A DNA stretch of 64,000 bases from Rikenellaceae bacterium (GTDB taxonomy: Bacteria; Bacteroidota; Bacteroidia; Bacteroidales; Rikenellaceae): positions 8,467 through 72,466 of the forward strand of contig JAJBVT010000033.1 of assembly GCA_020859685.1 (NCBI GenBank), read 5' to 3'. Shown here piece after piece: positions 1-64,000 of the stretch. The notes beneath the pieces are model-generated. The model saw nothing but the letters and a program-made list of their open reading frames with translations, searched no databases and was not told the origin of the DNA. Within the stretch, counting starts at the first letter, position 1. Each line of letters begins with the position of its first letter. The translations under genes were made by a program, and so were the position numbers.

Positions 1-192
1 TCATCCAGCTTTCCTCCTGGATTAGTTCGCTAACGCTCACTGTTCCATTGCCTCCCGGCGGACTTTGGCTCCAGAACAATAACCCTCGGAAAACCGACCC
101 CGGATTAACTCGTCCGCTCCCGCGGTCTCGTTCATCCAGCTTTCCTCCTGGATTAGTTCGCTAACGCTCACTGTTCCATTGCCTCCAGGCGG
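1..192. repeat. Direct repeat, two copies of ~61 bp at 131-bp spacing
   Basis: Bases 1-61 recur at 132-192 with a single mismatch; the 70 bp between the copies are unrelated. Each copy contains a small inverted repeat (TCCAG...CTGGA) and the core TCGCTAACGCTCA, which is also the core of dispersed repeats elsewhere in this window (for example near 29.37 kb). The array is cut by the window edge, so more copies may lie upstream. I see no coding potential. Confidence 0.8.
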
Positions 193-200
193 GACCCTTA

Positions 201-323
201 CAAAGATTTATAAACAATCTCTTCGCGATTGCACAACTTCCTCCAAAGGAATCCGCCTATGCAAGCATGGCGGGATTCCTTTGGAGGAAGTTCGCCTGCC
301 TGCGGCAGGTTTATTAATCTTTG
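201..323. repeat. Nested 123-nt palindrome abutting tRNA-Tyr
   Basis: The outer arms are 201-215 and 309-323 (14 of 15 bases pair). The inner arms are a perfect 20-bp inverted repeat, 235-254 and 273-292. Smaller hairpins lie between: CAATC...GATTG at 215-231 and CCTGCC...GGCAGG at 295-309. The element ends exactly at the tRNA-Tyr 3' end (discriminator base at 324) and lies downstream of the tRNA in the direction of transcription. It could end or stabilise the tRNA transcript, or be a small palindromic insertion. No run of U follows it, so it is not a classical terminator. Confidence 0.7.
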
Positions 324-406
324 TGGGAGAAGATGGATTCGAACCACCGAAGGAATTATCCAGCAGATTTACAGTCTGCCCCATTTGGCCACTCTGGTAT
401 TCTCCC
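324..406 (-). tRNA. tRNA-Tyr (GUA anticodon)
   Basis: The minus strand folds as a class II tRNA: a 7-bp acceptor stem (GGGAGAA with TTCTCCC), discriminator A, a GGTTCGAATCC T arm, a long variable arm, and the anticodon loop CTGTAAATC with GTA in the anticodon position. CCA is not encoded. A consensus promoter lies just upstream. Confidence 0.95.
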
Positions 407-416
407 GTTGCGGATG

Positions 417-448
417 CAAAAGTAATCAACCGCCTGCTATTTTCCAAA
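417..448 (-). promoter_or_regulatory. Promoter of tRNA-Tyr
   Basis: On the minus strand TTTG (448-445), a 20-nt spacer and TACTTTTG (424-417) match the Bacteroidetes -33 TTTG / -7 TAnnTTTG consensus. The box ends 11 nt before the mature tRNA 5' end. Confidence 0.8.
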
Positions 449-649
449 CCGTCCGGAATACTTTTACCTTCGTACATCCCGCCGCCCCGCCGGAACGCTT
501 CCCGCATGCGAATAATCTCTTCTGGAAGACTTCCGACTCCTATCCCGCAACATCCGGTTACAATCCATAACCTTTTACGCAAAAAATGTTTACGATCCGA
601 TATCTCAAAACCATAAAATTTTTAACTTTACATTATAAAGACTGTAAAA

Positions 650-850
650 ATGGAACGTTTGAGACTTCTCCGGACAATCGTCTACGTAATATGCGCCATC
701 TTGGCCGTGCAGCTGGCGCTGATGTTCTTTTTTCTGAAACCCTCCGGGGGATTCGTAATCCTCGGATTCACGATAATCGCGATACTCTGCCTCTACCTTG
801 CCCGGGTCGCGCTGACGGCCCTCAACGAGCTTATCGACAAATACAAATAA
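650..850 (+). CDS. Small two-helix membrane protein
   Basis: A 66-residue protein of unknown function. It has a basic N-terminus (MERLRLLR), two hydrophobic segments (about residues 9-29 and 35-56) split by a Pro-Ser-Gly-Gly turn, and a charged tail, so a hairpin in the inner membrane is likely. It lies 19 nt before the threonine dehydrogenase gene on the same strand, which suggests co-transcription. Codon use resembles its neighbours, which supports it being real. Confidence 0.6.
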   Translation: MERLRLLRTIVYVICAILAVQLALMFFFLKPSGGFVILGFTIIAILCLYLARVALTALNELIDKYK

Positions 851-869
851 CCAAAACGTTTCGGATAAT

Positions 870-1829
870 ATGAAGAGGATTTTGATAGTAGGGGCCGGTG
901 GACAGATAGGTTCCGAACTGACTACCCATCTCCGGTCGATTTACGGGGATAAGAACGTGGTTGCCGCCGATGTGCGCGAGTGTAAAAACCTTGCCGAGAC
1001 AGGGCCGTTCGTTACGATGAACGCACTGGATGCCAACACGTTCGGATATACGGTAAACAAATACTGTATCGACACTATTTTCAATCTGGTTGCCCTTTTG
1101 TCGGTCGTGGGCGAGAAGGACCCCCAGTTGGCGTGGAGCATAAACATGGGCGCGCTGATGAACTCGCTCGACGTGGCCCGGCAGTACGGTTGCGCGTTGT
1201 TCACCCCCAGCTCCATCGGGGCGTTCGGGCCGACCTCGCCCAAGGCCAATACTCCACAGGATACTCTTATGCAGCCCACTACGATATACGGCGTCTGCAA
1301 GGTGACGGGCGAACTGCTGAGCAACTATTATTTCCTTAAATACGGTGTGGATACCCGTAGCGTACGCTTCCCGGGTATCATCTCCAACGTTACCCTGCCG
1401 GGCGGCGGGACGACCGACTATGCCGTAGATATCTACTATTCGGCCATACGCCACAACCATTTCACATGCCCCATTCCGTCGGACGTCTATATGGATATGC
1501 TCTACATGCCCGACGCACTGAACGCATGCGTGCAGTTAATGGAGGCCGACCCGGCCCGTCTGGTTCACCGCAACAGTTTCAACATCACGGCTATGAGTTT
1601 TACCCCGGAGATGGTCTATGACGAAATCCGCAAGCATATGCCCGACTTCACGATGCGTTACGAGGTGGACCCGGGCAAAGAGGCCATCGCCCGGAGCTGG
1701 CCCGACAGCCTCGACGACAGTTGCGCCCGAGAGGAGTGGGGCTGGTCGCCACGGTGGGACCTTCCGGCTATGACCGAGGATATGCTCAGGATTATAGGGC
1801 AGAGAAAAACGGACGGGTTGTTGTTTTGA
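870..1829 (+). CDS. L-threonine 3-dehydrogenase, SDR type
   Basis: An extended short-chain dehydrogenase/reductase of 319 residues. The NAD-binding Rossmann motif GAGGQIG is at residues 8-14 and the catalytic YxxxK pair is seen as YGVCK. The segment with RFPGIIS followed by GGGTTDYAVDIYY and the later MDMLYMPDA is characteristic of SDR-type threonine dehydrogenases rather than sugar epimerases. The enzyme oxidises L-threonine to 2-amino-3-oxobutyrate in the cytoplasm, which glycine C-acetyltransferase then splits to glycine and acetyl-CoA; that partner is not in this window. A strong terminator follows. A generic NAD-dependent epimerase annotation is possible but less specific. Confidence 0.88.
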   Translation: MKRILIVGAGGQIGSELTTHLRSIYGDKNVVAADVRECKNLAETGPFVTMNALDANTFGYTVNKYCIDTIFNLVALLSVVGEKDPQLAWSINMGALMNSLDVARQYGCALFTPSSIGAFGPTSPKANTPQDTLMQPTTIYGVCKVTGELLSNYYFLKYGVDTRSVRFPGIISNVTLPGGGTTDYAVDIYYSAIRHNHFTCPIPSDVYMDMLYMPDALNACVQLMEADPARLVHRNSFNITAMSFTPEMVYDEIRKHMPDFTMRYEVDPGKEAIARSWPDSLDDSCAREEWGWSPRWDLPAMTEDMLRIIGQRKTDGLLF

Positions 1830-1840
1830 ATCGAGCCTCT

Positions 1841-1875
1841 AAAAAAATCCGCCGGTATTCCCGGCGGATTTTTTA
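1841..1875. terminator. Bidirectional rho-independent terminator
   Basis: Stem AATCCGCCGG/CCGGCGGATT with a 5-nt loop, A-rich on the left and T-rich on the right, so it can end the plus-strand dehydrogenase transcript and the converging minus-strand transcript. Confidence 0.9.
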
Positions 1876-1878
1876 TCC

Positions 1879-2232
1879 TTACGGTTTCTTGTCGCTCTTT
1901 CGTGATAATATGTAGTTGAGCGTACTGAATATCGGTACATAAATCATAGCTATTGCCGAACCCATGAAGGCAAAGACGGCGTCGTTGTCGCCTTCATACA
2001 GGCAAACGCGTATATTGGGAAAGAATACAGTAGCTATAAGCAGTAATGCGGCCGGCCATAAAATATATAGCCCGCTAAGCTCGGGTTTCCTGTATACGCC
2101 CCCTTTGAAATATATGACCGTACCGACGATCAGATTAGCAGGAGGATTGTCGAGATAACCGTCATAACGATGATAAATTTCCTGTATGACCCCTCCGGGA
2201 ACCGTTTGACCAGCCATACTCCCAGCAGGCAC
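1879..2232 (-). CDS. Small membrane protein, start uncertain
   Basis: Unknown function. The trustworthy part is the C-terminal ~75 residues, with two hydrophobic segments (LYILWPAALLLIATVFF and AFMGSAIAMIYVPIF) and a basic tail RKSDKKP. The only ATG codons in frame (2232 and 2217) lie inside the upstream permease gene and give an overlap of roughly 90-100 nt; no ATG, GTG or TTG occurs after that gene's stop. The gene may therefore start in the overlap, be translated by coupling, or be damaged at its 5' end. It probably shares a transcript with the permease. Confidence 0.45.
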   Translation of the reverse strand: MPAGSMAGQTVPGGVIQEIYHRYDGYLDNPPANLIVGTVIYFKGGVYRKPELSGLYILWPAALLLIATVFFPNIRVCLYEGDNDAVFAFMGSAIAMIYVPIFSTLNYILSRKSDKKP

Positions 2233-2879
2233 CCGACGAGGATAAACGGTATGGTGGTGAGGTTTAGCGACAGTGACGACACCGTGATATTATCCCACAC
2301 GAACACCTGTAATGGTATCTTCAGGTAATTGACTATCAGGAAGAACCACGCGCTGGTACCGACGAACGAGAGTTTGGGCAGCCTCATCGACAGCAGGTAG
2401 ACGGCCATTACCGGCCCCGCGGCGTTACCTATCATGGTGGTGAACCCTCCGGCAAGGCCGAAGGCCGGGGCGTACCACCATAGGCCGGAGACATCCGCCG
2501 CCCGGCCCTTTCGGTCGGACCAGAACATTACCCCGAGTGTGGCGAGGATACAAAGGCCCATCAGCCTCCGGAACTCCTCCTGCGGGATAAACCGGTCGAC
2601 CAGAATCGCCACGATAAACCCGGCAACAGCTGTCGGCAGTAGTCGCAGGATATATTTCCACTCGGCCGACCTCCGGTAATATACCACCGCAATCAGGTCC
2701 GCAAAACAGAGCATCGGCAGTATAAGTCCCGTGGACGGTTTAGCGCCGAAAGCGAGGGCCAGCATAGGGATGGATATGGTATTGATACCCTGTATGCCTG
2801 TTTTAGACATGCCTATAAGCACAGCCGCGAGCATCAGCGCACCCCACTGCAATATATTTAGGTCGAATCCTGCTAACAA
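2130..2879 (-). CDS. TauE/SafE (TSUP) family permease
   Basis: A 249-residue integral membrane protein with about eight hydrophobic segments. The N-terminal motif with GMSKTGIQGI and the second-half motif GNAAGPVMAVYLL followed by FVGTSAWFF are hallmarks of the sulfite exporter TauE/SafE (TSUP) family. Members move sulfur-containing or organic anions such as sulfite, sulfoacetate or thiosulfate across the inner membrane; the substrate here cannot be read from sequence. It is transcribed leftward after mqnC, about 100 nt apart, so they may share a transcript. Confidence 0.85.
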   Translation of the reverse strand: MLAGFDLNILQWGALMLAAVLIGMSKTGIQGINTISIPMLALAFGAKPSTGLILPMLCFADLIAVVYYRRSAEWKYILRLLPTAVAGFIVAILVDRFIPQEEFRRLMGLCILATLGVMFWSDRKGRAADVSGLWWYAPAFGLAGGFTTMIGNAAGPVMAVYLLSMRLPKLSFVGTSAWFFLIVNYLKIPLQVFVWDNITVSSLSLNLTTIPFILVGCLLGVWLVKRFPEGSYRKFIIVMTVISTILLLI

Positions 2880-2983
2880 GTTTGTAGTTCTGACAGGTTG
2901 CTAAATCACTCTTAATTATTATTAGTCCGGCATTCGGTATGAAACTGTAAACTGGGAAACCCGAAACCAAATCCGAATGGTAT

Positions 2984-4117
2984 TCATCGCAATATTTCCC
3001 TTTGCAGACCCTCCGGTAATGTGGAAAGGTCACGGTAATTATAGAGTTGGTCGCGAAGTCGCGGAGTAAACCCGGCGGCCCGGATGGACTGCTGCATCCC
3101 ACGCGCGTCGAAGCTGTTTGCCGCTCCGGCCGACGAGACCACGTTCTCCTCTATCATTATGGAACCCATATCGTTCGCCCCGCTGTGCAGGGCAACCTGA
3201 GCTACATCCCGCCCCACGGTAAGCCAAGAGGCCTGTATGTTCCGGATGTTATCGAGCACTATTCGGCTCACGGCGATAATTCGGATATATCCGGTCGCCG
3301 AGAAGTCGGTCTGCACACCCTGCCGCTCCAGCTCGGTGCCGCTGCTTCGGAATATCCACGGAATAAAGGCGAGAAATCCCGGTTTATCCGCCGGACAGCG
3401 CTCCTGCAATTCACGTACCCGGATGAGGTGTTCTATCCTCTCGGCCGGGGTCTCCACATGGCCGTACATCATGGTGGCCGAGGTAGCCAGCCCCATCCGG
3501 TGGGCTGCCGCCATAGTCTCTATCCACGACTCCACATCCGGTTTGGCAGGTGAGATAACCTTACGAACGCGGTTCGACAGTATCTCCGCCCCCGCCCCGG
3601 GCAACGAATCGAGACCCGCCTCCACCAACCTCGCCAATGTATCCTCGACCCCCAGCCCGCTGATACGGGCGATGTGGGCCACCTCCGGTGCGCCGAGGGC
3701 ATGGAGCCTGACCTGCGGGAATTCCCGCTTCAACTCCCGGAAAAGGTTCTCGTAATATCCGATATCCAGCTTAGGATGGAGACCGCCCTGTAACAAGAGT
3801 TGGTCGCCGCCGCGGTCCAGCATTTCGGTGATTTTCTCCCGGTACTGATCCATCGTGGTGACGAATGCCCGGTCGGTCTGATGCGGCCTGCAGTGGAAAT
3901 TGCAGAAACGGCACCCCGATATGCAGACGTTGGTAATATTGACGTTCCGGTCAATCTGCCAGGTCACCACCTCCGGGTCCGGGACACGCATACGGCGCAG
4001 GGTGTCCGCTATATACGCCAGTTCGGCCGTGGGGGCATGCAGATATAAATCGAGTGCCTCGTCCCGAGATACCGCCCCGCCGGAGAGTGCCTTATTGTAA
4101 ACCGCATCGAAATCCAT
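2984..4117 (-). CDS. mqnC: Cyclic dehypoxanthinyl futalosine synthase (radical SAM)
   Basis: A 377-residue radical SAM enzyme with the cluster motif CISGCRFC (Cys65, Cys69, Cys72) followed by the CofH/MqnC-like barrel. The C-terminal stretch with HSGANDMGS then IMIEENVVSSAG is typical of MqnC and separates it from CofH and MqnE. MqnC cyclises dehypoxanthine futalosine, a step of the futalosine route to menaquinone, so the organism probably makes menaquinone this way rather than by the classical Men pathway. No other mqn gene is in the window. A TATATTTG box lies about 50 nt upstream of the ATG. Confidence 0.92.
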   Translation of the reverse strand: MDFDAVYNKALSGGAVSRDEALDLYLHAPTAELAYIADTLRRMRVPDPEVVTWQIDRNVNITNVCISGCRFCNFHCRPHQTDRAFVTTMDQYREKITEMLDRGGDQLLLQGGLHPKLDIGYYENLFRELKREFPQVRLHALGAPEVAHIARISGLGVEDTLARLVEAGLDSLPGAGAEILSNRVRKVISPAKPDVESWIETMAAAHRMGLATSATMMYGHVETPAERIEHLIRVRELQERCPADKPGFLAFIPWIFRSSGTELERQGVQTDFSATGYIRIIAVSRIVLDNIRNIQASWLTVGRDVAQVALHSGANDMGSIMIEENVVSSAGAANSFDARGMQQSIRAAGFTPRLRDQLYNYRDLSTLPEGLQREILR

Positions 4118-4165
4118 CCTGTAAATTTAGAGAAAAGTAAGATTCCCGAGGCGAATCCTATACTG

Positions 4166-4173
4166 CAAATATA
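4166..4173 (-). promoter_or_regulatory. -7 box of mqnC promoter
   Basis: TATATTTG on the minus strand, a perfect TAnnTTTG box, about 50 nt before the mqnC start codon. It sits in a short inverted repeat (TCCTATA...TATAGGA). No clear -33 TTTG is visible. Confidence 0.6.
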
Positions 4174-4286
4174 GGAATATTAACCGTCCGCCGCTTACGT
4201 GGTAGGACCTCGTCTGATACCATACGGGCCGGCGCCGCAGAATAAATACAGGATTTATACAGATTTCATTCTTATATTAAAATAGC

Positions 4287-4375
4287 AAGAAAGGCCCGGG
4301 AAGGCACCTTATCCGTAATTGACACCGGGGGGTTCTCCTCCAACTGCTGAAGCCTTCCGCAGGGCCTTTCTTTTT
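4287..4375 (+). other. Long hairpin with terminal T-run, possible small RNA
   Basis: The arms AAGAAAGGCCC+GGAAGGC (from 4287) and GCCTTCC+GGGCCTTTCTT pair almost perfectly around a ~46-nt loop and run into TCTTTTT on the plus strand. No gene on the plus strand leads into it; it lies between mqnC (minus) and a short gene remnant. It may be the 3' end of a small RNA or the terminator of a lost gene. The signal recognition particle RNA core (CCGGAAGGAAGCA-like) is absent from both strands. Confidence 0.5.
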
Positions 4376-4380
4376 AATTG

Positions 4381-4479
4381 CGGTACTTTGCCTTGCAGGT
4401 AAATATCACCGAAGCGGGAGGAAGGATAGAGGTCGACTACATCGATGGTAATGTTACCGTAAGATTCTCATCTAACTAA
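4381..4479 (+). pseudogene. C-terminal remnant of a lost gene
   Basis: An open frame reads RYFALQVNITEAGGRIEVDY, then IDGNVTVRFSSN, then a stop. It has no ATG and is preceded by an in-frame stop. The alternating polar/hydrophobic pattern looks like beta-strands at the end of a surface or binding protein. A good terminator follows about 25 nt later, as after a true gene, so this is best read as the 3' stub of a deleted gene. Confidence 0.4.
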
Positions 4480-4504
4480 TTTCTGACCTCATTATACGTA
4501 TTAA

Positions 4505-4533
4505 TGGCTGCCTCTCCGGCAGCCGTTTTTTTA
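4505..4533 (+). terminator. Rho-independent terminator after the gene remnant
   Basis: GGCTGCC, loop TCTCC, GGCAGCC followed by a run of seven T. It seems to have outlived the gene it served. Confidence 0.85.
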
Positions 4534-4595
4534 TCCAGATGGTTTTCGGTATGTAAAAATTCGGAGTAAACCCTGCTATTCCGGCGGTTTCTTAA

Positions 4596-4603
4596 TATAT
4601 TTG
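4596..4603 (+). promoter_or_regulatory. -7 box of serS promoter
   Basis: TATATTTG, a perfect TAnnTTTG box, ending 22 nt before the serS ATG. It supports initiation just downstream and the chosen start. Confidence 0.7.
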
Positions 4604-4625
4604 CCTTTCGTAAATAATTAACGAT

Positions 4626-5897
4626 ATGCTTACTCTCAAACAAATAAGGGAAGACAGCGCGGCCGTAGTCGAAAGGCTTGCCGTGAAGGGGGTGGATGCG
4701 GAGGCCACCGTGGCGCTTATATGCCAGCTCGACGACAGGCGTAAAGCAGTGCAGACCCTGCTCGACGGCGTGCTCGCCGACCAGAACAAGCTGGCAAAGG
4801 AGATAGGCGCCCTCTACGCCGCAGGCAAACGCGACGAGGCGGAGACGGCCAAAAGCCGCAGCGGGGAACTCAAGGAGCAGTCGAAACTGCTGGAGGATGA
4901 ATTGCGCGATATCACCGAGCGGCTCCAGGCCGAAATCGTCACCCTTCCCAACCTGCCTTCGCCCACCGTACCCGTGGGTCGGTCGGCCGAGGAGAACGAG
5001 ATAGTAAAGAACTATATCGCCGATATCGACCTGCCCGAGAACGCCCTACCCCATTGGGAACTGGCCCGGAAATACGATATTATCGACTTCGAACTGGGAG
5101 TAAAACTTACCGGGGCGGGGTTTCCTGTCTATAAAGGCAAGGGGGCGGCGCTGCAACGGGCGCTGATTCAGTTCTTTATCGAGCGGAATGTGGCGGCCGG
5201 GTACATCGAAGTTATGCCGCCGCTGATGGTGAACGAGGCGTCCGGGTTCGGAACGGGCCAATTGCCCGACAAGGAGGGCCAGATGTACCACGTCACGGCC
5301 GATAATTTTTACCTGATACCTACCGCAGAGGTACCCGTGACGAATATTTACCGCGACACGATACTGGAGGAGGACGAGTTCCCCATTCGCATGACGGCCT
5401 ACACTCCGTGCTTCCGCCGCGAGGCCGGTTCGTACGGTAAGGATGTTCGGGGACTTAACCGCCTGCACCAGTTCGACAAGGTGGAGATAGTTCGTATCGA
5501 ACACCCGGAGAGGTCGTACGCCGCCTTGCAGGCGATGGTGGAGCATGTCGAGTCGCTTATCGTAGCGCTGGGCCTACCCTACCGGATAGTGAAGCTGTGC
5601 GGTGGCGATATGAGTTTCACCTCGGCATTGACATACGATTTCGAGGTCTATTCCAAGGCGCAGGACCGCTGGCTGGAAGTATCGTCCGTATCGAATTTCG
5701 AGACCTTCCAGGCCAACCGGCTGAAGCTGCGTTACCGGGGCCACGACAGGAAGATCCACCTTTGCCACACGCTCAACGGGAGTGCGCTCGCCCTTCCGAG
5801 AATAGTTGCCGCACTGTTGGAGAACAACCAGACGGCCCACGGCATATCCATCCCCGGTGCTTTACAGCTCTATACCGGCTTCGAAACCATCGACTGA
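4626..5897 (+). CDS. serS: Seryl-tRNA synthetase
   Basis: A class II aminoacyl-tRNA synthetase of 423 residues, the usual length. Residues ~1-105 form the long antiparallel coiled-coil arm that grips the tRNA-Ser variable arm (Glu/Lys/Leu-rich). The catalytic domain follows: a TAEVPVTN segment, motif 2 FRREAGSYGKDVRGLNRLHQ, and motif 3 (LNGSALALPRIVAALLENNQ). It charges tRNA-Ser with serine in the cytoplasm. It appears monocistronic with its own -7 box, followed by the separately promoted ferredoxin gene. Confidence 0.97.
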   Translation: MLTLKQIREDSAAVVERLAVKGVDAEATVALICQLDDRRKAVQTLLDGVLADQNKLAKEIGALYAAGKRDEAETAKSRSGELKEQSKLLEDELRDITERLQAEIVTLPNLPSPTVPVGRSAEENEIVKNYIADIDLPENALPHWELARKYDIIDFELGVKLTGAGFPVYKGKGAALQRALIQFFIERNVAAGYIEVMPPLMVNEASGFGTGQLPDKEGQMYHVTADNFYLIPTAEVPVTNIYRDTILEEDEFPIRMTAYTPCFRREAGSYGKDVRGLNRLHQFDKVEIVRIEHPERSYAALQAMVEHVESLIVALGLPYRIVKLCGGDMSFTSALTYDFEVYSKAQDRWLEVSSVSNFETFQANRLKLRYRGHDRKIHLCHTLNGSALALPRIVAALLENNQTAHGISIPGALQLYTGFETID

Positions 5898-5965
5898 CCC
5901 GGACCGCTAACCGGAGAGCCGGTTACGATTCGTCACCGCTTGGGGCCATCGGCTGTGCCGAACAG

Positions 5966-5996
5966 TTGTGAAATTAAAAAAATAGTAATAAATTTG
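5966..5996 (+). promoter_or_regulatory. Promoter of the ferredoxin gene
   Basis: TTG (5966-5968), a 20-nt spacer and TAAATTTG (5989-5996) match the Bacteroidetes promoter consensus. The expected start, near 6003, leaves a leader of about 60 nt. Confidence 0.75.
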
Positions 5997-6063
5997 CGGT
6001 GTGCCCCGCTATGGGAACGGGGGCGCACCCGGACTTGAAAAATATAAATTAAATTCGACTGAA

Positions 6064-6234
6064 ATGGCTTACAAAATTAAAGAGGATGCCTGTATCGCTT
6101 GCGGCACATGTATCGACGAATGCCCGGTAGAGGCTATCTCGGCCGGTGACGTTTACGTTATCGACCCTTCGGTCTGCACCGACTGCGGTACCTGTGCCGA
6201 CGTTTGCCCCACCGAGGCTATCGTACAGGGCTAA
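6064..6234 (+). CDS. 2[4Fe-4S] ferredoxin
   Basis: A 56-residue clostridial-type ferredoxin. Two CxxCxxCxxxCP motifs (Cys10, 13, 16, 20 and Cys38, 41, 44, 48) bind two [4Fe-4S] clusters. It carries electrons at low potential for enzymes such as pyruvate:ferredoxin oxidoreductase or hydrogenase, none of which is in this window. The ATG was chosen because MAYKI is the usual family start and the promoter lies upstream; a longer frame from 6001 would begin right at the -7 region. A single-gene unit ending in a strong terminator. Confidence 0.96.
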   Translation: MAYKIKEDACIACGTCIDECPVEAISAGDVYVIDPSVCTDCGTCADVCPTEAIVQG

Positions 6235-6265
6235 CGGGCCGTCGTAAGGCATCTGTAAATATCGA

Positions 6266-6319
6266 ACCCTTCCCCGGGCCGCGGCATAGTGCCGTTTACG
6301 CTTCGGGAAGGGTTTTTTT
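6266..6319 (+). terminator. Terminator of the ferredoxin gene
   Basis: AACCCTTCCC pairs with GGGAAGGGTT across a 30-nt apical region and is followed by a run of T. Typical rho-independent form. Confidence 0.85.
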
Positions 6320-6743
6320 AATTGACGAACCGACGGCTACATAAAATAATTACTTCCCGTCCGGTTAATATGTATTACATAATAATTTATATATACTACA
6401 TATTTTCCTCCTATGCACTGACACCACTCTCAAGCTGATGTTACCAGTAATTTAATCACAAAGTTGAGATAATAAATACTACATATACATATAAACAAAC
6501 CTAATTAGTCCTCACAACACAGGTAAATAGGTATTGATTGAACAATCCATTACCTACTCCTTGAGTACCCCGCTACCCCGGCCGGGCGGTAAAAATTCGG
6601 TACCCACAAAAAGCGCCTTCCGTATACCCATAAAATAACCTCCGGTTTCGAAATGGCCTGCCGTATAACCGTTTTAAACCGCAACTCCATCACGAAGCTC
6701 CCGTATGGTGTGTATACACGGTAACCCGTCACGGAGGAGCGGA
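6320..6743. other. AT-rich intergenic region
   Basis: No gene is recognised. The first ~230 bp are very AT-rich compared with the rest of the window, with many TAT/ATA steps. An imperfect inverted repeat (TAGGTATTGATTG...CAATCCATTACCTA, 6527-6556) closes this part. The remainder is GC-richer and contains, near 6680, a stretch reading FVMEL on the minus strand that resembles the FAMEL end of the adjacent nitrilase gene, possibly a small decayed duplication. Confidence 0.5.
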
Positions 6744-7529
6744 CTATAACTCCATCGCGAAACGGTCCGCGTCCCCGAGAACCGGGAATTTCTCCCGGAA
6801 CCGGCGCAGCTCTTCTGCCGACAACCGGCAACGGATACACCCTCTCTCTCCTTCCGGAAGCTCAGCCACCGCAACGCCTTTGAAGTCCACCGCCGCAGAA
6901 TGGCCGGGATACATATTGCCGGGGTCGGTACCGACCCTGTTCACCCCGACCACATATGCGGCGTTTTCGATTGCCCGCGCCCGGATAAGAGTATCCCATA
7001 CGGCTATACGCTTTTCGGGCCAGCTGGCACAATAGAGCGCAAGGTCGTAATCCCCCCGGTTGCGGGAAAACACAGGGAACCGCAGGTCGTAGCAGGTCTG
7101 AAGCAGTATCCGCCAATCCCGCCACTCAACCGTCACCCGCTCCTTCCCGGGCGTATACACCGTGTTTTCACCACCAAATGTGAACAGATGGCGTTTATCA
7201 TAAAAGTTGGTGCTGCCGTCCGGGAGGATAAAACAGAAGCGGTTATAATAGTGCTCGCCCTCGCCGACGGCAACGGTACCGGCCACCGCTGCATCGTACC
7301 GCCCGGCCGTGGTCCGCATCCATTCCATCACCTCAACCCCTGTCTCAGAGGCCAATGCGGCATCCATGCAAAACCCCGTGGCGAACATTTCCGGCAGTAC
7401 AATCAGGTCGGGGTCGACACTGTTCTCTTCCCCGCCTGTTATAGCCCGTTTCAGTATTCCGTCCAGCCGCCGGAGGTTTCCAGTCGGGTCCATCCATATT
7501 ATATCGGGTTGGACAATAAGTATATCCAT
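6744..7529 (-). CDS. Nitrilase-superfamily amidase (YafV/omega-amidase type)
   Basis: A carbon-nitrogen hydrolase of 261 residues with the complete catalytic triad: Glu47 in PEMF, Lys112 in YDKRHLF and Cys146 in TCYDLRFP. These motifs match the YafV/omega-amidase branch, which hydrolyses alpha-ketoglutaramate and related omega-amides left by transaminases (metabolite repair). The start MDILIVQPDIIW was chosen because family members begin a few residues before the first strand and a near-consensus -7 box (TATCTTTC, 7555-7548) lies just upstream; an ATG 10 codons earlier (7559) would precede that box. A terminator of the upstream gene separates the two. Confidence 0.87.
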   Translation of the reverse strand: MDILIVQPDIIWMDPTGNLRRLDGILKRAITGGEENSVDPDLIVLPEMFATGFCMDAALASETGVEVMEWMRTTAGRYDAAVAGTVAVGEGEHYYNRFCFILPDGSTNFYDKRHLFTFGGENTVYTPGKERVTVEWRDWRILLQTCYDLRFPVFSRNRGDYDLALYCASWPEKRIAVWDTLIRARAIENAAYVVGVNRVGTDPGNMYPGHSAAVDFKGVAVAELPEGERGCIRCRLSAEELRRFREKFPVLGDADRFAMEL

Positions 7530-7556
7530 AGCCAAGTCTTTTTTATCGAAAGATAA

Positions 7557-7582
7557 CAAAAAAGGGGCGTAACAGCCCCAGA
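7557..7582 (-). terminator. Terminator between small membrane protein and nitrilase genes
   Basis: On the minus strand GGGGC, a 6-nt loop, GCCCC, then TTTTTTG. It ends the transcript of the 113-residue membrane protein gene and makes the nitrilase gene an independent unit. Confidence 0.8.
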
Positions 7583-7672
7583 ATCAATCGAAATATAAAC
7601 ACGGAAAAAATACTATGTCGTTACCGTAAGGGTAAATTACTACAAATAGATGGCAGACAAGCCAATTATGGA

Positions 7673-8014
7673 CTAAAGGTCGTCCGCCTCGTTCAGGAAC
7701 ACCCGGTTGCGGAGCCTCGACTCGTCCTCCTCTTCCGGAGCCATCTTATCGGGGGCATTTCCCGCTGCGGAATTTTCGCGCCTAACGTCCTCATCCGTCC
7801 ACGGATAAACGGTGCGGCGGCTAAGCAGTCCGCCGAATAGTATCCGGGTGAGCAGCAGTAACCCGGCCGCCTGCCAGTAGGTGACCGGGGGAAACCCGAT
7901 TACCCACGGTATAATCCCGTTCCACAGCCATACCACAGCGGCCGAGGCCACGAAAAACAAAACAATCCTCACCAGCAATCCCACCAGTCTCCTCGAACGT
8001 ATATCGCTCATCAT
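7673..8014 (-). CDS. Conserved small membrane protein
   Basis: A 113-residue protein with two hydrophobic helices (about residues 10-32 and 45-64) and a charged C-terminal tail (about 70-113). The WLWNGIIPWVIGFPPVTYWQ then AAGLLLLTRILFGG arrangement is shared by many small Bacteroidetes membrane proteins that often sit near ECF sigma factor genes; no sigma factor is present here. Function unknown. The start has adjacent ATG codons (MMSD). It is preceded on its own strand by a hairpin with a T-run, so it may be under attenuation. Confidence 0.7.
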   Translation of the reverse strand: MMSDIRSRRLVGLLVRIVLFFVASAAVVWLWNGIIPWVIGFPPVTYWQAAGLLLLTRILFGGLLSRRTVYPWTDEDVRRENSAAGNAPDKMAPEEEDESRLRNRVFLNEADDL

Positions 8015-8025
8015 CCAATTATTAA

Positions 8026-8106
8026 AATAAAAACACGGGCTGCTTCTCCGGCACCGCCCTAAAGCGGCACTCTCCGCACATATTCACACATCTCCCGCAG
8101 CCCGTG
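8026..8106 (-). other. Hairpin with T-run upstream of the membrane protein gene
   Basis: CACGGGCTGC (8034-8043) pairs perfectly with GCAGCCCGTG (8097-8106). The 53 nt between contain further short pairs (CCGC...GCGG). On the minus strand the stem runs directly into TTTTTATTTT, so it looks like a terminator or attenuator in front of the gene that starts at 8014. No -7 box is seen upstream on this strand. Confidence 0.5.
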
Positions 8107-8248
8107 AAATTTCCGGGGATATTACAGGTGTGGTAATGCCCGTGCCATTGTTCCGGCCTTAGAAGTGCCAACCCTAATCAAAGGCATCTCACACGCGGTC
8201 AGTCGCAAGATTTATGCCTAAGGGGAGGCCCTTTACCGAAATAAACCG

Positions 8249-8256
8249 TAAATTTG
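8249..8256 (+). promoter_or_regulatory. -7 box of the DUF2461 gene
   Basis: TAAATTTG, a perfect TAnnTTTG box, 30 nt before the ATG at 8286. It rules out a longer reading from an ATG at 8214, which would lie upstream of the box. Confidence 0.7.
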
Positions 8257-8285
8257 AGACCTGCACAATAATAAGCCCGGACAAA

Positions 8286-8963
8286 ATGAAAAGACTTTTA
8301 GATTTCCTCGGCGACCTGCGGGAGAATAATAATAAACAGTGGTTCGACGCTAACAAGGATAGGTATAAAGAGGTACTTTCAGTATACAACTTATTCGCGA
8401 AAGAGTTTATCGCCGCGATAGCCCGGTTCGATACCGACGCCGCGGTTCTCGGCCCGAAGGATTGCACCTACCGGATTTACCGCGACCAGCGGTTCTCCAA
8501 AGAGAAAGGCCCTTACAAACACGCCCTCGGCGTATACGTATGCCGGGGAGGTAAAAAGACCGAATATGCAGGCTATTACATCCATTTCGAACCTCCCGGA
8601 GAGGGGTCCGGAGGTAGTTTCTTGTCGTGCGGAATTTATATGCCCGCGCCGTTCGTACTGAGAAGCGTCCGCGAAGAGATACTGGATAACGGGGCGGAAA
8701 TCGACAAGGCTATAAGAGGGGCCGAAGGCTTCCGGCTGAACACCGAAAACCGACTTAAAAAGAACCCGATAGGATTTCCCGAGGGGCATGCGTTCGACCA
8801 CTACCTTCGCCAGAGGGATTTTTATATCGAGAAGCCGCTCGACGCGGACTATATCACGGCCCCCGGCCTTGCCGAGCGGGCCGCCAAAGACTTCCGCAAA
8901 ACCTACCCGCTGGCCTGTATCCTCAACCGCGCCGTGGAATACGCCTACGAGGAAAACGGTTGA
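8286..8963 (+). CDS. DUF2461 family protein
   Basis: A 225-residue member of DUF2461 (TIGR02453). Family hallmarks are seen: the N-terminal LDFLGDLRENNNKQWFDANK, the central YRIYRDQRFSKEKGPYK, and later LKKNPIGFP followed by FDHYLRQRDF. The family is widespread and cytoplasmic, with no established biochemical role. The start was chosen from the usual family N-terminus and the promoter position. It forms a single-gene unit, convergent with the downstream endonuclease gene. Confidence 0.88.
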   Translation: MKRLLDFLGDLRENNNKQWFDANKDRYKEVLSVYNLFAKEFIAAIARFDTDAAVLGPKDCTYRIYRDQRFSKEKGPYKHALGVYVCRGGKKTEYAGYYIHFEPPGEGSGGSFLSCGIYMPAPFVLRSVREEILDNGAEIDKAIRGAEGFRLNTENRLKKNPIGFPEGHAFDHYLRQRDFYIEKPLDADYITAPGLAERAAKDFRKTYPLACILNRAVEYAYEENG

Positions 8964-9018
8964 TTCATTTCCAAGGTACCATCGAGTGGCTCTTTATCCC
9001 AGTCGTTACTCCGACCCT

Positions 9019-9792
9019 TCAGGACCGCCGTGACAATAACTCCTTTAACTCGTTAATGCCCAGTGAAGGCGATTTGCGGTGTATCATGGCGTGACAGTTA
9101 GGACATATCGGTATAAGGTCTCTCTCCGGGACAATCCTATGTTCCTCTCCGACGTCCGATAGCGGTACGATGTGGTGGACATGGATATAATTCTCGCCGA
9201 GTTCCCCATAAGTTTCCTTAAAATCGAAGCAGCATATCTTACAGGAACAGCCGTTGGCCTCGATACACAACCGGCGTGCCCGGGGGTTACGCTCATACTT
9301 TCTCGATATGGCCGTCTTAACGGCTCCCTCCCTCAATGAATTGTCACCGAATATTTTATCCGCATTGCCGAGGGTTTTTTTGAACCACAGCTCTTCCAAT
9401 CCTGAAGCAACATTATCAGGAATGGCCTGCCCCGATGATTGAGGTGTCCAATTGTGTGAAGGCAAAGTCCGGAGTTCATCGAGAGTTATGAAGGGCTTTT
9501 CCGAAAGGGTGTCGAACTCTATAATCACACTGTGGACCAGCTCACCGCTTCCGTTCCAATGTTCGGAAAGAAAAGGGTCCGTTCCGATATAGCCCGCCCC
9601 TATTATTCCTTTATTTGCGGTGTTCCTTCCGAGCCTCATCAAAAAAGCCCTGTCGCCGACCGACACCTGCTTATAACTTCTGATACTCCATTTTTCAAGA
9701 TGAACCCCAGTGTCCCTTATATTCGAAATAGCTGTTTCTATATTATCCCAGTACCAGTTTTCGGGATTATATGCGAACAAAAATGTTTTCAT
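9019..9792 (-). CDS. EVE-like/HNH restriction endonuclease
   Basis: A 257-residue two-domain protein. The N-terminal ~110 residues (FLFAYNPENWYW, VSVGDRAFLMRLGRN, KGIIGAGYIGTDPFL) resemble EVE/PUA-like modified-base readers. The C-terminus (about 170-250) is an HNH nuclease with zinc-type cysteines (CSCKICC), HVHHIVPLSD and CPNCHAMIH. Proteins of this layout cut DNA carrying modified cytosine (McrA-like, type IV restriction), so a role in phage defence is likely but inferred. No methylase is adjacent, as expected for a modification-dependent enzyme. The gene looks clearly less GC-rich than its neighbours, suggesting transfer. MKTFLFAYNPE is taken as the start; an ATG 13 codons upstream is possible. 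Confidence 0.82.
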   Translation of the reverse strand: MKTFLFAYNPENWYWDNIETAISNIRDTGVHLEKWSIRSYKQVSVGDRAFLMRLGRNTANKGIIGAGYIGTDPFLSEHWNGSGELVHSVIIEFDTLSEKPFITLDELRTLPSHNWTPQSSGQAIPDNVASGLEELWFKKTLGNADKIFGDNSLREGAVKTAISRKYERNPRARRLCIEANGCSCKICCFDFKETYGELGENYIHVHHIVPLSDVGEEHRIVPERDLIPICPNCHAMIHRKSPSLGINELKELLSRRS

Positions 9793-9895
9793 GGGATGAA
9801 CGATATTGCAATTATTGGTGCGATTAGGCATTCAAAAAGATTTTCACAGAAAGGGTTTTTTGATATTTAATATATTATCCGAATAATTGTAAGGT

Positions 9896-11419
9896 TTACT
9901 TTCCGATACAGAATGTGGAGAATATCGACCCGAGTATTTCATCGTTGGTAATTTCGCCGGTGATGGTGCCTAAATGGTAGATAGCGTCTCGGATATCTCC
10001 GGCCACCAGATCGGCGGCCAGGTCCGTTTCCAAACCGTGGCGGACACGCTCCAAAGCCTGCCCGCTGTGCAGCAGGGCTTCGTAATGGCGGAAATTGGTT
10101 ACTATCGTCGCACCGGCGAAGAGGCTGTCACGGTCGACCGTGCCGGAGAGGGCGGCGGTCAGTTCGTCGATTCCCGTCCCTTCCTTGGCGGAAATCAGCA
10201 GTATCTTATCCACCTTCACGGCGGAGGCAATATCGGCGGAGCCGGTATCGATAAATGTGGTCTTGGAAGAGTCCTTCAGTGCAGAACCTGTCTCGGTGGA
10301 GCCGGTCAGGTAGGAGCCGGAATCACCCGAATTTACATCCCGCAGTATGGCTGCGGGGTCTACCTTACGGCCACCGACCATATCGGATTTGTTAAGAATC
10401 AGGAACACCGTCGTATTTTCACCGAGCCGGAGAGCCGCCATCCCGGCCAATGCCGCATCCACCGGGTAGCTTCCCTTACCGTCGGGGGAAACCACGTATA
10501 GTAGTATCCGCGACTTGGCGATGGAATTACGGGCGCGCTCGATTCCCATCCCTTCGAGCCGGTCGTCGGTCTCGCGCAGGCCGGCGGTATCGGTAAACCG
10601 GAACCTGACCCCGTCTATCACCAGCGACTCCTCTATCACGTCGCGTGTGGTCCCGGCGATATCCGAGACCATCGCCCGGTCCTCGCGTAACAGGGTGTTG
10701 AGCAGGGTCGATTTGCCTGTATTGGGTTCACCCGCAATCGTTACCGGAATACCTTCTTTGATGGAATTATTCAGCAGGAACGACTCTTTGAGACTCTCTA
10801 TCTCCGCCGTAATCGAGTCTATCTGTGTGATGAGTCTGCTTCGGTCGGCAAACTCCACGTCCTCTTCCGAAAAGTCGAGTTCCAGTTCGAGAAGCGACGC
10901 CAGTTCTACCAGTCCGCCCCGAAGGACCCGCAGACCGGCCGAATAGCCGCCTTTCATCTGGTTCATCGCAAGGGTGTGCGACGCCCGGTCCTCCGAAGCT
11001 ATGATATCGGCGACGGCTTCGGCCTGCGACAGGTCCATCTTACCGGCCATAAAGGCGCGCAGGGTGAACTCGCCCGCCCCGGCAACACGCGCCCCGGCGC
11101 CGGTCAGCAGCGAGATTATCCGGCCCTTGATATACCCGGACCCATGGCACGAAATCTCGGCCATATCCTCGCCCGTATACGACCGCGGAGAGCGGAATAC
11201 AGTAACCAGCACATCGTCAACCGTTTCGTCCCCGTCCACAATCCTGCCGTAATGCACCGTGTAACCCTTAGCAAGGTTTAACGGCTTGCCAGATACGGGC
11301 CGGAACACCGTGTCGCATACCTTAAAAGCATCCGGACCGCTGACCCGGATAACGGCGATGGCTCCGCCCTGCCCGGTTGCTACGGCCGCTATGGTGTCGG
11401 CATGATTGTTTATCATCAA
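9896..11419 (-). CDS. mnmE: tRNA modification GTPase MnmE
   Basis: A 507-residue protein. The N-terminal tetrahydrofolate-binding domain (DTIAAVATGQGGAIAVIRVS) is followed by helical and G domains with P-loop GEPNTGKS, DIAGTTRD, DTAGLRETDD, LNKSD and SAKEG, and the C-terminal CIGK motif with the essential cysteine. With MnmG it installs the (carboxymethyl)aminomethyl group on wobble U34 of several tRNAs. A Ser/Thr/Asp-rich insertion of roughly 40 residues (about 355-400) sits between the NKxD and SAK motifs, making the protein longer than the usual ~455. Its pathway partner MnmD is also in this window (57 kb). Confidence 0.95.
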   Translation of the reverse strand: MMINNHADTIAAVATGQGGAIAVIRVSGPDAFKVCDTVFRPVSGKPLNLAKGYTVHYGRIVDGDETVDDVLVTVFRSPRSYTGEDMAEISCHGSGYIKGRIISLLTGAGARVAGAGEFTLRAFMAGKMDLSQAEAVADIIASEDRASHTLAMNQMKGGYSAGLRVLRGGLVELASLLELELDFSEEDVEFADRSRLITQIDSITAEIESLKESFLLNNSIKEGIPVTIAGEPNTGKSTLLNTLLREDRAMVSDIAGTTRDVIEESLVIDGVRFRFTDTAGLRETDDRLEGMGIERARNSIAKSRILLYVVSPDGKGSYPVDAALAGMAALRLGENTTVFLILNKSDMVGGRKVDPAAILRDVNSGDSGSYLTGSTETGSALKDSSKTTFIDTGSADIASAVKVDKILLISAKEGTGIDELTAALSGTVDRDSLFAGATIVTNFRHYEALLHSGQALERVRHGLETDLAADLVAGDIRDAIYHLGTITGEITNDEILGSIFSTFCIGK

Positions 11420-11598
11420 CTTTTTCTGTTAATCTCCGTGGACCGGTAGGACTAAAGCCGGAGGTTATCTTTCTACGTATTTCAGGGGCTATTTGTCGAC
11501 CTACCCCATTTTCCGGCCGTCCCCGGCCGACCCGACCGTCTTCCGGCCGGACATCCCCCCGTTATCTGGGTCAACCGGCGACAGCCCCCCACACCGAC

Positions 11599-13128
11599 CT
11601 ATTTATGTATCTCTATCCGCTGTCCTATCCTCAGGCGGCTCGGGTCGGTGATATTGTTCCACCGTTGCAACTGGCCGACCGTCACCCCGTACCTTCGGGC
11701 GATTGCCCCCAGTGTGTCGCCGCTCTTGACGCGGTACTCGGTGGCGTTTATCTCGAATTGTTGCTGGTTGGTTACGGGGTCCTTCCTGACGTACTGAGCA
11801 AGGTACACCGTATCCCGCGCGTGCACCTCGGGTTCGAGTTCGATATAGCGTGCTATTTCCGACTGCGGCAGGTGGAGTTCATAAGTCTTACCCACGGCCG
11901 GAATTATATCCATTTTATATTGCGGGTTGAGGGCCCGCAGGGTTTCGATATCGAGCCCCAGCGTGGAGGAGACCTGTTCAAGGTGCATCAGCCGGTCTAT
12001 CCTTATGGTGTCGCGGGCCAGCAGAAGCGGCTGGTAAACGGGTTCTATCCCGTGTTGTCGGTGATAATGGAAGGCATAGGTTGCCCCTATGAACGCGGGT
12101 ACGTACCCACGGGTTTCGCGGGGAAGATAGTCGTAAATGTCCCAAAAGGTGCGGGCATTGCCACCGGCCCGTTTTATAGCCTTGTTTACATTCCCCGGGC
12201 CGCAGTTATAGGCGGCCAGCGCCAGAGTCCAGTCGTTATACATCCCGTAAAGGTCGCCGAGGTACCGGCAGGCCGCACGGGTCGAGGCCACCGGGTCGCG
12301 TCTCTGGTCCACGTACGAGGTTATCTCCAGCCCGTAATGTTTCCCCGTGGCGTACATAAACTGCCACAGCCCCGTCGCCCCCGCTCGCGATACCGCAACG
12401 GGATTCAGAGCGGATTCAATCACCGGAAGCATCCTCAGCTCGAGGGGGACTCCGGCCGCTGCCAGCTCCTCTTCTATCATCGGGAAGTAGAGCATGGAGA
12501 GGCCTATCATGCGGGCCATCGTCCCCTTGCGGGTCTGGGTATAGGCTACGATGTAGCGCTTCACGATATCGTTATACCCGAGGTAGATGGGCGAAACGAG
12601 ACACCTCAACCTGTCCCGGTAGACCGTATCGGGAAGCTCTCCGGCCACCGCGGCAGTGGAATCGAGATCGATAAACTGTTTGAAATACTCCTCATAATTG
12701 GCCGAAACGCTGTCGTGGTACCACAAAGCTACGAGCGAATCGAGCGTCTCGGGGGTATCAGCGAAATTTAGCGGCAGGGCATCGTCCCACACCTCCAGCC
12801 CGGCCAGCGACGAGGCGTTCACGTCGTGGAACGCACCGGGTTCGGGAAGTTCCCAATATCCGGCCACGGTCTCCACCACCTCCCCTGATGAATACTCCTC
12901 TACCTGCTCCTCCGTTTCGAGATTTCCATTAGAAACCGTTTCGATTTCGGAAACCTCCTGTTTTTTCCGCTGCCTGCGCGACAGCTTCCTGTCGGGGGTG
13001 CCTGCCGGTGCGGCCGCCTCCTCCACCACGCGGTCCGTAAACCGGTCCGGGGCGAAGCCCGCGGTAACCGTAGCCGTCGGTGCGGCGATAATTATAAACA
13101 GGCAAACGATGGGAATAATATGTTTCAT
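11599..13128 (-). CDS. Lytic transglycosylase with LysM domain (MltD-like)
   Basis: A 509-residue exported murein hydrolase. It has a signal peptide (about residues 1-24), then a ~100-residue Glu/Pro/Thr-rich linker, an SLT catalytic domain (PVIESALNP with the catalytic Glu, GATGLWQFM, ALAAYNCGPGNV), and one C-terminal LysM (YRVKSGDTLGAIARRYGV). It cleaves the peptidoglycan glycan strand in the periplasm while LysM anchors it to the wall. It follows the DUF5683 gene by 6 nt, so both are on one transcript downstream of parAB, an arrangement seen across Bacteroidales. Confidence 0.92.
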   Translation of the reverse strand: MKHIIPIVCLFIIIAAPTATVTAGFAPDRFTDRVVEEAAAPAGTPDRKLSRRQRKKQEVSEIETVSNGNLETEEQVEEYSSGEVVETVAGYWELPEPGAFHDVNASSLAGLEVWDDALPLNFADTPETLDSLVALWYHDSVSANYEEYFKQFIDLDSTAAVAGELPDTVYRDRLRCLVSPIYLGYNDIVKRYIVAYTQTRKGTMARMIGLSMLYFPMIEEELAAAGVPLELRMLPVIESALNPVAVSRAGATGLWQFMYATGKHYGLEITSYVDQRRDPVASTRAACRYLGDLYGMYNDWTLALAAYNCGPGNVNKAIKRAGGNARTFWDIYDYLPRETRGYVPAFIGATYAFHYHRQHGIEPVYQPLLLARDTIRIDRLMHLEQVSSTLGLDIETLRALNPQYKMDIIPAVGKTYELHLPQSEIARYIELEPEVHARDTVYLAQYVRKDPVTNQQQFEINATEYRVKSGDTLGAIARRYGVTVGQLQRWNNITDPSRLRIGQRIEIHK

Positions 13129-13134
13129 GGGAAT

Positions 13135-14841
13135 TTAAAATGTTACCGAAAACTGCATCCCGAAAGTGTTCCGGCCAGCCTTCGAGGTCATCGAGTTGGT
13201 GTTCATCAACACCGGTGAGAAGTTAAACGACAGGTCGTCGCTGATATCGTAATCCTTCATGTGTGCGTCCACATGGGCATCTATCACATTGAGCAGGTAC
13301 ACGGCACCCGTGAGAATAATACACAGGTCACGGTTACGGCGGTAGCTCTTTTTAATCTTGCGCAGGAAATCGGCCGAGTAGGTGGGGAATTCGTCGAGCC
13401 GGTCGGTGCCGTTCCTCTCCGAAGCGGCGGCCATGTCCGAGGCCAGCTTGAACCGCTGGTATCCTCGGTTGTTCCAGTCGATGGTCATTGCCATCGTGGC
13501 GAACCCCCCGAGCACGAATGGCACCTTCCAGTAGCTCCGGTTATAAACCTGCCCCGCACCGGGGAATATCATAGATAGCATGGTAGCCTTTTTGACGGCC
13601 GTGGTGGTTCCGGGATAGTTCACCGCCCCGTCGCCGATAAAGTAGATATACGACCCGATTGTGGCGAACATAAGCAGTTGGCGGGTGGTGTTCTTCTTTA
13701 TCATCCGGGACTGGATGGCGTCCAGCTCGTCCGTCCGCGCCGCACCGTTATTCAGGATATAGTCGTCGTACTGCTGTTTATAATTCTTGTACTGTTTCTG
13801 CTGCGTCGCCCAGAACGCCGCGGAGGTACCCACCGTGCCGTAGAGTACGGGGATTTTCCAGTACTGGCTGTTGTAGAGCTGCGAATAGCCGGGTACTGCG
13901 AACGAGATTGCCGTAAGCCTCGATATGGGTATGGAATCTTTAAAGAAGCGGTTGTGCGGCACGAACTCCGGGTCGTTCCACCGCAGCTCCCTCTCCAGCC
14001 GCCTTAGCTGACGCCTGCTCCATCCCGCCGTGGTATCGGGCGGCGCGAGAGCTCCTATTGCAATCAGGGAATCGGTCTCCACCGTCTGCCGGTAGAGGTC
14101 GGCCTCCTCGTAAGTAAGGTGCAGCGAGTCGGCATAATAGCGTGTGCGGGCGATATCGTGAAAGCGGACCGAGTCGGTCCGGTACTCCCCGATTATAGAC
14201 CAGAGTTCCAACACGGTCATTTCGAGGGAGTCGGCGGCAAGACTGTCGCCCACCGTGCGTGCCAGCTCCACGAGCGGCAGGCGCTGAGACTGCCGGAGAG
14301 AGTCGAGACCCAGCAGGGTCAGCCCCAACGAGTCCGCGGCAAGAGAATCGGCGGGGGTGTAGGCTTCCGTCCCGGCGGCGCGGCGGGCCTCGGCGGCCCG
14401 GGCGACACCGCCCTCCACCCTGAACGCCCTGCGCTGGCCCTGATTCTGTCCCGCCGGCGGCAACTGTCCCGCGTCGGTTTTCGGGAACAGATCTTCCCCT
14501 GCCTGCGGTAATATGCTTTCCCCGGCCTGAGGCAATATGCTTTCTCCGGACCCCGGAAATATGTTTTCGGCCAACTGCGGTGTGTTGCTGTCTCCGGCCG
14601 GTGAGAATATGTTATCACCGAAACGCGTAAAGACATTTTCTGCGGCCTGCCGGGATTCATTCTCTCCGGCCTGCGGTAACAGATTTGCGTGGAATTGCGT
14701 CCATAAATTCTCTCCGGCCCGAGGCACCATATGGCCTTCTGCCTGCGGTAACAGTCCGCGGGCAAATACCTCCCCGGCCGCTGCCGACAGCACTGCCAGC
14801 AGGCACCAAACGCATATATTTATCTTTACGGTTCTCCGCAT
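13135..14841 (-). CDS. DUF5683 protein with N-terminal octapeptide repeats
   Basis: A 568-residue envelope protein. After a signal peptide (residues 1-28) come 13 in-register octapeptides (29-132) approximating NIFPQAGE, an unusual addition. A charged linker follows, then the conserved DUF5683 region (about 310-568): SFAVPGYSQLYNSQYWKIPV and its near-repeat MIFPGAGQVYNRSYWKVP, each preceding hydrophobic segments. The family is widespread in Bacteroidetes, lies beside parB and mltD, and has no proven function; a link between envelope and chromosome segregation is only inferred from context. Confidence 0.82.
   Translation of the reverse strand: MRRTVKINICVWCLLAVLSAAAGEVFARGLLPQAEGHMVPRAGENLWTQFHANLLPQAGENESRQAAENVFTRFGDNIFSPAGDSNTPQLAENIFPGSGESILPQAGESILPQAGEDLFPKTDAGQLPPAGQNQGQRRAFRVEGGVARAAEARRAAGTEAYTPADSLAADSLGLTLLGLDSLRQSQRLPLVELARTVGDSLAADSLEMTVLELWSIIGEYRTDSVRFHDIARTRYYADSLHLTYEEADLYRQTVETDSLIAIGALAPPDTTAGWSRRQLRRLERELRWNDPEFVPHNRFFKDSIPISRLTAISFAVPGYSQLYNSQYWKIPVLYGTVGTSAAFWATQQKQYKNYKQQYDDYILNNGAARTDELDAIQSRMIKKNTTRQLLMFATIGSYIYFIGDGAVNYPGTTTAVKKATMLSMIFPGAGQVYNRSYWKVPFVLGGFATMAMTIDWNNRGYQRFKLASDMAAASERNGTDRLDEFPTYSADFLRKIKKSYRRNRDLCIILTGAVYLLNVIDAHVDAHMKDYDISDDLSFNFSPVLMNTNSMTSKAGRNTFGMQFSVTF
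14446..14757 (-). repeat. Coding minisatellite, 13 units of 24 bp
   Basis: These 312 bases encode 13 octapeptides in exact register within the DUF5683 gene. Two neighbouring units (SILPQAGE) are identical at the protein level; others have diverged. The pattern suggests growth by unit duplication, and copy number may vary between strains. Confidence 0.85.
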
Positions 14842-15284
14842 CCGTATCCTGTAAATATCGCCCGGCCTTCCGGCGCGGGTCCGCCCCGGTATCTCCCGGG
14901 ATTCCCGGTGTCCGGGAAATAATACGTATTACTTTACTTTCTTTCAGGAAGCCCGCCCTCCGGTATGTTACCTTTCAGGTTTGCTCACCGATATCAGTTA
15001 CTCCCCCGACTTATCCTACCGGGGAATTACTTCTTTCGTCCATCCCGTACGACTGCATTATGTAATACTTATTTCCTGTTCCACCAACCTACTCCGGGCC
15101 TTAACCAGTTATCCATACAGCCTGACTGCGCACGACCTAACGGAATATACATCGGGAAATATATTATGTATTACTTAATCAATCCGTTTTTTCGCACCCG
15201 TTCCGACACAAACCGTCCCGGATTCATAAATTATACCTGCCGATTGCGGTCCCTTAGACAGCCAACCATGGAACTGAGACCGAC
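14842..15284. other. Intergenic region between parB and DUF5683 gene
   Basis: About 440 bp with no supported gene. The part next to parB is AT-richer. I find no clear TAnnTTTG box on the minus strand, no terminator with a T-run, and no parS-like TGTTTCACGTGAAACA palindrome. DUF5683-mltD may be read through from parAB or have a promoter I cannot recognise. Confidence 0.4.
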
Positions 15285-16154
15285 CTACCTCCCGGAGAAC
15301 CTCTCGATGAAGGTGCGGATATCCTCGTCGTCGTTGAATCCGATAACGATGCGTCCGCCGCCCCTGCGGTTCTTCTTTATCGAGATATCCTGTGTAAAAT
15401 ACCTTTCGAGCTGTTCCACCAAACGGCCGTACACTTCGGGATACTCTTCCTCCTCCTGCCCGGCCTTGGTCCCCTTTTCGGACATACGGCGCACCAGCTC
15501 CTCGACCTGCCGCACCGAGAGGCCCTTTTTGAGGGTCTTTTTCAAAACCGCTACCTGCCTTTCCTCCGGCGCACCGGCAATGGCCTTGGCATGGCCCATC
15601 GTGATATACTCTTCTCGCAGTGCCGACTGTACCTCCACCGGCAGCCTGAGAAGGCGCATATAGTTGGCGATGGTCGAGCGTTTCTTACCGACCCTCTCGG
15701 AGAGCGATTCCTGAGTCAGGTCGCACTCGTCCACGAGCCGTTGCAGGCTGAGGGCCACCTCCATCGGGTTCAGGTCCTCGCGCTGGATATTCTCCACCAG
15801 CGCCATTTCGTGGAGGGTCTGGTCGTCCACCTCGCGAATATATGCGGGTACTGTTTCCAGTCCGGCAATCCGGGCGGCCCGCCAGCGTCTCTCACCGCTT
15901 ATAATGGTAAAAGTACCGTCGTCCTCCTTCTTAACCGTCACCGGCTGTATAACCCCGAGCGCGCGTATCGAGTCGGCCAACTCCGCAAGGGCGGCTTCGT
16001 CGAAATGGGTCCGGGGCTGTTTCGGGTTGGGTTTAATCTCGCCGATGGCCACCTCGCGGGTCAGGCTCTTGCCCGACGCCGTGGGAGCGTTGCGGTTCTC
16101 TATTTCGAAAATAGCCCCCAGGCCGCGGCCCAATCCTTTATTCTTTGCGTTCAT
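15285..16154 (-). CDS. parB: Chromosome partitioning protein ParB
   Basis: A 289-residue protein beginning MNAKNKGLGRGLGAIFE, the typical ParB N-terminus (the LGRGLGALF-like box that engages ParA). The CTP-binding/clamp domain includes IKPNPKQPRTHFDE, GVIQPVTV and the GERRWRAAR motif. It is followed by ENIQREDLNPMEVA and a helix-turn-helix (LTQESLSERVGKKRSTIANY) for parS binding, and a C-terminal dimerisation region. ParB loads on parS, slides as a CTP-dependent clamp and drives origin segregation with ParA. A longer reading begins 19 codons earlier but lacks the family start. The gene is 90 nt after parA. Confidence 0.95.
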   Translation of the reverse strand: MNAKNKGLGRGLGAIFEIENRNAPTASGKSLTREVAIGEIKPNPKQPRTHFDEAALAELADSIRALGVIQPVTVKKEDDGTFTIISGERRWRAARIAGLETVPAYIREVDDQTLHEMALVENIQREDLNPMEVALSLQRLVDECDLTQESLSERVGKKRSTIANYMRLLRLPVEVQSALREEYITMGHAKAIAGAPEERQVAVLKKTLKKGLSVRQVEELVRRMSEKGTKAGQEEEEYPEVYGRLVEQLERYFTQDISIKKNRRGGGRIVIGFNDDEDIRTFIERFSGR

Positions 16155-16244
16155 ATATCCTTTTAACTCGGTATTCCCCTTATTATTATGCCCGGTCCTT
16201 GCCGGACCCACGCAGACGGCCCACCTGTTTCGGCGCGGCTTACT

Positions 16245-17018
16245 CTATTTCCTGCCCGACTTGCGGTTACGTTTGATAAATTCCTTGGCCAGATTCAGGT
16301 AGTTTACGCTGCCGGTGGACGCGGCGTCGTACAACAGCGCAGGCTTACCGTAACTCGGCGCCTCGCTCAGGCGGATATTCCGCTGCACGATGGTCTCGAA
16401 GGCGAGCGGGCCGAAATGCTCCCTGACCTCAACAGTTACCTGATTGGCAAGACGGGTGCGGGAATACATCGTCATTACGAACCCCTCTATTTCGAGCGCA
16501 GGGTTCAGCTCCTCCTTCACCATCTTTATGGTATTCAGAAGTTTGCCCAACCCCTCGAGGGCGAAATATTCGCACTGCACCGGTATCAGTACGCTGTCCG
16601 CCGCCACGAGCGCGTTCACCGTAACGAAACCCAGCGAAGGGGAGCAGTCTATCAGAATGTAATCGTAAGCCTCTTTGACCCCGTCCAGAACTCCTTTGAG
16701 CACGAAATGGCCGTTCTCGGTATTCGAAAGCTCAGTTTCGGCCCCCACCAAATTTATGCTCGAGGGCATCAGCCACAGGTTTTTAATATCCCCGCTTTTG
16801 AGAATAGCCTCCGCGGCCGGACTGTCGCCGTTAATGACGTCGTAAATATTGGCTCCCGAATTGTCGAACCCCAGACCCGAAGTGGCGTTGGCCTGCGGGT
16901 CCGCATCCACAAGGAGAGTCTTCTTGCCGAGCACGGCAAGGCTCGCGGCAAGGTTAATGGCCGTGGTGGTCTTCCCCACTCCGCCTTTCTGGTTTGCAAG
17001 TGCTACGATCTTTCCCAT
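16245..17018 (-). CDS. parA: Chromosome partitioning ATPase ParA (Soj)
   Basis: A 257-residue ParA/MinD-type Walker ATPase. The deviant Walker A motif KGGVGKTTT follows the start MGKIVALANQ; other marks are DADPQANAT, DYILIDCSPSLG (Walker B region) and VMTMYSRTRLANQV. ParA-ATP binds nucleoid DNA non-specifically and is displaced by ParB-parS, moving the replication origin. It heads the parAB cluster, which is divergent from the ornithine carbamoyltransferase gene; each side has its own -7 box. Confidence 0.95.
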   Translation of the reverse strand: MGKIVALANQKGGVGKTTTAINLAASLAVLGKKTLLVDADPQANATSGLGFDNSGANIYDVINGDSPAAEAILKSGDIKNLWLMPSSINLVGAETELSNTENGHFVLKGVLDGVKEAYDYILIDCSPSLGFVTVNALVAADSVLIPVQCEYFALEGLGKLLNTIKMVKEELNPALEIEGFVMTMYSRTRLANQVTVEVREHFGPLAFETIVQRNIRLSEAPSYGKPALLYDAASTGSVNYLNLAKEFIKRNRKSGRK

Positions 17019-17052
17019 GGGTTCGTTTTCGTTCTAACAGGCGATTAACCCA

Positions 17053-17060
17053 CAAAACTA
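17053..17060 (-). promoter_or_regulatory. -7 box of parAB promoter
   Basis: TAGTTTTG on the minus strand fits TAnnTTTG and lies 35 nt before the parA ATG. No convincing -33 element was found. Confidence 0.55.
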
Positions 17061-17113
17061 ATCAAAAATCTCCAATCTAATTTAAACGCCTGCCCGGCCG
17101 GGCCAAAAATAGT

Positions 17114-17121
17114 TATATTTG
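17114..17121 (+). promoter_or_regulatory. -7 box of the ornithine carbamoyltransferase gene
   Basis: TATATTTG, a perfect TAnnTTTG box. The predicted start near 17128 leaves a leader of about 130 nt before the ATG, long enough to hold a regulatory structure, though I see no known riboswitch. Confidence 0.6.
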
Positions 17122-17259
17122 AAGTCGGGATTCGTACGCAGGATTCCGGGACGGCCCGGCATCCGGTTTGCGGGGCGTGCATGGCCGGTCAAATTCCGTT
17201 CAGGAAGGCACCGGCACCCACCGGAACAAAGAATTAATAATTACTTAAAACATACAGTT

Positions 17260-18258
17260 ATGGCAGACCTCAAAGGCAGGAGTTTCCTCAAAATCCTCGA
17301 TTTCACCCCGGAAGAACTGACCTATCTTATCGACCTTGCAGCGACGCTAAAGGCAGAGAAGAAAGAGCGCCGCGAGACGCGGCGTATGTGCGGGCGCAAC
17401 GTGGTGCTGATTTTCGAGAAGGACTCCACACGTACTCGCTGCTCGTTCGAAGTGGCCGCGTTCGACCAGGGGGCGTGTGTTACGTACCTGGGTCCCACCG
17501 GTTCGCAGATAGGTAAGAAGGAGAGTATCGAGGACACCGCACGGGTACTGGGCCGGATGTACGACGGTATCGAGTACCGTGGGTATGCCCAGTCGATAGT
17601 GGAGACTCTTGCACAGCACTCCGGAGTGCCGGTATGGAACGGTCTGACCAACGAGTCGCACCCAACACAGGTGCTCGCCGATATTCTCACCATGCGCGAG
17701 CACTGCGGCAAACCGCTCTCGCAAATGAAACTCTGCTTCTGCGGCGACGCCAAAAACAACGTCGCCAACTCGCTGATGGCCGGCTGTGCCAAGCTGGGGA
17801 TAGACTATACGGCGGTCTGCCCGCCGCAGTGCGCCCCGTCGCGGAGCCTTACGGCCAAGTGCCGTGAAATCGGCGCGGAAACCGGTTCGCGGATCGAGGT
17901 CACCGACAATGTAACCGACGGGGTGCGGGGCGCAGATTTTATCTACACCGACGTGTGGGTGTCGATGGGCGAACCGGACGAGGTGTGGCAGGAGCGTATC
18001 GCCCTTCTGAAACCCTATCAGGTCAATGCGGCCATGATGGCGGCCACCGGCAATCCCGACGCGAAGTTCCTCCACTGCCTGCCCGCCTTCCACAACGACA
18101 AGACCAAGGTGGCGGGCGATATCCTCGCCAAATTCGGCATCTGCGAGATGGAGGTTACCGAGGAGGTGTTCGAATCGCCCGCATCGGTGGTATTCGACCA
18201 GGCCGAGAACAGGATGCACACCATCAAGGCCGTTATGGTGGCCACCCTCGGGGACTGA
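17260..18258 (+). CDS. argF: Ornithine carbamoyltransferase
   Basis: A 332-residue transcarbamylase. The carbamoyl-phosphate motif STRTR is at residues 56-60, followed by HPTQ, the SMG loop in DVWVSMGE that selects ornithine, and HCLPA with the catalytic Cys. It makes citrulline from ornithine and carbamoyl phosphate. The SMG loop argues against the N-succinylornithine/N-acetylornithine transcarbamylases found in some Bacteroidetes. Length and tail fit the ArcB/ArgF group, so it may act in arginine synthesis or, reversed, in arginine catabolism; neighbours do not decide. The ATG matches the family start; an upstream in-frame extension from 17119 overlaps the promoter. Confidence 0.93.
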
Positions 18259-18519
18259 GCGGCAACCCATCGGGGCCGGCAGGAGAAATCGTAAGGGATT
18301 ATCCCCTTTGTGAGGATTGGGATTCCGGAATGGGATGCGCTGGCTACGGTAATATATTTTGCGCCGTGGCCGGACTTTGACCGGCACGGCGTGATACTCT
18401 CCGCCCACCGGTTAAGAACAGCCCCTATGCTTCGGCCGAATACATGATAAAATCGGTTCATTTACAGGTGAACAGGGCTCAAAATTTGCTTCCGGGTACC
18501 CGTAAGCTGCACAACAAAT

Positions 18520-19713
18520 ATGAATAATAGGAATAGATACGCTACACAGGCCCCGCCGGATAATGCGGACGGATTGAGAACCGATGACGGTCAAAGCATT
18601 TCCGGCCGCGACAGTCACAGAGACTTTCCGGGCCATGCGGGCTTTGTGGGCAGGAAGAGCAGTGCGGGCAAAGAAGGCAACGAGGGCTATGGAAACCTAT
18701 CGGATAATCACAGCAGTCCGGGCGGCTCGGCGCCCCGGTGGGACACTACCGTATCCACTGATATTGGCGGGGTAAATCCGGTTGGTACCGCGGGCAACCA
18801 GACCGGCGGCTCCGGCCCGATGCCCGGTAACGCATCGGATAGCGGCCTGCCTCACGGTAATGACGACCCTACCGGGGACGACGGCCACTCTCCCGTGCCG
18901 CCGCAACGGGAAATCCTACCCGTATGGGCCAACATACTTGCCATCGTCGGGGTGCTTATCGCCTCGATGTTTATCGGGCAGGTGGTGGACGTTATAGTGC
19001 GAAACGGAGGGGAAGGCAACCCCGAGCTGGCCGGATTCCTTTCGTACGTGGTCTCGTTCGGGCTTACGATTATTTTCGCATGGTGGCTCACCACGCGCAA
19101 AGGCACGGTAGTGCGGCCTTTCTCTTTCTCGCTCCGGCGCACCAATCCCACCCTTATCCTCTCGGGGCTTGTGATGGTAATGGTCACCTCGATGGTGCTC
19201 GAACCACTGCTCGAACTGTTCCCCTCCGAATACCTCGACCGCCTCCAGGACGCGATTGGCTCCGGCGGCTGGGCCATGCTTACCACGATAGTGGCGGCAC
19301 CGATACTTGAAGAGGTACTGTTCCGCGGACTGATACAACAGGAACTTACGGGCGGCTACGGGCGTGTAAGAGGCGTGCTACTGGCCGCGGCCGTGTTCGG
19401 TGTGGTGCATATTATTCCCCAGCAGGCAATCAATGCCTTCTTTATCGGCATAATCCTCGGCTATATCTATTTAAGGTCGGGTTCACTGACCCCGGCAATA
19501 CTAATCCATGCCATCAACAACGCCATAGCTTTTACCTTCTTACAATTGTTCGGCAATAACCTGTCGCTCACCCGGGACGCCTTCGGCAACGACACCTGGT
19601 ACTGGACCGTATACGGGCTGTGCTGCCTGATTTTCCTGGTAGCCGGATGGAGGCTTGTTCGTGAACTGCAAAGGCCCAACACTGCGGGGGCGGACGAGGC
19701 TCCGGCAGGATAA
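18520..19713 (+). CDS. CPBP family intramembrane metalloprotease
   Basis: A 397-residue protein. The first ~125 residues are low-complexity (Gly, Asp, Ser, Asn, Pro) and probably disordered in the cytoplasm. Then come about eight transmembrane segments with the CPBP/CAAX-protease motifs: EEVLFRG (Glu264-Glu265), FGVVHIIPQ and HAINNAIAF. Such proteins are Rce1-like membrane peptidases; bacterial roles range from bacteriocin self-immunity to protein processing, and the substrate here is unknown. The N-terminal extension is unusual; part could be over-called if a start further in is used, but no better start is evident. Confidence 0.83.
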   Translation: MNNRNRYATQAPPDNADGLRTDDGQSISGRDSHRDFPGHAGFVGRKSSAGKEGNEGYGNLSDNHSSPGGSAPRWDTTVSTDIGGVNPVGTAGNQTGGSGPMPGNASDSGLPHGNDDPTGDDGHSPVPPQREILPVWANILAIVGVLIASMFIGQVVDVIVRNGGEGNPELAGFLSYVVSFGLTIIFAWWLTTRKGTVVRPFSFSLRRTNPTLILSGLVMVMVTSMVLEPLLELFPSEYLDRLQDAIGSGGWAMLTTIVAAPILEEVLFRGLIQQELTGGYGRVRGVLLAAAVFGVVHIIPQQAINAFFIGIILGYIYLRSGSLTPAILIHAINNAIAFTFLQLFGNNLSLTRDAFGNDTWYWTVYGLCCLIFLVAGWRLVRELQRPNTAGADEAPAG

Positions 19714-19776
19714 AGTGCGGAAATAACCGGCCATATAATAAAAACGGGGCATCTTCGTTCTAACAAAATAAAAGTT

Positions 19777-19784
19777 TACCTTTG
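19777..19784 (+). promoter_or_regulatory. -7 box of the SurA/OstA-like operon
   Basis: TACCTTTG, a perfect TAnnTTTG box, ending 9 nt before the ATG at 19794. The mRNA would have a leader of only a few nucleotides. Confidence 0.7.
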
Positions 19785-19793
19785 CACTGTTTT

Positions 19794-20648
19794 ATGAGAA
19801 GAACCTGCCTATACATATCGGCCCTGCTGGCGTGTCTCGCAACGGTTTCGTGCAGACGTACGGCGCCGGGGGACCAGGAGAGGGAGGTCGCCGCGGCAGG
19901 TGGCAAAAGGTTATACGAATCGGAACTGGCCCACCTTTTCACCGCCCCGATGCCCGGGGAGGACTCGCTGGCGCTCGTGGAATCATACGTAGATATGTGG
20001 GTCAAGAAGCAACTCAAAGTCAGGGAGGCCGAGAAAGTGTTCAGCGGCACGACCGAGGATATCGAAAAGATGGTGGAGGAGTACCGTAACTCGCTGCTGA
20101 TTCACCGGTTGGAACAGTTTTATGTCGATACAAGGCTCGACTCCCTATACGACGACCACACAATCGAAGAGTATTATACCGGCCACCGCGGGGAGTTCCT
20201 GCTGGACCGCCCCATCGTAAAGGGCGCGGCCGTGAAGGTACCGGACAGTTACCGGCAGAAAAAGGAATTGAGGGACCTGATGAAAGGCGGCGGGGAGAAA
20301 TACCAGGATTTTATAGATACCAGCCTCAAGAACGATTTCGAACTTCACGAGTTCGATTCGTGGACCGACCTAAGCCACTTTATGGCAGTTCTGCCGACTT
20401 CGACCGAGGAGGCGGCTATGCGTATATTCTCCTCACGCGAAGTGGAGGAGATACGTGACGGTGGGGATACATGGTATGTCGTGGTCACCGACCGGCTCGC
20501 AGCGGGCGATCCGACCCCGCTCGAAAGGGTGAGGGAACTGATACAGCGCGTGCTGTTTACACAGCGCAGACAGGAGATAATCCGCAACGCCGAGGACAGT
20601 ATCTACCGCGCGGCACTCGAAAACCGGGAAGTAGAGATAAATTTGTAA
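19794..20648 (+). CDS. SurA-like lipoprotein
   Basis: A 284-residue lipoprotein: signal MRRTCLYISALLACLATVSC with the lipobox cysteine at residue 20. The mature part is highly charged and helical (VDMWVKKQLKVREAEKV, a SurA-type chaperone N-domain), with a C-terminal region resembling a degenerate parvulin (DTWYVVVTDRLAAGDPTPLE). It likely chaperones outer-membrane proteins in the periplasm, tethered to a membrane. It is first in an operon with a two-domain SurA-like isomerase (19 nt later) and the OstA-like gene. A TTG start four codons upstream is excluded because it lies in the promoter. Confidence 0.75.
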   Translation: MRRTCLYISALLACLATVSCRRTAPGDQEREVAAAGGKRLYESELAHLFTAPMPGEDSLALVESYVDMWVKKQLKVREAEKVFSGTTEDIEKMVEEYRNSLLIHRLEQFYVDTRLDSLYDDHTIEEYYTGHRGEFLLDRPIVKGAAVKVPDSYRQKKELRDLMKGGGEKYQDFIDTSLKNDFELHEFDSWTDLSHFMAVLPTSTEEAAMRIFSSREVEEIRDGGDTWYVVVTDRLAAGDPTPLERVRELIQRVLFTQRRQEIIRNAEDSIYRAALENREVEINL

Positions 20649-20667
20649 TTACATATAACTGAGGAAT

Positions 20668-22068
20668 ATGATAAAAAAAGCGAGCCTCACTGCCGTTTCC
20701 CTTTTAATGCTGGCCGCCACGGCCCTACGTTCCAATTCGCCCGATTATTTCACGGTAGACAAGGTGGTCGCGGTAGTCGGTAACTCCATAATCCTTTACT
20801 CGGATATAGAGGAGGTGGTCGAACAGCTCACCATGGAGCGCAGGCAGATGGGCTACACTTCGGACCGTAACCCGCGCATCGAGGCCCTCGAAATACTGCT
20901 GGAACAGAAACTGCTCTATAACCAGGCGCTTATCGACTCCATTGAAATAAACCGGGTAGCCGCTATGGGCGAAGCCGAGGAGAGGGTCGGCAACATGGTG
21001 GCGCAGATAGGTTCGGTGGCCGCGCTGGAAGAGCACTTTCACAGCCCGATTTACGAAATCAAAAGGATCATTACCAACCGGCTGGAAGAGCAGGAGTATG
21101 CCCGCGGCATGCGCGACGAGATAAACAGCAAGGTGAGCATCACCCCGGGCGAGGTCGAAAGGTTCGTACGTGGCATCCCGAGGGACAGCCTTCCCATAAT
21201 ACCGATACAGTATGTATATTCGCAGATAACGCGGTTCCCCGAATCGTCGAGGGAGGCGAAACTGCGGGCACGCGAGCAGCTGCTCAGCCTGCGGGAGAGG
21301 ATTATCGAAGGGACGCGCTTCGACGTGCTGGCCCGCATGTACTCAGAGGACGGGTCGGCGGCTATGGGCGGCGAGCTGGACCCGATGCCGGTGGAGCAGT
21401 TCGAACAGCCGTTCGGCAAGGCGCTCGAGAAACTGCGCCCCGGGCAGATATCCGAAATCGTGGAGACCATCTACGGCTTCCATATCATACAGCTTATCGA
21501 CAAGAACGGTCCGAACTACCGGGCACGGCATATTCTTATCCGCCCGCAGTTTACCATAGACGAGATGAACGAGACCAGCAAGTTTCTCGACAGCCTCGCC
21601 ACGCAGATAAGGGCCGACTCGATAAGTTTCGAACAGGCCGCCCTGCAATATTCGGACGACAAGTATTCGAAATTCAACGGCGGGCTGGTCAGCAATCTCG
21701 AACTCCTCGAACGCAGTTTCGTGATGGACGCATCGTACGCCACCACCAAACATTATAAGGAGAACCTGCCGGTGGACGATTTCCGCGCCCTCGAGAACCT
21801 CCAGCCGGGCGAGATATCCGGCGCCTTCCAATCGGAGGATCTGATGGGCAATAAGTTAAGTAAGATAGTGAAACTCATAGAAATAATCCCTTCCCACACG
21901 GCCAACCTTAACGAGGATTACCTGGAGCTGGAACAGATGGCCTTGATGGACAAGATGAGGAACGAATACCTGAAATGGCTGAACCGCAAAATCAGCAGCA
22001 TGTTTATCCGCATAGACCCGGATTTCCGCATTGCCGACGAGTTCCAAAACCCGGAATGGCTCAAGTAA
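20668..22068 (+). CDS. SurA-like periplasmic peptidyl-prolyl isomerase
   Basis: A 466-residue exported protein with signal peptide (1-~24), a SurA N-terminal chaperone domain (VDKVVAVVGNSIILYSDIEE), and two parvulin (PpiC) domains: one about 175-275 (IQYVYSQI, YSEDGSAAMGGELDPMP, YGFHIIQLIDK) and one about 280-385 (RARHILIRPQ, KYSKFNGGLVSN). It helps outer-membrane beta-barrel proteins fold and probably assists the OstA-like and LptD-type proteins. It sits in the middle of a three-gene operon. Confidence 0.92.
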   Translation: MIKKASLTAVSLLMLAATALRSNSPDYFTVDKVVAVVGNSIILYSDIEEVVEQLTMERRQMGYTSDRNPRIEALEILLEQKLLYNQALIDSIEINRVAAMGEAEERVGNMVAQIGSVAALEEHFHSPIYEIKRIITNRLEEQEYARGMRDEINSKVSITPGEVERFVRGIPRDSLPIIPIQYVYSQITRFPESSREAKLRAREQLLSLRERIIEGTRFDVLARMYSEDGSAAMGGELDPMPVEQFEQPFGKALEKLRPGQISEIVETIYGFHIIQLIDKNGPNYRARHILIRPQFTIDEMNETSKFLDSLATQIRADSISFEQAALQYSDDKYSKFNGGLVSNLELLERSFVMDASYATTKHYKENLPVDDFRALENLQPGEISGAFQSEDLMGNKLSKIVKLIEIIPSHTANLNEDYLELEQMALMDKMRNEYLKWLNRKISSMFIRIDPDFRIADEFQNPEWLK

Positions 22069-22082
22069 CCCACATCTGACCA

Positions 22083-25000
22083 GTGCCGAGGGTAACGTCC
22101 ATAATCGTAAAAGTATTATTGCTTTCGGCAATAACGGCCCTCGTCTTCTCTTCGTGCAACGTCTCCCGTAAGGGCGGAAGCCGTAAAGGGGAAAAGGCCC
22201 GGACCGAGAAGGCCGGGGGGGAAACCGCTTTGGAGACGGACGGGGCCGGTGCGCCGGAGAAAGTGATTTCGGACGGGACCGGCAGTTGGACGGAAGGCCT
22301 TGCCGACGGTCCTGATGAAGTAGTTGCAGACGGCGGCGGGCAACCGGAGGAATCGGGACCGCTCGATACCGGGGATGATTCAGCGGAGCCCGATAGCAGA
22401 CCGTACGGGGGGGACGATGCAGGCGATGATGAAGAAATCCCGTGGGACGACGAGCCGGAGCCCGCTCCGACCGGAGACCCGGACCGGACAGCCGACCCCC
22501 TCGATTCACCGGACGGCACCGACAAAATACCCGCAGACCCTTTGACCGCTCCGGAAGAAGGTTCGGAAACCCTTCCCAACGACGATTTACTTTTAGACGG
22601 TGAAGCACCCGACGATGACCCGCTGGCCAATCCCTCGGACAGCATTCCCGTCAGCCCTACCCCTACACTGCCTGCCGCACCGGCGGACAGCCTGTCCCGC
22701 ACATCGCAATCCGAAAGTCCGGAAGCGGATGGGGAGGACTCCGAAGACTTTATCGACGTGGATATGGAAGAGTCCACCGCCGGAACGTTCGGCGAAGGCG
22801 GGGATGAGTCGGGCGGCAATATGAAGGTGGTTGACTTCGAAGCCGATATCATGCGGCCCATCAATATTACCGAGGATTCCACCGCCCTGAACCTTCTCGG
22901 CAACGTGGTGTTCTACCACAATGGCTCTGTCATCACATGCGACAGCGCGGTGCGGTACAGCGAAAAACGGATGGACTGCTTCAAGCGGGTCGTTATTAAC
23001 AATGGAACTACCTACGTGTACGGGGACCGGGCGGAATACAACGGCGAAACAAACACCGCAAGGGTATACGCTCCTATCGTGAAGATGGTGGACGAGGACG
23101 CGGTGCTATACACCTACCGCTTTATTTTCAACACCCTTACCAATGTGGGCAGATACGGCGGGGGCGGGGTTCTAACGCAAAACGACAACCATATGGAGTC
23201 CGAGCGGGGGTATTACAACACCGACACCCGTGAATTTACCGGTGCGGGAGCCGTGGAACTGATTAACCCCGACTACAAACTGGTCTCGGACTCGGTCCGT
23301 TACAACCTCGATACCGAGGTGGCCGAATTTTTCACTCCCACCCAAATATGGAACGAGAAGGGCGAAATCCTGCTCGCCGACCGCGGTATCTACCGCAACG
23401 CAACCTCCGATTACGAATTTACGAGCAACTCCTATATCCTCACCGACAATCAGGAGATATGGGCCGACACGCTGATACATAACTCGCTGGACGACTATAC
23501 GGAACTTCGCCGGGACATACAAATAATCGACGAGGAGAACAACTCCATGGCGTTCGGCGATTACGGCGAATACTGGGGCGAAACGGAGCAGGGAATGCTC
23601 ACGCTCAAACCGTCGCTGGTAAGTTTCGACCCCGAATCGCCCGCCGACACGCTCTACATGCGGTCGGATTCGATGTTCTTCTATACCTACGACTATGATG
23701 TGGACTTTTTCCGCGAGGAGGAATCCCGCCTCCCGGAGGGTGAAAGCCCGATGGAGGAACTTATCTCGGGCCCCGGCGGCTACGCAGGTTCTGCGGAGGA
23801 GCAGGAGATACACGACTCCGGACCCGTACGGGACGAGGAGTTACTATTGTCCGGGGACGGATTGCCTGAGCTGGTCGAGAACCCGGACGGGGTGGGTACG
23901 AAATATGAATTGATAGTGCCTCCCGACGAGCCGGGAGAGCCGTTCGAAGACGACGACCTCGACCGGCTTACGGAGTCGGGCGAAGTGGAAGCCGGACAGT
24001 TGATGGAAGCCGCCGAAGAGTTGGAATTTAAACAGGACAGCAGGCGGAACCGCCGCCGGGACCGGACGGAACGGCAGTCGCGGCAGCAACGCCGTGACAC
24101 GGACGCGGACGCACGGACAGAAGCCGGAACCGGTGAGGACGGTGGATATGAAGTGGAAACAGACGGGTATGACGCGGCTCCGGTCGGCCGTGCCGCCGAG
24201 AGTGATGGAGGCGACCACCTTAGAACCGGTATGGCCGTACCGGGCGAGCCGGGCGGAGATAGCGGCAGCGCGGACGGACAGGATATTGACGAGATATCGC
24301 CAACCGGAGGATATAAAGAACCGGTAGACGGGGACAGTGTTCTATCGCCGGGGCCGCACCCGGACAGCGGGGACGGGCAGGAAAGTGTAAGGCCGGAAGA
24401 GGGAGCAACGCCTGACGGTGACAGGTCGGAAGGCGATACTTCGGACGGGGAGCAGAATGGCCGCACCTACGCGGACGGTGCGCAGGACGGCGGAGAAGTA
24501 GCAGACAATCAAGTAACTGTGACTACCGAGCCGTACGTCAGCCCCTACGCTGAGCTATCCGCAATACTTTACGGTGCCATCATGGACGACTCAGTCGCGG
24601 CAGAGTTATCTCCCGCCCGGTTCTGGCTTCAGGTGCGGGAAGAAATCGGCGGGGATTCGCTGAAACGGGAATATTATACGACCGCCGTGGAGGAAGCATT
24701 GGCGGCGAACGCTGTCGATACGGCAGTGGTGTCCGTTCCGTCGCGGAATGCGGAGGAGATTCTCTCGACCCTGATTTCTGAATCGGAGGCCGAGGAGCGC
24801 TCGCTACTGGCCCTGCAATCCGAAGGGCCGCAGGATTCTCTCCAGCGGGTATTCTACGGTTACCGTAACGTGAGGATTTACCGTGACGACTTCCAGGCAG
24901 TATGCGACTCGATAGTAGGCTTTTCGAAGGATTCGACCCTCCATCTCCAAATCGACCCCGTAATGTGGACCGACCAGAATCAGGTGGTCTCGGACCTCAT

Positions 25001-25619
25001 GGTTATATTCACCCGGGACGAGCAGCTTTACAAAGCGGAATTTACCGGCAACCCGTTTATGTCGTCGCAGGTGGACGAGCAGCGGTTCAACCAGATTAAG
25101 GGGAAATTCATGGTATCGTGGTTCCGCGACAACGATATCTACCGTCACGACGTGTTCGGCAACGGGCAGACCTACTACTACATGGAGGACGACAAGACGG
25201 GCGATATCGACGGGTTTATGACCTGTGAGTGCGCCGATATCACGTTCTTTATCGAGGAGAGCCAGATAGACGAGATAATCTACCGGCTCGATCCGGTTTA
25301 CTGGATATACCCGATAGATAAAATCCCGGCCGATGTGGACGAGTTCCTGCCCGGGTTCAAATGGGAGGCCCATCGCCGCCCCATGAGCAGGCAAGATGTG
25401 CATACACGCGATATCCGGCCGCGCAGGCGTGAAGAGATACTTGCCGTACCGCATCCGGAGTTCCCCATAACGGCCGAGCTGGACGCCACGCGCGAACGCC
25501 TTATCCGGCAAAACCTGTGGCGCGACCGCAACGACAGGCTCAGCCCGCAGGCGCTCGAATTTATGCGTTATGTAGACCTGCGCGATGCCGAACAGGCCCT
25601 CGACGAGACGGGACAATAA
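22083..25619 (+). CDS. Giant OstA/LptA-like lipoprotein with acidic insertions
   Basis: An 1178-residue protein starting with GTG, 14 nt after the surA-like stop. Signal and lipobox end in LVFSSC. Residues ~30-245 are acidic low-complexity (Asp, Glu, Gly, Pro). Residues ~250-560 form OstA/LptA-type beta-jellyroll repeats (LNLLGNVVFYHNGSVITCDS, YVYGDRAEYNGETNTARVY, LLADRGIYRNATSDY). A second long Asp/Glu/Gly-rich stretch (~565-825) is followed by the conserved C-terminal OstA-like part (NVRIYRDDFQAVCDSIVG, DQNQVVSDLMVIFT, YMEDDKTGDIDGFMTCECAD). Related proteins in Bacteroidetes are usually about half this size. Role: probably periplasmic lipopolysaccharide transport or outer-membrane assembly, inferred. 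Confidence 0.8.
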   Translation: MPRVTSIIVKVLLLSAITALVFSSCNVSRKGGSRKGEKARTEKAGGETALETDGAGAPEKVISDGTGSWTEGLADGPDEVVADGGGQPEESGPLDTGDDSAEPDSRPYGGDDAGDDEEIPWDDEPEPAPTGDPDRTADPLDSPDGTDKIPADPLTAPEEGSETLPNDDLLLDGEAPDDDPLANPSDSIPVSPTPTLPAAPADSLSRTSQSESPEADGEDSEDFIDVDMEESTAGTFGEGGDESGGNMKVVDFEADIMRPINITEDSTALNLLGNVVFYHNGSVITCDSAVRYSEKRMDCFKRVVINNGTTYVYGDRAEYNGETNTARVYAPIVKMVDEDAVLYTYRFIFNTLTNVGRYGGGGVLTQNDNHMESERGYYNTDTREFTGAGAVELINPDYKLVSDSVRYNLDTEVAEFFTPTQIWNEKGEILLADRGIYRNATSDYEFTSNSYILTDNQEIWADTLIHNSLDDYTELRRDIQIIDEENNSMAFGDYGEYWGETEQGMLTLKPSLVSFDPESPADTLYMRSDSMFFYTYDYDVDFFREEESRLPEGESPMEELISGPGGYAGSAEEQEIHDSGPVRDEELLLSGDGLPELVENPDGVGTKYELIVPPDEPGEPFEDDDLDRLTESGEVEAGQLMEAAEELEFKQDSRRNRRRDRTERQSRQQRRDTDADARTEAGTGEDGGYEVETDGYDAAPVGRAAESDGGDHLRTGMAVPGEPGGDSGSADGQDIDEISPTGGYKEPVDGDSVLSPGPHPDSGDGQESVRPEEGATPDGDRSEGDTSDGEQNGRTYADGAQDGGEVADNQVTVTTEPYVSPYAELSAILYGAIMDDSVAAELSPARFWLQVREEIGGDSLKREYYTTAVEEALAANAVDTAVVSVPSRNAEEILSTLISESEAEERSLLALQSEGPQDSLQRVFYGYRNVRIYRDDFQAVCDSIVGFSKDSTLHLQIDPVMWTDQNQVVSDLMVIFTRDEQLYKAEFTGNPFMSSQVDEQRFNQIKGKFMVSWFRDNDIYRHDVFGNGQTYYYMEDDKTGDIDGFMTCECADITFFIEESQIDEIIYRLDPVYWIYPIDKIPADVDEFLPGFKWEAHRRPMSRQDVHTRDIRPRRREEILAVPHPEFPITAELDATRERLIRQNLWRDRNDRLSPQALEFMRYVDLRDAEQALDETGQ

Positions 25620-25726
25620 TTTATCTGACGGTCCGGTCGATTCCGGCATGCCCGACCGTTCCCCCCGAACAAGAATGTGCGGTATACCGACACGAATGCG
25701 GGGTGCGTGGTTTTAAGCAGAATAAA

Positions 25727-25757
25727 AAACGGGAAGGCTTCGAGCCTTCCCGTTTTA
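25727..25757. terminator. Terminator after the OstA-like operon
   Basis: AAAACGGGAAGGCT, a 3-nt loop and AGCCTTCCCGTTTT. It is symmetric with A and T flanks, so it can serve both the plus-strand operon and the converging FeoB-associated gene. Confidence 0.88.
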
Positions 25758-25785
25758 TGTGTCCATACCCAGCCCGTTTTATAAA

Positions 25786-25998
25786 TCAATGGCAACCGTC
25801 GGACGGGGAGCAGGATGCGGATGCGGGGTTCCCGGACCTGCCGCGGCCGCGGGACGGTGCAGTCGGGCAACCGGCACAGCCCGTACAGGCGTTCGCTTCA
25901 CGGTGCCGACCGGGGCGGAGCGCCAGCACCGCCTTCGCTACGATATATGCGGCGGTTACCAATCCTGTCAATATAACCAGATAAACCTGAATCATCAC
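25786..25998 (-). CDS. FeoB-associated Cys-rich membrane protein
   Basis: A 70-residue protein with one N-terminal transmembrane helix (about 4-22) and a Cys-rich tail (ACTGCAGCP and CSPSDGCH), matching the short FeoB-associated family found just after feoB in many bacteria. It probably assists ferrous iron uptake, perhaps as a FeoC-like partner. It lies about 250 bp after the FeoB stop and has its own -7 box, so it may be expressed separately. A second ATG follows the first. Confidence 0.8.
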   Translation of the reverse strand: MMIQVYLVILTGLVTAAYIVAKAVLALRPGRHREANACTGCAGCPTAPSRGRGRSGNPASASCSPSDGCH

Positions 25999-26078
25999 TA
26001 TCTCTTATTTGGTTTATTATTACCTTATTTTGTTTTCCGGTGGACTGCCGAGCCGCCACCGGCGGGCCCGCACATCTT

Positions 26079-26086
26079 CAAATATA
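26079..26086 (-). promoter_or_regulatory. -7 box of the FeoB-associated gene
   Basis: TATATTTG on the minus strand, 80 nt before the start of the Cys-rich membrane protein gene. No -33 element is evident. Confidence 0.55.
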
Positions 26087-26248
26087 GCCCTACTTTTTAG
26101 CTTAATGGTAAATATGTATGTAAATACTTTATATAATATAAAACGACCGCGGTCTCCGGTTTGTTGCCTCGACCGCCCGGATTTCCGCCCGGTGCCGACG
26201 TCTGGGCGCTCTTCGAGGGCGCGGGCCATGCCCGGCATTCCATCCACG

Positions 26249-29002
26249 CTAAATGAAGAGCGACCCGATATTGTAAACCAGAAAAGCCACTATCCATGCC
26301 GTCAGCGTATTGTAGACGAACGAGAAAGCGGCCCATTTCCAGCTGCCAGTCTCCTTGGCTATGGCCACAAGAGCGGCAATACACGGGAAATAGAGAAGGA
26401 CGAAAATCAGGAATGAGAACGCCACGAGCGGGCTCATATCCCGCTGTCCGGTAACCGGGTCGGGCTCCCGGAGCTTCTCGGATAGCGACGCGCCGGGAGC
26501 GCCGTGGTCGGCATACAGAACCCCGAGGGTACTGACCACTATCTCTTTAGCTGCCGCACCGGATATCAGCGAAACGCTCAGGCGCCAGTCGAAGCCCAGC
26601 GGCCGCATCACCGGCTCTATGGCCTGCCCCATCCGCCCTATATAGGAATTTTTCTGCTGCATGTATTCTTCGATTTCTCCGCCTTCATCCGTAACAGGGG
26701 CGGGGAACCTGACAATCCCGATTGTACCCGGTGCATCGTCCGCCCGGATTAAACCCGCAATTTCCGCAGCCTCTTCGCCGCTGAACCGGTAGATGGTATG
26801 GGAGGTTTCCGTGTCGCCTTCGCCCGAAGCGTGCATCCCCGTACCGTTTGCCGGTCCAACGTCGGATGCACCATCCCGCACCGGGACGACTTCCCCCCGG
26901 GCAACTTTTCTCAGTTCGCCCGCCGCACCTGGAACGGAAGCCACCGCTTCCGCCGAAGCGCCATCAGGTGAAACCGTCTCCACCGATACCGCTCCACTCT
27001 GCCCGGCCCTCTCCCCGGTGGCGGACTGTCCCGAGGCGGCAGCAGTTATCTGCGTACCGTCCAGAGCCGCACCGTCGTACCGGGGGAAGTAGCTGAGGAA
27101 CCATACCACTATCGAGGCCACCAGTATGATACCGCCCATCTTGCGGAGGTACTGGGCGGCCTTGTCCCACATATGGCGCACGGTGGAGCGGGCCGTGGGC
27201 ATACGGTAGGGCGGAAGCTCCATCACAAACGGGGTGTCGTCCTCCCGGAACACGAACCGGCGGAAAAGCCGCGCGGTGACCACCGCCACCAGAATCCCGG
27301 TAAGATACAAGGTCAGCATTACCGCCGAACCGTGCGCCGGGAAGAACGTACCGATTATCAGCACATAAACCGGAAGCCTCGCGCTGCACGATATAAAGGG
27401 ATTGACGAGTATGGTTATCAGCCGGCTGCTGTGGCTCTCGATGGTACGAGTGGCCATAATCGCCGGTACGTTGCATCCGAATCCCATGATAAGCGGGATG
27501 AACGATTTGCCGTGCAGCCCCATCCGGTGCATCACTTTGTCCATTATGAACGCCGCCCGGGCCATGTAACCCGAGTCCTCCATAAATGAGATGAACAAGT
27601 AGAGGATAAGGATATTGGGCAGGAATACTATTACGCCCCCCACCCCGCCGAGAATACCGTCCGCAAGCAGGTCCTTAAACATTCCCTCGGGCATCGCGCG
27701 GCCTAACCAGTCGCCGAGGGCCGCCACACCGGACTCTATCCACTCCATCGGGTAGGCCCCCAGCGAGAACGTGCACTCGAACATCAGCCACATGATAAAT
27801 AGGAATATCGGGAAGCCGAACAGCTTGTGGGTCACGATGGCGTCGATTATTCCCGTGGTTCTCACTTCGTCGTTCAGCGTGGGTGTGTAGGTCTCTCGGA
27901 GCGCTCCGGAGATAAAACCGTACTTATCGTTGGCGACGGTAGTCTCTACATCTTCACCCAGAACGGTTTCTACCTCTCCGGCAAGGCGGTCCCTCACGTC
28001 CAGCCACTCCCCGTAGAGCGGGTGCGAGGATATGGTGCGCTCGGTTTCCCTGTCCTTTTCCAGCAGTTTTATGGCCGCGTAGCGGGTCGAAAACTGCTCG
28101 AGCAGGCTCCCTTCGGACTTCAGGGCGCGCTCCATAGCCTCGATCGCCTTCTCCATCTCCCGGTTGTGGGTGATATGGATATGGCGCACCTGCGGGTCGC
28201 GGTTCTCGTACACGTCGATAACCCGGTCGAAAAGCTCCACGATACCCTTACCCGAGCGCGACACCGTAGGCACGATAGGCATACCGAGCATATCGGCAAG
28301 ACGGTCGTAATCCAGCCGCGCGCCGCTCTGTTCCAGCTCGTCGTACATATTGAGAGCCATCACGGCGGTGCAGTCCATATCGATAAGCTCGGTGGTCAGG
28401 TAGAGGTTGCGCTCGAGGTTGGATGCGGCCACGACGTTGACCACCACGTCCGGGGTTGTGTCGTACAGATGCCTGCGCACATAGAGTTCCTCGGGAGAAT
28501 AGGCCGACAGGGCGTAGGTGCCCGGCAGATCGTATATCACAAATTTGTAGCCCTTGTGGGTAAAGGCACCCTTCTTGGCGTCGACCGTCACCCCGCCGTA
28601 GTTGCCCACATGTTCGTGGCGGCCCGAAGCGGCATTGAACAGCGAAGTTTTCCCGCTGTTGGGGTTACCTACCAGCGCAACATGGATTACGTTCTTGGAC
28701 GTGACGGCTGCCTCGTGCCATGCGTGCTCTACGACTTCGCCGCCCGAGTCGCGGTCGCCCGCCATCAAGAGGGCTTCCTCCTCGGTGATGACCTCCACCA
28801 TCGAGGCTTCGCTGAGGCGAAGCGACACCTCGTAGTCCATAACTTTGTACTTCACCGGGTCGCGCAGCGGCGCATCCAGCAGCACCGAGACGGTTTTGCC
28901 GTGGACGAACCCCATCTCCATAATCCGGCGCCGGAACGCCCCGTGACCGAGGACCTTTATAATAACGGCCGATTGGCCGGGTTTAAGTTCGGATAGTCGC
29001 AT
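26249..29002 (-). CDS. feoB: FeoA-FeoB fusion, ferrous iron transporter
   Basis: A 917-residue fusion. Residues ~1-75 are a FeoA SH3-like domain (MRLSELKPGQSAVIIKVLGH). A FeoB G domain follows (GNPNSGKTS, NYGGVTVD, DLPGTYAL, NMYDE), then the membrane domain with two Gate motifs (MIFLPNILILYLFISFMEDS region; PCIAALVAIAKETG). The fusion is common in Bacteroidetes and imports Fe2+. Between WFLSYFP and NSYIGRMGQ there is a long Ala/Gly/Ser/Glu-rich loop (about residues 645-780), far longer than in ordinary FeoB. The start MRLSELKPGQ was chosen as the standard FeoA start; an upstream ATG adds 16 residues. Confidence 0.95.
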   Translation of the reverse strand: MRLSELKPGQSAVIIKVLGHGAFRRRIMEMGFVHGKTVSVLLDAPLRDPVKYKVMDYEVSLRLSEASMVEVITEEEALLMAGDRDSGGEVVEHAWHEAAVTSKNVIHVALVGNPNSGKTSLFNAASGRHEHVGNYGGVTVDAKKGAFTHKGYKFVIYDLPGTYALSAYSPEELYVRRHLYDTTPDVVVNVVAASNLERNLYLTTELIDMDCTAVMALNMYDELEQSGARLDYDRLADMLGMPIVPTVSRSGKGIVELFDRVIDVYENRDPQVRHIHITHNREMEKAIEAMERALKSEGSLLEQFSTRYAAIKLLEKDRETERTISSHPLYGEWLDVRDRLAGEVETVLGEDVETTVANDKYGFISGALRETYTPTLNDEVRTTGIIDAIVTHKLFGFPIFLFIMWLMFECTFSLGAYPMEWIESGVAALGDWLGRAMPEGMFKDLLADGILGGVGGVIVFLPNILILYLFISFMEDSGYMARAAFIMDKVMHRMGLHGKSFIPLIMGFGCNVPAIMATRTIESHSSRLITILVNPFISCSARLPVYVLIIGTFFPAHGSAVMLTLYLTGILVAVVTARLFRRFVFREDDTPFVMELPPYRMPTARSTVRHMWDKAAQYLRKMGGIILVASIVVWFLSYFPRYDGAALDGTQITAAASGQSATGERAGQSGAVSVETVSPDGASAEAVASVPGAAGELRKVARGEVVPVRDGASDVGPANGTGMHASGEGDTETSHTIYRFSGEEAAEIAGLIRADDAPGTIGIVRFPAPVTDEGGEIEEYMQQKNSYIGRMGQAIEPVMRPLGFDWRLSVSLISGAAAKEIVVSTLGVLYADHGAPGASLSEKLREPDPVTGQRDMSPLVAFSFLIFVLLYFPCIAALVAIAKETGSWKWAAFSFVYNTLTAWIVAFLVYNIGSLFI

Positions 29003-29075
29003 TGTAATATATTGAGGTGTAAAGTTCGCCAAAATCGCTCTCTTTAGCAAAACGGCTTCCCACCTAATAGTTATG

Positions 29076-29153
29076 CACGGGGAGGAAAATAGCCATAAAT
29101 TGGCAGGGTATCTGCCGGATTAAAGGACCTTATACTCTGCCGGTTTCCCCGTG
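29076..29153 (-). promoter_or_regulatory. Folded element upstream of feoAB
   Basis: CACGGGGA (29076-29083) pairs with TCCCCGTG (29146-29153). Inside is a GGCAG...CTGCC hairpin (29102-29116), and on the minus strand the word CCGGCAGA occurs twice. The element lies 74-151 nt before the feoAB ATG and would be in its mRNA leader if transcription starts upstream. It matches no riboswitch class I recognise. Confidence 0.35.
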
Positions 29154-29185
29154 AAGCCGCAGAATTAGCCGGCGGACCTAAGTAA

Positions 29186-29212
29186 GATTATTCGCTGGCG
29201 CTCGGAATAACA
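29186..29212. repeat. Degenerate dispersed repeat copy
   Basis: GATTATTCGCTGGCGCTCGG then AATAACA is a three-mismatch version of the GATTCTTCGC...CTCAGAATGACA element found at several other places in this window. Confidence 0.5.
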
Positions 29213-29366
29213 TGTATATTTCAACAGAGCAGCCGTAAGGGAGTGGAACCCGAGAGTGATGACCCCAATAGGAAAGGAGCCCCGTATAGGAGCCTGCGAG
29301 GCCGGGCGGACGGAGAAAGAAAACCGAAAGTGTTACATCAGATTTCGCGCCGGTCAAACCGAGATT

Positions 29367-29400
29367 TAGATTCTTCGCTAACGCTCAGAATGACGTTTTA
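29367..29400. repeat. Dispersed repeat (GATTCTTCGC...CTCAGAATGAC)
   Basis: TAGATTCTTCGCTAACGCTC then AGAATGACGTTTTA. An imperfect palindrome (ATTCTTCGC against GCTCAGAAT) that recurs in both orientations in intergenic DNA of this window. Confidence 0.75.
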
Positions 29401-29457
29401 TGGATAAGGATTCACCTGCGGAAAGCCGGAAGGCCACAAAACGCGAAACTGCCGGGA

Positions 29458-29488
29458 GCAGGAGGGTGGTAGCCCTCCTGCAGGTTTT
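29458..29488. terminator. Hairpin at the end of the exporter operon
   Basis: GCAGGAGGG, loop TGGTAG, CCCTCCTGC, followed on the plus strand by AGGTTTT. It lies just beyond the TolC-like stop codon. The T-run is on the plus strand, so its use by the minus-strand operon is uncertain. Confidence 0.5.
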
Positions 29489-29493
29489 ATGAC

Positions 29494-30855
29494 TCAAAGC
29501 GATATCGGTATCCCTTTATAAAAATCGATAATCTTAGACCGGAACACATACTCGTACCTGGCCCTCACCCTGTCGGAGAGGCTGGCGATAAGGTTGGAGC
29601 GGGATTCGGACAGCTCGATGGCCGTGGCCCTGCCCAACGAGAAACTCTCCTCGGTAAGCCGGTACGACTCCCGGGAGGCCTCCACGGCCGTCTCCGTGGC
29701 GGTGTGCTCGGCTATGGCATTGAGGAGGCTCCGGTGGGCCTGCTGGATATCCTTATAGATGGACAGTTTCATATTTTCGAGGTACAGCTCGCGGCTGCGA
29801 ACGTTGAGCTGAGCCAGACGAATATTGTTACGCGTCGTGCCGCGGTTGTAGATCGGGATGCTGATATTGATTCCCACACTCTCGCTGCCGCGCTCCTTGA
29901 CCTGATTGATAAAAGCGGCATTACCGCTCGCACCGAAAATATAACTGTAACTGTTTCCGTACGACGCCCCGAGACTTATCGACGGAAACAGCCCGCCCCT
30001 TGCCGCCCGTACGCGGAACAGGCTGCTCTCCAACCGGTACTCCTGCTCCCGTATATGGGGCTTTATAACCAAGGCCTGCTGGTAGACTGTGTAAGGGTCG
30101 GCAAGTAAGTTGGCATCCACCGGAACATCGTCCGTGCGGGGTTCCGCTATGTCGAACCACGTATCGGTGCCAATGGTCAGGTTAAGGGCCTGTTGCAAGT
30201 CCAGAATCGCGGTCTCTACGTCCCCCTCGGCGTTTGTTACCCGCACCGTGTTGCGGGCCACCTGCGACCGGGTCTCTAAAAGTTCCGTCCGCGGCGACAT
30301 ACCTGTTTCAACGAGTATCTCCGCCCTTTCGAGTTGCTGTCGAGACAGTTCGAGTTCCTGCCGGTAAACTTTGAGCAGCTCTTTCCGGTAGAGCACTTCG
30401 AGATAATACGAGGTGACCTGAAGCTCTATATTCTCCCTGATGCTCTCGAGGCCCGCTATCTCGGCTTTGAGGTCCAGCCGTCCGGCCTTGATGTTGTTGG
30501 TTATCGCCCTGCCCTGATATAGATTTATCTGCGTTGATACGCTGAGGCTCGACTGCGAGGTCTGGCTGTTTATATATTTGTTCACCTCCTCTTCCACATC
30601 CTCGTACAGAAACCGCCCGAAGCTGAAATTCTGCCCGATACCTGCCGTAAGGTTGGGCAGGCGGGAGTTGCGCGCGTTGCGAAGGCTCACTTCCGACTCC
30701 TCGACCGAAACCTCGTACTGTTTTACCTGTATATTGTTTTCAATCGCGTAGTCGATACATTCGCGCAGTGTCCATGGCCGTTGTTGTGCCGGTGCCGGGC
30801 CGCCGGAAACAGCCACGGCCAGCGCAAGCGAACTGGTTGCTATCAGTGTCCTCAT
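29494..30855 (-). CDS. TolC-like outer-membrane efflux protein
   Basis: A 453-residue exported protein (signal about 1-23) of the OEP/TolC family. Two similar halves each begin with the family's Leu/Asn-rich helix (LRECIDYAIENNIQVKQYE; VYQQALVIKPHIREQEYRLE). Long coiled-coil segments would form the periplasmic tunnel; strand segments (ISLGASYGNSYSYI) form the barrel. It is the last gene of a five-gene exporter operon and gives the outer-membrane channel for the adaptor and ABC subunits encoded just upstream. Confidence 0.93.
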   Translation of the reverse strand: MRTLIATSSLALAVAVSGGPAPAQQRPWTLRECIDYAIENNIQVKQYEVSVEESEVSLRNARNSRLPNLTAGIGQNFSFGRFLYEDVEEEVNKYINSQTSQSSLSVSTQINLYQGRAITNNIKAGRLDLKAEIAGLESIRENIELQVTSYYLEVLYRKELLKVYRQELELSRQQLERAEILVETGMSPRTELLETRSQVARNTVRVTNAEGDVETAILDLQQALNLTIGTDTWFDIAEPRTDDVPVDANLLADPYTVYQQALVIKPHIREQEYRLESSLFRVRAARGGLFPSISLGASYGNSYSYIFGASGNAAFINQVKERGSESVGINISIPIYNRGTTRNNIRLAQLNVRSRELYLENMKLSIYKDIQQAHRSLLNAIAEHTATETAVEASRESYRLTEESFSLGRATAIELSESRSNLIASLSDRVRARYEYVFRSKIIDFYKGIPISL

Positions 30856-30866
30856 ACTTATGCCCC

Positions 30867-31976
30867 CTATTTTTTCTTCACAATCAGGTTACCCCTCACC
30901 TTGTCGTTCTCACCGAGGCCGGAGGTGATAACGGCCTTGATGCCGTTGCTGATTCCGAGCGACACCGGAGTCCGCTCGAAAATCTGCGGCACCGACAGGC
31001 TGTCGGTGACCACGTAGACGAAAGTCGAGTCGTTCTCGAACGATACGGCGCTTTCCGGTACCAACAGGGCATCGCGGGCACTCTCGAGGATAATCTCCGC
31101 GTTGGCGCTATATCCTGCCCTGACCGTAACCGAATCCGGTATATGGGCCGCCGCCTTGAACTCGAACAGCACCGCACCGTTCTCCTCTTTCGACATGGGC
31201 GAAATAAACTCCAGTTCGGCATCGAACTTCATCTCGTTCAGCGCGCCTATGGTTATCTTAATCGGGGTTCCCACACGGATTTTCCCGACCTCCGTCTCGT
31301 CGATATCGCCTATGAAAATCATATCGCTCATATTTGCGATGGTGGCGATGGTCGTACCTTCGTTGAAAGTATTTGCCTGTATGACCTGGTTTCCTACCTT
31401 CACCGGAATATCGAGTATCATACCGTCGATGGTCGAACGTATCTGGGTATTGCTCACGGCCGAGGCCTTGCGGGAAATACCGTCGCGGACTATATCGAGG
31501 TTGTCCTGAGCCGTGGCCATCTCCTCTAAGGCCTTCAGCCAGTCGGCGTTGGCCTTTTCCATCTCCTCGCCCGACAGCAAACCCTTATCGAATAGCTGTT
31601 TACGGCGGTTGTATTCCCCTTCGACCCTCTCCAGCTCTATTTCGGCTATCTTCACACGCGACTCGGCCGAGTTGAGCGACGACATTTCCGGAATTACCTG
31701 TATCACGGCGATAACGTCACCCACGCGCACATAGTCGCTAGCCTCCTTCCTCAGTTCGGATACGATACCCGATATCTGGTTCGGCTTGATTAACACCTCG
31801 TCCCTCGGGGAAATCTTTCCCGTGGTAACCGTCATATTCTCTATATCGCCCCGTTCCACCGCAAGGAGCTCGTAGCTCTCCACCGACGGCCGCGACTTTC
31901 TCCAGAGCCAAACGAATGTACCCAGCACGATAGCCGAGCACAGGATTAGGAAGAAATACTTGAAAAACTTTTTCAT
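30867..31976 (-). CDS. MacA-like periplasmic adaptor (HlyD family)
   Basis: A 369-residue membrane-fusion protein. An N-terminal transmembrane anchor (FFKYFFLILCSAIVLGTFVW) is followed by a lipoyl-like half (TVTTGKISPRDEVLIKPNQI), an alpha-hairpin (about 100-180), the second lipoyl half (STIDGMILDIPVKVGNQV) and a beta-barrel and membrane-proximal domain (DETEVGKIRVGTPIKITIGA). It connects the inner-membrane ABC permeases to the TolC-like channel. The start MKKFF was chosen because it precedes the anchor directly; an in-frame ATG 21 codons upstream overlaps the permease gene. It precedes the TolC-like gene by 11 nt. Confidence 0.92.
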   Translation of the reverse strand: MKKFFKYFFLILCSAIVLGTFVWLWRKSRPSVESYELLAVERGDIENMTVTTGKISPRDEVLIKPNQISGIVSELRKEASDYVRVGDVIAVIQVIPEMSSLNSAESRVKIAEIELERVEGEYNRRKQLFDKGLLSGEEMEKANADWLKALEEMATAQDNLDIVRDGISRKASAVSNTQIRSTIDGMILDIPVKVGNQVIQANTFNEGTTIATIANMSDMIFIGDIDETEVGKIRVGTPIKITIGALNEMKFDAELEFISPMSKEENGAVLFEFKAAAHIPDSVTVRAGYSANAEIILESARDALLVPESAVSFENDSTFVYVVTDSLSVPQIFERTPVSLGISNGIKAVITSGLGENDKVRGNLIVKKK

Positions 31977-32019
31977 AGCTGTATACAGGTTTTCGTTTTT
32001 ATCGTGTCGTAAAGCCGGG

Positions 32020-33276
32020 CTATTCGTCCCGGATTGCATCTATGGCTTTAATTTTCAGCGCCCTGTAAGCAGGCAGTATCCCGGCGAAGATACCCGAGGC
32101 TATCAGTATGGCCAGGCACCCGAGGGCCTGCCCCAGCGAGAAGTCGGGCAGGAAAGGCAGGCCGCCCCCATCGCCGGAATTACCGTCCATGGCATACTCC
32201 ATAGCGGCGGCTATTCCCGTCCCCAGTACGAACCCGGCCAGCCCGGCAAGCCCCGTCAGCACGAAACTCTCGCTGATTATCTGCCCCATTATATTACCGG
32301 GAGTAGCGCCCAGAGCCCTGCGTACGCCAATCTCCCGCATCCTCTCGCGGATGGATACCAGCATGATGTTGCTGATACCTATTACACCCGAAAAGAGCGC
32401 CCCGAGGCCCACGATCCACATCAGGATACTCACCCCGAGGTAGACGTTGTTTATCTTTTTGAACTCCTCCTCCACGTTCCAGGAGCGGACGGCCATCTCG
32501 TCCGTGGGCGAAATGTCGTGCGCCTCTTTCAGGATAGCCGTAACCTCCTGCTCTACCTGGCCGGGGCTGTAACCCGGCTTACTGGTGCAGGTCAGGCTGT
32601 TGAAGTTGTTGCCATGCCCGAACACCTCCTGCATCGTATAGATGGGGAGTATCACGCGGTTGTCCACGTTCATCCCCGAATTGGAGTACCGCCCCACGAC
32701 ACCTACCACCTGAAAGTAGATACCGTTCACCTTGATGTACCGGCCTACCGGGTCTTCGTCCGGCTCGAATATCATGTCGCGCACCTCGAAGCCGATTACG
32801 CATACTTTACGGCGGCTGTTGTCGTCGGTCTCTCGCAGCACCCTGCCCGCCATCGTATTGAGCCGTACGGTGCGGAAGTAATCCGCGGTCGTGCCGATGG
32901 TCTGGGCGGTCATGGATTTGGTGCCGTTCACGATATTGCGGTCGGACCGCATGTATATCATCGGCACGATATACTCCACCGAGGGGGCTTTACGCCGAAT
33001 CAGTTCTACGTCGCGGTTGTCCATCCGCCACCAGCGGCCCGATTTGTAACCTTTATAGGGTTCGGCGGTCTTATAGGTCCAGAACTCGCAGGTGTTAATG
33101 GAAATTCCCGACACCAGTTGGTTTATACCGTTTCGGAAACCGCTGCCTATGGTCATCAGGACAATCAGCATCAGCAGGCCCCAGAACACGCCGAACCCCG
33201 TAAGGATACTCCGCACCTTATTCCGCGATATGGTAACCCATATCTCCTGCATACTGTCCCTATCCCAAATCATCAT
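32020..33276 (-). CDS. MacB-like ABC transporter permease, second copy
   Basis: A 418-residue permease with four transmembrane helices and a large periplasmic domain between helix 1 (SILTGFGVFWGLLMLIVLMTI) and helix 2 (NIMLVSIRERMREIGVRRALGA). The MREIGVRRALGATPGNI coupling motif and C-terminal RALKIKAIDAIR are typical of MacB/FtsX permeases. It probably pairs with the other permease in this operon as a heterodimer driven by the separate ATPase. Substrate unknown (peptide, lipid or antibiotic export are family options). Confidence 0.92.
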   Translation of the reverse strand: MMIWDRDSMQEIWVTISRNKVRSILTGFGVFWGLLMLIVLMTIGSGFRNGINQLVSGISINTCEFWTYKTAEPYKGYKSGRWWRMDNRDVELIRRKAPSVEYIVPMIYMRSDRNIVNGTKSMTAQTIGTTADYFRTVRLNTMAGRVLRETDDNSRRKVCVIGFEVRDMIFEPDEDPVGRYIKVNGIYFQVVGVVGRYSNSGMNVDNRVILPIYTMQEVFGHGNNFNSLTCTSKPGYSPGQVEQEVTAILKEAHDISPTDEMAVRSWNVEEEFKKINNVYLGVSILMWIVGLGALFSGVIGISNIMLVSIRERMREIGVRRALGATPGNIMGQIISESFVLTGLAGLAGFVLGTGIAAAMEYAMDGNSGDGGGLPFLPDFSLGQALGCLAILIASGIFAGILPAYRALKIKAIDAIRDE

Positions 33277-33330
33277 TTGCGTACCGTTACATTTTTGCCT
33301 TTGTATTACACATAAACAGCCTTACTGCCT

Positions 33331-34581
33331 TTAATCGGCCCTCATAGCCTCTATCGGGCTAACACGGGTGGCCTTGAGGGCGGGAAGCACCCCGCAAACC
33401 ACCCCGCAGGCGATAAGGAACAGCGTGGCGTAGAGCACCGTGGGAATATCCACGCCCGGGTCGACGAACACAACCCCCTCCTCGCCCGTATCCACGAAAT
33501 ATCTTCCTGCCACCTCCGTAAGCGCCACCCCGAGCACTATACCGATATAACCGGCGGCGGTGGTTATAATCACCGCCTCGGTAATCACCATCCTCAGTAT
33601 GGAGAACCTCGTGGCCCTTATCGACTTACGGATGCCTATTTCGCGCGTACGCTCCTTCACCGTGATAAGCATAATGTTGCCCACCCCCACAAGGCCCGCC
33701 ATAAGCGAGGCCAGCCCTATTATCACTATGAAAATGTTAATCATCAGGAACACCTTCCGCACCTCCAGCATACTGGAGGCAAAGTTCCATATACCCATCG
33801 CCGAGGTATCCTCCGGGTGGAAACTCCGCGCACCGGCCATTCGCCTGCGCACCCGCTCATTAAAATCCTCTATCTGCTCCTTCGTATGCAGCCCGTCCAC
33901 TGTGAACTGGATGCGCCAGAATCCCCATCCGCGGTTGAAAATCTCCTGAGCGTACGAGAGCGGTATCCACGCGTCCGGGTCGTCGTCCCAGCGGTTGCTG
34001 CTCTGGTAGATGCCGATTACCTTATAGAACACGTTATTAATCTCCACATACTTGCCGATCGGGTCCTCTCCCGGGTCGAAAAGGCCCTCGACATGGATCG
34101 GGTGCAGCACGATAACCTTGCGCCTGTTGGCCTCGTCGAGGTCGTTTATAAACCGGCCGTCGCCGTCGTTCACCCACAGGTTGTTGATGGGCATATACCC
34201 CGGCGAAACTCCGCACACCCACGCGCTCATCTCCTTGTGGTTATACCTGATATTCGTGGTTCCTCCGACGGCGCCGGAAATATGCCCTATCTCGGGGAAA
34301 GATTCCCGGAGCGTGGCCACATCCCTTTCCGTCAGCATTATACGCCTGCCGGTCGGAAACCCCTTATAAGGCCGTGAGGTCCACCCGCCCCATATTTGTA
34401 CCGTATTCTCGGCGCGGTAGGACATATTTATCTCCACGCCGTTGCGCAGGCCGTTACCGGCCGCCAATAGGATAATCAGCATAAAGATACCCCAGGCCAC
34501 GGCGAACCCGGTAAGCGCGGTCCGCATCTTATTCTTGCGTATGGTGGCTACGGTTTCCCTTATACCGTCGAAACTCAGCAT
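33331..34581 (-). CDS. MacB-like ABC transporter permease, first copy
   Basis: A 416-residue paralogue of the next permease with the same layout: helix 1 (ALTGFAVAWGIFMLIILLAA), a periplasmic MacB domain with YKGFPTGRRIMLTERDVATL, and helices 2-4 with VKERTREIGIRKSIRATRFS and KATRVSPIEAMRAD. The two permeases share the Trp-Gly-rich N-terminal helix and the Tyr-Lys-Gly motif but are otherwise divergent, pointing to an old duplication and a heterodimeric transporter. It lies 20 nt after the ATPase gene. Confidence 0.92.
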   Translation of the reverse strand: MLSFDGIRETVATIRKNKMRTALTGFAVAWGIFMLIILLAAGNGLRNGVEINMSYRAENTVQIWGGWTSRPYKGFPTGRRIMLTERDVATLRESFPEIGHISGAVGGTTNIRYNHKEMSAWVCGVSPGYMPINNLWVNDGDGRFINDLDEANRRKVIVLHPIHVEGLFDPGEDPIGKYVEINNVFYKVIGIYQSSNRWDDDPDAWIPLSYAQEIFNRGWGFWRIQFTVDGLHTKEQIEDFNERVRRRMAGARSFHPEDTSAMGIWNFASSMLEVRKVFLMINIFIVIIGLASLMAGLVGVGNIMLITVKERTREIGIRKSIRATRFSILRMVITEAVIITTAAGYIGIVLGVALTEVAGRYFVDTGEEGVVFVDPGVDIPTVLYATLFLIACGVVCGVLPALKATRVSPIEAMRAD

Positions 34582-34601
34582 GGCGACTCTGGGGTGGATT
34601 A

Positions 34602-35285
34602 TTATTTGTTACCGGTTATCTCGACCGAGCTGATAAGCCCGTCCCTGATGCGGATTATCTTGTCGGTACCCTCGGCTACCGCCTGCTCGTGGGTCACAAT
34701 CAGCATTGTGATGCCGTCGTTACGGTTAATCTCCTTCAACAGTTTCATCACCTCCTCGGAGGTAACACTGTCGAGGGCGCCCGTCGGTTCGTCGGCCAGT
34801 ATTACCTGAGGCTTGGTAATCAGCGCGCGGGCTATAGCCACCCTCTGTTTCTGCCCGCCCGACAGTTCGTTGGGCAGGTGGTGGTGATGCGTAGCTATAC
34901 CCATGCGTTCGAGGTATTCCATCGCAAGCGCGTTGCGCTTCCTCCGCCCCACCCCCTGATAATAGAGCGGCAGAGCCACGTTCTCGAGCGCGTTTTTGAA
35001 GGATATTAGATTGAATGACTGGAAAATAAACCCGAGCTTGCGGTTGCGTATACCGGCGGCCTGACGTTCGCTTAGGTTATGGATAAGCATGCCGTCGAGG
35101 TAGTATGTGCCCGAATCGTAATTGTCCAGTATGCCGAGTATATTGAGTAGCGTCGATTTGCCGGAACCGGAAGAACCCATTATCGAGAGAAACTCGCCTT
35201 TTTCCACCTCGAGGTTCACACCCTTCAATACATGGAGCGGTGAACCGGAATAATAGGTTTTGTTTAGGTCGGTAATTTTTATCAT
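34602..35285 (-). CDS. ABC transporter ATPase (MacB/LolD type)
   Basis: A 227-residue nucleotide-binding subunit. Walker A GSSGSGKST, Q-loop FQSFNLIS, signature LSGGQKQRVAIARAL, Walker B VILADEPTGALDS and the H-loop VTHEQ are all present. It energises the two MacB-like permeases encoded immediately downstream; unlike E. coli MacB, the ATPase is a separate chain. First gene of the exporter operon, with a TACGTTTG box 64 nt upstream. Confidence 0.95.
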   Translation of the reverse strand: MIKITDLNKTYYSGSPLHVLKGVNLEVEKGEFLSIMGSSGSGKSTLLNILGILDNYDSGTYYLDGMLIHNLSERQAAGIRNRKLGFIFQSFNLISFKNALENVALPLYYQGVGRRKRNALAMEYLERMGIATHHHHLPNELSGGQKQRVAIARALITKPQVILADEPTGALDSVTSEEVMKLLKEINRNDGITMLIVTHEQAVAEGTDKIIRIRDGLISSVEITGNK

Positions 35286-35348
35286 TTCGTAAGAGGGCTA
35301 TGTCGGGTCAGGCATAAAAACGGAACCGTCACCATTTAAGATAACGGA

Positions 35349-35356
35349 CAAACGTA
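35349..35356 (-). promoter_or_regulatory. -7 box of the exporter operon
   Basis: TACGTTTG on the minus strand, a perfect TAnnTTTG box, 64 nt before the ATPase start codon. The -33 position shows no clean TTTG. Confidence 0.6.
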
Positions 35357-35552
35357 GTAAATGTAACGATTTTCAGAGCATTTTTCAGAAAAATAATTCC
35401 TCCTGTTTATATGCCATACGGGGAAGAAAACCCTAACTTGTTAATTTATTGAACATTCAATTCCAATGGATAAATGAATTCAATATAAAAATTTCTTATG
35501 CCCGCATAAATTAATACACTCGGTTTTGCAATTATTCCGCCCGGTGGGCGTT
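35357..35552. other. Divergent regulatory region, exporter operon / ahpC
   Basis: An AT-rich stretch between the two divergent -7 boxes. It contains AT-rich inverted repeats such as TTGAATTC-like words around 35430-35480 but no operator that I can name. A TTTTG at 35524-35528 lies 24 nt before the ahpC -7 box, a little far for a standard -33 element. Confidence 0.4.
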
Positions 35553-35560
35553 TATCTTTG
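35553..35560 (+). promoter_or_regulatory. -7 box of ahpC
   Basis: TATCTTTG, a perfect TAnnTTTG box, giving an expected leader of about 80 nt before the ahpC ATG. Confidence 0.65.
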
Positions 35561-35646
35561 CAGTGGACAAGAGCAGACCGGATTAAACCGTACTCCGTAC
35601 CGGCTGCCGTTTAACGGAGAAAAACTATTTAAAAACATTCAGCAAT

Positions 35647-36279
35647 ATGAGATCATTAATTGGAAGGAAGGCCCCGAAAGTGGATGCCACCGCAGTAGTA
35701 AACGGATGCGAAATCGTAAATAACTTTACCCTCGACCAGTACAAAGGCAGCAAATACGTTGTGCTGTTCTTCTACCCGATGGACTTTACTTTCGTCTGCC
35801 CGACAGAACTCCACGCGTTTCAGGAGAAGTTGGCCGAGTTCGAAAAACGCGGCGTACAGGTCGTAGGCTGCTCGGTAGACTCCGAGTACTCACACTTCGC
35901 ATGGCTCCAGCAGCCTAAAAATAAGGGCGGTATCGGCGGGGTGACCTACCCGATAATCGCAGACTTTACCAAGACGGTGTCGGAAAACTTCGGCGTACTG
36001 GCGGGCAACTATGCCGCCGACGAGGAGGACGAACTTCTCTACGAAGGGGCACCGGTGGCTTACCGTGGCCTTTTCCTTATCGATAAGGAGGGCATCGTTC
36101 GCCACTGTACCATCAACGACCTGCCCATAGGCCGTAATGTGGATGAGGCACTGCGCGTGGTAGACGCGCTTCAGCACTTCGAAGAAAACGGCGAAGTTTG
36201 CCCTGCCAACTGGACCAAAGGCAAGGACGCAATGAGCGCCACGAACGAAGGCGTTTCGGATTACCTCTCGAAACACTAA
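35647..36279 (+). CDS. ahpC: Peroxiredoxin AhpC (typical 2-Cys)
   Basis: A 210-residue Prx1/AhpC-type peroxiredoxin. The peroxidatic Cys51 lies in FTFVCPTEL and the resolving Cys is in GEVCPANW near residue 185; the C-terminal YLSKH helix is the kind that makes such enzymes sensitive to over-oxidation. It reduces hydrogen peroxide and organic peroxides in the cytoplasm. AhpF is not adjacent, so the reductant may be thioredoxin or an AhpF encoded elsewhere. Monocistronic with its own promoter and a strong terminator; OxyR-type control is plausible but no site was identified. Confidence 0.96.
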   Translation: MRSLIGRKAPKVDATAVVNGCEIVNNFTLDQYKGSKYVVLFFYPMDFTFVCPTELHAFQEKLAEFEKRGVQVVGCSVDSEYSHFAWLQQPKNKGGIGGVTYPIIADFTKTVSENFGVLAGNYAADEEDELLYEGAPVAYRGLFLIDKEGIVRHCTINDLPIGRNVDEALRVVDALQHFEENGEVCPANWTKGKDAMSATNEGVSDYLSKH

Positions 36280-36304
36280 ACGACATAAGGTTAGTCGGGC
36301 CTTG

Positions 36305-36339
36305 AAGGCGGATGCACGGAAGTGCGTCCGCCTTTTTTC
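36305..36339 (+). terminator. Terminator of ahpC
   Basis: AAGGCGGATGCAC, loop GGAA, GTGCGTCCGCCTT, followed by a run of T. Confidence 0.9.
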
Positions 36340-36783
36340 GGCCCATTCGTAAGCTGCTTTTCCAATGTATGGAAGTGCGGGATACCGGCATTTGGACATC
36401 CAACCGTTTTTCCGGTTATTAAATTGTCGTTTTCCGACCCCTACTGAATCTGCCCGTGAATGGGTTAAGTACCGTTATCCGCTGTTTCCTGCCGCACAAG
36501 GCAGGAAATGCATGGAAATTGTATTACATCTTTCGCAGGGGTTGCAGGGCGTTTGCGTGAGGCGGGCCTTCGACGACATCCGATTATATGTTAGATGCGG
36601 TCAGGCACAGGTCAGGACGTTAAAAGGGAGTGCGGTAAAAGAGAGCCGTTACAGCCCGGTTTCCGGCCGGTGACAGACCGAGGTTGATTAGTGAGGTTTG
36701 AAAATGTAGTTAACAGTTGTAATTCGGCCTGTCCCTCGTAGATTCCCTCCCCCTGTTTATATTGAAACCTTATTTCCCTAAAT
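36340..36783. other. Intergenic region after ahpC
   Basis: About 440 bp with no convincing gene; a 102-codon frame across it has atypical composition and no start context. It holds two hairpins, AACCG...CGGTT near 36400 and a perfect TTTCCTGCC/GGCAGGAAA (36485-36508), neither followed by a T-run. A TATATTG near the right end may be a weak -7 box for the next genes. Confidence 0.4.
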
Positions 36784-36993
36784 ATGAACGAAAGCTATGT
36801 GAACGAACTCGACCCCCGGACGGACGACCAGACCCCGAAGGGAATCGAGACCGAAACTCTCGAAACTCCCGAGACGTTCCTCGAAGACAACGGTCCCGTC
36901 CGCGAAGGGTGCCCGTGTGTGACGCAGGAGGAGATAGACGAATCGGTTATCGAAATCAATCCCGACGTAAACAGTATGGAGAGCCGCGGGTAA
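36784..36993 (+). CDS. Small acidic protein of unknown function
   Basis: A 69-residue, strongly acidic protein (many Glu, Asp, Thr) with one GCPCV motif whose two cysteines could bind metal or form a disulfide. No signal peptide or membrane segment. It lies 33 nt before the coiled-coil protein gene on the same strand, so the two are probably co-expressed. I do not recognise a family. Composition and position support a real gene, but the evidence is modest. Confidence 0.5.
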   Translation: MNESYVNELDPRTDDQTPKGIETETLETPETFLEDNGPVREGCPCVTQEEIDESVIEINPDVNSMESRG

Positions 36994-37026
36994 GCCTTCA
37001 CGCGATGAAACAATTATAATACAGAT

Positions 37027-37674
37027 ATGGCAGACAACAACTCATTCAAGGATACCGTAAGCGGCTGGATGGACAAAGCCGAGGGTTTTCTCGACAGCAT
37101 GCTCGAAAAAAGCGCCGGCTACAAAGAACAGGTCAGCAGCGGGACACGACAGCTCGACGATCTCGCCCGGGCGAGTAAGGAAGATGTGCACGAGGAGATG
37201 AAACAGGCCCGCGAGCACCTCAAGGAGCAGGCTAAAGAGATATCCGACCGGCTCGACAGTTGGATAGACGAAGTAAAACAGCGCGCGGGACGCACCGGCG
37301 ATGTAAGCGACGAGCAGCTCGACCGGTTCCGCAGGAAAGCCGAGCGCATCAAGGAGGAGATAAACCAGGATACGGACAATATTTCGGACGAACTACGCGG
37401 ACGCGCCGAACGTTTTGCGGACGGACTGGACCGTATACGCCACGATATCAAAGAGAACGAAGCCGCCGGCAACCGCCGGGTGAACGAAACCTCGCCCATT
37501 ACCGGCTACGGCGATTACCGGGCGGCCGACGTGGACGGAACGCTTAACAATTACGCCGACCGTATGGAGACCCATACCGAGATGACCAGAGAGCGTATCC
37601 GCGAAAGGGCCGAAGAGGCCGAACAGGATATCCTCGAGAAAGCCACCGAACTGGGTATTAAGGAGGAGATGTAG
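37027..37674 (+). CDS. Charged helical (coiled-coil) protein
   Basis: A 215-residue hydrophilic protein, almost wholly predicted helix, rich in Glu, Arg, Lys, Asp and Ala, with heptad-like runs (SKEDVHEEMKQAREHLKEQA; DEQLDRFRRKAERIKEEINQ). It resembles YtxH/apolipoprotein/LEA-like stress proteins only in composition. A short non-helical segment, ETSPITGYGDYRAADVDG, splits it into two helical blocks. No signal peptide. It is downstream of the small acidic protein gene and could act with it, for example as a stress or envelope-associated protein; no function can be assigned. Confidence 0.65.
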   Translation: MADNNSFKDTVSGWMDKAEGFLDSMLEKSAGYKEQVSSGTRQLDDLARASKEDVHEEMKQAREHLKEQAKEISDRLDSWIDEVKQRAGRTGDVSDEQLDRFRRKAERIKEEINQDTDNISDELRGRAERFADGLDRIRHDIKENEAAGNRRVNETSPITGYGDYRAADVDGTLNNYADRMETHTEMTRERIRERAEEAEQDILEKATELGIKEEM

Positions 37675-37718
37675 ATTGCAACGTCTTGCGCGACGGGCAT
37701 TTACGGGTTTTTATATTG

Positions 37719-37750
37719 CAGATTCTTCGCTTCGCTCAGAATGACATTAA
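37719..37750. repeat. Dispersed repeat (GATTCTTCGC...CTCAGAATGAC)
   Basis: The clearest copy: GATTCTTCGCTTCGCTCAGA then ATGACATTAA. It lies in the intergenic DNA after the coiled-coil gene. Confidence 0.8.
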
Positions 37751-37902
37751 GGGATAAGTTATATTGAGGCAGCCGGAGGAGGTGAAGGAATTGCCTTACT
37801 TTTTAAGATAACTACGTTTCCGAAATGACATTGCAAGAAGGTTTCCGCTGATTTATTTTTCCTTCTGCCGTGAGATAAAATAAAGCCAAGCAGTAAAAGC
37901 AC

Positions 37903-38436
37903 TCACCCCACTAACAACTGCCAATATCCCACATCGTGCCAGCGGTCGAATTTGCGACCGGTCTCCTTCATAAATCCGACTTGCCTGAATCCGAATTTTT
38001 CGTGGAGGGCCACGCTGGCATCGTTCGGCAGGGTAATGCCCGCGATAATAGTATGGAACATATCCGGGTCTAAACCGTGGAGCAACCGGTACATCAACGC
38101 CGACCCGATAGCCCGGCCGTGCATGGCAGGGTGGATGTAAATGCTGATTTCTGCCGTCAGGCTGAACGCCTGTTTACTGTTAAACGGGCGCAGGTGACAG
38201 TATCCGGCCACCTCACCATCGGCCATAGCCACATAATACGGATATCCTGCCCCGGTAACCCGGGCAATCCGCCCGGCCATTTCATCGACCGTAAGGGGCA
38301 CCGTTTCGAACGTAACGGCCGTTTTCCCGATATAATGATTATATATTGCGCAGATGGCCGGAGCATCCTCCACCGATACTTCGCGTATTTCGATTTCCGG
38401 CGCACCGGAACTGCCGGTAGTTATACGATTATCCAT
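37903..38436 (-). CDS. GNAT acetyltransferase (Pat/MddA-like)
   Basis: A 177-residue GNAT-fold enzyme. It has the N-terminal strand/helix IREVSVEDAPAICAIYNHYI, TFETVPLTVDEM, the acetyl-CoA pyrophosphate loop (HPAMHGRAIGSALM) and the C-terminal GFRQVGFMKETGRKFDRWHD typical of phosphinothricin/methionine sulfoximine N-acetyltransferases. Likely substrates are amino acid analogues; actual specificity cannot be read. It is a single gene transcribed leftward, separate from the LytTR pair. Confidence 0.88.
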   Translation of the reverse strand: MDNRITTGSSGAPEIEIREVSVEDAPAICAIYNHYIGKTAVTFETVPLTVDEMAGRIARVTGAGYPYYVAMADGEVAGYCHLRPFNSKQAFSLTAEISIYIHPAMHGRAIGSALMYRLLHGLDPDMFHTIIAGITLPNDASVALHEKFGFRQVGFMKETGRKFDRWHDVGYWQLLVG

Positions 38437-38535
38437 AATTTCCCTGTATCATCGCTACCCGGCCTAGCCGAAAGCCCGACATAGGCCCGGCCCACCCAAA
38501 ATCCCGGGACGCGACGGACCAAAGGTAGGATTAAA

Positions 38536-39240
38536 TCAGGAATTACGGGCGATATAGTCCCCGAACGGTTTCTCGTACGACTCCCCCACCGGAATGCGTT
38601 TTTCCCCAATAAGGACCTGCTTTCGTTCCACGGCGTCGATTCGCCGCAGGTTGACGATATATGAGCGGTGAACGCGCATAAACTTATCCTGCGGCAGTTT
38701 TTCTTCGTAATTCTTCAGGCTGCCGAGGGTCATAACCGGTTTGGAATTGTCGGTATATATCCTGACGTATTCGCCCCGGCTCTCGATATAGGTTATCCCG
38801 TCAACATCTATCGGGATTATTTTGTATTCCGAACGTACGAATATCCGTTCATGAACCGCCTCGCTGCGATTGACCTTCAGCAGGTTGAACTGCCGCAGGG
38901 CTTTCTCGGCCGCTTTCAGGAAGTCCGGGTAACCGATCGGCTTGAGCAGGTAGTCCTGCGCATCCACCCGGAACCCCTCTACCGCGTACTCCGAGTAAGC
39001 CGTGGTGAAAATAACGAGGTGCCCCGGCCCCAGCGAGCGCACCAGCTCGATACCGTTCAGGTTGGGCATGTTGATATCGGCGAAGATAAGGTCCACCTCC
39101 GTAGCCGCGAGTGCATCCATAGCGTCGAACGCGCTCCGGTAAAATCCGACCGGCACGAGGAACGGGGTCTGCCTGATGTAGCGTTCAATCTGGCTGAGGG
39201 CCAGCGGTTCGTCGTCAATTGCAATACAGCGCATCGTCAT
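38536..39240 (-). CDS. LytTR-family response regulator
   Basis: A 234-residue regulator: receiver domain (residues ~3-120, phospho-acceptor Asp55 in LIFADINMPN, conserved DDEP near the start) and a LytTR DNA-binding domain (~135-232: IPIDVDGITYIESRGEYVRI, KFMRVHRSYIVNLRRID). It is phosphorylated by the histidine kinase encoded upstream; the ATG overlaps the kinase stop in an ATGA, showing translational coupling. Targets are unknown, but such pairs often control surface or neighbouring genes. Confidence 0.94.
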   Translation of the reverse strand: MTMRCIAIDDEPLALSQIERYIRQTPFLVPVGFYRSAFDAMDALAATEVDLIFADINMPNLNGIELVRSLGPGHLVIFTTAYSEYAVEGFRVDAQDYLLKPIGYPDFLKAAEKALRQFNLLKVNRSEAVHERIFVRSEYKIIPIDVDGITYIESRGEYVRIYTDNSKPVMTLGSLKNYEEKLPQDKFMRVHRSYIVNLRRIDAVERKQVLIGEKRIPVGESYEKPFGDYIARNS

Positions 39241-40418
39241 TTTTCTATCGGGATTTCGAGCAGTGCGGTATGCACCCCTCCGCGTGTTACGAGTTTAAGC
39301 CGAAAACGGTCGCCGTAGAGCAGTGCGAGCCGTTTTCGCAGGTTATCCAGCCCTACCCCGCTTCCCTGCCCTGCCGGGGCGGAATCCTGCCTGCTGTTAC
39401 TTACGGTATAGAGCAGCCGTTCACCCTGTACGGATATCTCCGAGCGGATAAACGAATCCTGCCGGTAGCTAATCCCGTGTTTGAATGCGTTCTCCACCAG
39501 CGTTGATAGCATCAGCGGCGGTATCCGGCCCTCCGGCAGACTCTCGGGATAGATATTCTCGATCCGTACATCCCCGCTGTAACGGATACTCATAAGCGAT
39601 ATATAGTTTTCGAGGAACCGCACCTCCTGGCTAAGCGGTACGAGCGACTTGTCCGTCTCATAGAGAACGTAACGCATTATTTTCGACAGCTCGATAATGG
39701 TCTCCTTAGCCTTCTCCCCGTCGATATCCACCAGTGCGTGGATATTATTGAGGGTGTTCATAAAGAAATGCGGGTTGATCTGCACCTTAAGGTAATCCAG
39801 TTCCGCGCGGAGGTTCTGCCGTTCGAGTTCCTCCATTACCCGGGCGTCGCTTACCGTCTTAAAGATGAGTTTCACTGCGATATTGAACCCCATCAGGAGC
39901 AAAGCCAGTAAAAATTTATTAATCACCAACCCCCACTTGAACGGGAAGGGCCGTGGCGGACCGGGACGCATCATATTTCCCCGCGGGCCGCCGGTCACCT
40001 CGCCCTCCCAGAACCGTTCCCTCCTCCCGGGGCCCTCACCGGGTGGATTTTGAAGCTGTTCGTGCCTCGGACGCTCCCCCGGTTCGGTTCCGTGGGGCGG
40101 GAATTTGTCCTTCAACTGCCGGAACATCACGGCGTGGAAAGCCGTCACCACCAGCACCGCCATAAAAGCCGAAATTACATAGGCCGCGTACCGCTTTTTC
40201 ATAAAGAAGCGCGGCATGAGCAGGTAATTGTTCACGAGGAAAAGCAGGAAGAAAGGCGCGGCCCGGAGCCAGAAACGGCCCACCTCGGTCCACTGCACCA
40301 CCCCGTCGATACTGTACCCGACCACGCTCACAAGGAACACCACCAGCCATATAAGGAAGTATACAACATTTTCGGCAAATTTTTGCCTGCTGCTTTTTAT
40401 CTCCTCGGTCCGCCCCAT
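39237..40418 (-). CDS. LytS/YehU-type sensor histidine kinase
   Basis: A 393-residue kinase with four transmembrane helices (three near the N-terminus, one around residue 170). Between helices 3 and 4 is a Pro/Gly/Arg-rich loop of about 55 residues (ERPRHEQLQNPPGEGPGRR and more). The His_kinase domain (INPHFFMNTLNNIHALVDID with the phospho-His) and HATPase domain (LVENAFKHGI, GVGLDNLRKRL) follow. It signals to the LytTR regulator. The start MGRTEE was chosen since the only upstream in-frame start (TTG) lies in the -7 box, whose position predicts a leaderless mRNA. Confidence 0.93.
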   Translation of the reverse strand: MGRTEEIKSSRQKFAENVVYFLIWLVVFLVSVVGYSIDGVVQWTEVGRFWLRAAPFFLLFLVNNYLLMPRFFMKKRYAAYVISAFMAVLVVTAFHAVMFRQLKDKFPPHGTEPGERPRHEQLQNPPGEGPGRRERFWEGEVTGGPRGNMMRPGPPRPFPFKWGLVINKFLLALLLMGFNIAVKLIFKTVSDARVMEELERQNLRAELDYLKVQINPHFFMNTLNNIHALVDIDGEKAKETIIELSKIMRYVLYETDKSLVPLSQEVRFLENYISLMSIRYSGDVRIENIYPESLPEGRIPPLMLSTLVENAFKHGISYRQDSFIRSEISVQGERLLYTVSNSRQDSAPAGQGSGVGLDNLRKRLALLYGDRFRLKLVTRGGVHTALLEIPIEK

Positions 40419-40424
40419 AGGGGG

Positions 40425-40432
40425 CAAATTTA
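40425..40432 (-). promoter_or_regulatory. -7 box of the LytS/LytTR operon
   Basis: TAAATTTG on the minus strand. Its last base is 7 nt before the ATG, so transcription should begin at or beside the start codon. Confidence 0.65.
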
Positions 40433-40579
40433 TTAATTATTTCCGGGTGGTGTAAAATCCGCCCGTATAACAGTTATATTAACTCTTTCATTCTTTGCCG
40501 TAAGCTCTTTCGTTACCAACGGCAAGTCAGATGATATTTATTATAATATTTGAACGTAGGGTATAAATTCATTACAAAA

Positions 40580-40610
40580 TTGTCATTCTGAGCGAATGCG
40601 AAGAATCTAC
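40580..40610. repeat. Dispersed repeat, inverted orientation
   Basis: TTGTCATTCTGAGCGAATGC then GAAGAATCTAC, the reverse complement form of the GATTCTTCGC...CTCAGAATGAC element, between the DUF4353 and kinase genes. Confidence 0.8.
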
Positions 40611-40690
40611 CGTCGGCCAAAAACGATACTTCCATCACTTCGTTCTCCCTTATGAATTAATCTAATAATCCGAGCGGCAAAAAAGACGGC

Positions 40691-42616
40691 CTACCACCGC
40701 CCCCCTCCGGGACCGCCCGACGAAGAACCTACCGTGGAGACCATCGAACCCGCGGTAAACGAACCGGCCGAAGTCCCGCCCGTGTAATCGGCCCCGGTGT
40801 AAAGCCCGAACCAGCCCGTACCGCCCGAAACCGTACCCTCCGTGTATATAGTGTATGATTCCCCCTCTCTAATATCGGGACTACTGAACAGCAGTGTCGT
40901 AGTGCCTGAATAGGTGCGGGGCAGCTCGAATACCAGCACCTCGCCCGTGGAGCCTTGTATACATGCAGTCTCATAGCCCGATGAAGCTCTGAATATAACC
41001 GACCGCTGAGTACATGCACTCTCGGTGGGCGTGCTCGTACCGCCTCCAAGACCTACGACGGTCCCGCCCGTGATGGTAAACCTGTTGTTGTCGCAGTCGA
41101 TGCCGTCCTCGGGCGAGGCGGCACCCACCGCCACGATAGTCCCTCCGGTGATTGTCAGCGTACCGTTGGAATCTATACCGTCGTTGGTGAGGCTGTAACA
41201 GAAGATGGTCCCGCCGTCAATCTGTATATGGTCCGAAGCGTTCAGGCAGTCGTCGTAGACGCGGATATCGAGGTCCCCGCCTGTAATTTTCAGGGTGGCC
41301 TTGCTTTCGATTCCCTCCGCTTCGGTCTTATAAGCCCGCACTTTGAACGTACCGCCGTTCACGGTAAGGTCTCCCGTACTCTTGATGGCCTTAGCCGCCG
41401 TATCGTAATTCTTATAGACGAACTGGTCTCCGGTGGTGGTGACAGTGATATTGCCGCCGTCGATTACCAGTTCGCCGTCCACATTGATGCCCTTACCGCC
41501 CTCGCCGGTACTGAGAACGGTAATTTCTCCCCCACCTATGTACATATCGGAGGAACACTTCACCCCGGCGCACGACGAGGTATCGTTGTCGTCCTCGTCC
41601 CATATCGCGCTTCCGGCTGCGGAGAGCTTCAGCGTCCCTTTCCAGACGGTCAAATCGCCCTTGGAGTTGATACATTTGGACGCGTCGCCGTAGACGGTTA
41701 TATCCACTGTACCGTCGGTTTCTATCAAGGTATTATCGCTGCTCTTGATACCGTGACCCTTACCGCCGACAGTGACGATTTTGAGGTCTCTGCCGTAAAT
41801 TTCTACATACCCTTTCTCACATTCCAGCCCCTCCCCTTCCGAGCGGGTGGTGACGGTACCTCCGTTTACCGTTATATAGTCGTTGGCATGGATGGCGTCG
41901 CTGGCGGCCTCCTTGACCCATATCGTACCGCTATTGAAACGAAGGTAGTCGTCCGAACATATGGCATGCTTGTTTTTCCCGCGCACCTCCAGCGTCCCCT
42001 CGCCGTCGAATATGAGCTGCCCCTCGCTGAAGAAGGTGCCCTTCATATTCTCGTCTCCGATATAGTCGTAAGTTTCGCCGTCGATAAGGCGGTTCACGGT
42101 ACCGTCCTGAAGCACCACGCCAACCCGTTTGCCCGACTGGATATTGATAGCCGCACCCCGGGGGTTTGTGATGCCCACTCCGTTCAGGACAAGGCTGAAC
42201 CGGTAGCTGTTCTTAATCCATACCGAGCCGTCGTCCGTAACACCGGACAGAACATAGGCTATCTCGGTCGATTCGAGCGACGATTCGAGCCGTACATGAC
42301 AGCCGTCCACAGTCACCGTTACCCCCTCGCCTTCCATCGTGTTCAGCACCTCCACCCTATCGCCTGTAAACCGGACATAGACCGCGTTATCATACTCTAC
42401 GTCCTGCGAATTGGGGACCAGTTCGTCGTCGCCCGGATCGCCCTCGTCATCCGGGATAACCATTTCGGTATCTTCCACCCAGTATCCCGAGGAGCCTGCG
42501 GTTGCACCTTCCCCGTCCGGCCACTCGTCGTACCGTCCGCCGTTGTCATCCGAACAGGCCTGAAGCCCCACCAGCCACCCGGCCAGTAAGCACACAATAT
42601 ATTTATATCTTCCCAT
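40691..42616 (-). CDS. DUF4353 surface lipoprotein (carbohydrate-binding-like)
   Basis: A 641-residue lipoprotein: signal MGRYKYIVCLLAGWLVGLQAC with the lipobox Cys at 21, an Asp/Glu-rich linker (SDDNGGRYDEWPDGEGATAG) that could act as a surface-export tag, then repeated beta-helix rungs of about 30 residues (TVNGGTV, LTVNGGTF, LKITGGDLDI, LTITGGTIVAVG) typical of DUF4353 (Cthe_2159-like, polygalacturonate-binding) proteins, ending in SSSGGPGGGRW. It probably binds polysaccharide at the cell surface. It lies upstream of the LytS/LytTR genes on the same strand but a 270-bp gap with a repeat separates them. Confidence 0.87.
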   Translation of the reverse strand: MGRYKYIVCLLAGWLVGLQACSDDNGGRYDEWPDGEGATAGSSGYWVEDTEMVIPDDEGDPGDDELVPNSQDVEYDNAVYVRFTGDRVEVLNTMEGEGVTVTVDGCHVRLESSLESTEIAYVLSGVTDDGSVWIKNSYRFSLVLNGVGITNPRGAAINIQSGKRVGVVLQDGTVNRLIDGETYDYIGDENMKGTFFSEGQLIFDGEGTLEVRGKNKHAICSDDYLRFNSGTIWVKEAASDAIHANDYITVNGGTVTTRSEGEGLECEKGYVEIYGRDLKIVTVGGKGHGIKSSDNTLIETDGTVDITVYGDASKCINSKGDLTVWKGTLKLSAAGSAIWDEDDNDTSSCAGVKCSSDMYIGGGEITVLSTGEGGKGINVDGELVIDGGNITVTTTGDQFVYKNYDTAAKAIKSTGDLTVNGGTFKVRAYKTEAEGIESKATLKITGGDLDIRVYDDCLNASDHIQIDGGTIFCYSLTNDGIDSNGTLTITGGTIVAVGAASPEDGIDCDNNRFTITGGTVVGLGGGTSTPTESACTQRSVIFRASSGYETACIQGSTGEVLVFELPRTYSGTTTLLFSSPDIREGESYTIYTEGTVSGGTGWFGLYTGADYTGGTSAGSFTAGSMVSTVGSSSGGPGGGRW

Positions 42617-43138
42617 CAGAATTTTTTACCGATATGAAAATAGCATTCGGTACGCCGTATCGGAAAAGAAATCAACCGGAAAGGCAAATTTCCCAACGGA
42701 ATTGATTATTTCCATAAAAGTCCGGGGAGACCGGCTGGCGGGTTTAGATTCTTTAACGGGGGAAGTGGTGTGCGGATAGCACAAGAAAGTGGGTGGGGAC
42801 TGTAAAATATCTGAATAATATACAGTGGGTACAACTATATGAACTGTACCGTACCGGTGGATAACCGAAGGATTTAGCGACCGATGAACGCCGAGTTGCC
42901 CGGCCCGGAAAGGCATCCTGATTTAAAACCGGCGGACCCGGAAAATCCTTCCCGCCGATAATACTTACGGCCCGGCTCATACATTATAAACAAGTCCTGA
43001 AGACTTATCCGGTACGATACGTTATTAGACTTTCCTTCCGATTTTCGGCAATCCTATAATGGTTTGGTTACCTTCCGAAGTTGCGTTACCGGGTAATTGT
43101 CCAACTTGCGGCGAAGAGTCTACCCTGTTAAGGCGCGG
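42617..43138. other. Intergenic region between DUF4353 and M23 peptidase genes
   Basis: About 520 bp without a supported gene. Short frames on both strands have no family resemblance. I see no strong terminator, tRNA or perfect -7 box. Confidence 0.4.
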
Positions 43139-44908
43139 CTATCTTATAAACGTTCGACTGACGGACGCCGTATTGCCGCAGTTATCCGTAACACGCAGGG
43201 TGAGAGTATGTTCGCGACCGTCGTAAGTAACCGTGGAGGTATCGAAGTTGTGGGTAATGACCGCTCCCTTGCGTTCGAACACAATCCACCGGCCGTCGAT
43301 CTCGCCCATGTACGAGGCGATTCCCGAGAAGTCGTCGCCGATATTGAACGAAAAACTGTCCCTGCCCCGCAGGTCGGCCCCGTTGGCGAACGACGGGGTC
43401 ACGGCGGGGGCCTTAACGTCCCGTACCACCGTGTAGAGGCCGAATGAACGGGTATCGGCAGTGATTCGGCCGCCCGCGTACTTCCCGCCCACGTACGAGT
43501 AATTTTTACCGTCTTCCGACACGCGGGCGATGCACAGCTTATCCGTATCCTCCGTGCCGTCCGGCAGGTCGATGGTAATGGTCATGGCCGTATGGAGCGG
43601 GATATCGGCGTCGTGCACCCGGTAGACCGGCACGATGGAGCGCATATTCGCCGTAGGTACGCTGGCGGCCGGATGGTCGATATGCTGACGGTAATACACA
43701 GGCTCGTATAGCGAATTGGCCGGGATGGTGACGTGCAGGCCGTCCGTACTTCTGCTGAACGAACGGCGGTGGTCGACGGGTATACCCTCGGGCACTTCGG
43801 GTGTCGTATCGTCCGGATTTCGCTGCACCCTGAATGTAAGTACGGAACTGTTACCGCTGTCGTCCCATGCCGTTATCCGGACGTTATGCACCTCGTCGTC
43901 CGTAAGATATATGGCCCCCCGGTCCCGTGTGGCGCGGTAGACCGACAGCCGGTTGCCGTCCTGCAAGGCCAGCCGCAGCAGTTCGTTTCGCGAACCTCTT
44001 TGCATCCCGTAATGGGTGTAGGAGTTTACATACCTCGTTTCCCCGAACAGGAAGCTGTCCAGCCGGTAACCGAACACCTGGTCACCGTTTATCTCCATAT
44101 CCACCCCGTAGATACCCATCGTGTTATGGGTGTTGTTCTTGCGGTCGGTGGCTTCCAGCACGAAATAGCCGTTTCGCGGCAGTCGGAGAGCCGAGGTGTC
44201 CGCCGTGTAATAGACCCCGCTGGCGGCCGATGCCAGTTCGTAGGTCTTCACCCTCCGGCTTACCGGAACGTTGTTCAGGGTGTCTACCGCAATGTAATGG
44301 AGCCGCACGAGCATGGGCGGTATATTGTCAAGGATATCATAGAACCCGAGCCGGGGTACGTTGTGGACCCTCTGCGAAGGGGTATCCCTCAGCTCGAAAT
44401 GGAGGTGCGGCCCGAACGAACTGCCCGAGTTGCCGGACAGCCCTATCTGCTGGCCCCGCACCACGGGGAACCGCTCCTCGCCCGGATACAGGTCCACATT
44501 GTAGCGCCGCTGGCGGTGGCGTTCGGAGTTGACATACTCCTCAACCTCGGGTTCGAACCGCTGCATATGGCCGTATACACTGGTCGTCCCGTTCGGGTGC
44601 ACCACATACAGCGCCCTGCCGTAGCCCGAGTTCGACACGAATACGCGCGATATGTAACCGTCCGCCACGGCATATATAGGTTCACCCTCCACACCGCCGG
44701 TTTTGAGGTCTATACCCGAGTGGAAATGGTCGGGCCGCGCCTCGGCGAAGTTGGCCGACAGGAGGGTCGGTACGTCCATCGGCATCCGGTAGTAATCCTT
44801 CGGTGCCCGGGCCACACCCTGCGCAGCGGCTTCCTGCGCCGCGGCCGGGTAGTATCCCGCTCCCAGAAGGAGAAAGGACGGTAATATACGGATAAAAAGA
44901 TTTCTCAT
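43139..44908 (-). CDS. M23 family metallopeptidase
   Basis: A 589-residue exported protein (signal about 1-24). The LytM/M23 catalytic domain (about 40-190) shows HFHSGIDLKTGG and GPHLHFELRD, giving the HxxxD and HxH zinc ligands, and RGQQIGLSGNSGSSFGPHL. The remaining ~400 residues form beta-rich domains (RVKTYELASAASGVYYT, NVRITAWDDSGNSSVLTFRV, SFNIGDDFSGIASYMGEIDG) typical of large Bacteroidetes M23 proteins. It probably cleaves peptidoglycan cross-links or regulates such enzymes in the periplasm. Single-gene unit. Confidence 0.92.
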   Translation of the reverse strand: MRNLFIRILPSFLLLGAGYYPAAAQEAAAQGVARAPKDYYRMPMDVPTLLSANFAEARPDHFHSGIDLKTGGVEGEPIYAVADGYISRVFVSNSGYGRALYVVHPNGTTSVYGHMQRFEPEVEEYVNSERHRQRRYNVDLYPGEERFPVVRGQQIGLSGNSGSSFGPHLHFELRDTPSQRVHNVPRLGFYDILDNIPPMLVRLHYIAVDTLNNVPVSRRVKTYELASAASGVYYTADTSALRLPRNGYFVLEATDRKNNTHNTMGIYGVDMEINGDQVFGYRLDSFLFGETRYVNSYTHYGMQRGSRNELLRLALQDGNRLSVYRATRDRGAIYLTDDEVHNVRITAWDDSGNSSVLTFRVQRNPDDTTPEVPEGIPVDHRRSFSRSTDGLHVTIPANSLYEPVYYRQHIDHPAASVPTANMRSIVPVYRVHDADIPLHTAMTITIDLPDGTEDTDKLCIARVSEDGKNYSYVGGKYAGGRITADTRSFGLYTVVRDVKAPAVTPSFANGADLRGRDSFSFNIGDDFSGIASYMGEIDGRWIVFERKGAVITHNFDTSTVTYDGREHTLTLRVTDNCGNTASVSRTFIR

Positions 44909-45536
44909 TTTATATGATTATATTTTCGGTAATTTAATTCGTACTTACAGTCAATAGTTTAAATATACGTTACGTGCCGGTGAAGAGTTGGCGGACAGCT
45001 GTAAACAGCCAGCGTCAATTTAGTTATCCCTTAATTTTTTATAACAAGGTTATTAATCCGGGCGTGGCGGCAACATCACTAATTATAATCGCCGGGGTTG
45101 AATACAGATATCAATTCCGATTACCGGTTACTCCCGTCGGCAAACTCCGTTCCATCTGTAAACCGGCCCGTCCGATTTCCGAATAATCCCCCTGCCGCCG
45201 GGTCAGGCCATATTCTGCCGCCGTTCTATCCTTTGCCTGCCGCACTGTTCCGGCCCCCAAGTAAACGGTCGCAATCACCGGCTCTTTTCCCTTCTTACAA
45301 CCATCATCCGGGAAAGACGGTTTCCGGGTATCCCTGCCGCCGGGTCCTGCCATATTTATGCCGTGCCTCTAAAATACCCGCGCTAGCCGTGTACATCACT
45401 CTTATATGTCCCGTCATACGATACCGGACGGCGGCGGTTCCCATTCCCGGCCTCCACATGGCATCGACGGTACCGATAGCTCCCGGGCCACGGGTAGTTT
45501 CGGTTCGCCGGTATGATTCCGGTCCCGAAACGATTG
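44909..45536. other. Intergenic region between M23 peptidase gene and recX
   Basis: About 630 bp with no supported gene. The left ~200 bp are AT-rich and could hold the promoter of the M23 gene (TATATTTA near 44965 is close to a -7 box). The rest is GC-rich with frames in several registers but no recognisable protein; it could be decayed coding DNA. Confidence 0.4.
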
Positions 45537-46022
45537 TCACTCTTCCCCGACTAGTCCCTCCACGGCGTCAAACACTTCGCCGTAAGGGTAACCCAGTCCG
45601 GCCCCGTATCGAACGAGTTTGGTCCGCAGGTCGTGCAGGTCCTTATATTTTGTTTTCGCTTTTTTCTTCTCCAGCAATTCCGCCAGCCTTCCCGGGCCGC
45701 CCTTCGTACCGCCGTGTTCGGCCATCGCACGGTCGATTATTTCAGGCGGGACGCCCTTGTCCGCGAGACCTTTCCGAATCTTGTACGGACCCCAGCCGCT
45801 GAACGACATCCGGTCGCGGACATAGCACCCGGCAAACCGCTCGTCATCGATAAATTTTGCCGCAATTAGTTTCTCCAGCACCGCATCCCTTTCACCCTCC
45901 GGCACACCCCAGCGGTGCATCAACTTCCGTGCGTCGCCGCTCGATTTCTCGGCCCGAGAACAGAGCCGCATCAGTGACGACAAAGCCTGGGCAGCGGTTT
46001 TTGTTCTCCTCTCAACCGGCAT
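45537..46022 (-). CDS. recX: Regulatory protein RecX
   Basis: A 161-residue RecX. Three tandem three-helix repeats are visible (ALSSLMRLCSRAEKSSGDAR; VLEKLIAAKFIDDERFAGCY; ISFGW-like MSFSGWGPYKIRKGLADKG), with DDERFA and the SGWGPYKIR motif diagnostic for the family. RecX caps or disassembles RecA filaments. Its start codon overlaps the prmC stop by 11 nt, so the two genes are one unit. RecA is not in the window. Confidence 0.92.
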   Translation of the reverse strand: MPVERRTKTAAQALSSLMRLCSRAEKSSGDARKLMHRWGVPEGERDAVLEKLIAAKFIDDERFAGCYVRDRMSFSGWGPYKIRKGLADKGVPPEIIDRAMAEHGGTKGGPGRLAELLEKKKAKTKYKDLHDLRTKLVRYGAGLGYPYGEVFDAVEGLVGEE

Positions 46023-46875
46023 CTTCCACCGTTTTAACGCCCCGTACCATTCTGTCGCGACCGTGGATATCCCGGCGGACCTCGATATCTCCTAACCCGC
46101 TCCATTCCAGCAGGTCGGCCACATCGCCCGCGAAATCGCGGTGTACCTCGAAATAGACAGCGCCGCCCGGAGCGAGGTTTTCGGCGGCGAACGGCGCTAT
46201 GGCACGGTAAAACAGCAGTGGGTCGTCGTCCGGCACGAACAGAGCCACGGCCGGTTCATACCCCTTCACATTGATATGGATATCGGCGGCCTCCGAAGCC
46301 GGAATATAGGGCGGGTTTGAAACTATTACATCGTACGGCCCCTGCGCTGCCGATGCTTTCCGGCCCTCTATGGCAAGGATATCGCACTGGCGGAAATCCA
46401 CCTCCGCGTCGTGCAGTCCGGCATTTCGCCGGGCTACGTCAAGGGCTTCGGCCGAAATATCCACGGCCGTCACATGCGCCCCGGCGAGCTTCCGGGCCAG
46501 CGCGACTGCTATCGCCCCGCTTCCTGTGCCGATATCGAGCACACGGGCGCCCGGCCCCGCATCGGATACCACCCACCGAACGAGTTCCTCCGTCTCGGGC
46601 CGCGGCACGAGGGCCCCCTCCCCGATTTCGAATTTAAGCCCGCAGAACCAGGCACAGCCCGTAATATACTGTACCGGCCTTCCGGCGGCCAGCTCCTCCA
46701 ATATCGCGTCCAATCCGGCGGCATCCACCTCCCGGTGCCGGTCCAGTGCGTAGGATGCCCGGTCGATACCGAAACTCTCCTCCAGTATAAAAAAGGCGAT
46801 TGCGCTCGCCTCACCTATTCCGTAGAGGTTAAGTGCGCACCGGTGCAATGCGTCATATAGTCGGTCGGCGGTCAT
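46012..46875 (-). CDS. prmC: Release factor glutamine methyltransferase PrmC
   Basis: A 287-residue methyltransferase: N-terminal helical domain, SAM site ARVLDIGTGSGAIAVALAR, and the catalytic NPPY motif in DVIVSNPPYIPASEA. It methylates the Gln of the GGQ motif in release factors RF1 and RF2. The start MTADRLYDAL is chosen because a TATATTTG box lies just upstream; an ATG six codons earlier would precede that box. The resulting mRNA would be leaderless. First gene of prmC-recX. Confidence 0.94.
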   Translation of the reverse strand: MTADRLYDALHRCALNLYGIGEASAIAFFILEESFGIDRASYALDRHREVDAAGLDAILEELAAGRPVQYITGCAWFCGLKFEIGEGALVPRPETEELVRWVVSDAGPGARVLDIGTGSGAIAVALARKLAGAHVTAVDISAEALDVARRNAGLHDAEVDFRQCDILAIEGRKASAAQGPYDVIVSNPPYIPASEAADIHINVKGYEPAVALFVPDDDPLLFYRAIAPFAAENLAPGGAVYFEVHRDFAGDVADLLEWSGLGDIEVRRDIHGRDRMVRGVKTVEDAG

Positions 46876-46880
46876 GGACG

Positions 46881-46888
46881 CAAATATA
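46881..46888 (-). promoter_or_regulatory. -7 box of prmC-recX
   Basis: TATATTTG on the minus strand, its last base 6 nt before the prmC ATG. The expected transcription start falls on the A of the ATG. Confidence 0.65.
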
Positions 46889-47011
46889 GCCAATTACCCG
46901 AATACGCACCACTTTCCGGGTAAACGTTCGAGGGTAATCCGCCAAATTTTTCTATATTACAGCCCCGGCGCCACCCCGCATGGGTTCACTCCGTTCGGAA
47001 TCACATAATAT

Positions 47012-47302
47012 ATGGCATACAGGCTGACTAAAGACGAACTCCGGATAATCGAGCAGACCAAGCGCGAAGGGGAATTCGCGCATAGCACCGACAACCTCTC
47101 CCCGGAAGAAAACGCACCCGCTGCCACCGACCCGATAAACGACCGGTTCTGTGACAGTCCACCGGCTCCCGACAACACCGAAACCCGGGCCGAAGACAAA
47201 CCTCCCGGCCTTATGGCGATTTTCAAACCTTATATTTTCTTTACGGGAATGATTTTGGCGATACTGGTCGCCATTGCGATTCTGCTCACTTTAACTCCTT
47301 GA
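47012..47302 (+). CDS. Small tail-anchored membrane protein
   Basis: A 96-residue protein of unknown function. A hydrophilic N-terminal ~68 residues (MAYRLTKDELRIIEQTKREG, then Pro/Asp/Glu-rich) precede one C-terminal hydrophobic helix (YIFFTGMILAILVAIAILLT) that ends at the stop codon, so it is probably tail-anchored. It is divergent from prmC. The single long helix and clear amphipathic start make it a likely gene, though no family is recognised. Confidence 0.6.
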   Translation: MAYRLTKDELRIIEQTKREGEFAHSTDNLSPEENAPAATDPINDRFCDSPPAPDNTETRAEDKPPGLMAIFKPYIFFTGMILAILVAIAILLTLTP

Positions 47303-47353
47303 GCCGTTACCCGGAACCGGGTCAACTAACCTCTCGGAAACCTATCCGGTGAG

Positions 47354-47776
47354 CTAATTCTCCACCGGCCCGTACCGGCGCCCTGCGACGGTCAGCCCAC
47401 CCCACTGATTCACCTCATAAGCATCGCTCGAATACGGCCGTCCGTCGGCATTAACGATAAGTGTGGCCGGGAACGGCGGGGAATCCCTGATACTGTCCGA
47501 ATCGGGAAACGTATTGGTAACGGCATAGACCCAAACTTCTATATAATTACACGGGGGACTTTCGACACACGCCTTCCGGGCCGCCGCATCGAAGCCCGGC
47601 GGAGCCGTCCGCCCCGGAGCGGTATCGAGGTCGTAAATTCGGTCGGTAAAATTTGTGAACGACAGACTGTTGCCCTCGCCGTCGAAACCGACTACCATAA
47701 TATAGATGTTAAACCGCCACCATTCCGGACAGCCGCAAACCAGTTCCACAGAGTATCTCGTCAGTTCCGTAACCAT
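47354..47776 (-). CDS. Hypothetical protein
   Basis: A 140-residue protein that I do not recognise. It has no signal peptide or membrane helix. It carries four cysteines (two in LVCGCPEWW and two in KACVESPPCNY) and many aromatic residues, and could be a small folded beta protein (YIMVVGFDGEGNSLSFTNFT). It converges on the small membrane protein gene. It may be a real lineage-specific gene; evidence is limited to length and composition. Confidence 0.5.
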   Translation of the reverse strand: MVTELTRYSVELVCGCPEWWRFNIYIMVVGFDGEGNSLSFTNFTDRIYDLDTAPGRTAPPGFDAAARKACVESPPCNYIEVWVYAVTNTFPDSDSIRDSPPFPATLIVNADGRPYSSDAYEVNQWGGLTVAGRRYGPVEN

Positions 47777-47853
47777 ATAATAAAGGGTATATTAGGGGTC
47801 CTCATCCACAAAGGTAAAAACTATTATCTGCTTACCACAAAAATCAGGAAAAC

Positions 47854-47884
47854 TTTGTATTTACGCTAATAATATATACCTTTG
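47854..47884 (+). promoter_or_regulatory. Promoter of the yceD-rpmF-plsX-fabH operon
   Basis: TTTG (47854-47857), a 19-nt spacer and TACCTTTG (47877-47884) fully match the Bacteroidetes consensus. It fixes the yceD start at the ATG at 47906, since an in-frame TTG at 47882 lies within the box. Confidence 0.85.
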
Positions 47885-47905
47885 TGTCCTATTTTTTGCG
47901 GGATA

Positions 47906-48478
47906 ATGAACGTTATCAGGAAATACGATATAGCCTACAAGGGATTAGGTGAGGGTAGGCATGAATTCGGGTTCGAAACGGACGATGAGTTCTTTTCCGC
48001 ATTCGCCAATCCCGAGATTCTGGGAGGTCACGCAACCGCAAAGGTTATACTGGAGAAGCTGCCCGCTTCGCTGAGGCTGGAGTTTACTATCCGGGGCGAG
48101 ATTGCGGTCGAATGCGACCGGTGTCTCGAAGAGTGCCGCCTGCCGGTGGATTACCGGGGGGAGCTTACCGTGAAGTTCACCGACGAGCCCCTTAGCGAGG
48201 GCGAACGGTACGACGGTGAGGTAATGTGGCTGGGCCACGGTGAAGGGGTGCTGAACGTGGCGCAATATATATATGAGAGCATCGTGCTGTCCCTTCCCTA
48301 CCAGCAGGTGCATCCCGAGGACGAGGAGGGCCGCAGCGGTTGTAACCCTGAAATGCTGGAAAAGTTCCGGATTGTAACCGAGGAGGAGTTTGAACGGTTG
48401 ACCGGTCCCGAGGAGCAGGCGATGGTAGATAATCCCGAATGGGAAAAGTTACGCAAACTTAAAGAAGGAATGGAGTAG
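47906..48478 (+). CDS. YceD/DUF177 family protein
   Basis: A 190-residue DUF177 (YceD) protein with the central ECDRCLEECRLPVDYRGEL motif and Cys pairs typical of the family, plus the C-terminal DNPEWEKLRKL common in Bacteroidetes members. YceD is linked to 23S rRNA accumulation and almost always precedes rpmF, as here (152 nt). First gene of an operon that continues with rpmF, plsX and fabH. Confidence 0.9.
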   Translation: MNVIRKYDIAYKGLGEGRHEFGFETDDEFFSAFANPEILGGHATAKVILEKLPASLRLEFTIRGEIAVECDRCLEECRLPVDYRGELTVKFTDEPLSEGERYDGEVMWLGHGEGVLNVAQYIYESIVLSLPYQQVHPEDEEGRSGCNPEMLEKFRIVTEEEFERLTGPEEQAMVDNPEWEKLRKLKEGME

Positions 48479-48629
48479 CGCCCCGCCTGTATGTCGGGAA
48501 ATAACGCTATCTTTGCCGTCGGCAATTACCGGAAATAGTCTTACGGAGTTATACCGGGTAACCGGGAAGACTATTAAACGCGGCGCCTTCACGAAAATGA
48601 TATTAGAAACTTTAAGAATATAACGAGCA

Positions 48630-48812
48630 ATGGCACATCCTAAACACAAGGTCTCTTCGACGAGAAGGGACAAGAGAAGAACCCACTATAAAGCAGCCAT
48701 ACCCACCATCGCGGCATGCGGAAACTGCGGTACCGCGGTGTTGTACCACAGGGTTTGCCCCGAGTGCGGTTTTTACCGCGGCAAGCTGGCAATCGACAAG
48801 AAGGCGGAGTAA
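48630..48812 (+). CDS. rpmF: 50S ribosomal protein L32
   Basis: A 60-residue L32: basic N-terminus MAHPKHKVSSTRRDKRRTHY and a zinc ribbon with CGNCG and CPECG, so this is the zinc-binding form. It belongs to the large ribosomal subunit. Its place between yceD and the lipid genes plsX-fabH is conserved in many bacteria and couples ribosome and membrane synthesis. Confidence 0.97.
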   Translation: MAHPKHKVSSTRRDKRRTHYKAAIPTIAACGNCGTAVLYHRVCPECGFYRGKLAIDKKAE

Positions 48813-48882
48813 TACCGCCCGGTAACGTCCCGCCCCACCGCACGAGCGGTCCACAGAGTTTGTTTTACCTGACCACCACAGT

Positions 48883-49827
48883 ATGCTGAGAATCGGTATA
48901 GATGCCATGGGAGGTGATTTCGCCCCCGAAGCCGTAGTAAAAGGCGCGATAGCCGCCTCGAGGGAACTTCCGGAAGGGAGTACCATCGTACTTTTCGGCG
49001 ACCAGGGGGAGATCGGGGCAATACTTGCCGCGGAAAACCATCCCGCGGATGCCTTCGAGATAGTGCACACCACCGAGGTTATCGGTATGAACGAGCATCC
49101 TGCGCAGGCATTCGTAAAGAAGACCGATTCGAGCGTCGTGGTGGGTTTTCACCACCTGCAGGCCGGAAAGATAGACGGCTTCGCCAGCGCCGGGAACACG
49201 GGCGCCATACTGGTGGGCAGCATGCAGGTGATGAAGCAGATCGAGGGGGTTATACGCCCGGCCATATCCGCCCAGATACATACCAGCAACGGCCGTTCGT
49301 TTCTCCTGCTGGACGTCGGTCTCAACGTCGACTGTAAGCCGGAGGTGCTTTATCAGTACGCCGTTATCGGCAACGCCTACGCCCAGAACATAATGAAACT
49401 GGAGAGTCCGCGAGTGGCCCTGCTCAGTATCGGTGAGGAAAAGGAGAAAGGCAATATAGCGTCCAAGGCTGCTTACGAGCTGATGGAACAGGGCGACCAG
49501 TTCCGTTTCGTGGGGAATGTGGAATCGAAGTATATCTTCACCGGCGAGTTGGCCGACGTGGTGGTATGCGACGGCTTCGTGGGGAATATAATCCTCAAAC
49601 AGGCCGAGGGCTTTTACGAGATTGCCAAGGCCAACGGGGTGGACGACCCGTATATCAACAAGCTCAACTACGAAATAGTGGGCGGCACGCCCGTGCTCGG
49701 TATCAACGGCAACGTGATGGTAGGCCACGGCTGTTCCAGCCCGTTCGCCATAAAAAACATGATACTCCAGACCGAGAAGACCATCAGGGGCAGGCTCGTC
49801 CGGAAACTTTGCGAAATTTTCAATTAA
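48883..49827 (+). CDS. plsX: Phosphate acyltransferase PlsX
   Basis: A 314-residue PlsX starting [20 protein letters not shown], the family signature, with [13 protein letters not shown]-like [14 protein letters not shown] and YKPG-type motifs, and the C-terminal [18 protein letters not shown]. It converts acyl-ACP and phosphate to acyl-phosphate for phospholipid synthesis (used by PlsY). Peripheral membrane enzyme. Its stop overlaps the fabH start in TAATG, so translation is coupled. Confidence 0.96.
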
Positions 49828-50837
49828 TGTCAAAAATTACAGCCGCCATAACCGGGGTGGGCGCATACCTGCCCGACTACATCCTCGATAATATCGAACT
49901 GAGCCGGATGGTCGATACCTCCGACGAGTGGATTATGACCCGTATCGGCATCAAGACACGCCATATACTTAAAGGCGAGGGCCTCGGCACCTCGTATCTC
50001 GGCGAACACGCGGTAAGGGACCTGCTGGAAAAGACCAATACCGACCCGCTGGACGTGGATATGATAATCTGCGCCACGGTTACCCCCGATATGTTTTTCC
50101 CCTCCACCGCCAACCTTATAGCACATAAGACGGGGCTCAAAAACGCCTTCGGTTACGATATGTCCGCGGCGTGCAGCGGTTTTCTTTTCGCTCTAACCAC
50201 AGCGAGCAAGATGGTGGAATCGGGGTTCGTGAAGAAGGCCATCGTGGTAGGCGCCGATAAGATGTCGTCTATCGTGGATTACGAGGACCGCAGCACCTGT
50301 CCCATTTTCGGCGACGGAGCCGGGGCTGTATTGGTGGAACCCAATACGGAGGGCCTCGGCCTTATCGACGCCGAACTGCATTCGGACGGTGGCAGGGCGC
50401 AGCATCTCTATATGAAAGCCGGCGGTTCGGCATATCCGCCGACCATAGAAACCGTGCAGAACAAGTGGCACCATATCCATCAGGAGGGTCAGGTGGTATT
50501 CAAAGCGGCCGTATCCAATATGGGCGACGTTTCGACTGCAATTATGGAGAGGAACCGTTTGGCGATAGACGACGTAGCCTACCTCGTGCCGCATCAGGCC
50601 AATATGCGTATAATCGACGCCACGGCAAAACGTATAGGGCTGCCGGCGGATAAGTGTATGATAAATATAGATAAGTTCGGAAATACCACCGCGGCCACTC
50701 TGCCGCTCTGTCTGTGGGATTACGAGAGTCGATTGAAGAAGGGCGACAATCTTATTCTGGCCACGTTCGGCGGAGGTTACACATGGGGTGCGGCCTACGT
50801 CAAATGGGCCTACGACGGCGGGGATTTCTCGCGGTAG
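49827..50837 (+). CDS. fabH: 3-oxoacyl-ACP synthase III (FabH)
   Basis: A 336-residue KAS III. Catalytic Cys116 is in DMSAACSGF; His and Asn are in VPHQANMRI and FGNTTAAT. It condenses acetyl-CoA with malonyl-ACP to start fatty-acid chains; branched primers are possible in this phylum. The start at the TAATG overlap with plsX gives the standard N-terminus [15 protein letters not shown]; a longer reading overlaps plsX and is rejected. Last gene of the operon. Confidence 0.96.
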
Positions 50838-50995
50838 ATCTCCGCTGACTGCTCCCGATAACGGTACGGCCTGAAGGAGAGGATTCCTTGATTTGAGAAT
50901 AAGGTCTATACCCGGTAAATATTCGGTAACGGCAGGTAGAGCTTGTATTTATAAAAAGTATCCGGCCAGCAGTCCGGGACAAATACCGGAGGCAG

Positions 50996-51027
50996 TTTGC
51001 CAAATTAAAGGATAGTTGTTATCTTAG
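50996..51027 (+). promoter_or_regulatory. Promoter of tRNA-Arg
   Basis: TTTG (50996-50999), a 20-nt spacer and TATCTTAG (51020-51027), one base off the TAnnTTTG consensus. The expected start is about 58 nt before the mature tRNA. Confidence 0.6.
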
Positions 51028-51091
51028 CCGCCCAAAGGCGCATCCGTCAAGATTGAGAGGCATATGCCCGGCGTACCGGGAAGGAGATAAT

Positions 51092-51163
51092 GGTTCCATA
51101 GTTCAAGGGATAGAACGGAAGTTTCCTAAACTTCAGATTCTGGTTCGAGTCCAGGTGGAACTA
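51092..51163 (+). tRNA. tRNA-Arg (CCU anticodon)
   Basis: A 72-nt cloverleaf. The acceptor stem is GGTTCCA with TGGAACT (one G-U pair), then U8 and A9, D stem GTTC/GAAC, anticodon stem GAAGT/ACTTC with loop TTCCTAA, T arm CTGG TTCGAGT CCAG, discriminator A. CCA is not encoded. It is a likely integration site, because a truncated integrase lies 145 nt downstream. Confidence 0.92.
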
Positions 51164-51204
51164 CAAGGCCCCAGAGCGGTATAACCACGATTTAAGGGCA
51201 TTAC

Positions 51205-51231
51205 AACGGCAGAAATCTACTGCCGTTTTTT
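51205..51231 (+). terminator. Terminator after tRNA-Arg
   Basis: AACGGCAG, a 7-nt loop, CTGCCGTT and a run of T. Rho-independent form. Confidence 0.85.
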
Positions 51232-51307
51232 CATTTATATACACATAGTTTTTACTTTTGTTTGCAAATGTTGTCCAAATGTTGTCCAAAAATAAAGGGG
51301 TTAATTA

Positions 51308-51409
51308 ATGGCTTCCGTATCGTTTAAAGCGGTAGTATATTTCGGCCACCGGAAAAAGGACGGGACTTATAATACGAGGCGTAAAATAACAATATATGGA
51401 CAGGCTTAA
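51308..51409 (+). pseudogene. Truncated tyrosine recombinase (integrase) N-terminus
   Basis: The frame begins MASVSFKAVVYFGHRKKDGT, then YNTRRKITIYGQA and a stop. The SFKAVV...KKDGTYxxRxKIT pattern is the arm-binding N-terminus of Bacteroidetes tyrosine recombinases carried by integrative elements, which are normally about 400 residues. Homology seems to stop near 51395, where the alkylation-repair gene begins. Upstream there is a tandem ATGTTGTCCAAATGTTGTCC motif, a possible arm-site repeat. Together with the adjacent tRNA-Arg this marks the scar of a lost mobile element. Confidence 0.6.
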
Positions 51410-52085
51410 AAAGATAATAGAGTGGATGGGGACCTTGCGCAACCAGAAGAGTATCGAGGGGATGCAAAGGTTCGGGATAACCACCGGGAACGCCTTCGGT
51501 ATAAGCACCCCGACACTGGCGGCGATGGCGCGGGAACTGGGCCGGGACCAGCCGCTCGCCATCGAGTTGTGGGATACGGGAATACGCGAGGCCCGGATTC
51601 TGGCCGCTATGGTGGCCGACCCGGCCGGTTTCACCCCCGACCTGATGGACCGCTGGTGCGCCGACTTCAACTCGTGGGACATCTGCGACCAGGTCTGCAC
51701 CCGGGTGTTCCGTTACACGCCCTATGCCGATGAGAAGATACACGAATGGGCGCGGTCGGAGGAGGAATATGTCCGACGGGCGGCCTTCGCACTCATTGCG
51801 GCCACGGCCGTGAGCGATAAGAAGGCCCCTGACTGTCGTTTCGAAGCCTACCTGCCCCTCATCATCGAAGCCGGGGAAGACGACCGCAACTTCGTCCGCA
51901 AGGCCGTAAACTGGGCGCTACGGCAAATCGGCAAGCGCAGCCCGGGCCTCTGGTTCAAAGCCATCGCCACGGCCGAGGAGTTGATGGTAAGTCCGAATAA
52001 AACCAGCCGGTGGATAGGCAGCGATGCGACCCGTGAACTTACCGGGGAGAAGGTCATCCGCAGGCTCGACTTCGGGCAGGTGTAA
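51396..52085 (+). CDS. AlkD-like DNA alkylation repair protein
   Basis: A 229-residue all-helical HEAT-repeat protein of the AlkD/DNA alkylation repair family (GISTPTLAAMARELGRDQPL, ELWDTGIREARILAAMVADP, DRWCADFNSWDICDQVCTRV, FVRKAVNWALRQIGKRS). Family members excise or bind bulky and N3/N7-alkylated purines, using aromatic and acidic residues in the concave surface (W and D in NSWDICD). It sits directly at the integrase scar and its first codons may use sequence from the junction. Likely a single-gene unit. Confidence 0.87.
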   Translation: MDRLKKIIEWMGTLRNQKSIEGMQRFGITTGNAFGISTPTLAAMARELGRDQPLAIELWDTGIREARILAAMVADPAGFTPDLMDRWCADFNSWDICDQVCTRVFRYTPYADEKIHEWARSEEEYVRRAAFALIAATAVSDKKAPDCRFEAYLPLIIEAGEDDRNFVRKAVNWALRQIGKRSPGLWFKAIATAEELMVSPNKTSRWIGSDATRELTGEKVIRRLDFGQV

Positions 52086-52396
52086 GTCTTAACAAAACTG
52101 CGGGGCGAATTTAAAATATAGGTACAAAAACATTTTCAATGGCTTTGTATTCATAACCGTTCAAGACCACGGTGTGGCAGTCCACCGTCAGATGACGATA
52201 TTACCGATTTTATAGGTTCCGGTTTAATTGCACATGTAGGAGGTTTCTTTTCATGGCAATTGCGGTAACGCATTATCTTCTGCCATCCTCGGAGGAGCTA
52301 CGGATTATCTTTCCAACTAAAGTGACAACAATCACTAATTAAGGAGTAGCGTTCCGTCAAGGTTTACTATTTTTGTAATAAATAATACCAAATACG
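52086..52396. other. Intergenic region upstream of the Crp/Fnr gene
   Basis: About 310 bp, AT-richer than average. It contains a 29-codon frame (52254-52343) reading MAIAVTHYLLPSSEELRIIF then a short tail; it may be a gene fragment but shows no clear family. A hairpin-like GGTGTGGCAGTCCACC sits near 52181. The Crp/Fnr -7 box lies at the right end. Confidence 0.35.
52368..52375 (+). promoter_or_regulatory. -7 box of the Crp/Fnr gene
   Basis: TATTTTTG fits TAnnTTTG and ends 21 nt before the ATG. No -33 TTTG is evident, which would suit activator-dependent or autoregulated expression. Confidence 0.55.
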
Positions 52397-53068
52397 ATGG
52401 CTCGGAATCTTTACAAATGCTCTCTATTCAGTGGGATGGACAACACGAATATCGACAGAATATACCGGCATTACGGATTCCAAAGTACCTCTTATCCCGC
52501 AGGCGAGGTATTCGCAATCAAGGGGGCGAGGTATTCGAGCCTGCTCATTTTAGTATCGGGTATCGTAAGGGCCGAGACCACCGACAGGCAGGAAAATACG
52601 GTGAAGATCGAACGGATTACCCCCCCCTCGGTGATAATGCCCGTATTGCTCTATGCCGCCGATAACACCCTGCCGGTAAACCTTATGGCGAAGACTCCCA
52701 CTACGATAGTGTCCGTAACTAAAGAAAAGTTCACGGCACTGCTGACGGACGAGAAAGCGGTGCTCGAAAACTTCCTCAGTATTGTCAGCTCCCCGAACCG
52801 TTTCGCCAGCGATAATATCGTTTATTTAACTTTCAAAACCATCAAAGGTAAATTCGCGAACTACCTGCTCGACCTGGCGTCCCGCAACGGTTCCAACGAT
52901 TTCCACAACCCCCTCACTCAGGAACAGATGGCTGAGCTATTCGGCGTTACCCGCCCGGCACTGGCGCGGGCAATCGGGGAGCTGGCCGCCGAGGGTACGA
53001 TTTACGTCCGCGGGAAGAGAGTCGAGATTCTTTTTACAGAGAAACTGCGCCAGTACGCACGGAATTAA
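52397..53068 (+). CDS. Crp/Fnr family transcriptional regulator
   Basis: A 223-residue regulator with an N-terminal cyclic-nucleotide-type beta-barrel (about 15-120: SYPAGEVFAIKGARYSSLLI, LVSGIVRAETTD), a long dimer helix, and a C-terminal winged helix (about 150-220: LTQEQMAELFGVTRPALARA with recognition helix, then GTIYVRGKRVEIL). It lacks the N-terminal Cys cluster of Fnr and the Arg-Ser cAMP pocket of Crp, so its signal is unknown; heme, redox or metabolite sensing are possible. It stands just before the noncoding RNA cluster, making those RNAs candidate targets (inference). Confidence 0.9.
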   Translation: MARNLYKCSLFSGMDNTNIDRIYRHYGFQSTSYPAGEVFAIKGARYSSLLILVSGIVRAETTDRQENTVKIERITPPSVIMPVLLYAADNTLPVNLMAKTPTTIVSVTKEKFTALLTDEKAVLENFLSIVSSPNRFASDNIVYLTFKTIKGKFANYLLDLASRNGSNDFHNPLTQEQMAELFGVTRPALARAIGELAAEGTIYVRGKRVEILFTEKLRQYARN

Positions 53069-53072
53069 GCGA

Positions 53073-53162
53073 CTATTCCGTTACGGTTACCTTCTCTATT
53101 CCTTCCCCATAAATGCAGTCGCCTGCGGCAAATGTAAGCCGACCCCGTTCTGCTATCTCCAT
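53073..53162 (-). pseudogene. Short frame, possible gene remnant
   Basis: A 29-codon minus-strand frame reading MEIAERGRLTFAAGDCIYGE then GIEKVTVTE and a stop, with a beta-strand-like pattern resembling a protein C-terminus. No promoter or signal peptide is visible. It may be a gene stub or chance. Confidence 0.2.
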
Positions 53163-53251
53163 TCAGGAATGGCCGGGCCACACCCTCTCCGCTATCATCT
53201 ATGACGAACATCCCGCAATCAGGCCGTTGAGACGGTCCACCGCGGCCGGTA

Positions 53252-53282
53252 TTTTATTTTCAGAAAAGCCTGTGTAAATTTA
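53252..53282 (+). promoter_or_regulatory. Likely promoter of small RNA copy A
   Basis: TTTT (53252-53255), a 19-nt spacer and TAAATTTA (53275-53282), each one base off consensus. The predicted start is near 53289, just before the 5' hairpin of the RNA. Confidence 0.45.
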
Positions 53283-53288
53283 CGGGGC

Positions 53289-53456
53289 GTATACATTCGC
53301 AAAAAAACAGGGGCCGGCCCACTACGGACCGACCCCACTTCTAACTTAAATGTATAAAAGCGGTGTTTCACAACAGCGCAGACAGTCCGGTAATGGACCA
53401 CAAAACCGGTCTGCCGAAAGAAGGCTGTTACCCTCGGGTAGCGGCCTTACTTTTTA
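53289..53456 (+). ncRNA. Small RNA family, copy A
   Basis: About 168 nt with the same layout as copy B at 54.5 kb. A CAAAAA-preceded 5' hairpin (GGGGCCGG...CCGACCCC) is followed by an A-rich single strand. Then comes a 25-nt block at 53355-53379 identical to copy B and containing the small hairpin GCGGTGTTTCACAACAGCGC. A variable hairpin follows (GCAGAC...GTCTGC with inner GTCC/GGAC), and the terminator AAGGCTGTTACCC...GGGTAGCGGCCTT then ACTTTTT. The two RNAs keep the stems while the bases differ, which points to a conserved noncoding RNA rather than a coding repeat. Likely a trans-acting regulatory RNA; function unknown. Confidence 0.65.
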
Positions 53457-53677
53457 TCGGTGAAGCTAAAGTAGAAGTGGGGGTCAGGCGGGAATAATCC
53501 ACAAGACGTGGGCAATTCCGCCTGTAAGAGAGGTATCGCCAAACACCTGCCAACCAAACGGAGAAGGCCCACGCACAAACGCAGGCATCAGTCTGATTGC
53601 GTGTCGGTCGGCTTTCAAAAATTGGCGATTTTCTCTTACCACAACACAATAGCTAATGCTAACAACTAAAGTAATCT
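53440..53677 (-). ncRNA. Minus-strand structured RNA convergent with copy A
   Basis: Starts near 53677 from a good promoter. It folds into a long rod closed by GTAAGAGAAAATCGCC (53639-53624) and GGCGATACCTCTCTTAC (53540-53524), with inner stems AGCCGACC/GGTTGGC and CACGCA/TGCGTG. The hairpin CAGGCGGAATT...AATTCCCGCCTG-like (53524-53485) follows, and then the shared terminator of copy A. A closed rod with internal loops is reminiscent of 6S RNA, but I cannot confirm that. A 73-codon frame exists on this strand, but the palindromic structure and promoter favour a noncoding RNA. The 3' end is approximate. Confidence 0.5.
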
Positions 53678-53682
53678 TCCGA

Positions 53683-53713
53683 CAAAGTTAAATACTTTAC
53701 CGGCAAAACAAAA
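53683..53713 (-). promoter_or_regulatory. Promoter of the minus-strand RNA at 53.6 kb
   Basis: On the minus strand TTTTG (53713-53709), an 18-nt spacer and TAACTTTG (53690-53683). A near-perfect Bacteroidetes promoter pointing away from the exonuclease gene and into the folded element. Confidence 0.7.
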
Positions 53714-53784
53714 TTCCGGCGGTGTGCGTGCCGTATCCGGAGCTTTTGCCGTTATTGTTATTATCTGTTTTATAACAAATTCAG

Positions 53785-53792
53785 TACCTTTG
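53785..53792 (+). promoter_or_regulatory. -7 box of the exonuclease gene
   Basis: TACCTTTG, a perfect TAnnTTTG box, whose last base is 5 nt before the ATG at 53797. A leaderless transcript is predicted. Confidence 0.7.
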
Positions 53793-53796
53793 CGGC

Positions 53797-54300
53797 ATGT
53801 TTAAGGACTTTGCAGCCATAGATTTCGAAACGGCGAACTCACGGCGCACCAGCGTATGCAGTGTCGGTGTGGTCGTGGTGCGCCGCGGCGAGGTCCGCGA
53901 AACGATATACCGCCTTATCCGCCCGAGGCCCAATTTTTACAGCCATTTCAATACCGCAATCCATAAGATGACCCGCAATGATACGGACGATGCACCGGGG
54001 TTCCGGGAGGTGTGGGAAGATATCCGCCACCGGTTCGACGGATTGCCGTTTATCGCGCACAACAGCCCGTTCGACGAAGGATGCCTGCGTGCCGCACACG
54101 ATGTATGGGAGATGGAGTATCCCGGTTACCGGTTCTACTGCACGGTGCGCGCCTCGCGTCGGGCCTTCCCCCACCTGCCCAACCATAAGCTGAATACTGT
54201 CGCACTACATTGCGGTTACGACTTGACCAACCACCACCATGCGCTTGCCGACGCCGAGGCATGTGCTGCGATTGCTCTGCGGATACGGGAGTTTTTTTAA
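53797..54300 (+). CDS. DEDDh 3'-5' exonuclease (DnaQ-like)
   Basis: A 167-residue exonuclease domain. Exo I is AAIDFETAN (Asp, Glu), Exo II is FIAHNSPFDEG (Asp), and Exo III is HHHALADAEA (His, Asp), the DEDDh set of the DnaQ/oligoribonuclease/RNase T superfamily. It is a stand-alone protein, much like small DnaQ-like proofreading or RNase T-type enzymes; substrate (DNA or RNA) is not certain. The transcript is probably leaderless. It is flanked on both sides by the paired small RNA modules, so a role in their turnover is an attractive but untested idea. Confidence 0.9.
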   Translation: MFKDFAAIDFETANSRRTSVCSVGVVVVRRGEVRETIYRLIRPRPNFYSHFNTAIHKMTRNDTDDAPGFREVWEDIRHRFDGLPFIAHNSPFDEGCLRAAHDVWEMEYPGYRFYCTVRASRRAFPHLPNHKLNTVALHCGYDLTNHHHALADAEACAAIALRIREFF

Positions 54301-54516
54301 TACCTAAACTGACTTTACGGCTCCAAACCTGCATTTCACACCTCTCCATTGGCTTCATGGGTACCCAGGGACCGGCATTTTTTAAGAGTATTCTTTCCGA
54401 AATTCCGGGCATTTCTTCGCTACGGGATACAATTTTCTGTTAGCTAACTATATTTACGGCGGACTTACCCGCAAAAATTACCTGGGAACGGATACCTCCT
54501 ATACGGATAAAACCCG

Positions 54517-54524
54517 TATCTTTG
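54517..54524 (+). promoter_or_regulatory. -7 box of small RNA copy B
   Basis: TATCTTTG, a perfect TAnnTTTG box; start expected near 54531. No clear -33 TTTG. Confidence 0.6.
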
Positions 54525-54530
54525 CCCCTG

Positions 54531-54676
54531 TGTATCCGCCCGGCGGTACGCAAAAACGGGGACCGGTCACCCGGCCCCCAACCTAAATAATCTAAAAGCG
54601 GTGTTTCACAACAGCGCGGGCGGAACCGGAGTATTGCCCCTCCGGTTCCTGAAAGCGGCTTTCGGGCCGCTTTTTA
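54531..54676 (+). ncRNA. Small RNA family, copy B
   Basis: About 146 nt. A CAAAAA-preceded 5' hairpin (GGGGACCGG, loop TCAC, CCGGCCCC) is followed by an A-rich strand. The 25-nt block at 54593-54617 is identical to copy A. A variable hairpin (GGAACCGGAG...CTCCGGTTCC) and the terminator AAAGCGGC, loop TTTC, GGGCCGCTTTTT follow. Outside the core block the sequence differs strongly from copy A while the stems are kept, which is the mark of a structured RNA under selection. It has its own -7 box and no adjoining gene on the same strand. Confidence 0.68.
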
Positions 54677-54993
54677 TCGTCCGGTACATTCCCGGAGCAT
54701 AAAGCCCGGAGACTTGTTATACCCACCGCTACCGGTACGCAAACCGGACGGAAGTACCACAGTCCCGAAATACCATTTCGTGAACTGTACCGATAAATTT
54801 CAATTAAGCATGAAAGACGGAAAGCGTAGCCATGCCCGCACTGCTGGGCCTACCACAGCCCCATGTCCAAAGCAAAGACGCTACGCCCGTTTACAGGAAA
54901 GCGCATGTGAACAAGTCGATAGCCGGTAAAGCATGTAATGTGGTAGTTTGACAGTGCCTGGCTATTAGATATGTACGGAAGGTCGCCCCTCCG
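54660..54993 (-). ncRNA. Minus-strand structured RNA convergent with copy B
   Basis: Starts near 54993 from a consensus promoter and runs leftward for about 300 nt into the terminator shared with copy B. Stems visible: ATAGCC/GGCTAT (54965-54960 with 54924-54919), GCGTAGC/GCTACGC (54886-54880 with 54830-54824) enclosing GCCC/GGGC, a two-part stem GTACAGT...ACTGTGGTAC (54790-54754) with inner CGAAAT/ATTTCG, and CCGGT/ACCGG (54747-54732). No long credible frame covers it. tmRNA, RNase P and 4.5S signatures are absent. The 3' end is approximate. Confidence 0.5.
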
Positions 54994-54998
54994 AAAGG

Positions 54999-55028
54999 CA
55001 AATATAGTAAATTATCCGAAAAATACAA
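54999..55028 (-). promoter_or_regulatory. Promoter of the minus-strand RNA at 54.9 kb
   Basis: On the minus strand TTG (55028-55026), a 19-nt spacer and TATATTTG (55006-54999), a full match to the Bacteroidetes consensus. No gene starts downstream on that strand, only folded noncoding sequence. Confidence 0.75.
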
Positions 55029-55355
55029 TTATCGGTCAATTATCGTAAAGGCATACGGCACCGACCGAAACGGATATAATTACCGGCCTTTGAACCATAA
55101 ACCATACAGAAATACGCTGAGAGACTGAAAGGGTTCACGAAAATGATTCCGGACGGTATACCCTGATTCCTCCGGTTTTTACTTCAAATGAATAAACTTT
55201 TTGGGTAGGTAATTTCAGAAATTATTAAATATCTTCCAGAGGTTCGTCATACGTCGGCACTCGGAAAAGGGATACGGCTCCTTAATGACTATGAACTACC
55301 GAAAGAAATTTCCAATCTTCACTCCCATCGGGCGGTATCGAAGGACGCTCCGATA

Positions 55356-56042
55356 TCAGAAATTCTGAAAGAACTTCCAGAGATTATCGTCCGTAGGGAC
55401 GGGTGCCGTCACCTCTATAAGCTCTTTGCGGACCGGGTGGATAAACGAAATTTTACGTGAATGGAGCGAGATACCGCCGCCGGGCATCGACCGTTTTGCA
55501 CCGTATTTCAGGTCGCCGCGGATAGGCGAACCTATTCGTGATAGCTGCGCACGTATCTGGTGATGGCGCCCGGTCTTGAGGTCCACCTCCAACAGATGGT
55601 AATTAGCGCTCGACCCGGCGTGACGGTAGGTCAACACCGCCTCCTTGGCCCCTGGACGCTCTTTGGAAAGGGCTCTGGACCGGTTGGTGGCCGGGTCCTT
55701 AATAATATAGTGCCGCAGTTCGCCCTCCAGCGGCTCGGGCAGTTCCTCGACCAGCGCCCAGTAAACTTTCTTAACCTCCCGCCGTTTTATCATCTCGTTC
55801 AGACGCACCAGCGCTTTACTGCTTTTCGCGAAAAGTACCGCCCCGCTCACGGGCCGGTCTATACGGTGCACTACGCCCAGAAATACCTCGCCAGGTTTCG
55901 AATCGCGTTTACGGATAAACTCCTTGATTTCGTCTTCGAGGGCTGTCGTGCCTTCGGGGTCTGTCTGTACCAGGTCGCCCACATGTTTGTTCACCACAAG
56001 CAGATGGTTGTCCTCGTACAGGATATCTTTTTTACCGAACAT
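55356..56042 (-). CDS. RluA-family pseudouridine synthase
   Basis: A 228-residue RNA pseudouridine synthase. The motif VVHRIDRPVSG holds the catalytic Asp; LLEVDLKTGRHHQIRAQLS and the C-terminal GGGISLHSRKISFIHP match the RluA/RluC/RluD family. No S4 domain precedes the catalytic domain, so it belongs to the short forms, which modify rRNA or tRNA; the exact site is unknown. The start MFGKKDILYEDNHLLVVNK is chosen as the normal family start. It follows the cytidine deaminase gene by only 4 nt, so they form one unit. Confidence 0.9.
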   Translation of the reverse strand: MFGKKDILYEDNHLLVVNKHVGDLVQTDPEGTTALEDEIKEFIRKRDSKPGEVFLGVVHRIDRPVSGAVLFAKSSKALVRLNEMIKRREVKKVYWALVEELPEPLEGELRHYIIKDPATNRSRALSKERPGAKEAVLTYRHAGSSANYHLLEVDLKTGRHHQIRAQLSRIGSPIRGDLKYGAKRSMPGGGISLHSRKISFIHPVRKELIEVTAPVPTDDNLWKFFQNF

Positions 56043-56046
56043 AAGC

Positions 56047-56508
56047 CTATAAGCGGAATGTGAACGGCAGCAATTTCTCGGCAGTATCAATCACGGTGGC
56101 GCTGTCGCGGCCTGTCATAATAACGCGAATGGGATTTCCCTGCCGGTTCTGCGAGTCGTTGATAACCTGTCGGCAGATACCGCACGGGTAGCATTCCCGC
56201 TCGTCGGGCAGGGAAGCGATGGCAAGGGCCTCTATCGGGTCGTCCTTGTAGTGGGCCTGGTGGTGGAACAACAGGCTCCTCTCGGCGCACACCCCTGCGG
56301 GGAATACCTCGCTCTCCTGATTGCTTCCGGTGATGACCCTGCCGCTGGCAAGCCTTGCCGCCGCACCTACCCGGTAGCCGGAATAGGGAGCGTAGGCTTG
56401 ACCGCACGCCTCTTTTGCCGCGTCGGCCAACTCCCTGTCGGCTTCAGGCAGTGCGGAGAGACTCTCGTACCGCTCGTAATCGAATTTATATTGTTCGTTC
56501 ATGGTCAC
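56047..56508 (-). CDS. cdd: Cytidine deaminase
   Basis: A 153-residue homotetrameric-type cytidine deaminase. The zinc site is CAERS (Cys with catalytic Glu) and PCGICRQ (two Cys), plus the N-terminal YAPYSGYRVGAA substrate loop. It converts cytidine and deoxycytidine to uridine and deoxyuridine for pyrimidine salvage. First gene of a two-gene unit with the pseudouridine synthase. Two ATGs (MTM) are in frame at the start. Confidence 0.95.
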   Translation of the reverse strand: MTMNEQYKFDYERYESLSALPEADRELADAAKEACGQAYAPYSGYRVGAAARLASGRVITGSNQESEVFPAGVCAERSLLFHHQAHYKDDPIEALAIASLPDERECYPCGICRQVINDSQNRQGNPIRVIMTGRDSATVIDTAEKLLPFTFRL

Positions 56509-56759
56509 TAATTTAGCGTATTTATCAAAACCGGTTTGTAGCGGCAGCCAATCCCGGCCGGGCGGATAGTTAGTTGACCGACCACAAAGGGTAAAGTTAA
56601 TAAAAATATCCCCCCGGGTAATTTACCGCCTGTGCTTTATCGCTTCCGGTTAACTTATGGTCCCCGGTGTCCCGGTTTCCTTTTCCAGCCGCTTCCCGGA
56701 GTCCTCACGCTCAAAGCTTGAGCAACCGGAAAGTTCCCCGTTCTACCCGCTCCAATCGA

Positions 56760-57410
56760 TTACGGTTTCACCGCCCTCAGCATATGCCGTTTGCCGGGCG
56801 CGCCCGGAAGCCGCGTCACCTCCAACCCGGCGGCCCTAAGCGCCCGTTTCACGTCCCCCTTCGCAGAGTAGGTCACCAAAGCGGCCCCGACGTTCATAGC
56901 CGCGGCAATGGCTCCGAACACATCGACGGACCATAGGTGGGGGTGCTCGCCGGGGGCGAACATATCGAAATAGACAACATCAAATTTAGCATCGAATCGG
57001 GTTTCCGCCAAATCCGCAAAAATCTTACGCAGGGTGAAAGTCTCCGAAATCACGGCTTCCCCGCCCCACTCCACGGCGTGTATCTGCCGGAAAAGGCAGT
57101 CGTCCGGGAACCCGGCCCCGTTAAGTACCGCCGGGTCGACCGGGTAAAGTTCCACCGCGGTGTACCGGACCCGTCGGCCGGTCGCGGCGGCTTCACGGGC
57201 CGTGAGCCATGCGTTAAGCCCGCTGCCGAACCCGGCTTCGAGCACGGACAACTCGTTTTTGATGCACCTGCGCAGGCCCGCCCCGATAAAAATATGTTCC
57301 GACTCGCGTACCGCTCCCGCCAGCGAATGGTACGTCTCGCCCGTCGAGGGGCTGACCAGTGTGGCAGACCCGTCGGCCGTGGAGCGTATTTCCGGTGATA
57401 TGAAATCCAT
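56760..57410 (-). CDS. mnmD: tRNA (mnm5s2U34) methyltransferase MnmD
   Basis: A 216-residue SAM methyltransferase matching the stand-alone MnmD form (methyltransferase half of MnmC): GETYHSLAGAVRESEHIFIG, SAM-binding EAGFGSGLNAWL, and VVYFDMFAPGEHPHLWS. It methylates nm5U34 to mnm5U34 on tRNAs after MnmE and MnmG have installed the side chain; mnmE is also in this window. No oxidase half is attached, so the cmnm5-to-nm5 step is missing or done by another route. Confidence 0.9.
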   Translation of the reverse strand: MDFISPEIRSTADGSATLVSPSTGETYHSLAGAVRESEHIFIGAGLRRCIKNELSVLEAGFGSGLNAWLTAREAAATGRRVRYTAVELYPVDPAVLNGAGFPDDCLFRQIHAVEWGGEAVISETFTLRKIFADLAETRFDAKFDVVYFDMFAPGEHPHLWSVDVFGAIAAAMNVGAALVTYSAKGDVKRALRAAGLEVTRLPGAPGKRHMLRAVKP

Positions 57411-57477
57411 CTGTGATATCAGGCGGAATGTAATTACGAAAAATTGAAGGGTTTTTCAATCCACTAAATAGCTTGCA

Positions 57478-57510
57478 TATTCTTCGCTTACACCCGGAAC
57501 GACATTTATA
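57478..57510. repeat. Degenerate dispersed repeat
   Basis: ATATTCTTCGCTTACACCCG then GAACGACATTTAT, a decayed copy of the GATTCTTCGC...CTCAGAATGACAT element, between rlmD and mnmD. Confidence 0.4.
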
Positions 57511-57531
57511 TTTATTATTCCAACGACCCCG

Positions 57532-58941
57532 TCACTGTTTTCTCACCAGTTTAGCCACATTCTCAACATGGTGGGTATGCGGGAACATATCCACGGGCTG
57601 GACGGCGACAATATCGTACGCAGGGGCCAGCAGCGCCAGGTCCCGCGCCTGAGTGGCCGGGTTACAACTGACGTAGACTATCCTACCGGGCGATGCCCGC
57701 AGTATGGTACGGGCCACATCCTCGTGGATACCAGCCCTCGGCGGGTCGAGTATGACTACGTCCGGCCGACCGTGGCGCCCGATAAACTCATCGTCCAGCA
57801 CATCTTTCATATCTCCGGCGTAGAATGCAGTATTGGTGATGCCGTTGATTTCGGAGTTCACCCTGGCGTCTTCTATCGCCTCGGGTACATATTCCACCCC
57901 GACGACACGGGCGCACCCGCGTGCAACGAAGTTAGCAATTGTACCCGTACCGGTATAGAGGTCGTAAACAATGTCGTCCGTCCGGAGGTCCGCAAACTCC
58001 CGCGTCACCCGGTACAGCTCGTATGCCTGCGCGGAGTTGGTCTGGTAGAAAGACTTGGGCCCTATCTTGAACCGCAGGTCCTCCATCTGTTCGAATATAT
58101 GGTCCCGGCCCCGGAAAAGGCGCACCCTTTGGTCCGCAATCGAGTCGTTCAGTTTGCCGTTAACTACGTACATCAGCGAAGTAATAGCGTGGAACGAGTC
58201 GGCTATAGCCTCGAGCAGAGGTTCGTAATTCCCGGGAGTATCGGCGGCGAACACCACTATTACCATCACCTCACCGGTGGACGAGGTGCGGATTATAACG
58301 TTGCGCATAAACCCGAGGTGCGACCGGGGGTCGTAAAACTCCAGGCCCCGGTCCGAACACTCCCGTTTCAGCCACAGCCGTATATCGTTGGAGGGTTCGG
58401 GCTGGAGCCAGCATTTACGGATATCGAGCACCTTGTCGAACATTCCGGGAATGTGGAAACCCAGCCCGCGGGCATCACCCAACTGACCGTCGGTCCGAAT
58501 CTCGTCCGTGGTAAACCACCGCTTGGACGAGAAGGTATATTCCAGTTTGTTACGGTAAAAATATTCTTCCCGTGAACCGATTGCCGGACGTGGGTCCGGA
58601 ATATCCAGCCCGCCGATGCGCCGCAATTGATCGGCCACCTGCGCGGTTTTGAATTTCAGTTGTTCGCCGTAAGGAATGTTCTGCCATTTGCAGCCGCCGC
58701 AGGTTCCGAAATGTTCGCACGGCGCATCGACTCGCATCGGTGAGGGTTGCCTGAGGGCGGTAATCTTCCCCTCCATATACCGTTTGCGCTTCTTGGTGAT
58801 ACGCACGTCAGCCACGTCGCCCGGCACCCCGTATGGCACGAACACCACCATATCCCCGTATCTTCCGAGAGCTTTTCCTTCTGCGGCGATTGCCGTTATT
58901 TCGAAACTCTCCAGCACGGGGAGCTCTTTTTTTCGGGCCAT
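57532..58941 (-). CDS. rlmD: 23S rRNA (uracil-C5)-methyltransferase (RlmD/TrmA family)
   Basis: A 469-residue class I m5U methyltransferase. It has an N-terminal TRAM domain (FEITAIAAEGKALGRYGDMV), an Fe-S cysteine set (CEHFGTCGGCKWQ), the SAM domain (DIVYDLYTGTGTIANFVA), the DPPRAG motif, and catalytic VSCNPATQARDL. It methylates a uridine in 23S rRNA (U1939 or U747 by analogy); site specificity is not certain. The start MARKKELPVLE was chosen because the -7 box (TATCTTTG) lies between it and an ATG nine codons upstream. Confidence 0.93.
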   Translation of the reverse strand: MARKKELPVLESFEITAIAAEGKALGRYGDMVVFVPYGVPGDVADVRITKKRKRYMEGKITALRQPSPMRVDAPCEHFGTCGGCKWQNIPYGEQLKFKTAQVADQLRRIGGLDIPDPRPAIGSREEYFYRNKLEYTFSSKRWFTTDEIRTDGQLGDARGLGFHIPGMFDKVLDIRKCWLQPEPSNDIRLWLKRECSDRGLEFYDPRSHLGFMRNVIIRTSSTGEVMVIVVFAADTPGNYEPLLEAIADSFHAITSLMYVVNGKLNDSIADQRVRLFRGRDHIFEQMEDLRFKIGPKSFYQTNSAQAYELYRVTREFADLRTDDIVYDLYTGTGTIANFVARGCARVVGVEYVPEAIEDARVNSEINGITNTAFYAGDMKDVLDDEFIGRHGRPDVVILDPPRAGIHEDVARTILRASPGRIVYVSCNPATQARDLALLAPAYDIVAVQPVDMFPHTHHVENVAKLVRKQ

Positions 58942-58965
58942 AATACCATCTGTCTTTAAATTATA

Positions 58966-58997
58966 CAAAGATAGTATTTCCCATCGGGCATTCCCAA
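58966..58997 (-). promoter_or_regulatory. Promoter of rlmD
   Basis: On the minus strand TTG, a 21-nt spacer and TATCTTTG (58973-58966), matching the consensus. It places the transcription start about 18 nt before the chosen ATG. Confidence 0.7.
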
Positions 58998-59287
58998 CCC
59001 GTCGGCAATTAGACCGGGTGTCCGTTTTTAAGAATTTCGGCCCCGCAACATATCCGTAATTGTAAATTACGACCCAGCAAATTTGCTATTTCCAAAAATT
59101 GTATTTAATTTAGATAAAGGGAGTCTATTAAAGATTGGCCAATTCCGGAATAGGCAAACTCCGTAGTGCGATTCTCTAAGGGGAGCAGTTTGCGAAATAA
59201 TTTACTATTTATTAATACTCCGCGGTGGCGGTGCGGTCGGACATTGCCCGAAAGCGAAGCTCTGGCGGAAGAAAAACATCCACTACT
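58998..59287. other. Intergenic region before the pirin-like gene
   Basis: About 290 bp, AT-rich to about 59220. A CGTAATTGTAAATTACG palindrome lies near 59050-59066 and could be an operator. No clear TAnnTTTG box was found for the pirin-like gene. Confidence 0.4.
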
Positions 59288-60070
59288 ATGGCAGGTATCG
59301 ATTTTGCAGTACACATAACACCGGAACTGGCTGCAGGTTTGTCCGACACGGCGCAAAGCGGAACCAAGGTGGTCCACCGTGCCCGAACGAGAGGTCACCT
59401 TAACGAGGGATGGCTCGAATCTTACCACACGTTCAACTACGGTTCGTTCAGCGACCCGGGCAGGACCAATTTCGGGATGCTGAGGGTCCTGAATGAAGAC
59501 CGGCTGGCTCCCGGTATGGGCTTCCCGCCCCATCTGGGCGAGAATATGGAAATAGTGACAATCCCGCTCGAAGGGGCGCTCGAGCACCACGACGGACTGG
59601 GTAACAACACCGTAATCCGAAAGGGTGACGTGCAGATTATGGGTACCGGCACCGGCATGCAGTATAAAGAGTATAACGCCCACCGCAACCGTTTGGCAAA
59701 GTTCCTGCAAGTGTGGGTCTATCCGGCCCGCCGGAATGCGCAGCCACGGTACACCCACGCACGGGTCGACGCGGCTCAAATGAGGAACAATCTCGCACTT
59801 GCCGTATCCCCGCAGGGCGGGGGCGCGCCGGTATGGATAGGGCAGGACGCATGGTTCAGCATGGGATGCCTGAGTAGGGACTACGAGTTCCGGTACAGGC
59901 TCCATTCCCGGCGAAACGGGGTGTACGTATACCTGATACGCGGGGAGGCGGAAGTGGGCGGAGAGAGGCTCCGGTCGCACGACGGGATAGGCCTGTGGGA
60001 TACCCGGTGTATCGACATCCGGTCGCTGTCGGAAAGCGAAATACTTTTAATTGAAGTACCCATGACCTGA
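59288..60070 (+). CDS. Pirin-like bicupin protein, degenerate metal site
   Basis: A 260-residue bicupin of the pirin/YhhW family (GHLNEGWLESYHTFNYGSF, MEIVTIPLEGALEHHDGLGN, KGDVQIMGTGTGMQYKEYN). The family usually binds Fe/Ni through His-X-His and His-X-Glu. Here the HPHDN-type motif reads HLGEN (His82 kept, Gly84 in place of the second His), and HSE reads YKE (Tyr126 in place of His, Glu128 kept). Two of four ligands are therefore lost, and quercetinase activity is doubtful. Co-transcribed with ohr (38 nt), suggesting a link to oxidative stress. A ~35-residue N-terminal extension precedes the usual start. Confidence 0.85.
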   Translation: MAGIDFAVHITPELAAGLSDTAQSGTKVVHRARTRGHLNEGWLESYHTFNYGSFSDPGRTNFGMLRVLNEDRLAPGMGFPPHLGENMEIVTIPLEGALEHHDGLGNNTVIRKGDVQIMGTGTGMQYKEYNAHRNRLAKFLQVWVYPARRNAQPRYTHARVDAAQMRNNLALAVSPQGGGAPVWIGQDAWFSMGCLSRDYEFRYRLHSRRNGVYVYLIRGEAEVGGERLRSHDGIGLWDTRCIDIRSLSESEILLIEVPMT

Positions 60071-60108
60071 CACAGGGCAGTGAGTGCTGTTCTTAAAACA
60101 ATAAGTTT

Positions 60109-60525
60109 ATGGAAATAATGTATAGGGCCGCCGCGACGGCCGAGGGAGGCCGGGAAGGACATGTAAGGTCCGAAGACGGTATAATTGATATGGACCTGCG
60201 TCCGCCCGGAAAGGATGGCGAGCGTCCGGCCACCAACCCCGAACAGTTATTCGCGGCGGGATACTCGGCTTGCTTCTGCGGGGCGGTCAACCTTGCGGCC
60301 CTGCGCAAGCACCTGCGTATCGAAGGGATAAAGGTTACCGTTTCGGTCGGTATCGGTAAGACCGATGAAGACGGTTTTATGCTCGACGTGGAGATTACGG
60401 CCCACGTACCGGGTGTGGACATGGAGACCGCACTCGGGCTCGTGGAGGATGCCGAGGGTATTTGCCCCTACTCCAAAGCCACCCGCGGCAACGTCACTAC
60501 GGTGGTGAAGACCCTTAATGACTGA
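60109..60525 (+). CDS. ohr: Organic hydroperoxide resistance protein (Ohr)
   Basis: A 138-residue OsmC/Ohr-family thiol peroxidase. Peroxidatic Cys55 lies in GYSACFCGAV and the resolving Cys near residue 117 in AEGICPYSKATRGN; the Arg in DLRPPG matches the conserved catalytic Arg region. It reduces organic hydroperoxides in the cytoplasm using lipoyl thiols. The extra Cys57 two residues after the first is unusual. Second gene after the pirin-like gene. Confidence 0.93.
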   Translation: MEIMYRAAATAEGGREGHVRSEDGIIDMDLRPPGKDGERPATNPEQLFAAGYSACFCGAVNLAALRKHLRIEGIKVTVSVGIGKTDEDGFMLDVEITAHVPGVDMETALGLVEDAEGICPYSKATRGNVTTVVKTLND

Positions 60526-60848
60526 TTGTCAGGATGCGCACCGGAAAAAGGCGGTAGCCAATCGGCTACTCCCGGCAAACCGTATGCAATTCCCGAAAAC
60601 GGAAAAGCTAATAATCTATAATTCTGAGGACGGAGGGTATTAGGCCCTTCGGTTGGATTTTTAATCGTCTCGGTAATTCTAAGCTATGTATACGGTAGAT
60701 TCTTCGGATACGCTCAGAATGACATTTTATTAATTCTGTCATCCTGAGGAGCGAAGTGACGAAGGATCTACCGCTGGTAAAAGAGAAGATAAGGTACTTT
60801 ACGTGGTCCGTTCGGAGCGGAGTTCCTGTTTTAAAAAGTCGCCTTTAT
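60526..60848. other. Intergenic region with inverted dispersed repeats
   Basis: No gene is supported. The notable content is the pair of inverted dispersed repeats at 60694-60772. The ohr and araC genes converge here, so the repeat hairpin may help to end both transcripts. Confidence 0.5.
60694..60772. repeat. Facing pair of dispersed repeats forming a long hairpin
   Basis: GGTAGATTCTTCGGATACGC then TCAGAATGACA (60694-60724) faces an inverted copy TGTCATCCTGAGGAGCGAAG...GATCTACC (60737-60772). The two pair over most of their length, with a 12-nt loop. Confidence 0.75.
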
Positions 60849-61730
60849 TTACTCCGCCTTCCTGTAATCGCTGGGAGAAATACCCGTATGGCGTTTGAAG
60901 AACTTTCCGAAAAAGGACTGGGTGGAAAAATTCAGTTCGTAGGTTATTTCCTGTACGCTCTTACCGGAGAATTTCAGTAAAATCTTGGCACGGTTTATCA
61001 CGAATTCGTTAATCCAGGAGGCGGCCGACCGTCCGCTCACATCCTTAATTACGGTCGATAGGTATTTGGGCGTAATATGCAGTTCGTCGGCATAGAAACG
61101 TACGCTCCGCTCACGGTAGTGGTGCTCGGTAACCTTTAGGATAAACTTCTCGAAATACTCCTCCTGACGGCTGCGGGCCGTGGTCTTCTCGTCGAGCCTG
61201 CGGTTGTACATATCCCCGAGGGTCCTGATAAACGATGCGAACAGGTCGCGCATCACCGGGCGGCTATACGAGGGCGCCATCCCGTAGAACAGCTCGAAAT
61301 ACTTAGACAATATATCCACTTCATCCTCGCTGACCTGTAATTGCTGGTCGATATTCTCCACGATATACTTGAAGATAGGGATAACCGACATAAAGTCGAT
61401 CATCATCTCCTGCACATACCTGTGGGTAAACAGTAGGATATGGTACCGGGCATCGTCCGAAGCCGAAGGGTAATTCACGATACTTCCTTCGCCGTAGATA
61501 AGTACCGTACCCCTTGTCAGTACGTGTGTGGTAAGATTTATGCGGGCCGTGGTCCGGCCGCCGAGCGCCAGCATCACCACGGCCGCGGGCGAACGGAACG
61601 GGTTTTCGATAAAAGTTTCGTTGGGCGGGAAGCCGGTATTCACGGAGAACTCTCCGCTCTGGTCGCACCGCCCCCCGACGATATCGAATATCTGCCGGGC
61701 GGTCACATTCTTGAGACTGATGGGGGTCAT
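60849..61730 (-). CDS. AraC-family transcriptional regulator
   Basis: A 293-residue regulator. An N-terminal ligand-binding cupin-like domain is followed by a C-terminal AraC HTH (about 200-290: FYADELHITPKYLSTVIKDV, then ISFSTQSFF-like NFSTQSFFGKFFKRHTGISP and DYRK). It is divergent from the BASS transporter gene, from which it is separated by about 150 bp carrying both promoters, so it probably controls that transporter, its own gene, or both. The effector is unknown. TATCTTTG lies 42 nt upstream of its ATG. Confidence 0.93.
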   Translation of the reverse strand: MTPISLKNVTARQIFDIVGGRCDQSGEFSVNTGFPPNETFIENPFRSPAAVVMLALGGRTTARINLTTHVLTRGTVLIYGEGSIVNYPSASDDARYHILLFTHRYVQEMMIDFMSVIPIFKYIVENIDQQLQVSEDEVDILSKYFELFYGMAPSYSRPVMRDLFASFIRTLGDMYNRRLDEKTTARSRQEEYFEKFILKVTEHHYRERSVRFYADELHITPKYLSTVIKDVSGRSAASWINEFVINRAKILLKFSGKSVQEITYELNFSTQSFFGKFFKRHTGISPSDYRKAE

Positions 61731-61771
61731 ACGGATAGGGTAAGGTTATTGAAAAGTCCGGGTAACTGTCC

Positions 61772-61779
61772 CAAAGATA
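61772..61779 (-). promoter_or_regulatory. -7 box of the araC-type gene
   Basis: TATCTTTG on the minus strand, a perfect TAnnTTTG box, 42 nt before the start codon. Confidence 0.65.
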
Positions 61780-61843
61780 TGGCTTCCGGAGATGAAAACT
61801 GCTAATTTTGGCATGAATTGCCCTAATTTGGTTCCGAAAGGAG

Positions 61844-61851
61844 TATTTTTG
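61844..61851 (+). promoter_or_regulatory. -7 box of the BASS transporter gene
   Basis: TATTTTTG fits TAnnTTTG and ends 25 nt before the transporter ATG. Direct repeats of the type ATTTTGGCATGAATTG/AATTTGGTTCC just upstream could be operator half-sites for the divergent AraC-type protein. Confidence 0.55.
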
Positions 61852-61876
61852 TCGCTGAATTGTAAACCGGGGTTCG

Positions 61877-62779
61877 ATGGAAAGATTCAGGTCGCTGATG
61901 CTTCCGCTCGCCATGCTGGCGGGTTATTTTTTTAGCGGGTGGTTGTCCGCCCTCGCTCCGTTGACTCCTACCCTGATTTTCTTAATGCTCTTCGTAACGT
62001 TCTGCCGGGTCACCCCGTCGCAAATGAAGTTCACCCTACTGCATGCCTGGTTGTTGCTATTCCAGTTCGGGGTCGCGGCGGTGGTCTACGCCGTGGCGGT
62101 GCGGTTCGACGCCACGAGTGCACAGGGCCTTATGATATGCGTTTACGCACCCACGGCAGTTTCGGCCGTGGTTATAGCCTCGATGCTCGGTGCGGACATC
62201 GCCACGATGGCTACATTCACCCTGCTCAGCAATACTGCGGTGGCGCTGAGTGCCCCGGTGGTCTTCTCCTTCATCGGGCCGCATGCCGCACTGCCGTTCT
62301 GGGAGTCTTTTTTCCTCGTCTTCCGGCGGGTCATTCCGATACTGGTCCTTCCGTTCGTGCTGGCGTTCTTGGTAAAGCGTATTATGCCCCGTGTGCATGA
62401 GGCGATAGGCCGTTACCAGATAATATCTTTCTACCTGTGGACCTTCTCTCTGATGATAGTTACCGGGCAGACGGTCGTTATTCTGTCGCAGTTCGACGGC
62501 ACGGACTTCTGGCGGGAGGTGGTGATGGCCGCCGTGGCGTTCGTGATATGCGTGGTGCAGTTCCGCGCCGGGAGGGCGATGGGCGGCCGGTTCGGAGATA
62601 AGCCGGCCGGCGGTCAGTCGCTTGGGCAGAAGAACACGGTGCTGGCCATCTGGATGACCCAGAGCTACCTCGACCCGGTAGCCTCCGTGGCCCCGGCTTC
62701 ATACGTCCTGTGGCAGAATATCGTCAACAGTTGGCAAATCTGGCGTTCCCGTAGCCAGGAAAAGAGGGCCGGGAAGTAG
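61877..62779 (+). CDS. BASS-type (bile acid:sodium symporter) transporter
   Basis: A 300-residue membrane protein with about nine or ten hydrophobic helices. Motifs such as LFVTFCRVTPSQMK, VYAPTAVSAVVIASMLGADI and LLSNTAVALSAPVVFSF fit the bile acid/arsenite/riboflavin transporter (BART) superfamily, BASS branch. Such proteins take up bile acids, pantoate or keto-acids with sodium; the substrate here is unknown, though a gut Bacteroidales could meet bile acids. Divergent from an AraC-type regulator that is the likely controller. Confidence 0.83.
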   Translation: MERFRSLMLPLAMLAGYFFSGWLSALAPLTPTLIFLMLFVTFCRVTPSQMKFTLLHAWLLLFQFGVAAVVYAVAVRFDATSAQGLMICVYAPTAVSAVVIASMLGADIATMATFTLLSNTAVALSAPVVFSFIGPHAALPFWESFFLVFRRVIPILVLPFVLAFLVKRIMPRVHEAIGRYQIISFYLWTFSLMIVTGQTVVILSQFDGTDFWREVVMAAVAFVICVVQFRAGRAMGGRFGDKPAGGQSLGQKNTVLAIWMTQSYLDPVASVAPASYVLWQNIVNSWQIWRSRSQEKRAGK

Positions 62780-63083
62780 TTATAGACAACACGGCCCAGA
62801 ATCGCCATGCACGATTATCTCGTACTTCGACAGGCACCGTGGCGCTGAAATACATCTAATAAATACCCGACCGCTGCCAAAATATTCGAGTGAACACCTC
62901 ACGAAATTTCACACTCTGGAGACGATAATATGGTATCCGTTTCCCTCCCCTCTCATTCCGTTGGCACGGCCATTGCACCGCTCCGTTGCATAAACGGCGT
63001 ATAATTGCGGGCCGCCCGTACTACTAAGACAGCCGTTCCGGCCGCCGCGAACGTCCGCAGGCGGTAAAAAGAGACCGAAGTAT
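62780..63083. other. Intergenic region before the M48 gene
   Basis: About 300 bp without recognisable gene, terminator, RNA or clear -7 box. Confidence 0.4.
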
Positions 63084-63947
63084 ATGAAACCAAGGTACCA
63101 TATAATCACCGCGGCCGCGGGACTCGTCTGTGCCAGGGTACTCGCGGGATGCAACCCGCTGAACCTCGCTCAAGCCTCTTCGGCCGGGGTCAAAGCCATA
63201 CAGGCCGCCACCATTTCCGATTCGTATGTGCAGTCGATGGCCCACCAGTATGTTCAGCAGCTCGACGCCCAGAGCAATGTAGCCGGACCGAACGACCCCT
63301 ATACCCTGCGCCTCAACCGCATCGTGGCCCCGATTGCGGGCAGCGGTTATAACTTTAAGGTATATCTCACGCCTGACGTGAACGCGTTCGCTGTGGCGGA
63401 CGGAAGTATCAGGGTCTATTCCGGGTTGATGGATATTATGACCGACGCGGAGGTGCTGGGTGTTATAGGCCACGAGATTGGCCATGTTATGAATAAGGAT
63501 ACCAAGGACGCGTTCCGGCACGCCCTGCTCACCTCCGCCGTGCGGGACGGCCTCTCGGCCACGGGTGGGGTCGTGGGCGCTCTGTCGAGCTCCGAGCTTG
63601 GAGACATTACCGAGGCGCTCTCCTCGTCCCAGTATTCCCAGAAGCAGGAACTCGAGGCGGACGATTACGGCTACCGGTTCCTGGTGAGCCACGGGGTCAA
63701 CCCGTGGGTACTGGCGATGTCGTTCGAAAAACTGGAGCAGATGCAGGGCGGCGGTTCGTCGGCCAGCGTCCGGCAGATGTTTTCGACCCATCCCGATATA
63801 CGCAACCGGGTCAGCCGGGTGGAACAACGTGCCGCCAAAGACGGTTACACCCGCCCCTCGGCCGACGGCTCGCTCTATATTACCACTCCGTCCGGCTCCG
63901 GAAATACCACTTCAGGCACCGGGACCAGCGGGCAGTGGACGTTCTGA
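63084..63947 (+). CDS. M48 family metalloprotease lipoprotein
   Basis: A 287-residue lipoprotein. Signal and lipobox end in RVLAGC (Cys23). The M48 peptidase domain shows the zinc motif GHEIGHVMNKD and the third ligand Glu in QELEADDYGYRFL. It resembles BepA/LoiP/YcaL-type periplasmic proteases that remove misfolded outer-membrane proteins. The C-terminus is Ser/Gly/Thr-rich. It fits the window's theme of outer-membrane quality control but is not near the surA-like operon. Confidence 0.92.
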   Translation: MKPRYHIITAAAGLVCARVLAGCNPLNLAQASSAGVKAIQAATISDSYVQSMAHQYVQQLDAQSNVAGPNDPYTLRLNRIVAPIAGSGYNFKVYLTPDVNAFAVADGSIRVYSGLMDIMTDAEVLGVIGHEIGHVMNKDTKDAFRHALLTSAVRDGLSATGGVVGALSSSELGDITEALSSSQYSQKQELEADDYGYRFLVSHGVNPWVLAMSFEKLEQMQGGGSSASVRQMFSTHPDIRNRVSRVEQRAAKDGYTRPSADGSLYITTPSGSGNTTSGTGTSGQWTF

Positions 63948-64000
63948 ATTGATAGCTGCATATAATTATACAATCGTCACGTAACTTCTCCGCCGCTTGG

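Follow-up and report, generated by a model that had tools for sequence, protein, structure and literature searches.

At the attL junctions of tRNA-targeted prophages and genomic islands, as treated under the Islander concept in the available part of PMC4383910, an integrase with an arm-binding domain adjoins an intact tRNA gene and reads away from it. The locus described here, at a tRNA-Arg(CCU) gene of a Rikenellaceae bacterium, is alike in this respect: part of an integrase lies beside the 3' end of the tRNA and reads away from it, as on an attL side. It differs from the junctions covered in that source in that neither a displaced tRNA fragment nor an element is present and about 22 integrase codons are left. 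The second described group consists of the Phage_int_SAM_5/Arm-DNA-bind_5 recombinases of Bacteroidota, such as those of Bacteroides phage Versailles and of the prophages in Dysgonomonas sp. PF1-14. The N-terminus found here shares 10–12 of 18–20 aligned residues with these proteins, and a promoter box and a pair of repeats with a period of 11 are common to both; in contrast to the Versailles and Dysgonomonas integrases, the copy in our sequence is devoid of the core-binding and catalytic domains.

The third system is tRNA-dependent lysogeny in actinobacteriophages, for which the available portion of PMC10865867 describes a short core, a host tRNA that is not rebuilt and a cognate tRNA carried by the phage. 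Going by titles, the term has also been applied to Sinorhizobium prophages. Elements at the same tRNA in relatives of our organism share with the actinobacteriophages, as far as that portion describes them, a short anticodon-loop core and a complete cognate tRNA, with a split host gene in four of them. In contrast, the tRNA at our locus is single, intact and identical to that of three congeners (G002, G004 and G005), so the scar itself is without such an arrangement. We argue below that it is very probably what remains, on the attL side, of a prophage-like element once integrated at tRNA-Arg(CCU) and later cut by a deletion or rearrangement.

The window, by which we mean the whole stretch of 64,000 nucleotides that was analysed (G000:C23:8467-72466), belongs to a 2.94-Mb genome (G000) in 111 contigs that is 99.26% complete. 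Genomes G001–G006 are congeners, G025 is another genus of the family, and G572, of the same order, is taken to be Dysgonomonas sp. PF1-14, as it carries an integrase identical to the one on NZ_JARXWN010000003.1. The scar has the following parts:

51092..51164, + strand: intact tRNA-Arg(CCU), the attachment gene (ARAGORN and Rfam; 73 nt identical in congeners G002, G004 and G005)
51205..51231, + strand: terminator-like hairpin and T run between the tRNA and the integrase control region (terminator scan)
51253..51260, + strand: TAnnTTTG, −7 promoter box, 12 nt before the repeat pair (pattern match)
51268..51289, + strand: tandem 11-bp direct repeat, two copies of ATGTTGTCCAA, putative integrase arm-type sites
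51308..51373, + strand: integrase remnant, codons 1–22 of a tyrosine recombinase, arm-DNA-binding domain (profiles, relatives)
51374..51409, + strand: end of the remnant frame, with no visible homology, its stop codon inside alkD (compared with relatives)
51396..52085, + strand: alkD-like gene, core flank, its start codon abutting the remnant (Pfam, synteny)

TAnnTTTG, which we take to be the consensus of the Bacteroidota −7 promoter box, occurs 42 times in the window when both strands are counted. The terminator scan found one site against a shuffle mean of 2.0, so by the scan alone the hairpin is not above chance. The repeat copies stand head to tail at 51268-51278 and 51279-51289 and are the sole places in the window that match ATGTTGTCCAA with at most one mismatch. 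The preliminary description had recorded such a tandem motif, and had placed the frame 145 nt after the tRNA; the distance measured from tRNA to start codon is 143 nt. It had also given the integrase about 30 codons. The frame has 33 (51308-51409), of which, on comparison with the sequences of relatives, codons 1–22 (to ..KKDGTYN) resemble an integrase while the last 11 were judged unrelated; an integrase start thus stands, at about 22 codons. The break at an AlkD-like gene is as had been described: the frame runs 14 nt into the ORF 51396-52085, which matches PF08713 DNA_alkylation with E=2.1e-36, and ends there.

Whether so short a frame is really an integrase start was examined with profiles. 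A Pfam scan of its 33 aa assigned no family, and a comparison with phages and plasmids gave no match. A profile from five integrases (L110, L113, L083, L085 and L088) matches the frame with E=2e-5, a value that is partly circular because the frame itself had led to all five seeds. Built from 35 integrases, none of them fetched with the frame, a second profile matches it with E=0.00095 and 15.1 bits among 2,360 ORFs, duplicates included. Every match better than the frame was an integrase; next came the scar of G025 at E=2.7, followed by unrelated ORFs, the first at E=3.3. With these two profiles, the absence of recombinase similarity that the preliminary description had named as speaking against its reading was not what was found. 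Two integrases of relatives were compared with PF17293 Arm-DNA-bind_5, whose cut-off is 22.6 bits: P0002 passes it at 26.3 bits and P0001 stays just under it at 20.8 bits, and both carry Phage_int_SAM_5. Relocation of the stump's integrase within its own genome was considered and rejected, as the eight PF00589 matches there have other N-termini, judged by eye; the own-genome match L051, when read, proved to begin a lipoprotein-like gene.

The repeats upstream of the frame belong to a recurring class. A period-11 pair (at least 8 of 9 positions) stands before 25 of 47 integrase starts where dinucleotide shuffles predict 0.6, and before 19 of 37 in a non-redundant set where they predict 0.8; no other period from 9 to 20 occurs more than twice. 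The 47 starts comprise 39 of the 41 loci of one integrase search (two partial ones omitted), seven other loci and the window, with one Dysgonomonas gene present as the copies L110 and L190. Among control gene starts, one of 164 has such a pair; the control piece L279 itself holds an integrase gene. The sequence of the pair differs between elements (upstream of starts in L190–L228), and period-11 pairs also stand before some integrases at tRNA-Met, -Phe and -Lys genes of Pedobacter, Mucilaginibacter and kin. A TAnnTTTG box lies 12–17 nt before the pair in six of eight relatives, and in the window the spacing is 12 nt; L083 and L094, the two relatives without the box, have no good pair either.

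Where both ends of an element can be seen, its own pair recurs in the same direction 71–87 nt before the core at the far end (three of three elements). In the Dysgonomonas prophages the far-end pair matches at 19 of 20 positions at 103759 (prophage 1) and at 18 of 21 at 162426 (prophage 2), the next best place in each element reaching 14; in phage Versailles, of which the first 4,585 and last 498 bases were compared, it matches at 19 of 20 at 58018. In phages whose integrases bind arm sites, putative arm-type site pairs lie on both sides of the attP core, according to the available part of PMC10865867, and arm sites in general are treated in the part of PMC8138268 at hand. Because of the far-end recurrence and this flanking of the core, the ATGTTGTCCAA pair of the window is read as putative integrase-side arm-type sites. 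No second copy of it was found in contig C23 or the examined parts of C13 and C103. Viral contigs contained no exact pair; a relaxed pattern gave 12 stretches in them, none before an ORF longer than 48 aa.

Further evidence came from elements at the same tRNA in other genera. Across 268 genomes of the family, the best non-self match of the 33 aa was G218 (36 matches including self, E up to 1), and across 393 genomes of the order there were four, namely G572 twice, G403 and G552. Three of these four (both in G572, and G403) directly follow tRNA-Arg(CCU), as does G218, while the locus of G552 holds no tRNA. The family search further yielded G063 and G025 at tRNA-Arg(CCU) and three integrase starts after other tRNAs (Ala in G073, Gly in G231 and G232); several of its remaining matches are weak and belong to other proteins. 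The integrase of G218 is split into two frames of 145 and 372 aa and that of G403 is cut by a contig end, whereas those of the G572 pair and G063 are open. A second scar was found in G025 (L094, from 1312), where an integrase start broken by a frame change follows fabH and tRNA-Arg(CCU) and reads almost as the window frame does (E=0.003 over 14 residues).

At the DNA level the scar scores 52 against the same interval of G218 (shuffle maximum 26, none of 500 as high; control region only) and 46 against that of G025 (shuffle maximum 27, again none of 500), by single-base shuffles and with no correction for the fact that both genomes had been pre-selected by the scar. There was no excess over G005, G002, G063 or G003, for which 331, 167, 32 and 29 of 500 shuffles score as high. 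These results bear on the simplest alternative, that both the 33-codon frame and the tandem motif arose by chance. The frame is indeed short and Pfam is silent on it, its non-circular profile score of 15.1 bits is modest, and at least two ATGTTGTCCAA-like places (at most one mismatch) arise in 16 of 100 shuffles of the window, so that the count alone is weak proof and it is adjacency and position that matter. Nevertheless, the relatives at tRNA-Arg(CCU), the DNA similarity to two other genera beyond 500 shuffles and the layout of promoter box, repeats and start common to the relatives all argue against chance, which we hold to be extremely improbable. Among 103 distinct tRNA-Arg(CCU) loci whose downstream sequence exceeds 150 nt, fetched with neither the scar DNA nor the frame, the window alone carries a convincing remnant (next L128, E=0.027, the rest weaker), and an integration hotspot is unsupported; split tRNA loci are under-sampled in this set because the loci had been found by similarity to an intact tRNA.

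The nature of the lost element can be approached through these relatives. Six proteins of Dysgonomonas prophage 1 were scanned and matched terminase, portal, head-morphogenesis, major head and tail families, with one SbcC-like protein; three proteins of prophage 2 gave terminase and head-morphogenesis families and, again, one SbcC-like protein. The head-morphogenesis proteins (L278:4706-7174 and L281:3991-7125) also match PHROGs families annotated as ADP-ribosyltransferase. Over 98% of its length, the prophage 2 integrase shares 51% identity with that of Bacteroides phage Versailles. From this gene content and integrase identity, a phage is the likeliest owner of the stump, and we infer that this particular element was most likely a phage. 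Alternatively, the stump would derive from an ICE, an IME or a satellite with the same type of integrase. Integrase type alone does not tell a phage from an ICE or IME: recombinases of the IntCTnDOT type also serve ICEs, as stated in the available part of PMC8138268, and the part of PMC6764341 at hand reports a 10-kb island at an Arg-tRNA in Riemerella. All three relatives whose content was examined are nevertheless prophages or a phage, which makes this alternative rather unlikely.

The same relatives have a further feature in common. In G218, G063, G403 and both copies in G572, a second stretch containing TTTCCTAAA precedes a complete tRNA-Arg(CCU) by 86–98 nt, and the integrase comes after this tRNA. 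The upstream stretch is recognisable as a tRNA-Arg 5' half in four of these five; in the second G572 copy the match shrinks to about 23 nt, which is what a junction between two prophages would give. In the scar of G025, neither a second TTTCCTAAA-containing stretch nor an element-borne tRNA was seen. The host 3' half was seen only in Dysgonomonas, where it lies at 162.5 kb and the 5' half at 46.67 kb; between them are two tandem prophages, each with its own tRNA-Arg(CCU) (L276–L282, G572:C3:46671-162513). ARAGORN scores the place at 162.5 kb as a 70-nt tRNA-Arg(CCU) of its own, so the junction may make some tRNA, which counts against a host gene that is not rebuilt. Phage Versailles (ON453897.1, L290–L291), judged from the phage sequence and without host junctions, begins with AAAC.., has a tRNA-Arg(CCU) at 93-165 and the integrase at 272, and ends in ..AGAAGTTTCCTAAA. 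An element-borne tRNA-Arg(CCU) is thus present in Versailles and in each of the five relatives at this site that have a second core upstream.

This suggests that tRNA-dependent lysogeny may also occur in Bacteroidota phages at tRNA-Arg(CCU); a limited literature search found no report of it there. The loci with a complete tRNA-Arg(CCU) beside the integrase include L048, L088 and L111; where the host side is seen, the host tRNA is split in the anticodon loop. Another tRNA may be concerned as well: the anticodon-loop 9-mer of tRNA-Met(CAU) is repeated 154–164 nt ahead of that tRNA, and an integrase follows, in seven of 41 loci (L197, L198, L199, L200, L202, L205 and L207), possibly the same arrangement of tRNA replacement.

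On its other side the stump is bounded by core genes. Next to the tRNA in G005 stand, in the same order as in the window, alkD, crp, an exonuclease gene, rluD, cdd, mnmD, rlmCD, pirin, araC and a BASS-type transporter gene, and the set from alkD to the transporter also forms a block elsewhere in G002. The gene labels are our own; Pfam agrees for the alkD, crp, exonuclease, rluD-like and cdd-like proteins. Of the two origins that had been proposed for these neighbours, cargo or flanking core, the second is borne out: alkD, crp and the eight others are core, and the conserved order in G005 and G002 rules out alkD and crp as cargo of the element.

In G002 and G004 a histidine kinase gene (HisKA and HATPase_c; L176, L180) comes directly before alkD, with no more than 10 nt between its end and the alkD start. 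The match of that gene in G000 lies 19 kb downstream (G000:C23:78864-80228), and alkD adjoins the tRNA instead. The tRNA-alkD junction is therefore a breakpoint relative to these two genomes, one of many here, and the remnant ends at it, whether by cause or by coincidence. Movement of a circularly permuted 20-kb block into the tRNA site, alkD first and the kinase gene last, is not claimed, given the many breakpoints between G002 and G000; it is also weakened by two tested flank genes that match on other contigs, one at only 37% identity.

The closest congener, G005, whose alkD is 85% identical in DNA, has fabH, the tRNA, 289 nt and alkD in this order, without any trace of an integrase; its spacer was rejected as a second remnant or a repeat, and 331 of 500 shuffles score as high as its match to the scar. 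The stump could be older than this comparison implies, having arisen with the rearrangement that placed alkD beside the tRNA, before G000 and G005 split, and having then been lost in G005. The break relative to G002 and G004 does fall at the alkD start codon, where the remnant also ends; however, the G005 spacer keeps no trace of an integrase, and with so many G002/G000 breakpoints here a single coincidence weighs little. We regard this older origin as doubtful, though worth serious consideration. An assembly artefact joining an integrase end to alkD is hardly credible: the genome is a draft of 111 contigs, but G005 has the same order of tRNA and alkD with no stump between them, and the stump joins both without interruption.

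All six congeners (G001–G006) lack the scar, and G006 also lacks a tRNA-Arg match. The intact element that the preliminary description hoped to see at this locus in related genomes did not appear in G001–G005, whose tRNA flank was read, nor did the duplicated tRNA 3' end it proposed to look for nearby. The window holds no second copy of the 3' part of tRNA-Arg(CCU) beyond the gene itself, and the genome elsewhere gave two weak matches covering 22 and 17 query positions and no attR, an absence to be expected if a deletion took attR. Nor is the locus identical in all relatives, the other outcome that was to count against the reading, since G005 is without the stump. The central proposal, that an integrative element once occupied this tRNA, is supported by the integrase similarity, the same-site relatives and the absence in the closest congener; its loss was presumably by deletion.

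For the preferred reading, an attL-side stump, the course of events would be as follows. A temperate phage or close kin, equipped with a tyrosine integrase with an arm-binding domain, would have integrated at tRNA-Arg(CCU), its integrase gene lying just inside attL and reading away from the tRNA behind the promoter box and the 11-bp arm-site pair. A later deletion or rearrangement would then have taken out the integrase from about codon 22 onwards and all that followed, attR included, and the same event would have joined the stump to the start codon of alkD. We infer from the sequence that the integrase would have bound the ATGTTGTCCAA repeats, that the events probably took place in this order, and that the promoter region left by the phage may now serve alkD.

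As remnants of integrases next to tRNA genes have been known before, this scar is of little importance on its own. One more speculative extension, which we think improbable, is that the stump is not inert: alkD, behind a captured phage promoter box and a putative arm-site pair, could be responsive to an integrase that recognises the same arm sites, and the lost phage may also have been of the tRNA-dependent type. If so, a DNA-repair gene would stand under a captured phage control region. The scar being ordinary, the parts worth following are the arm-site signature and the element-borne tRNA of the relatives. The 11-bp pair suggests itself as a usable signature, as it points to the integrase type of the lost phage and marks both ends of present phages in three of three cases.
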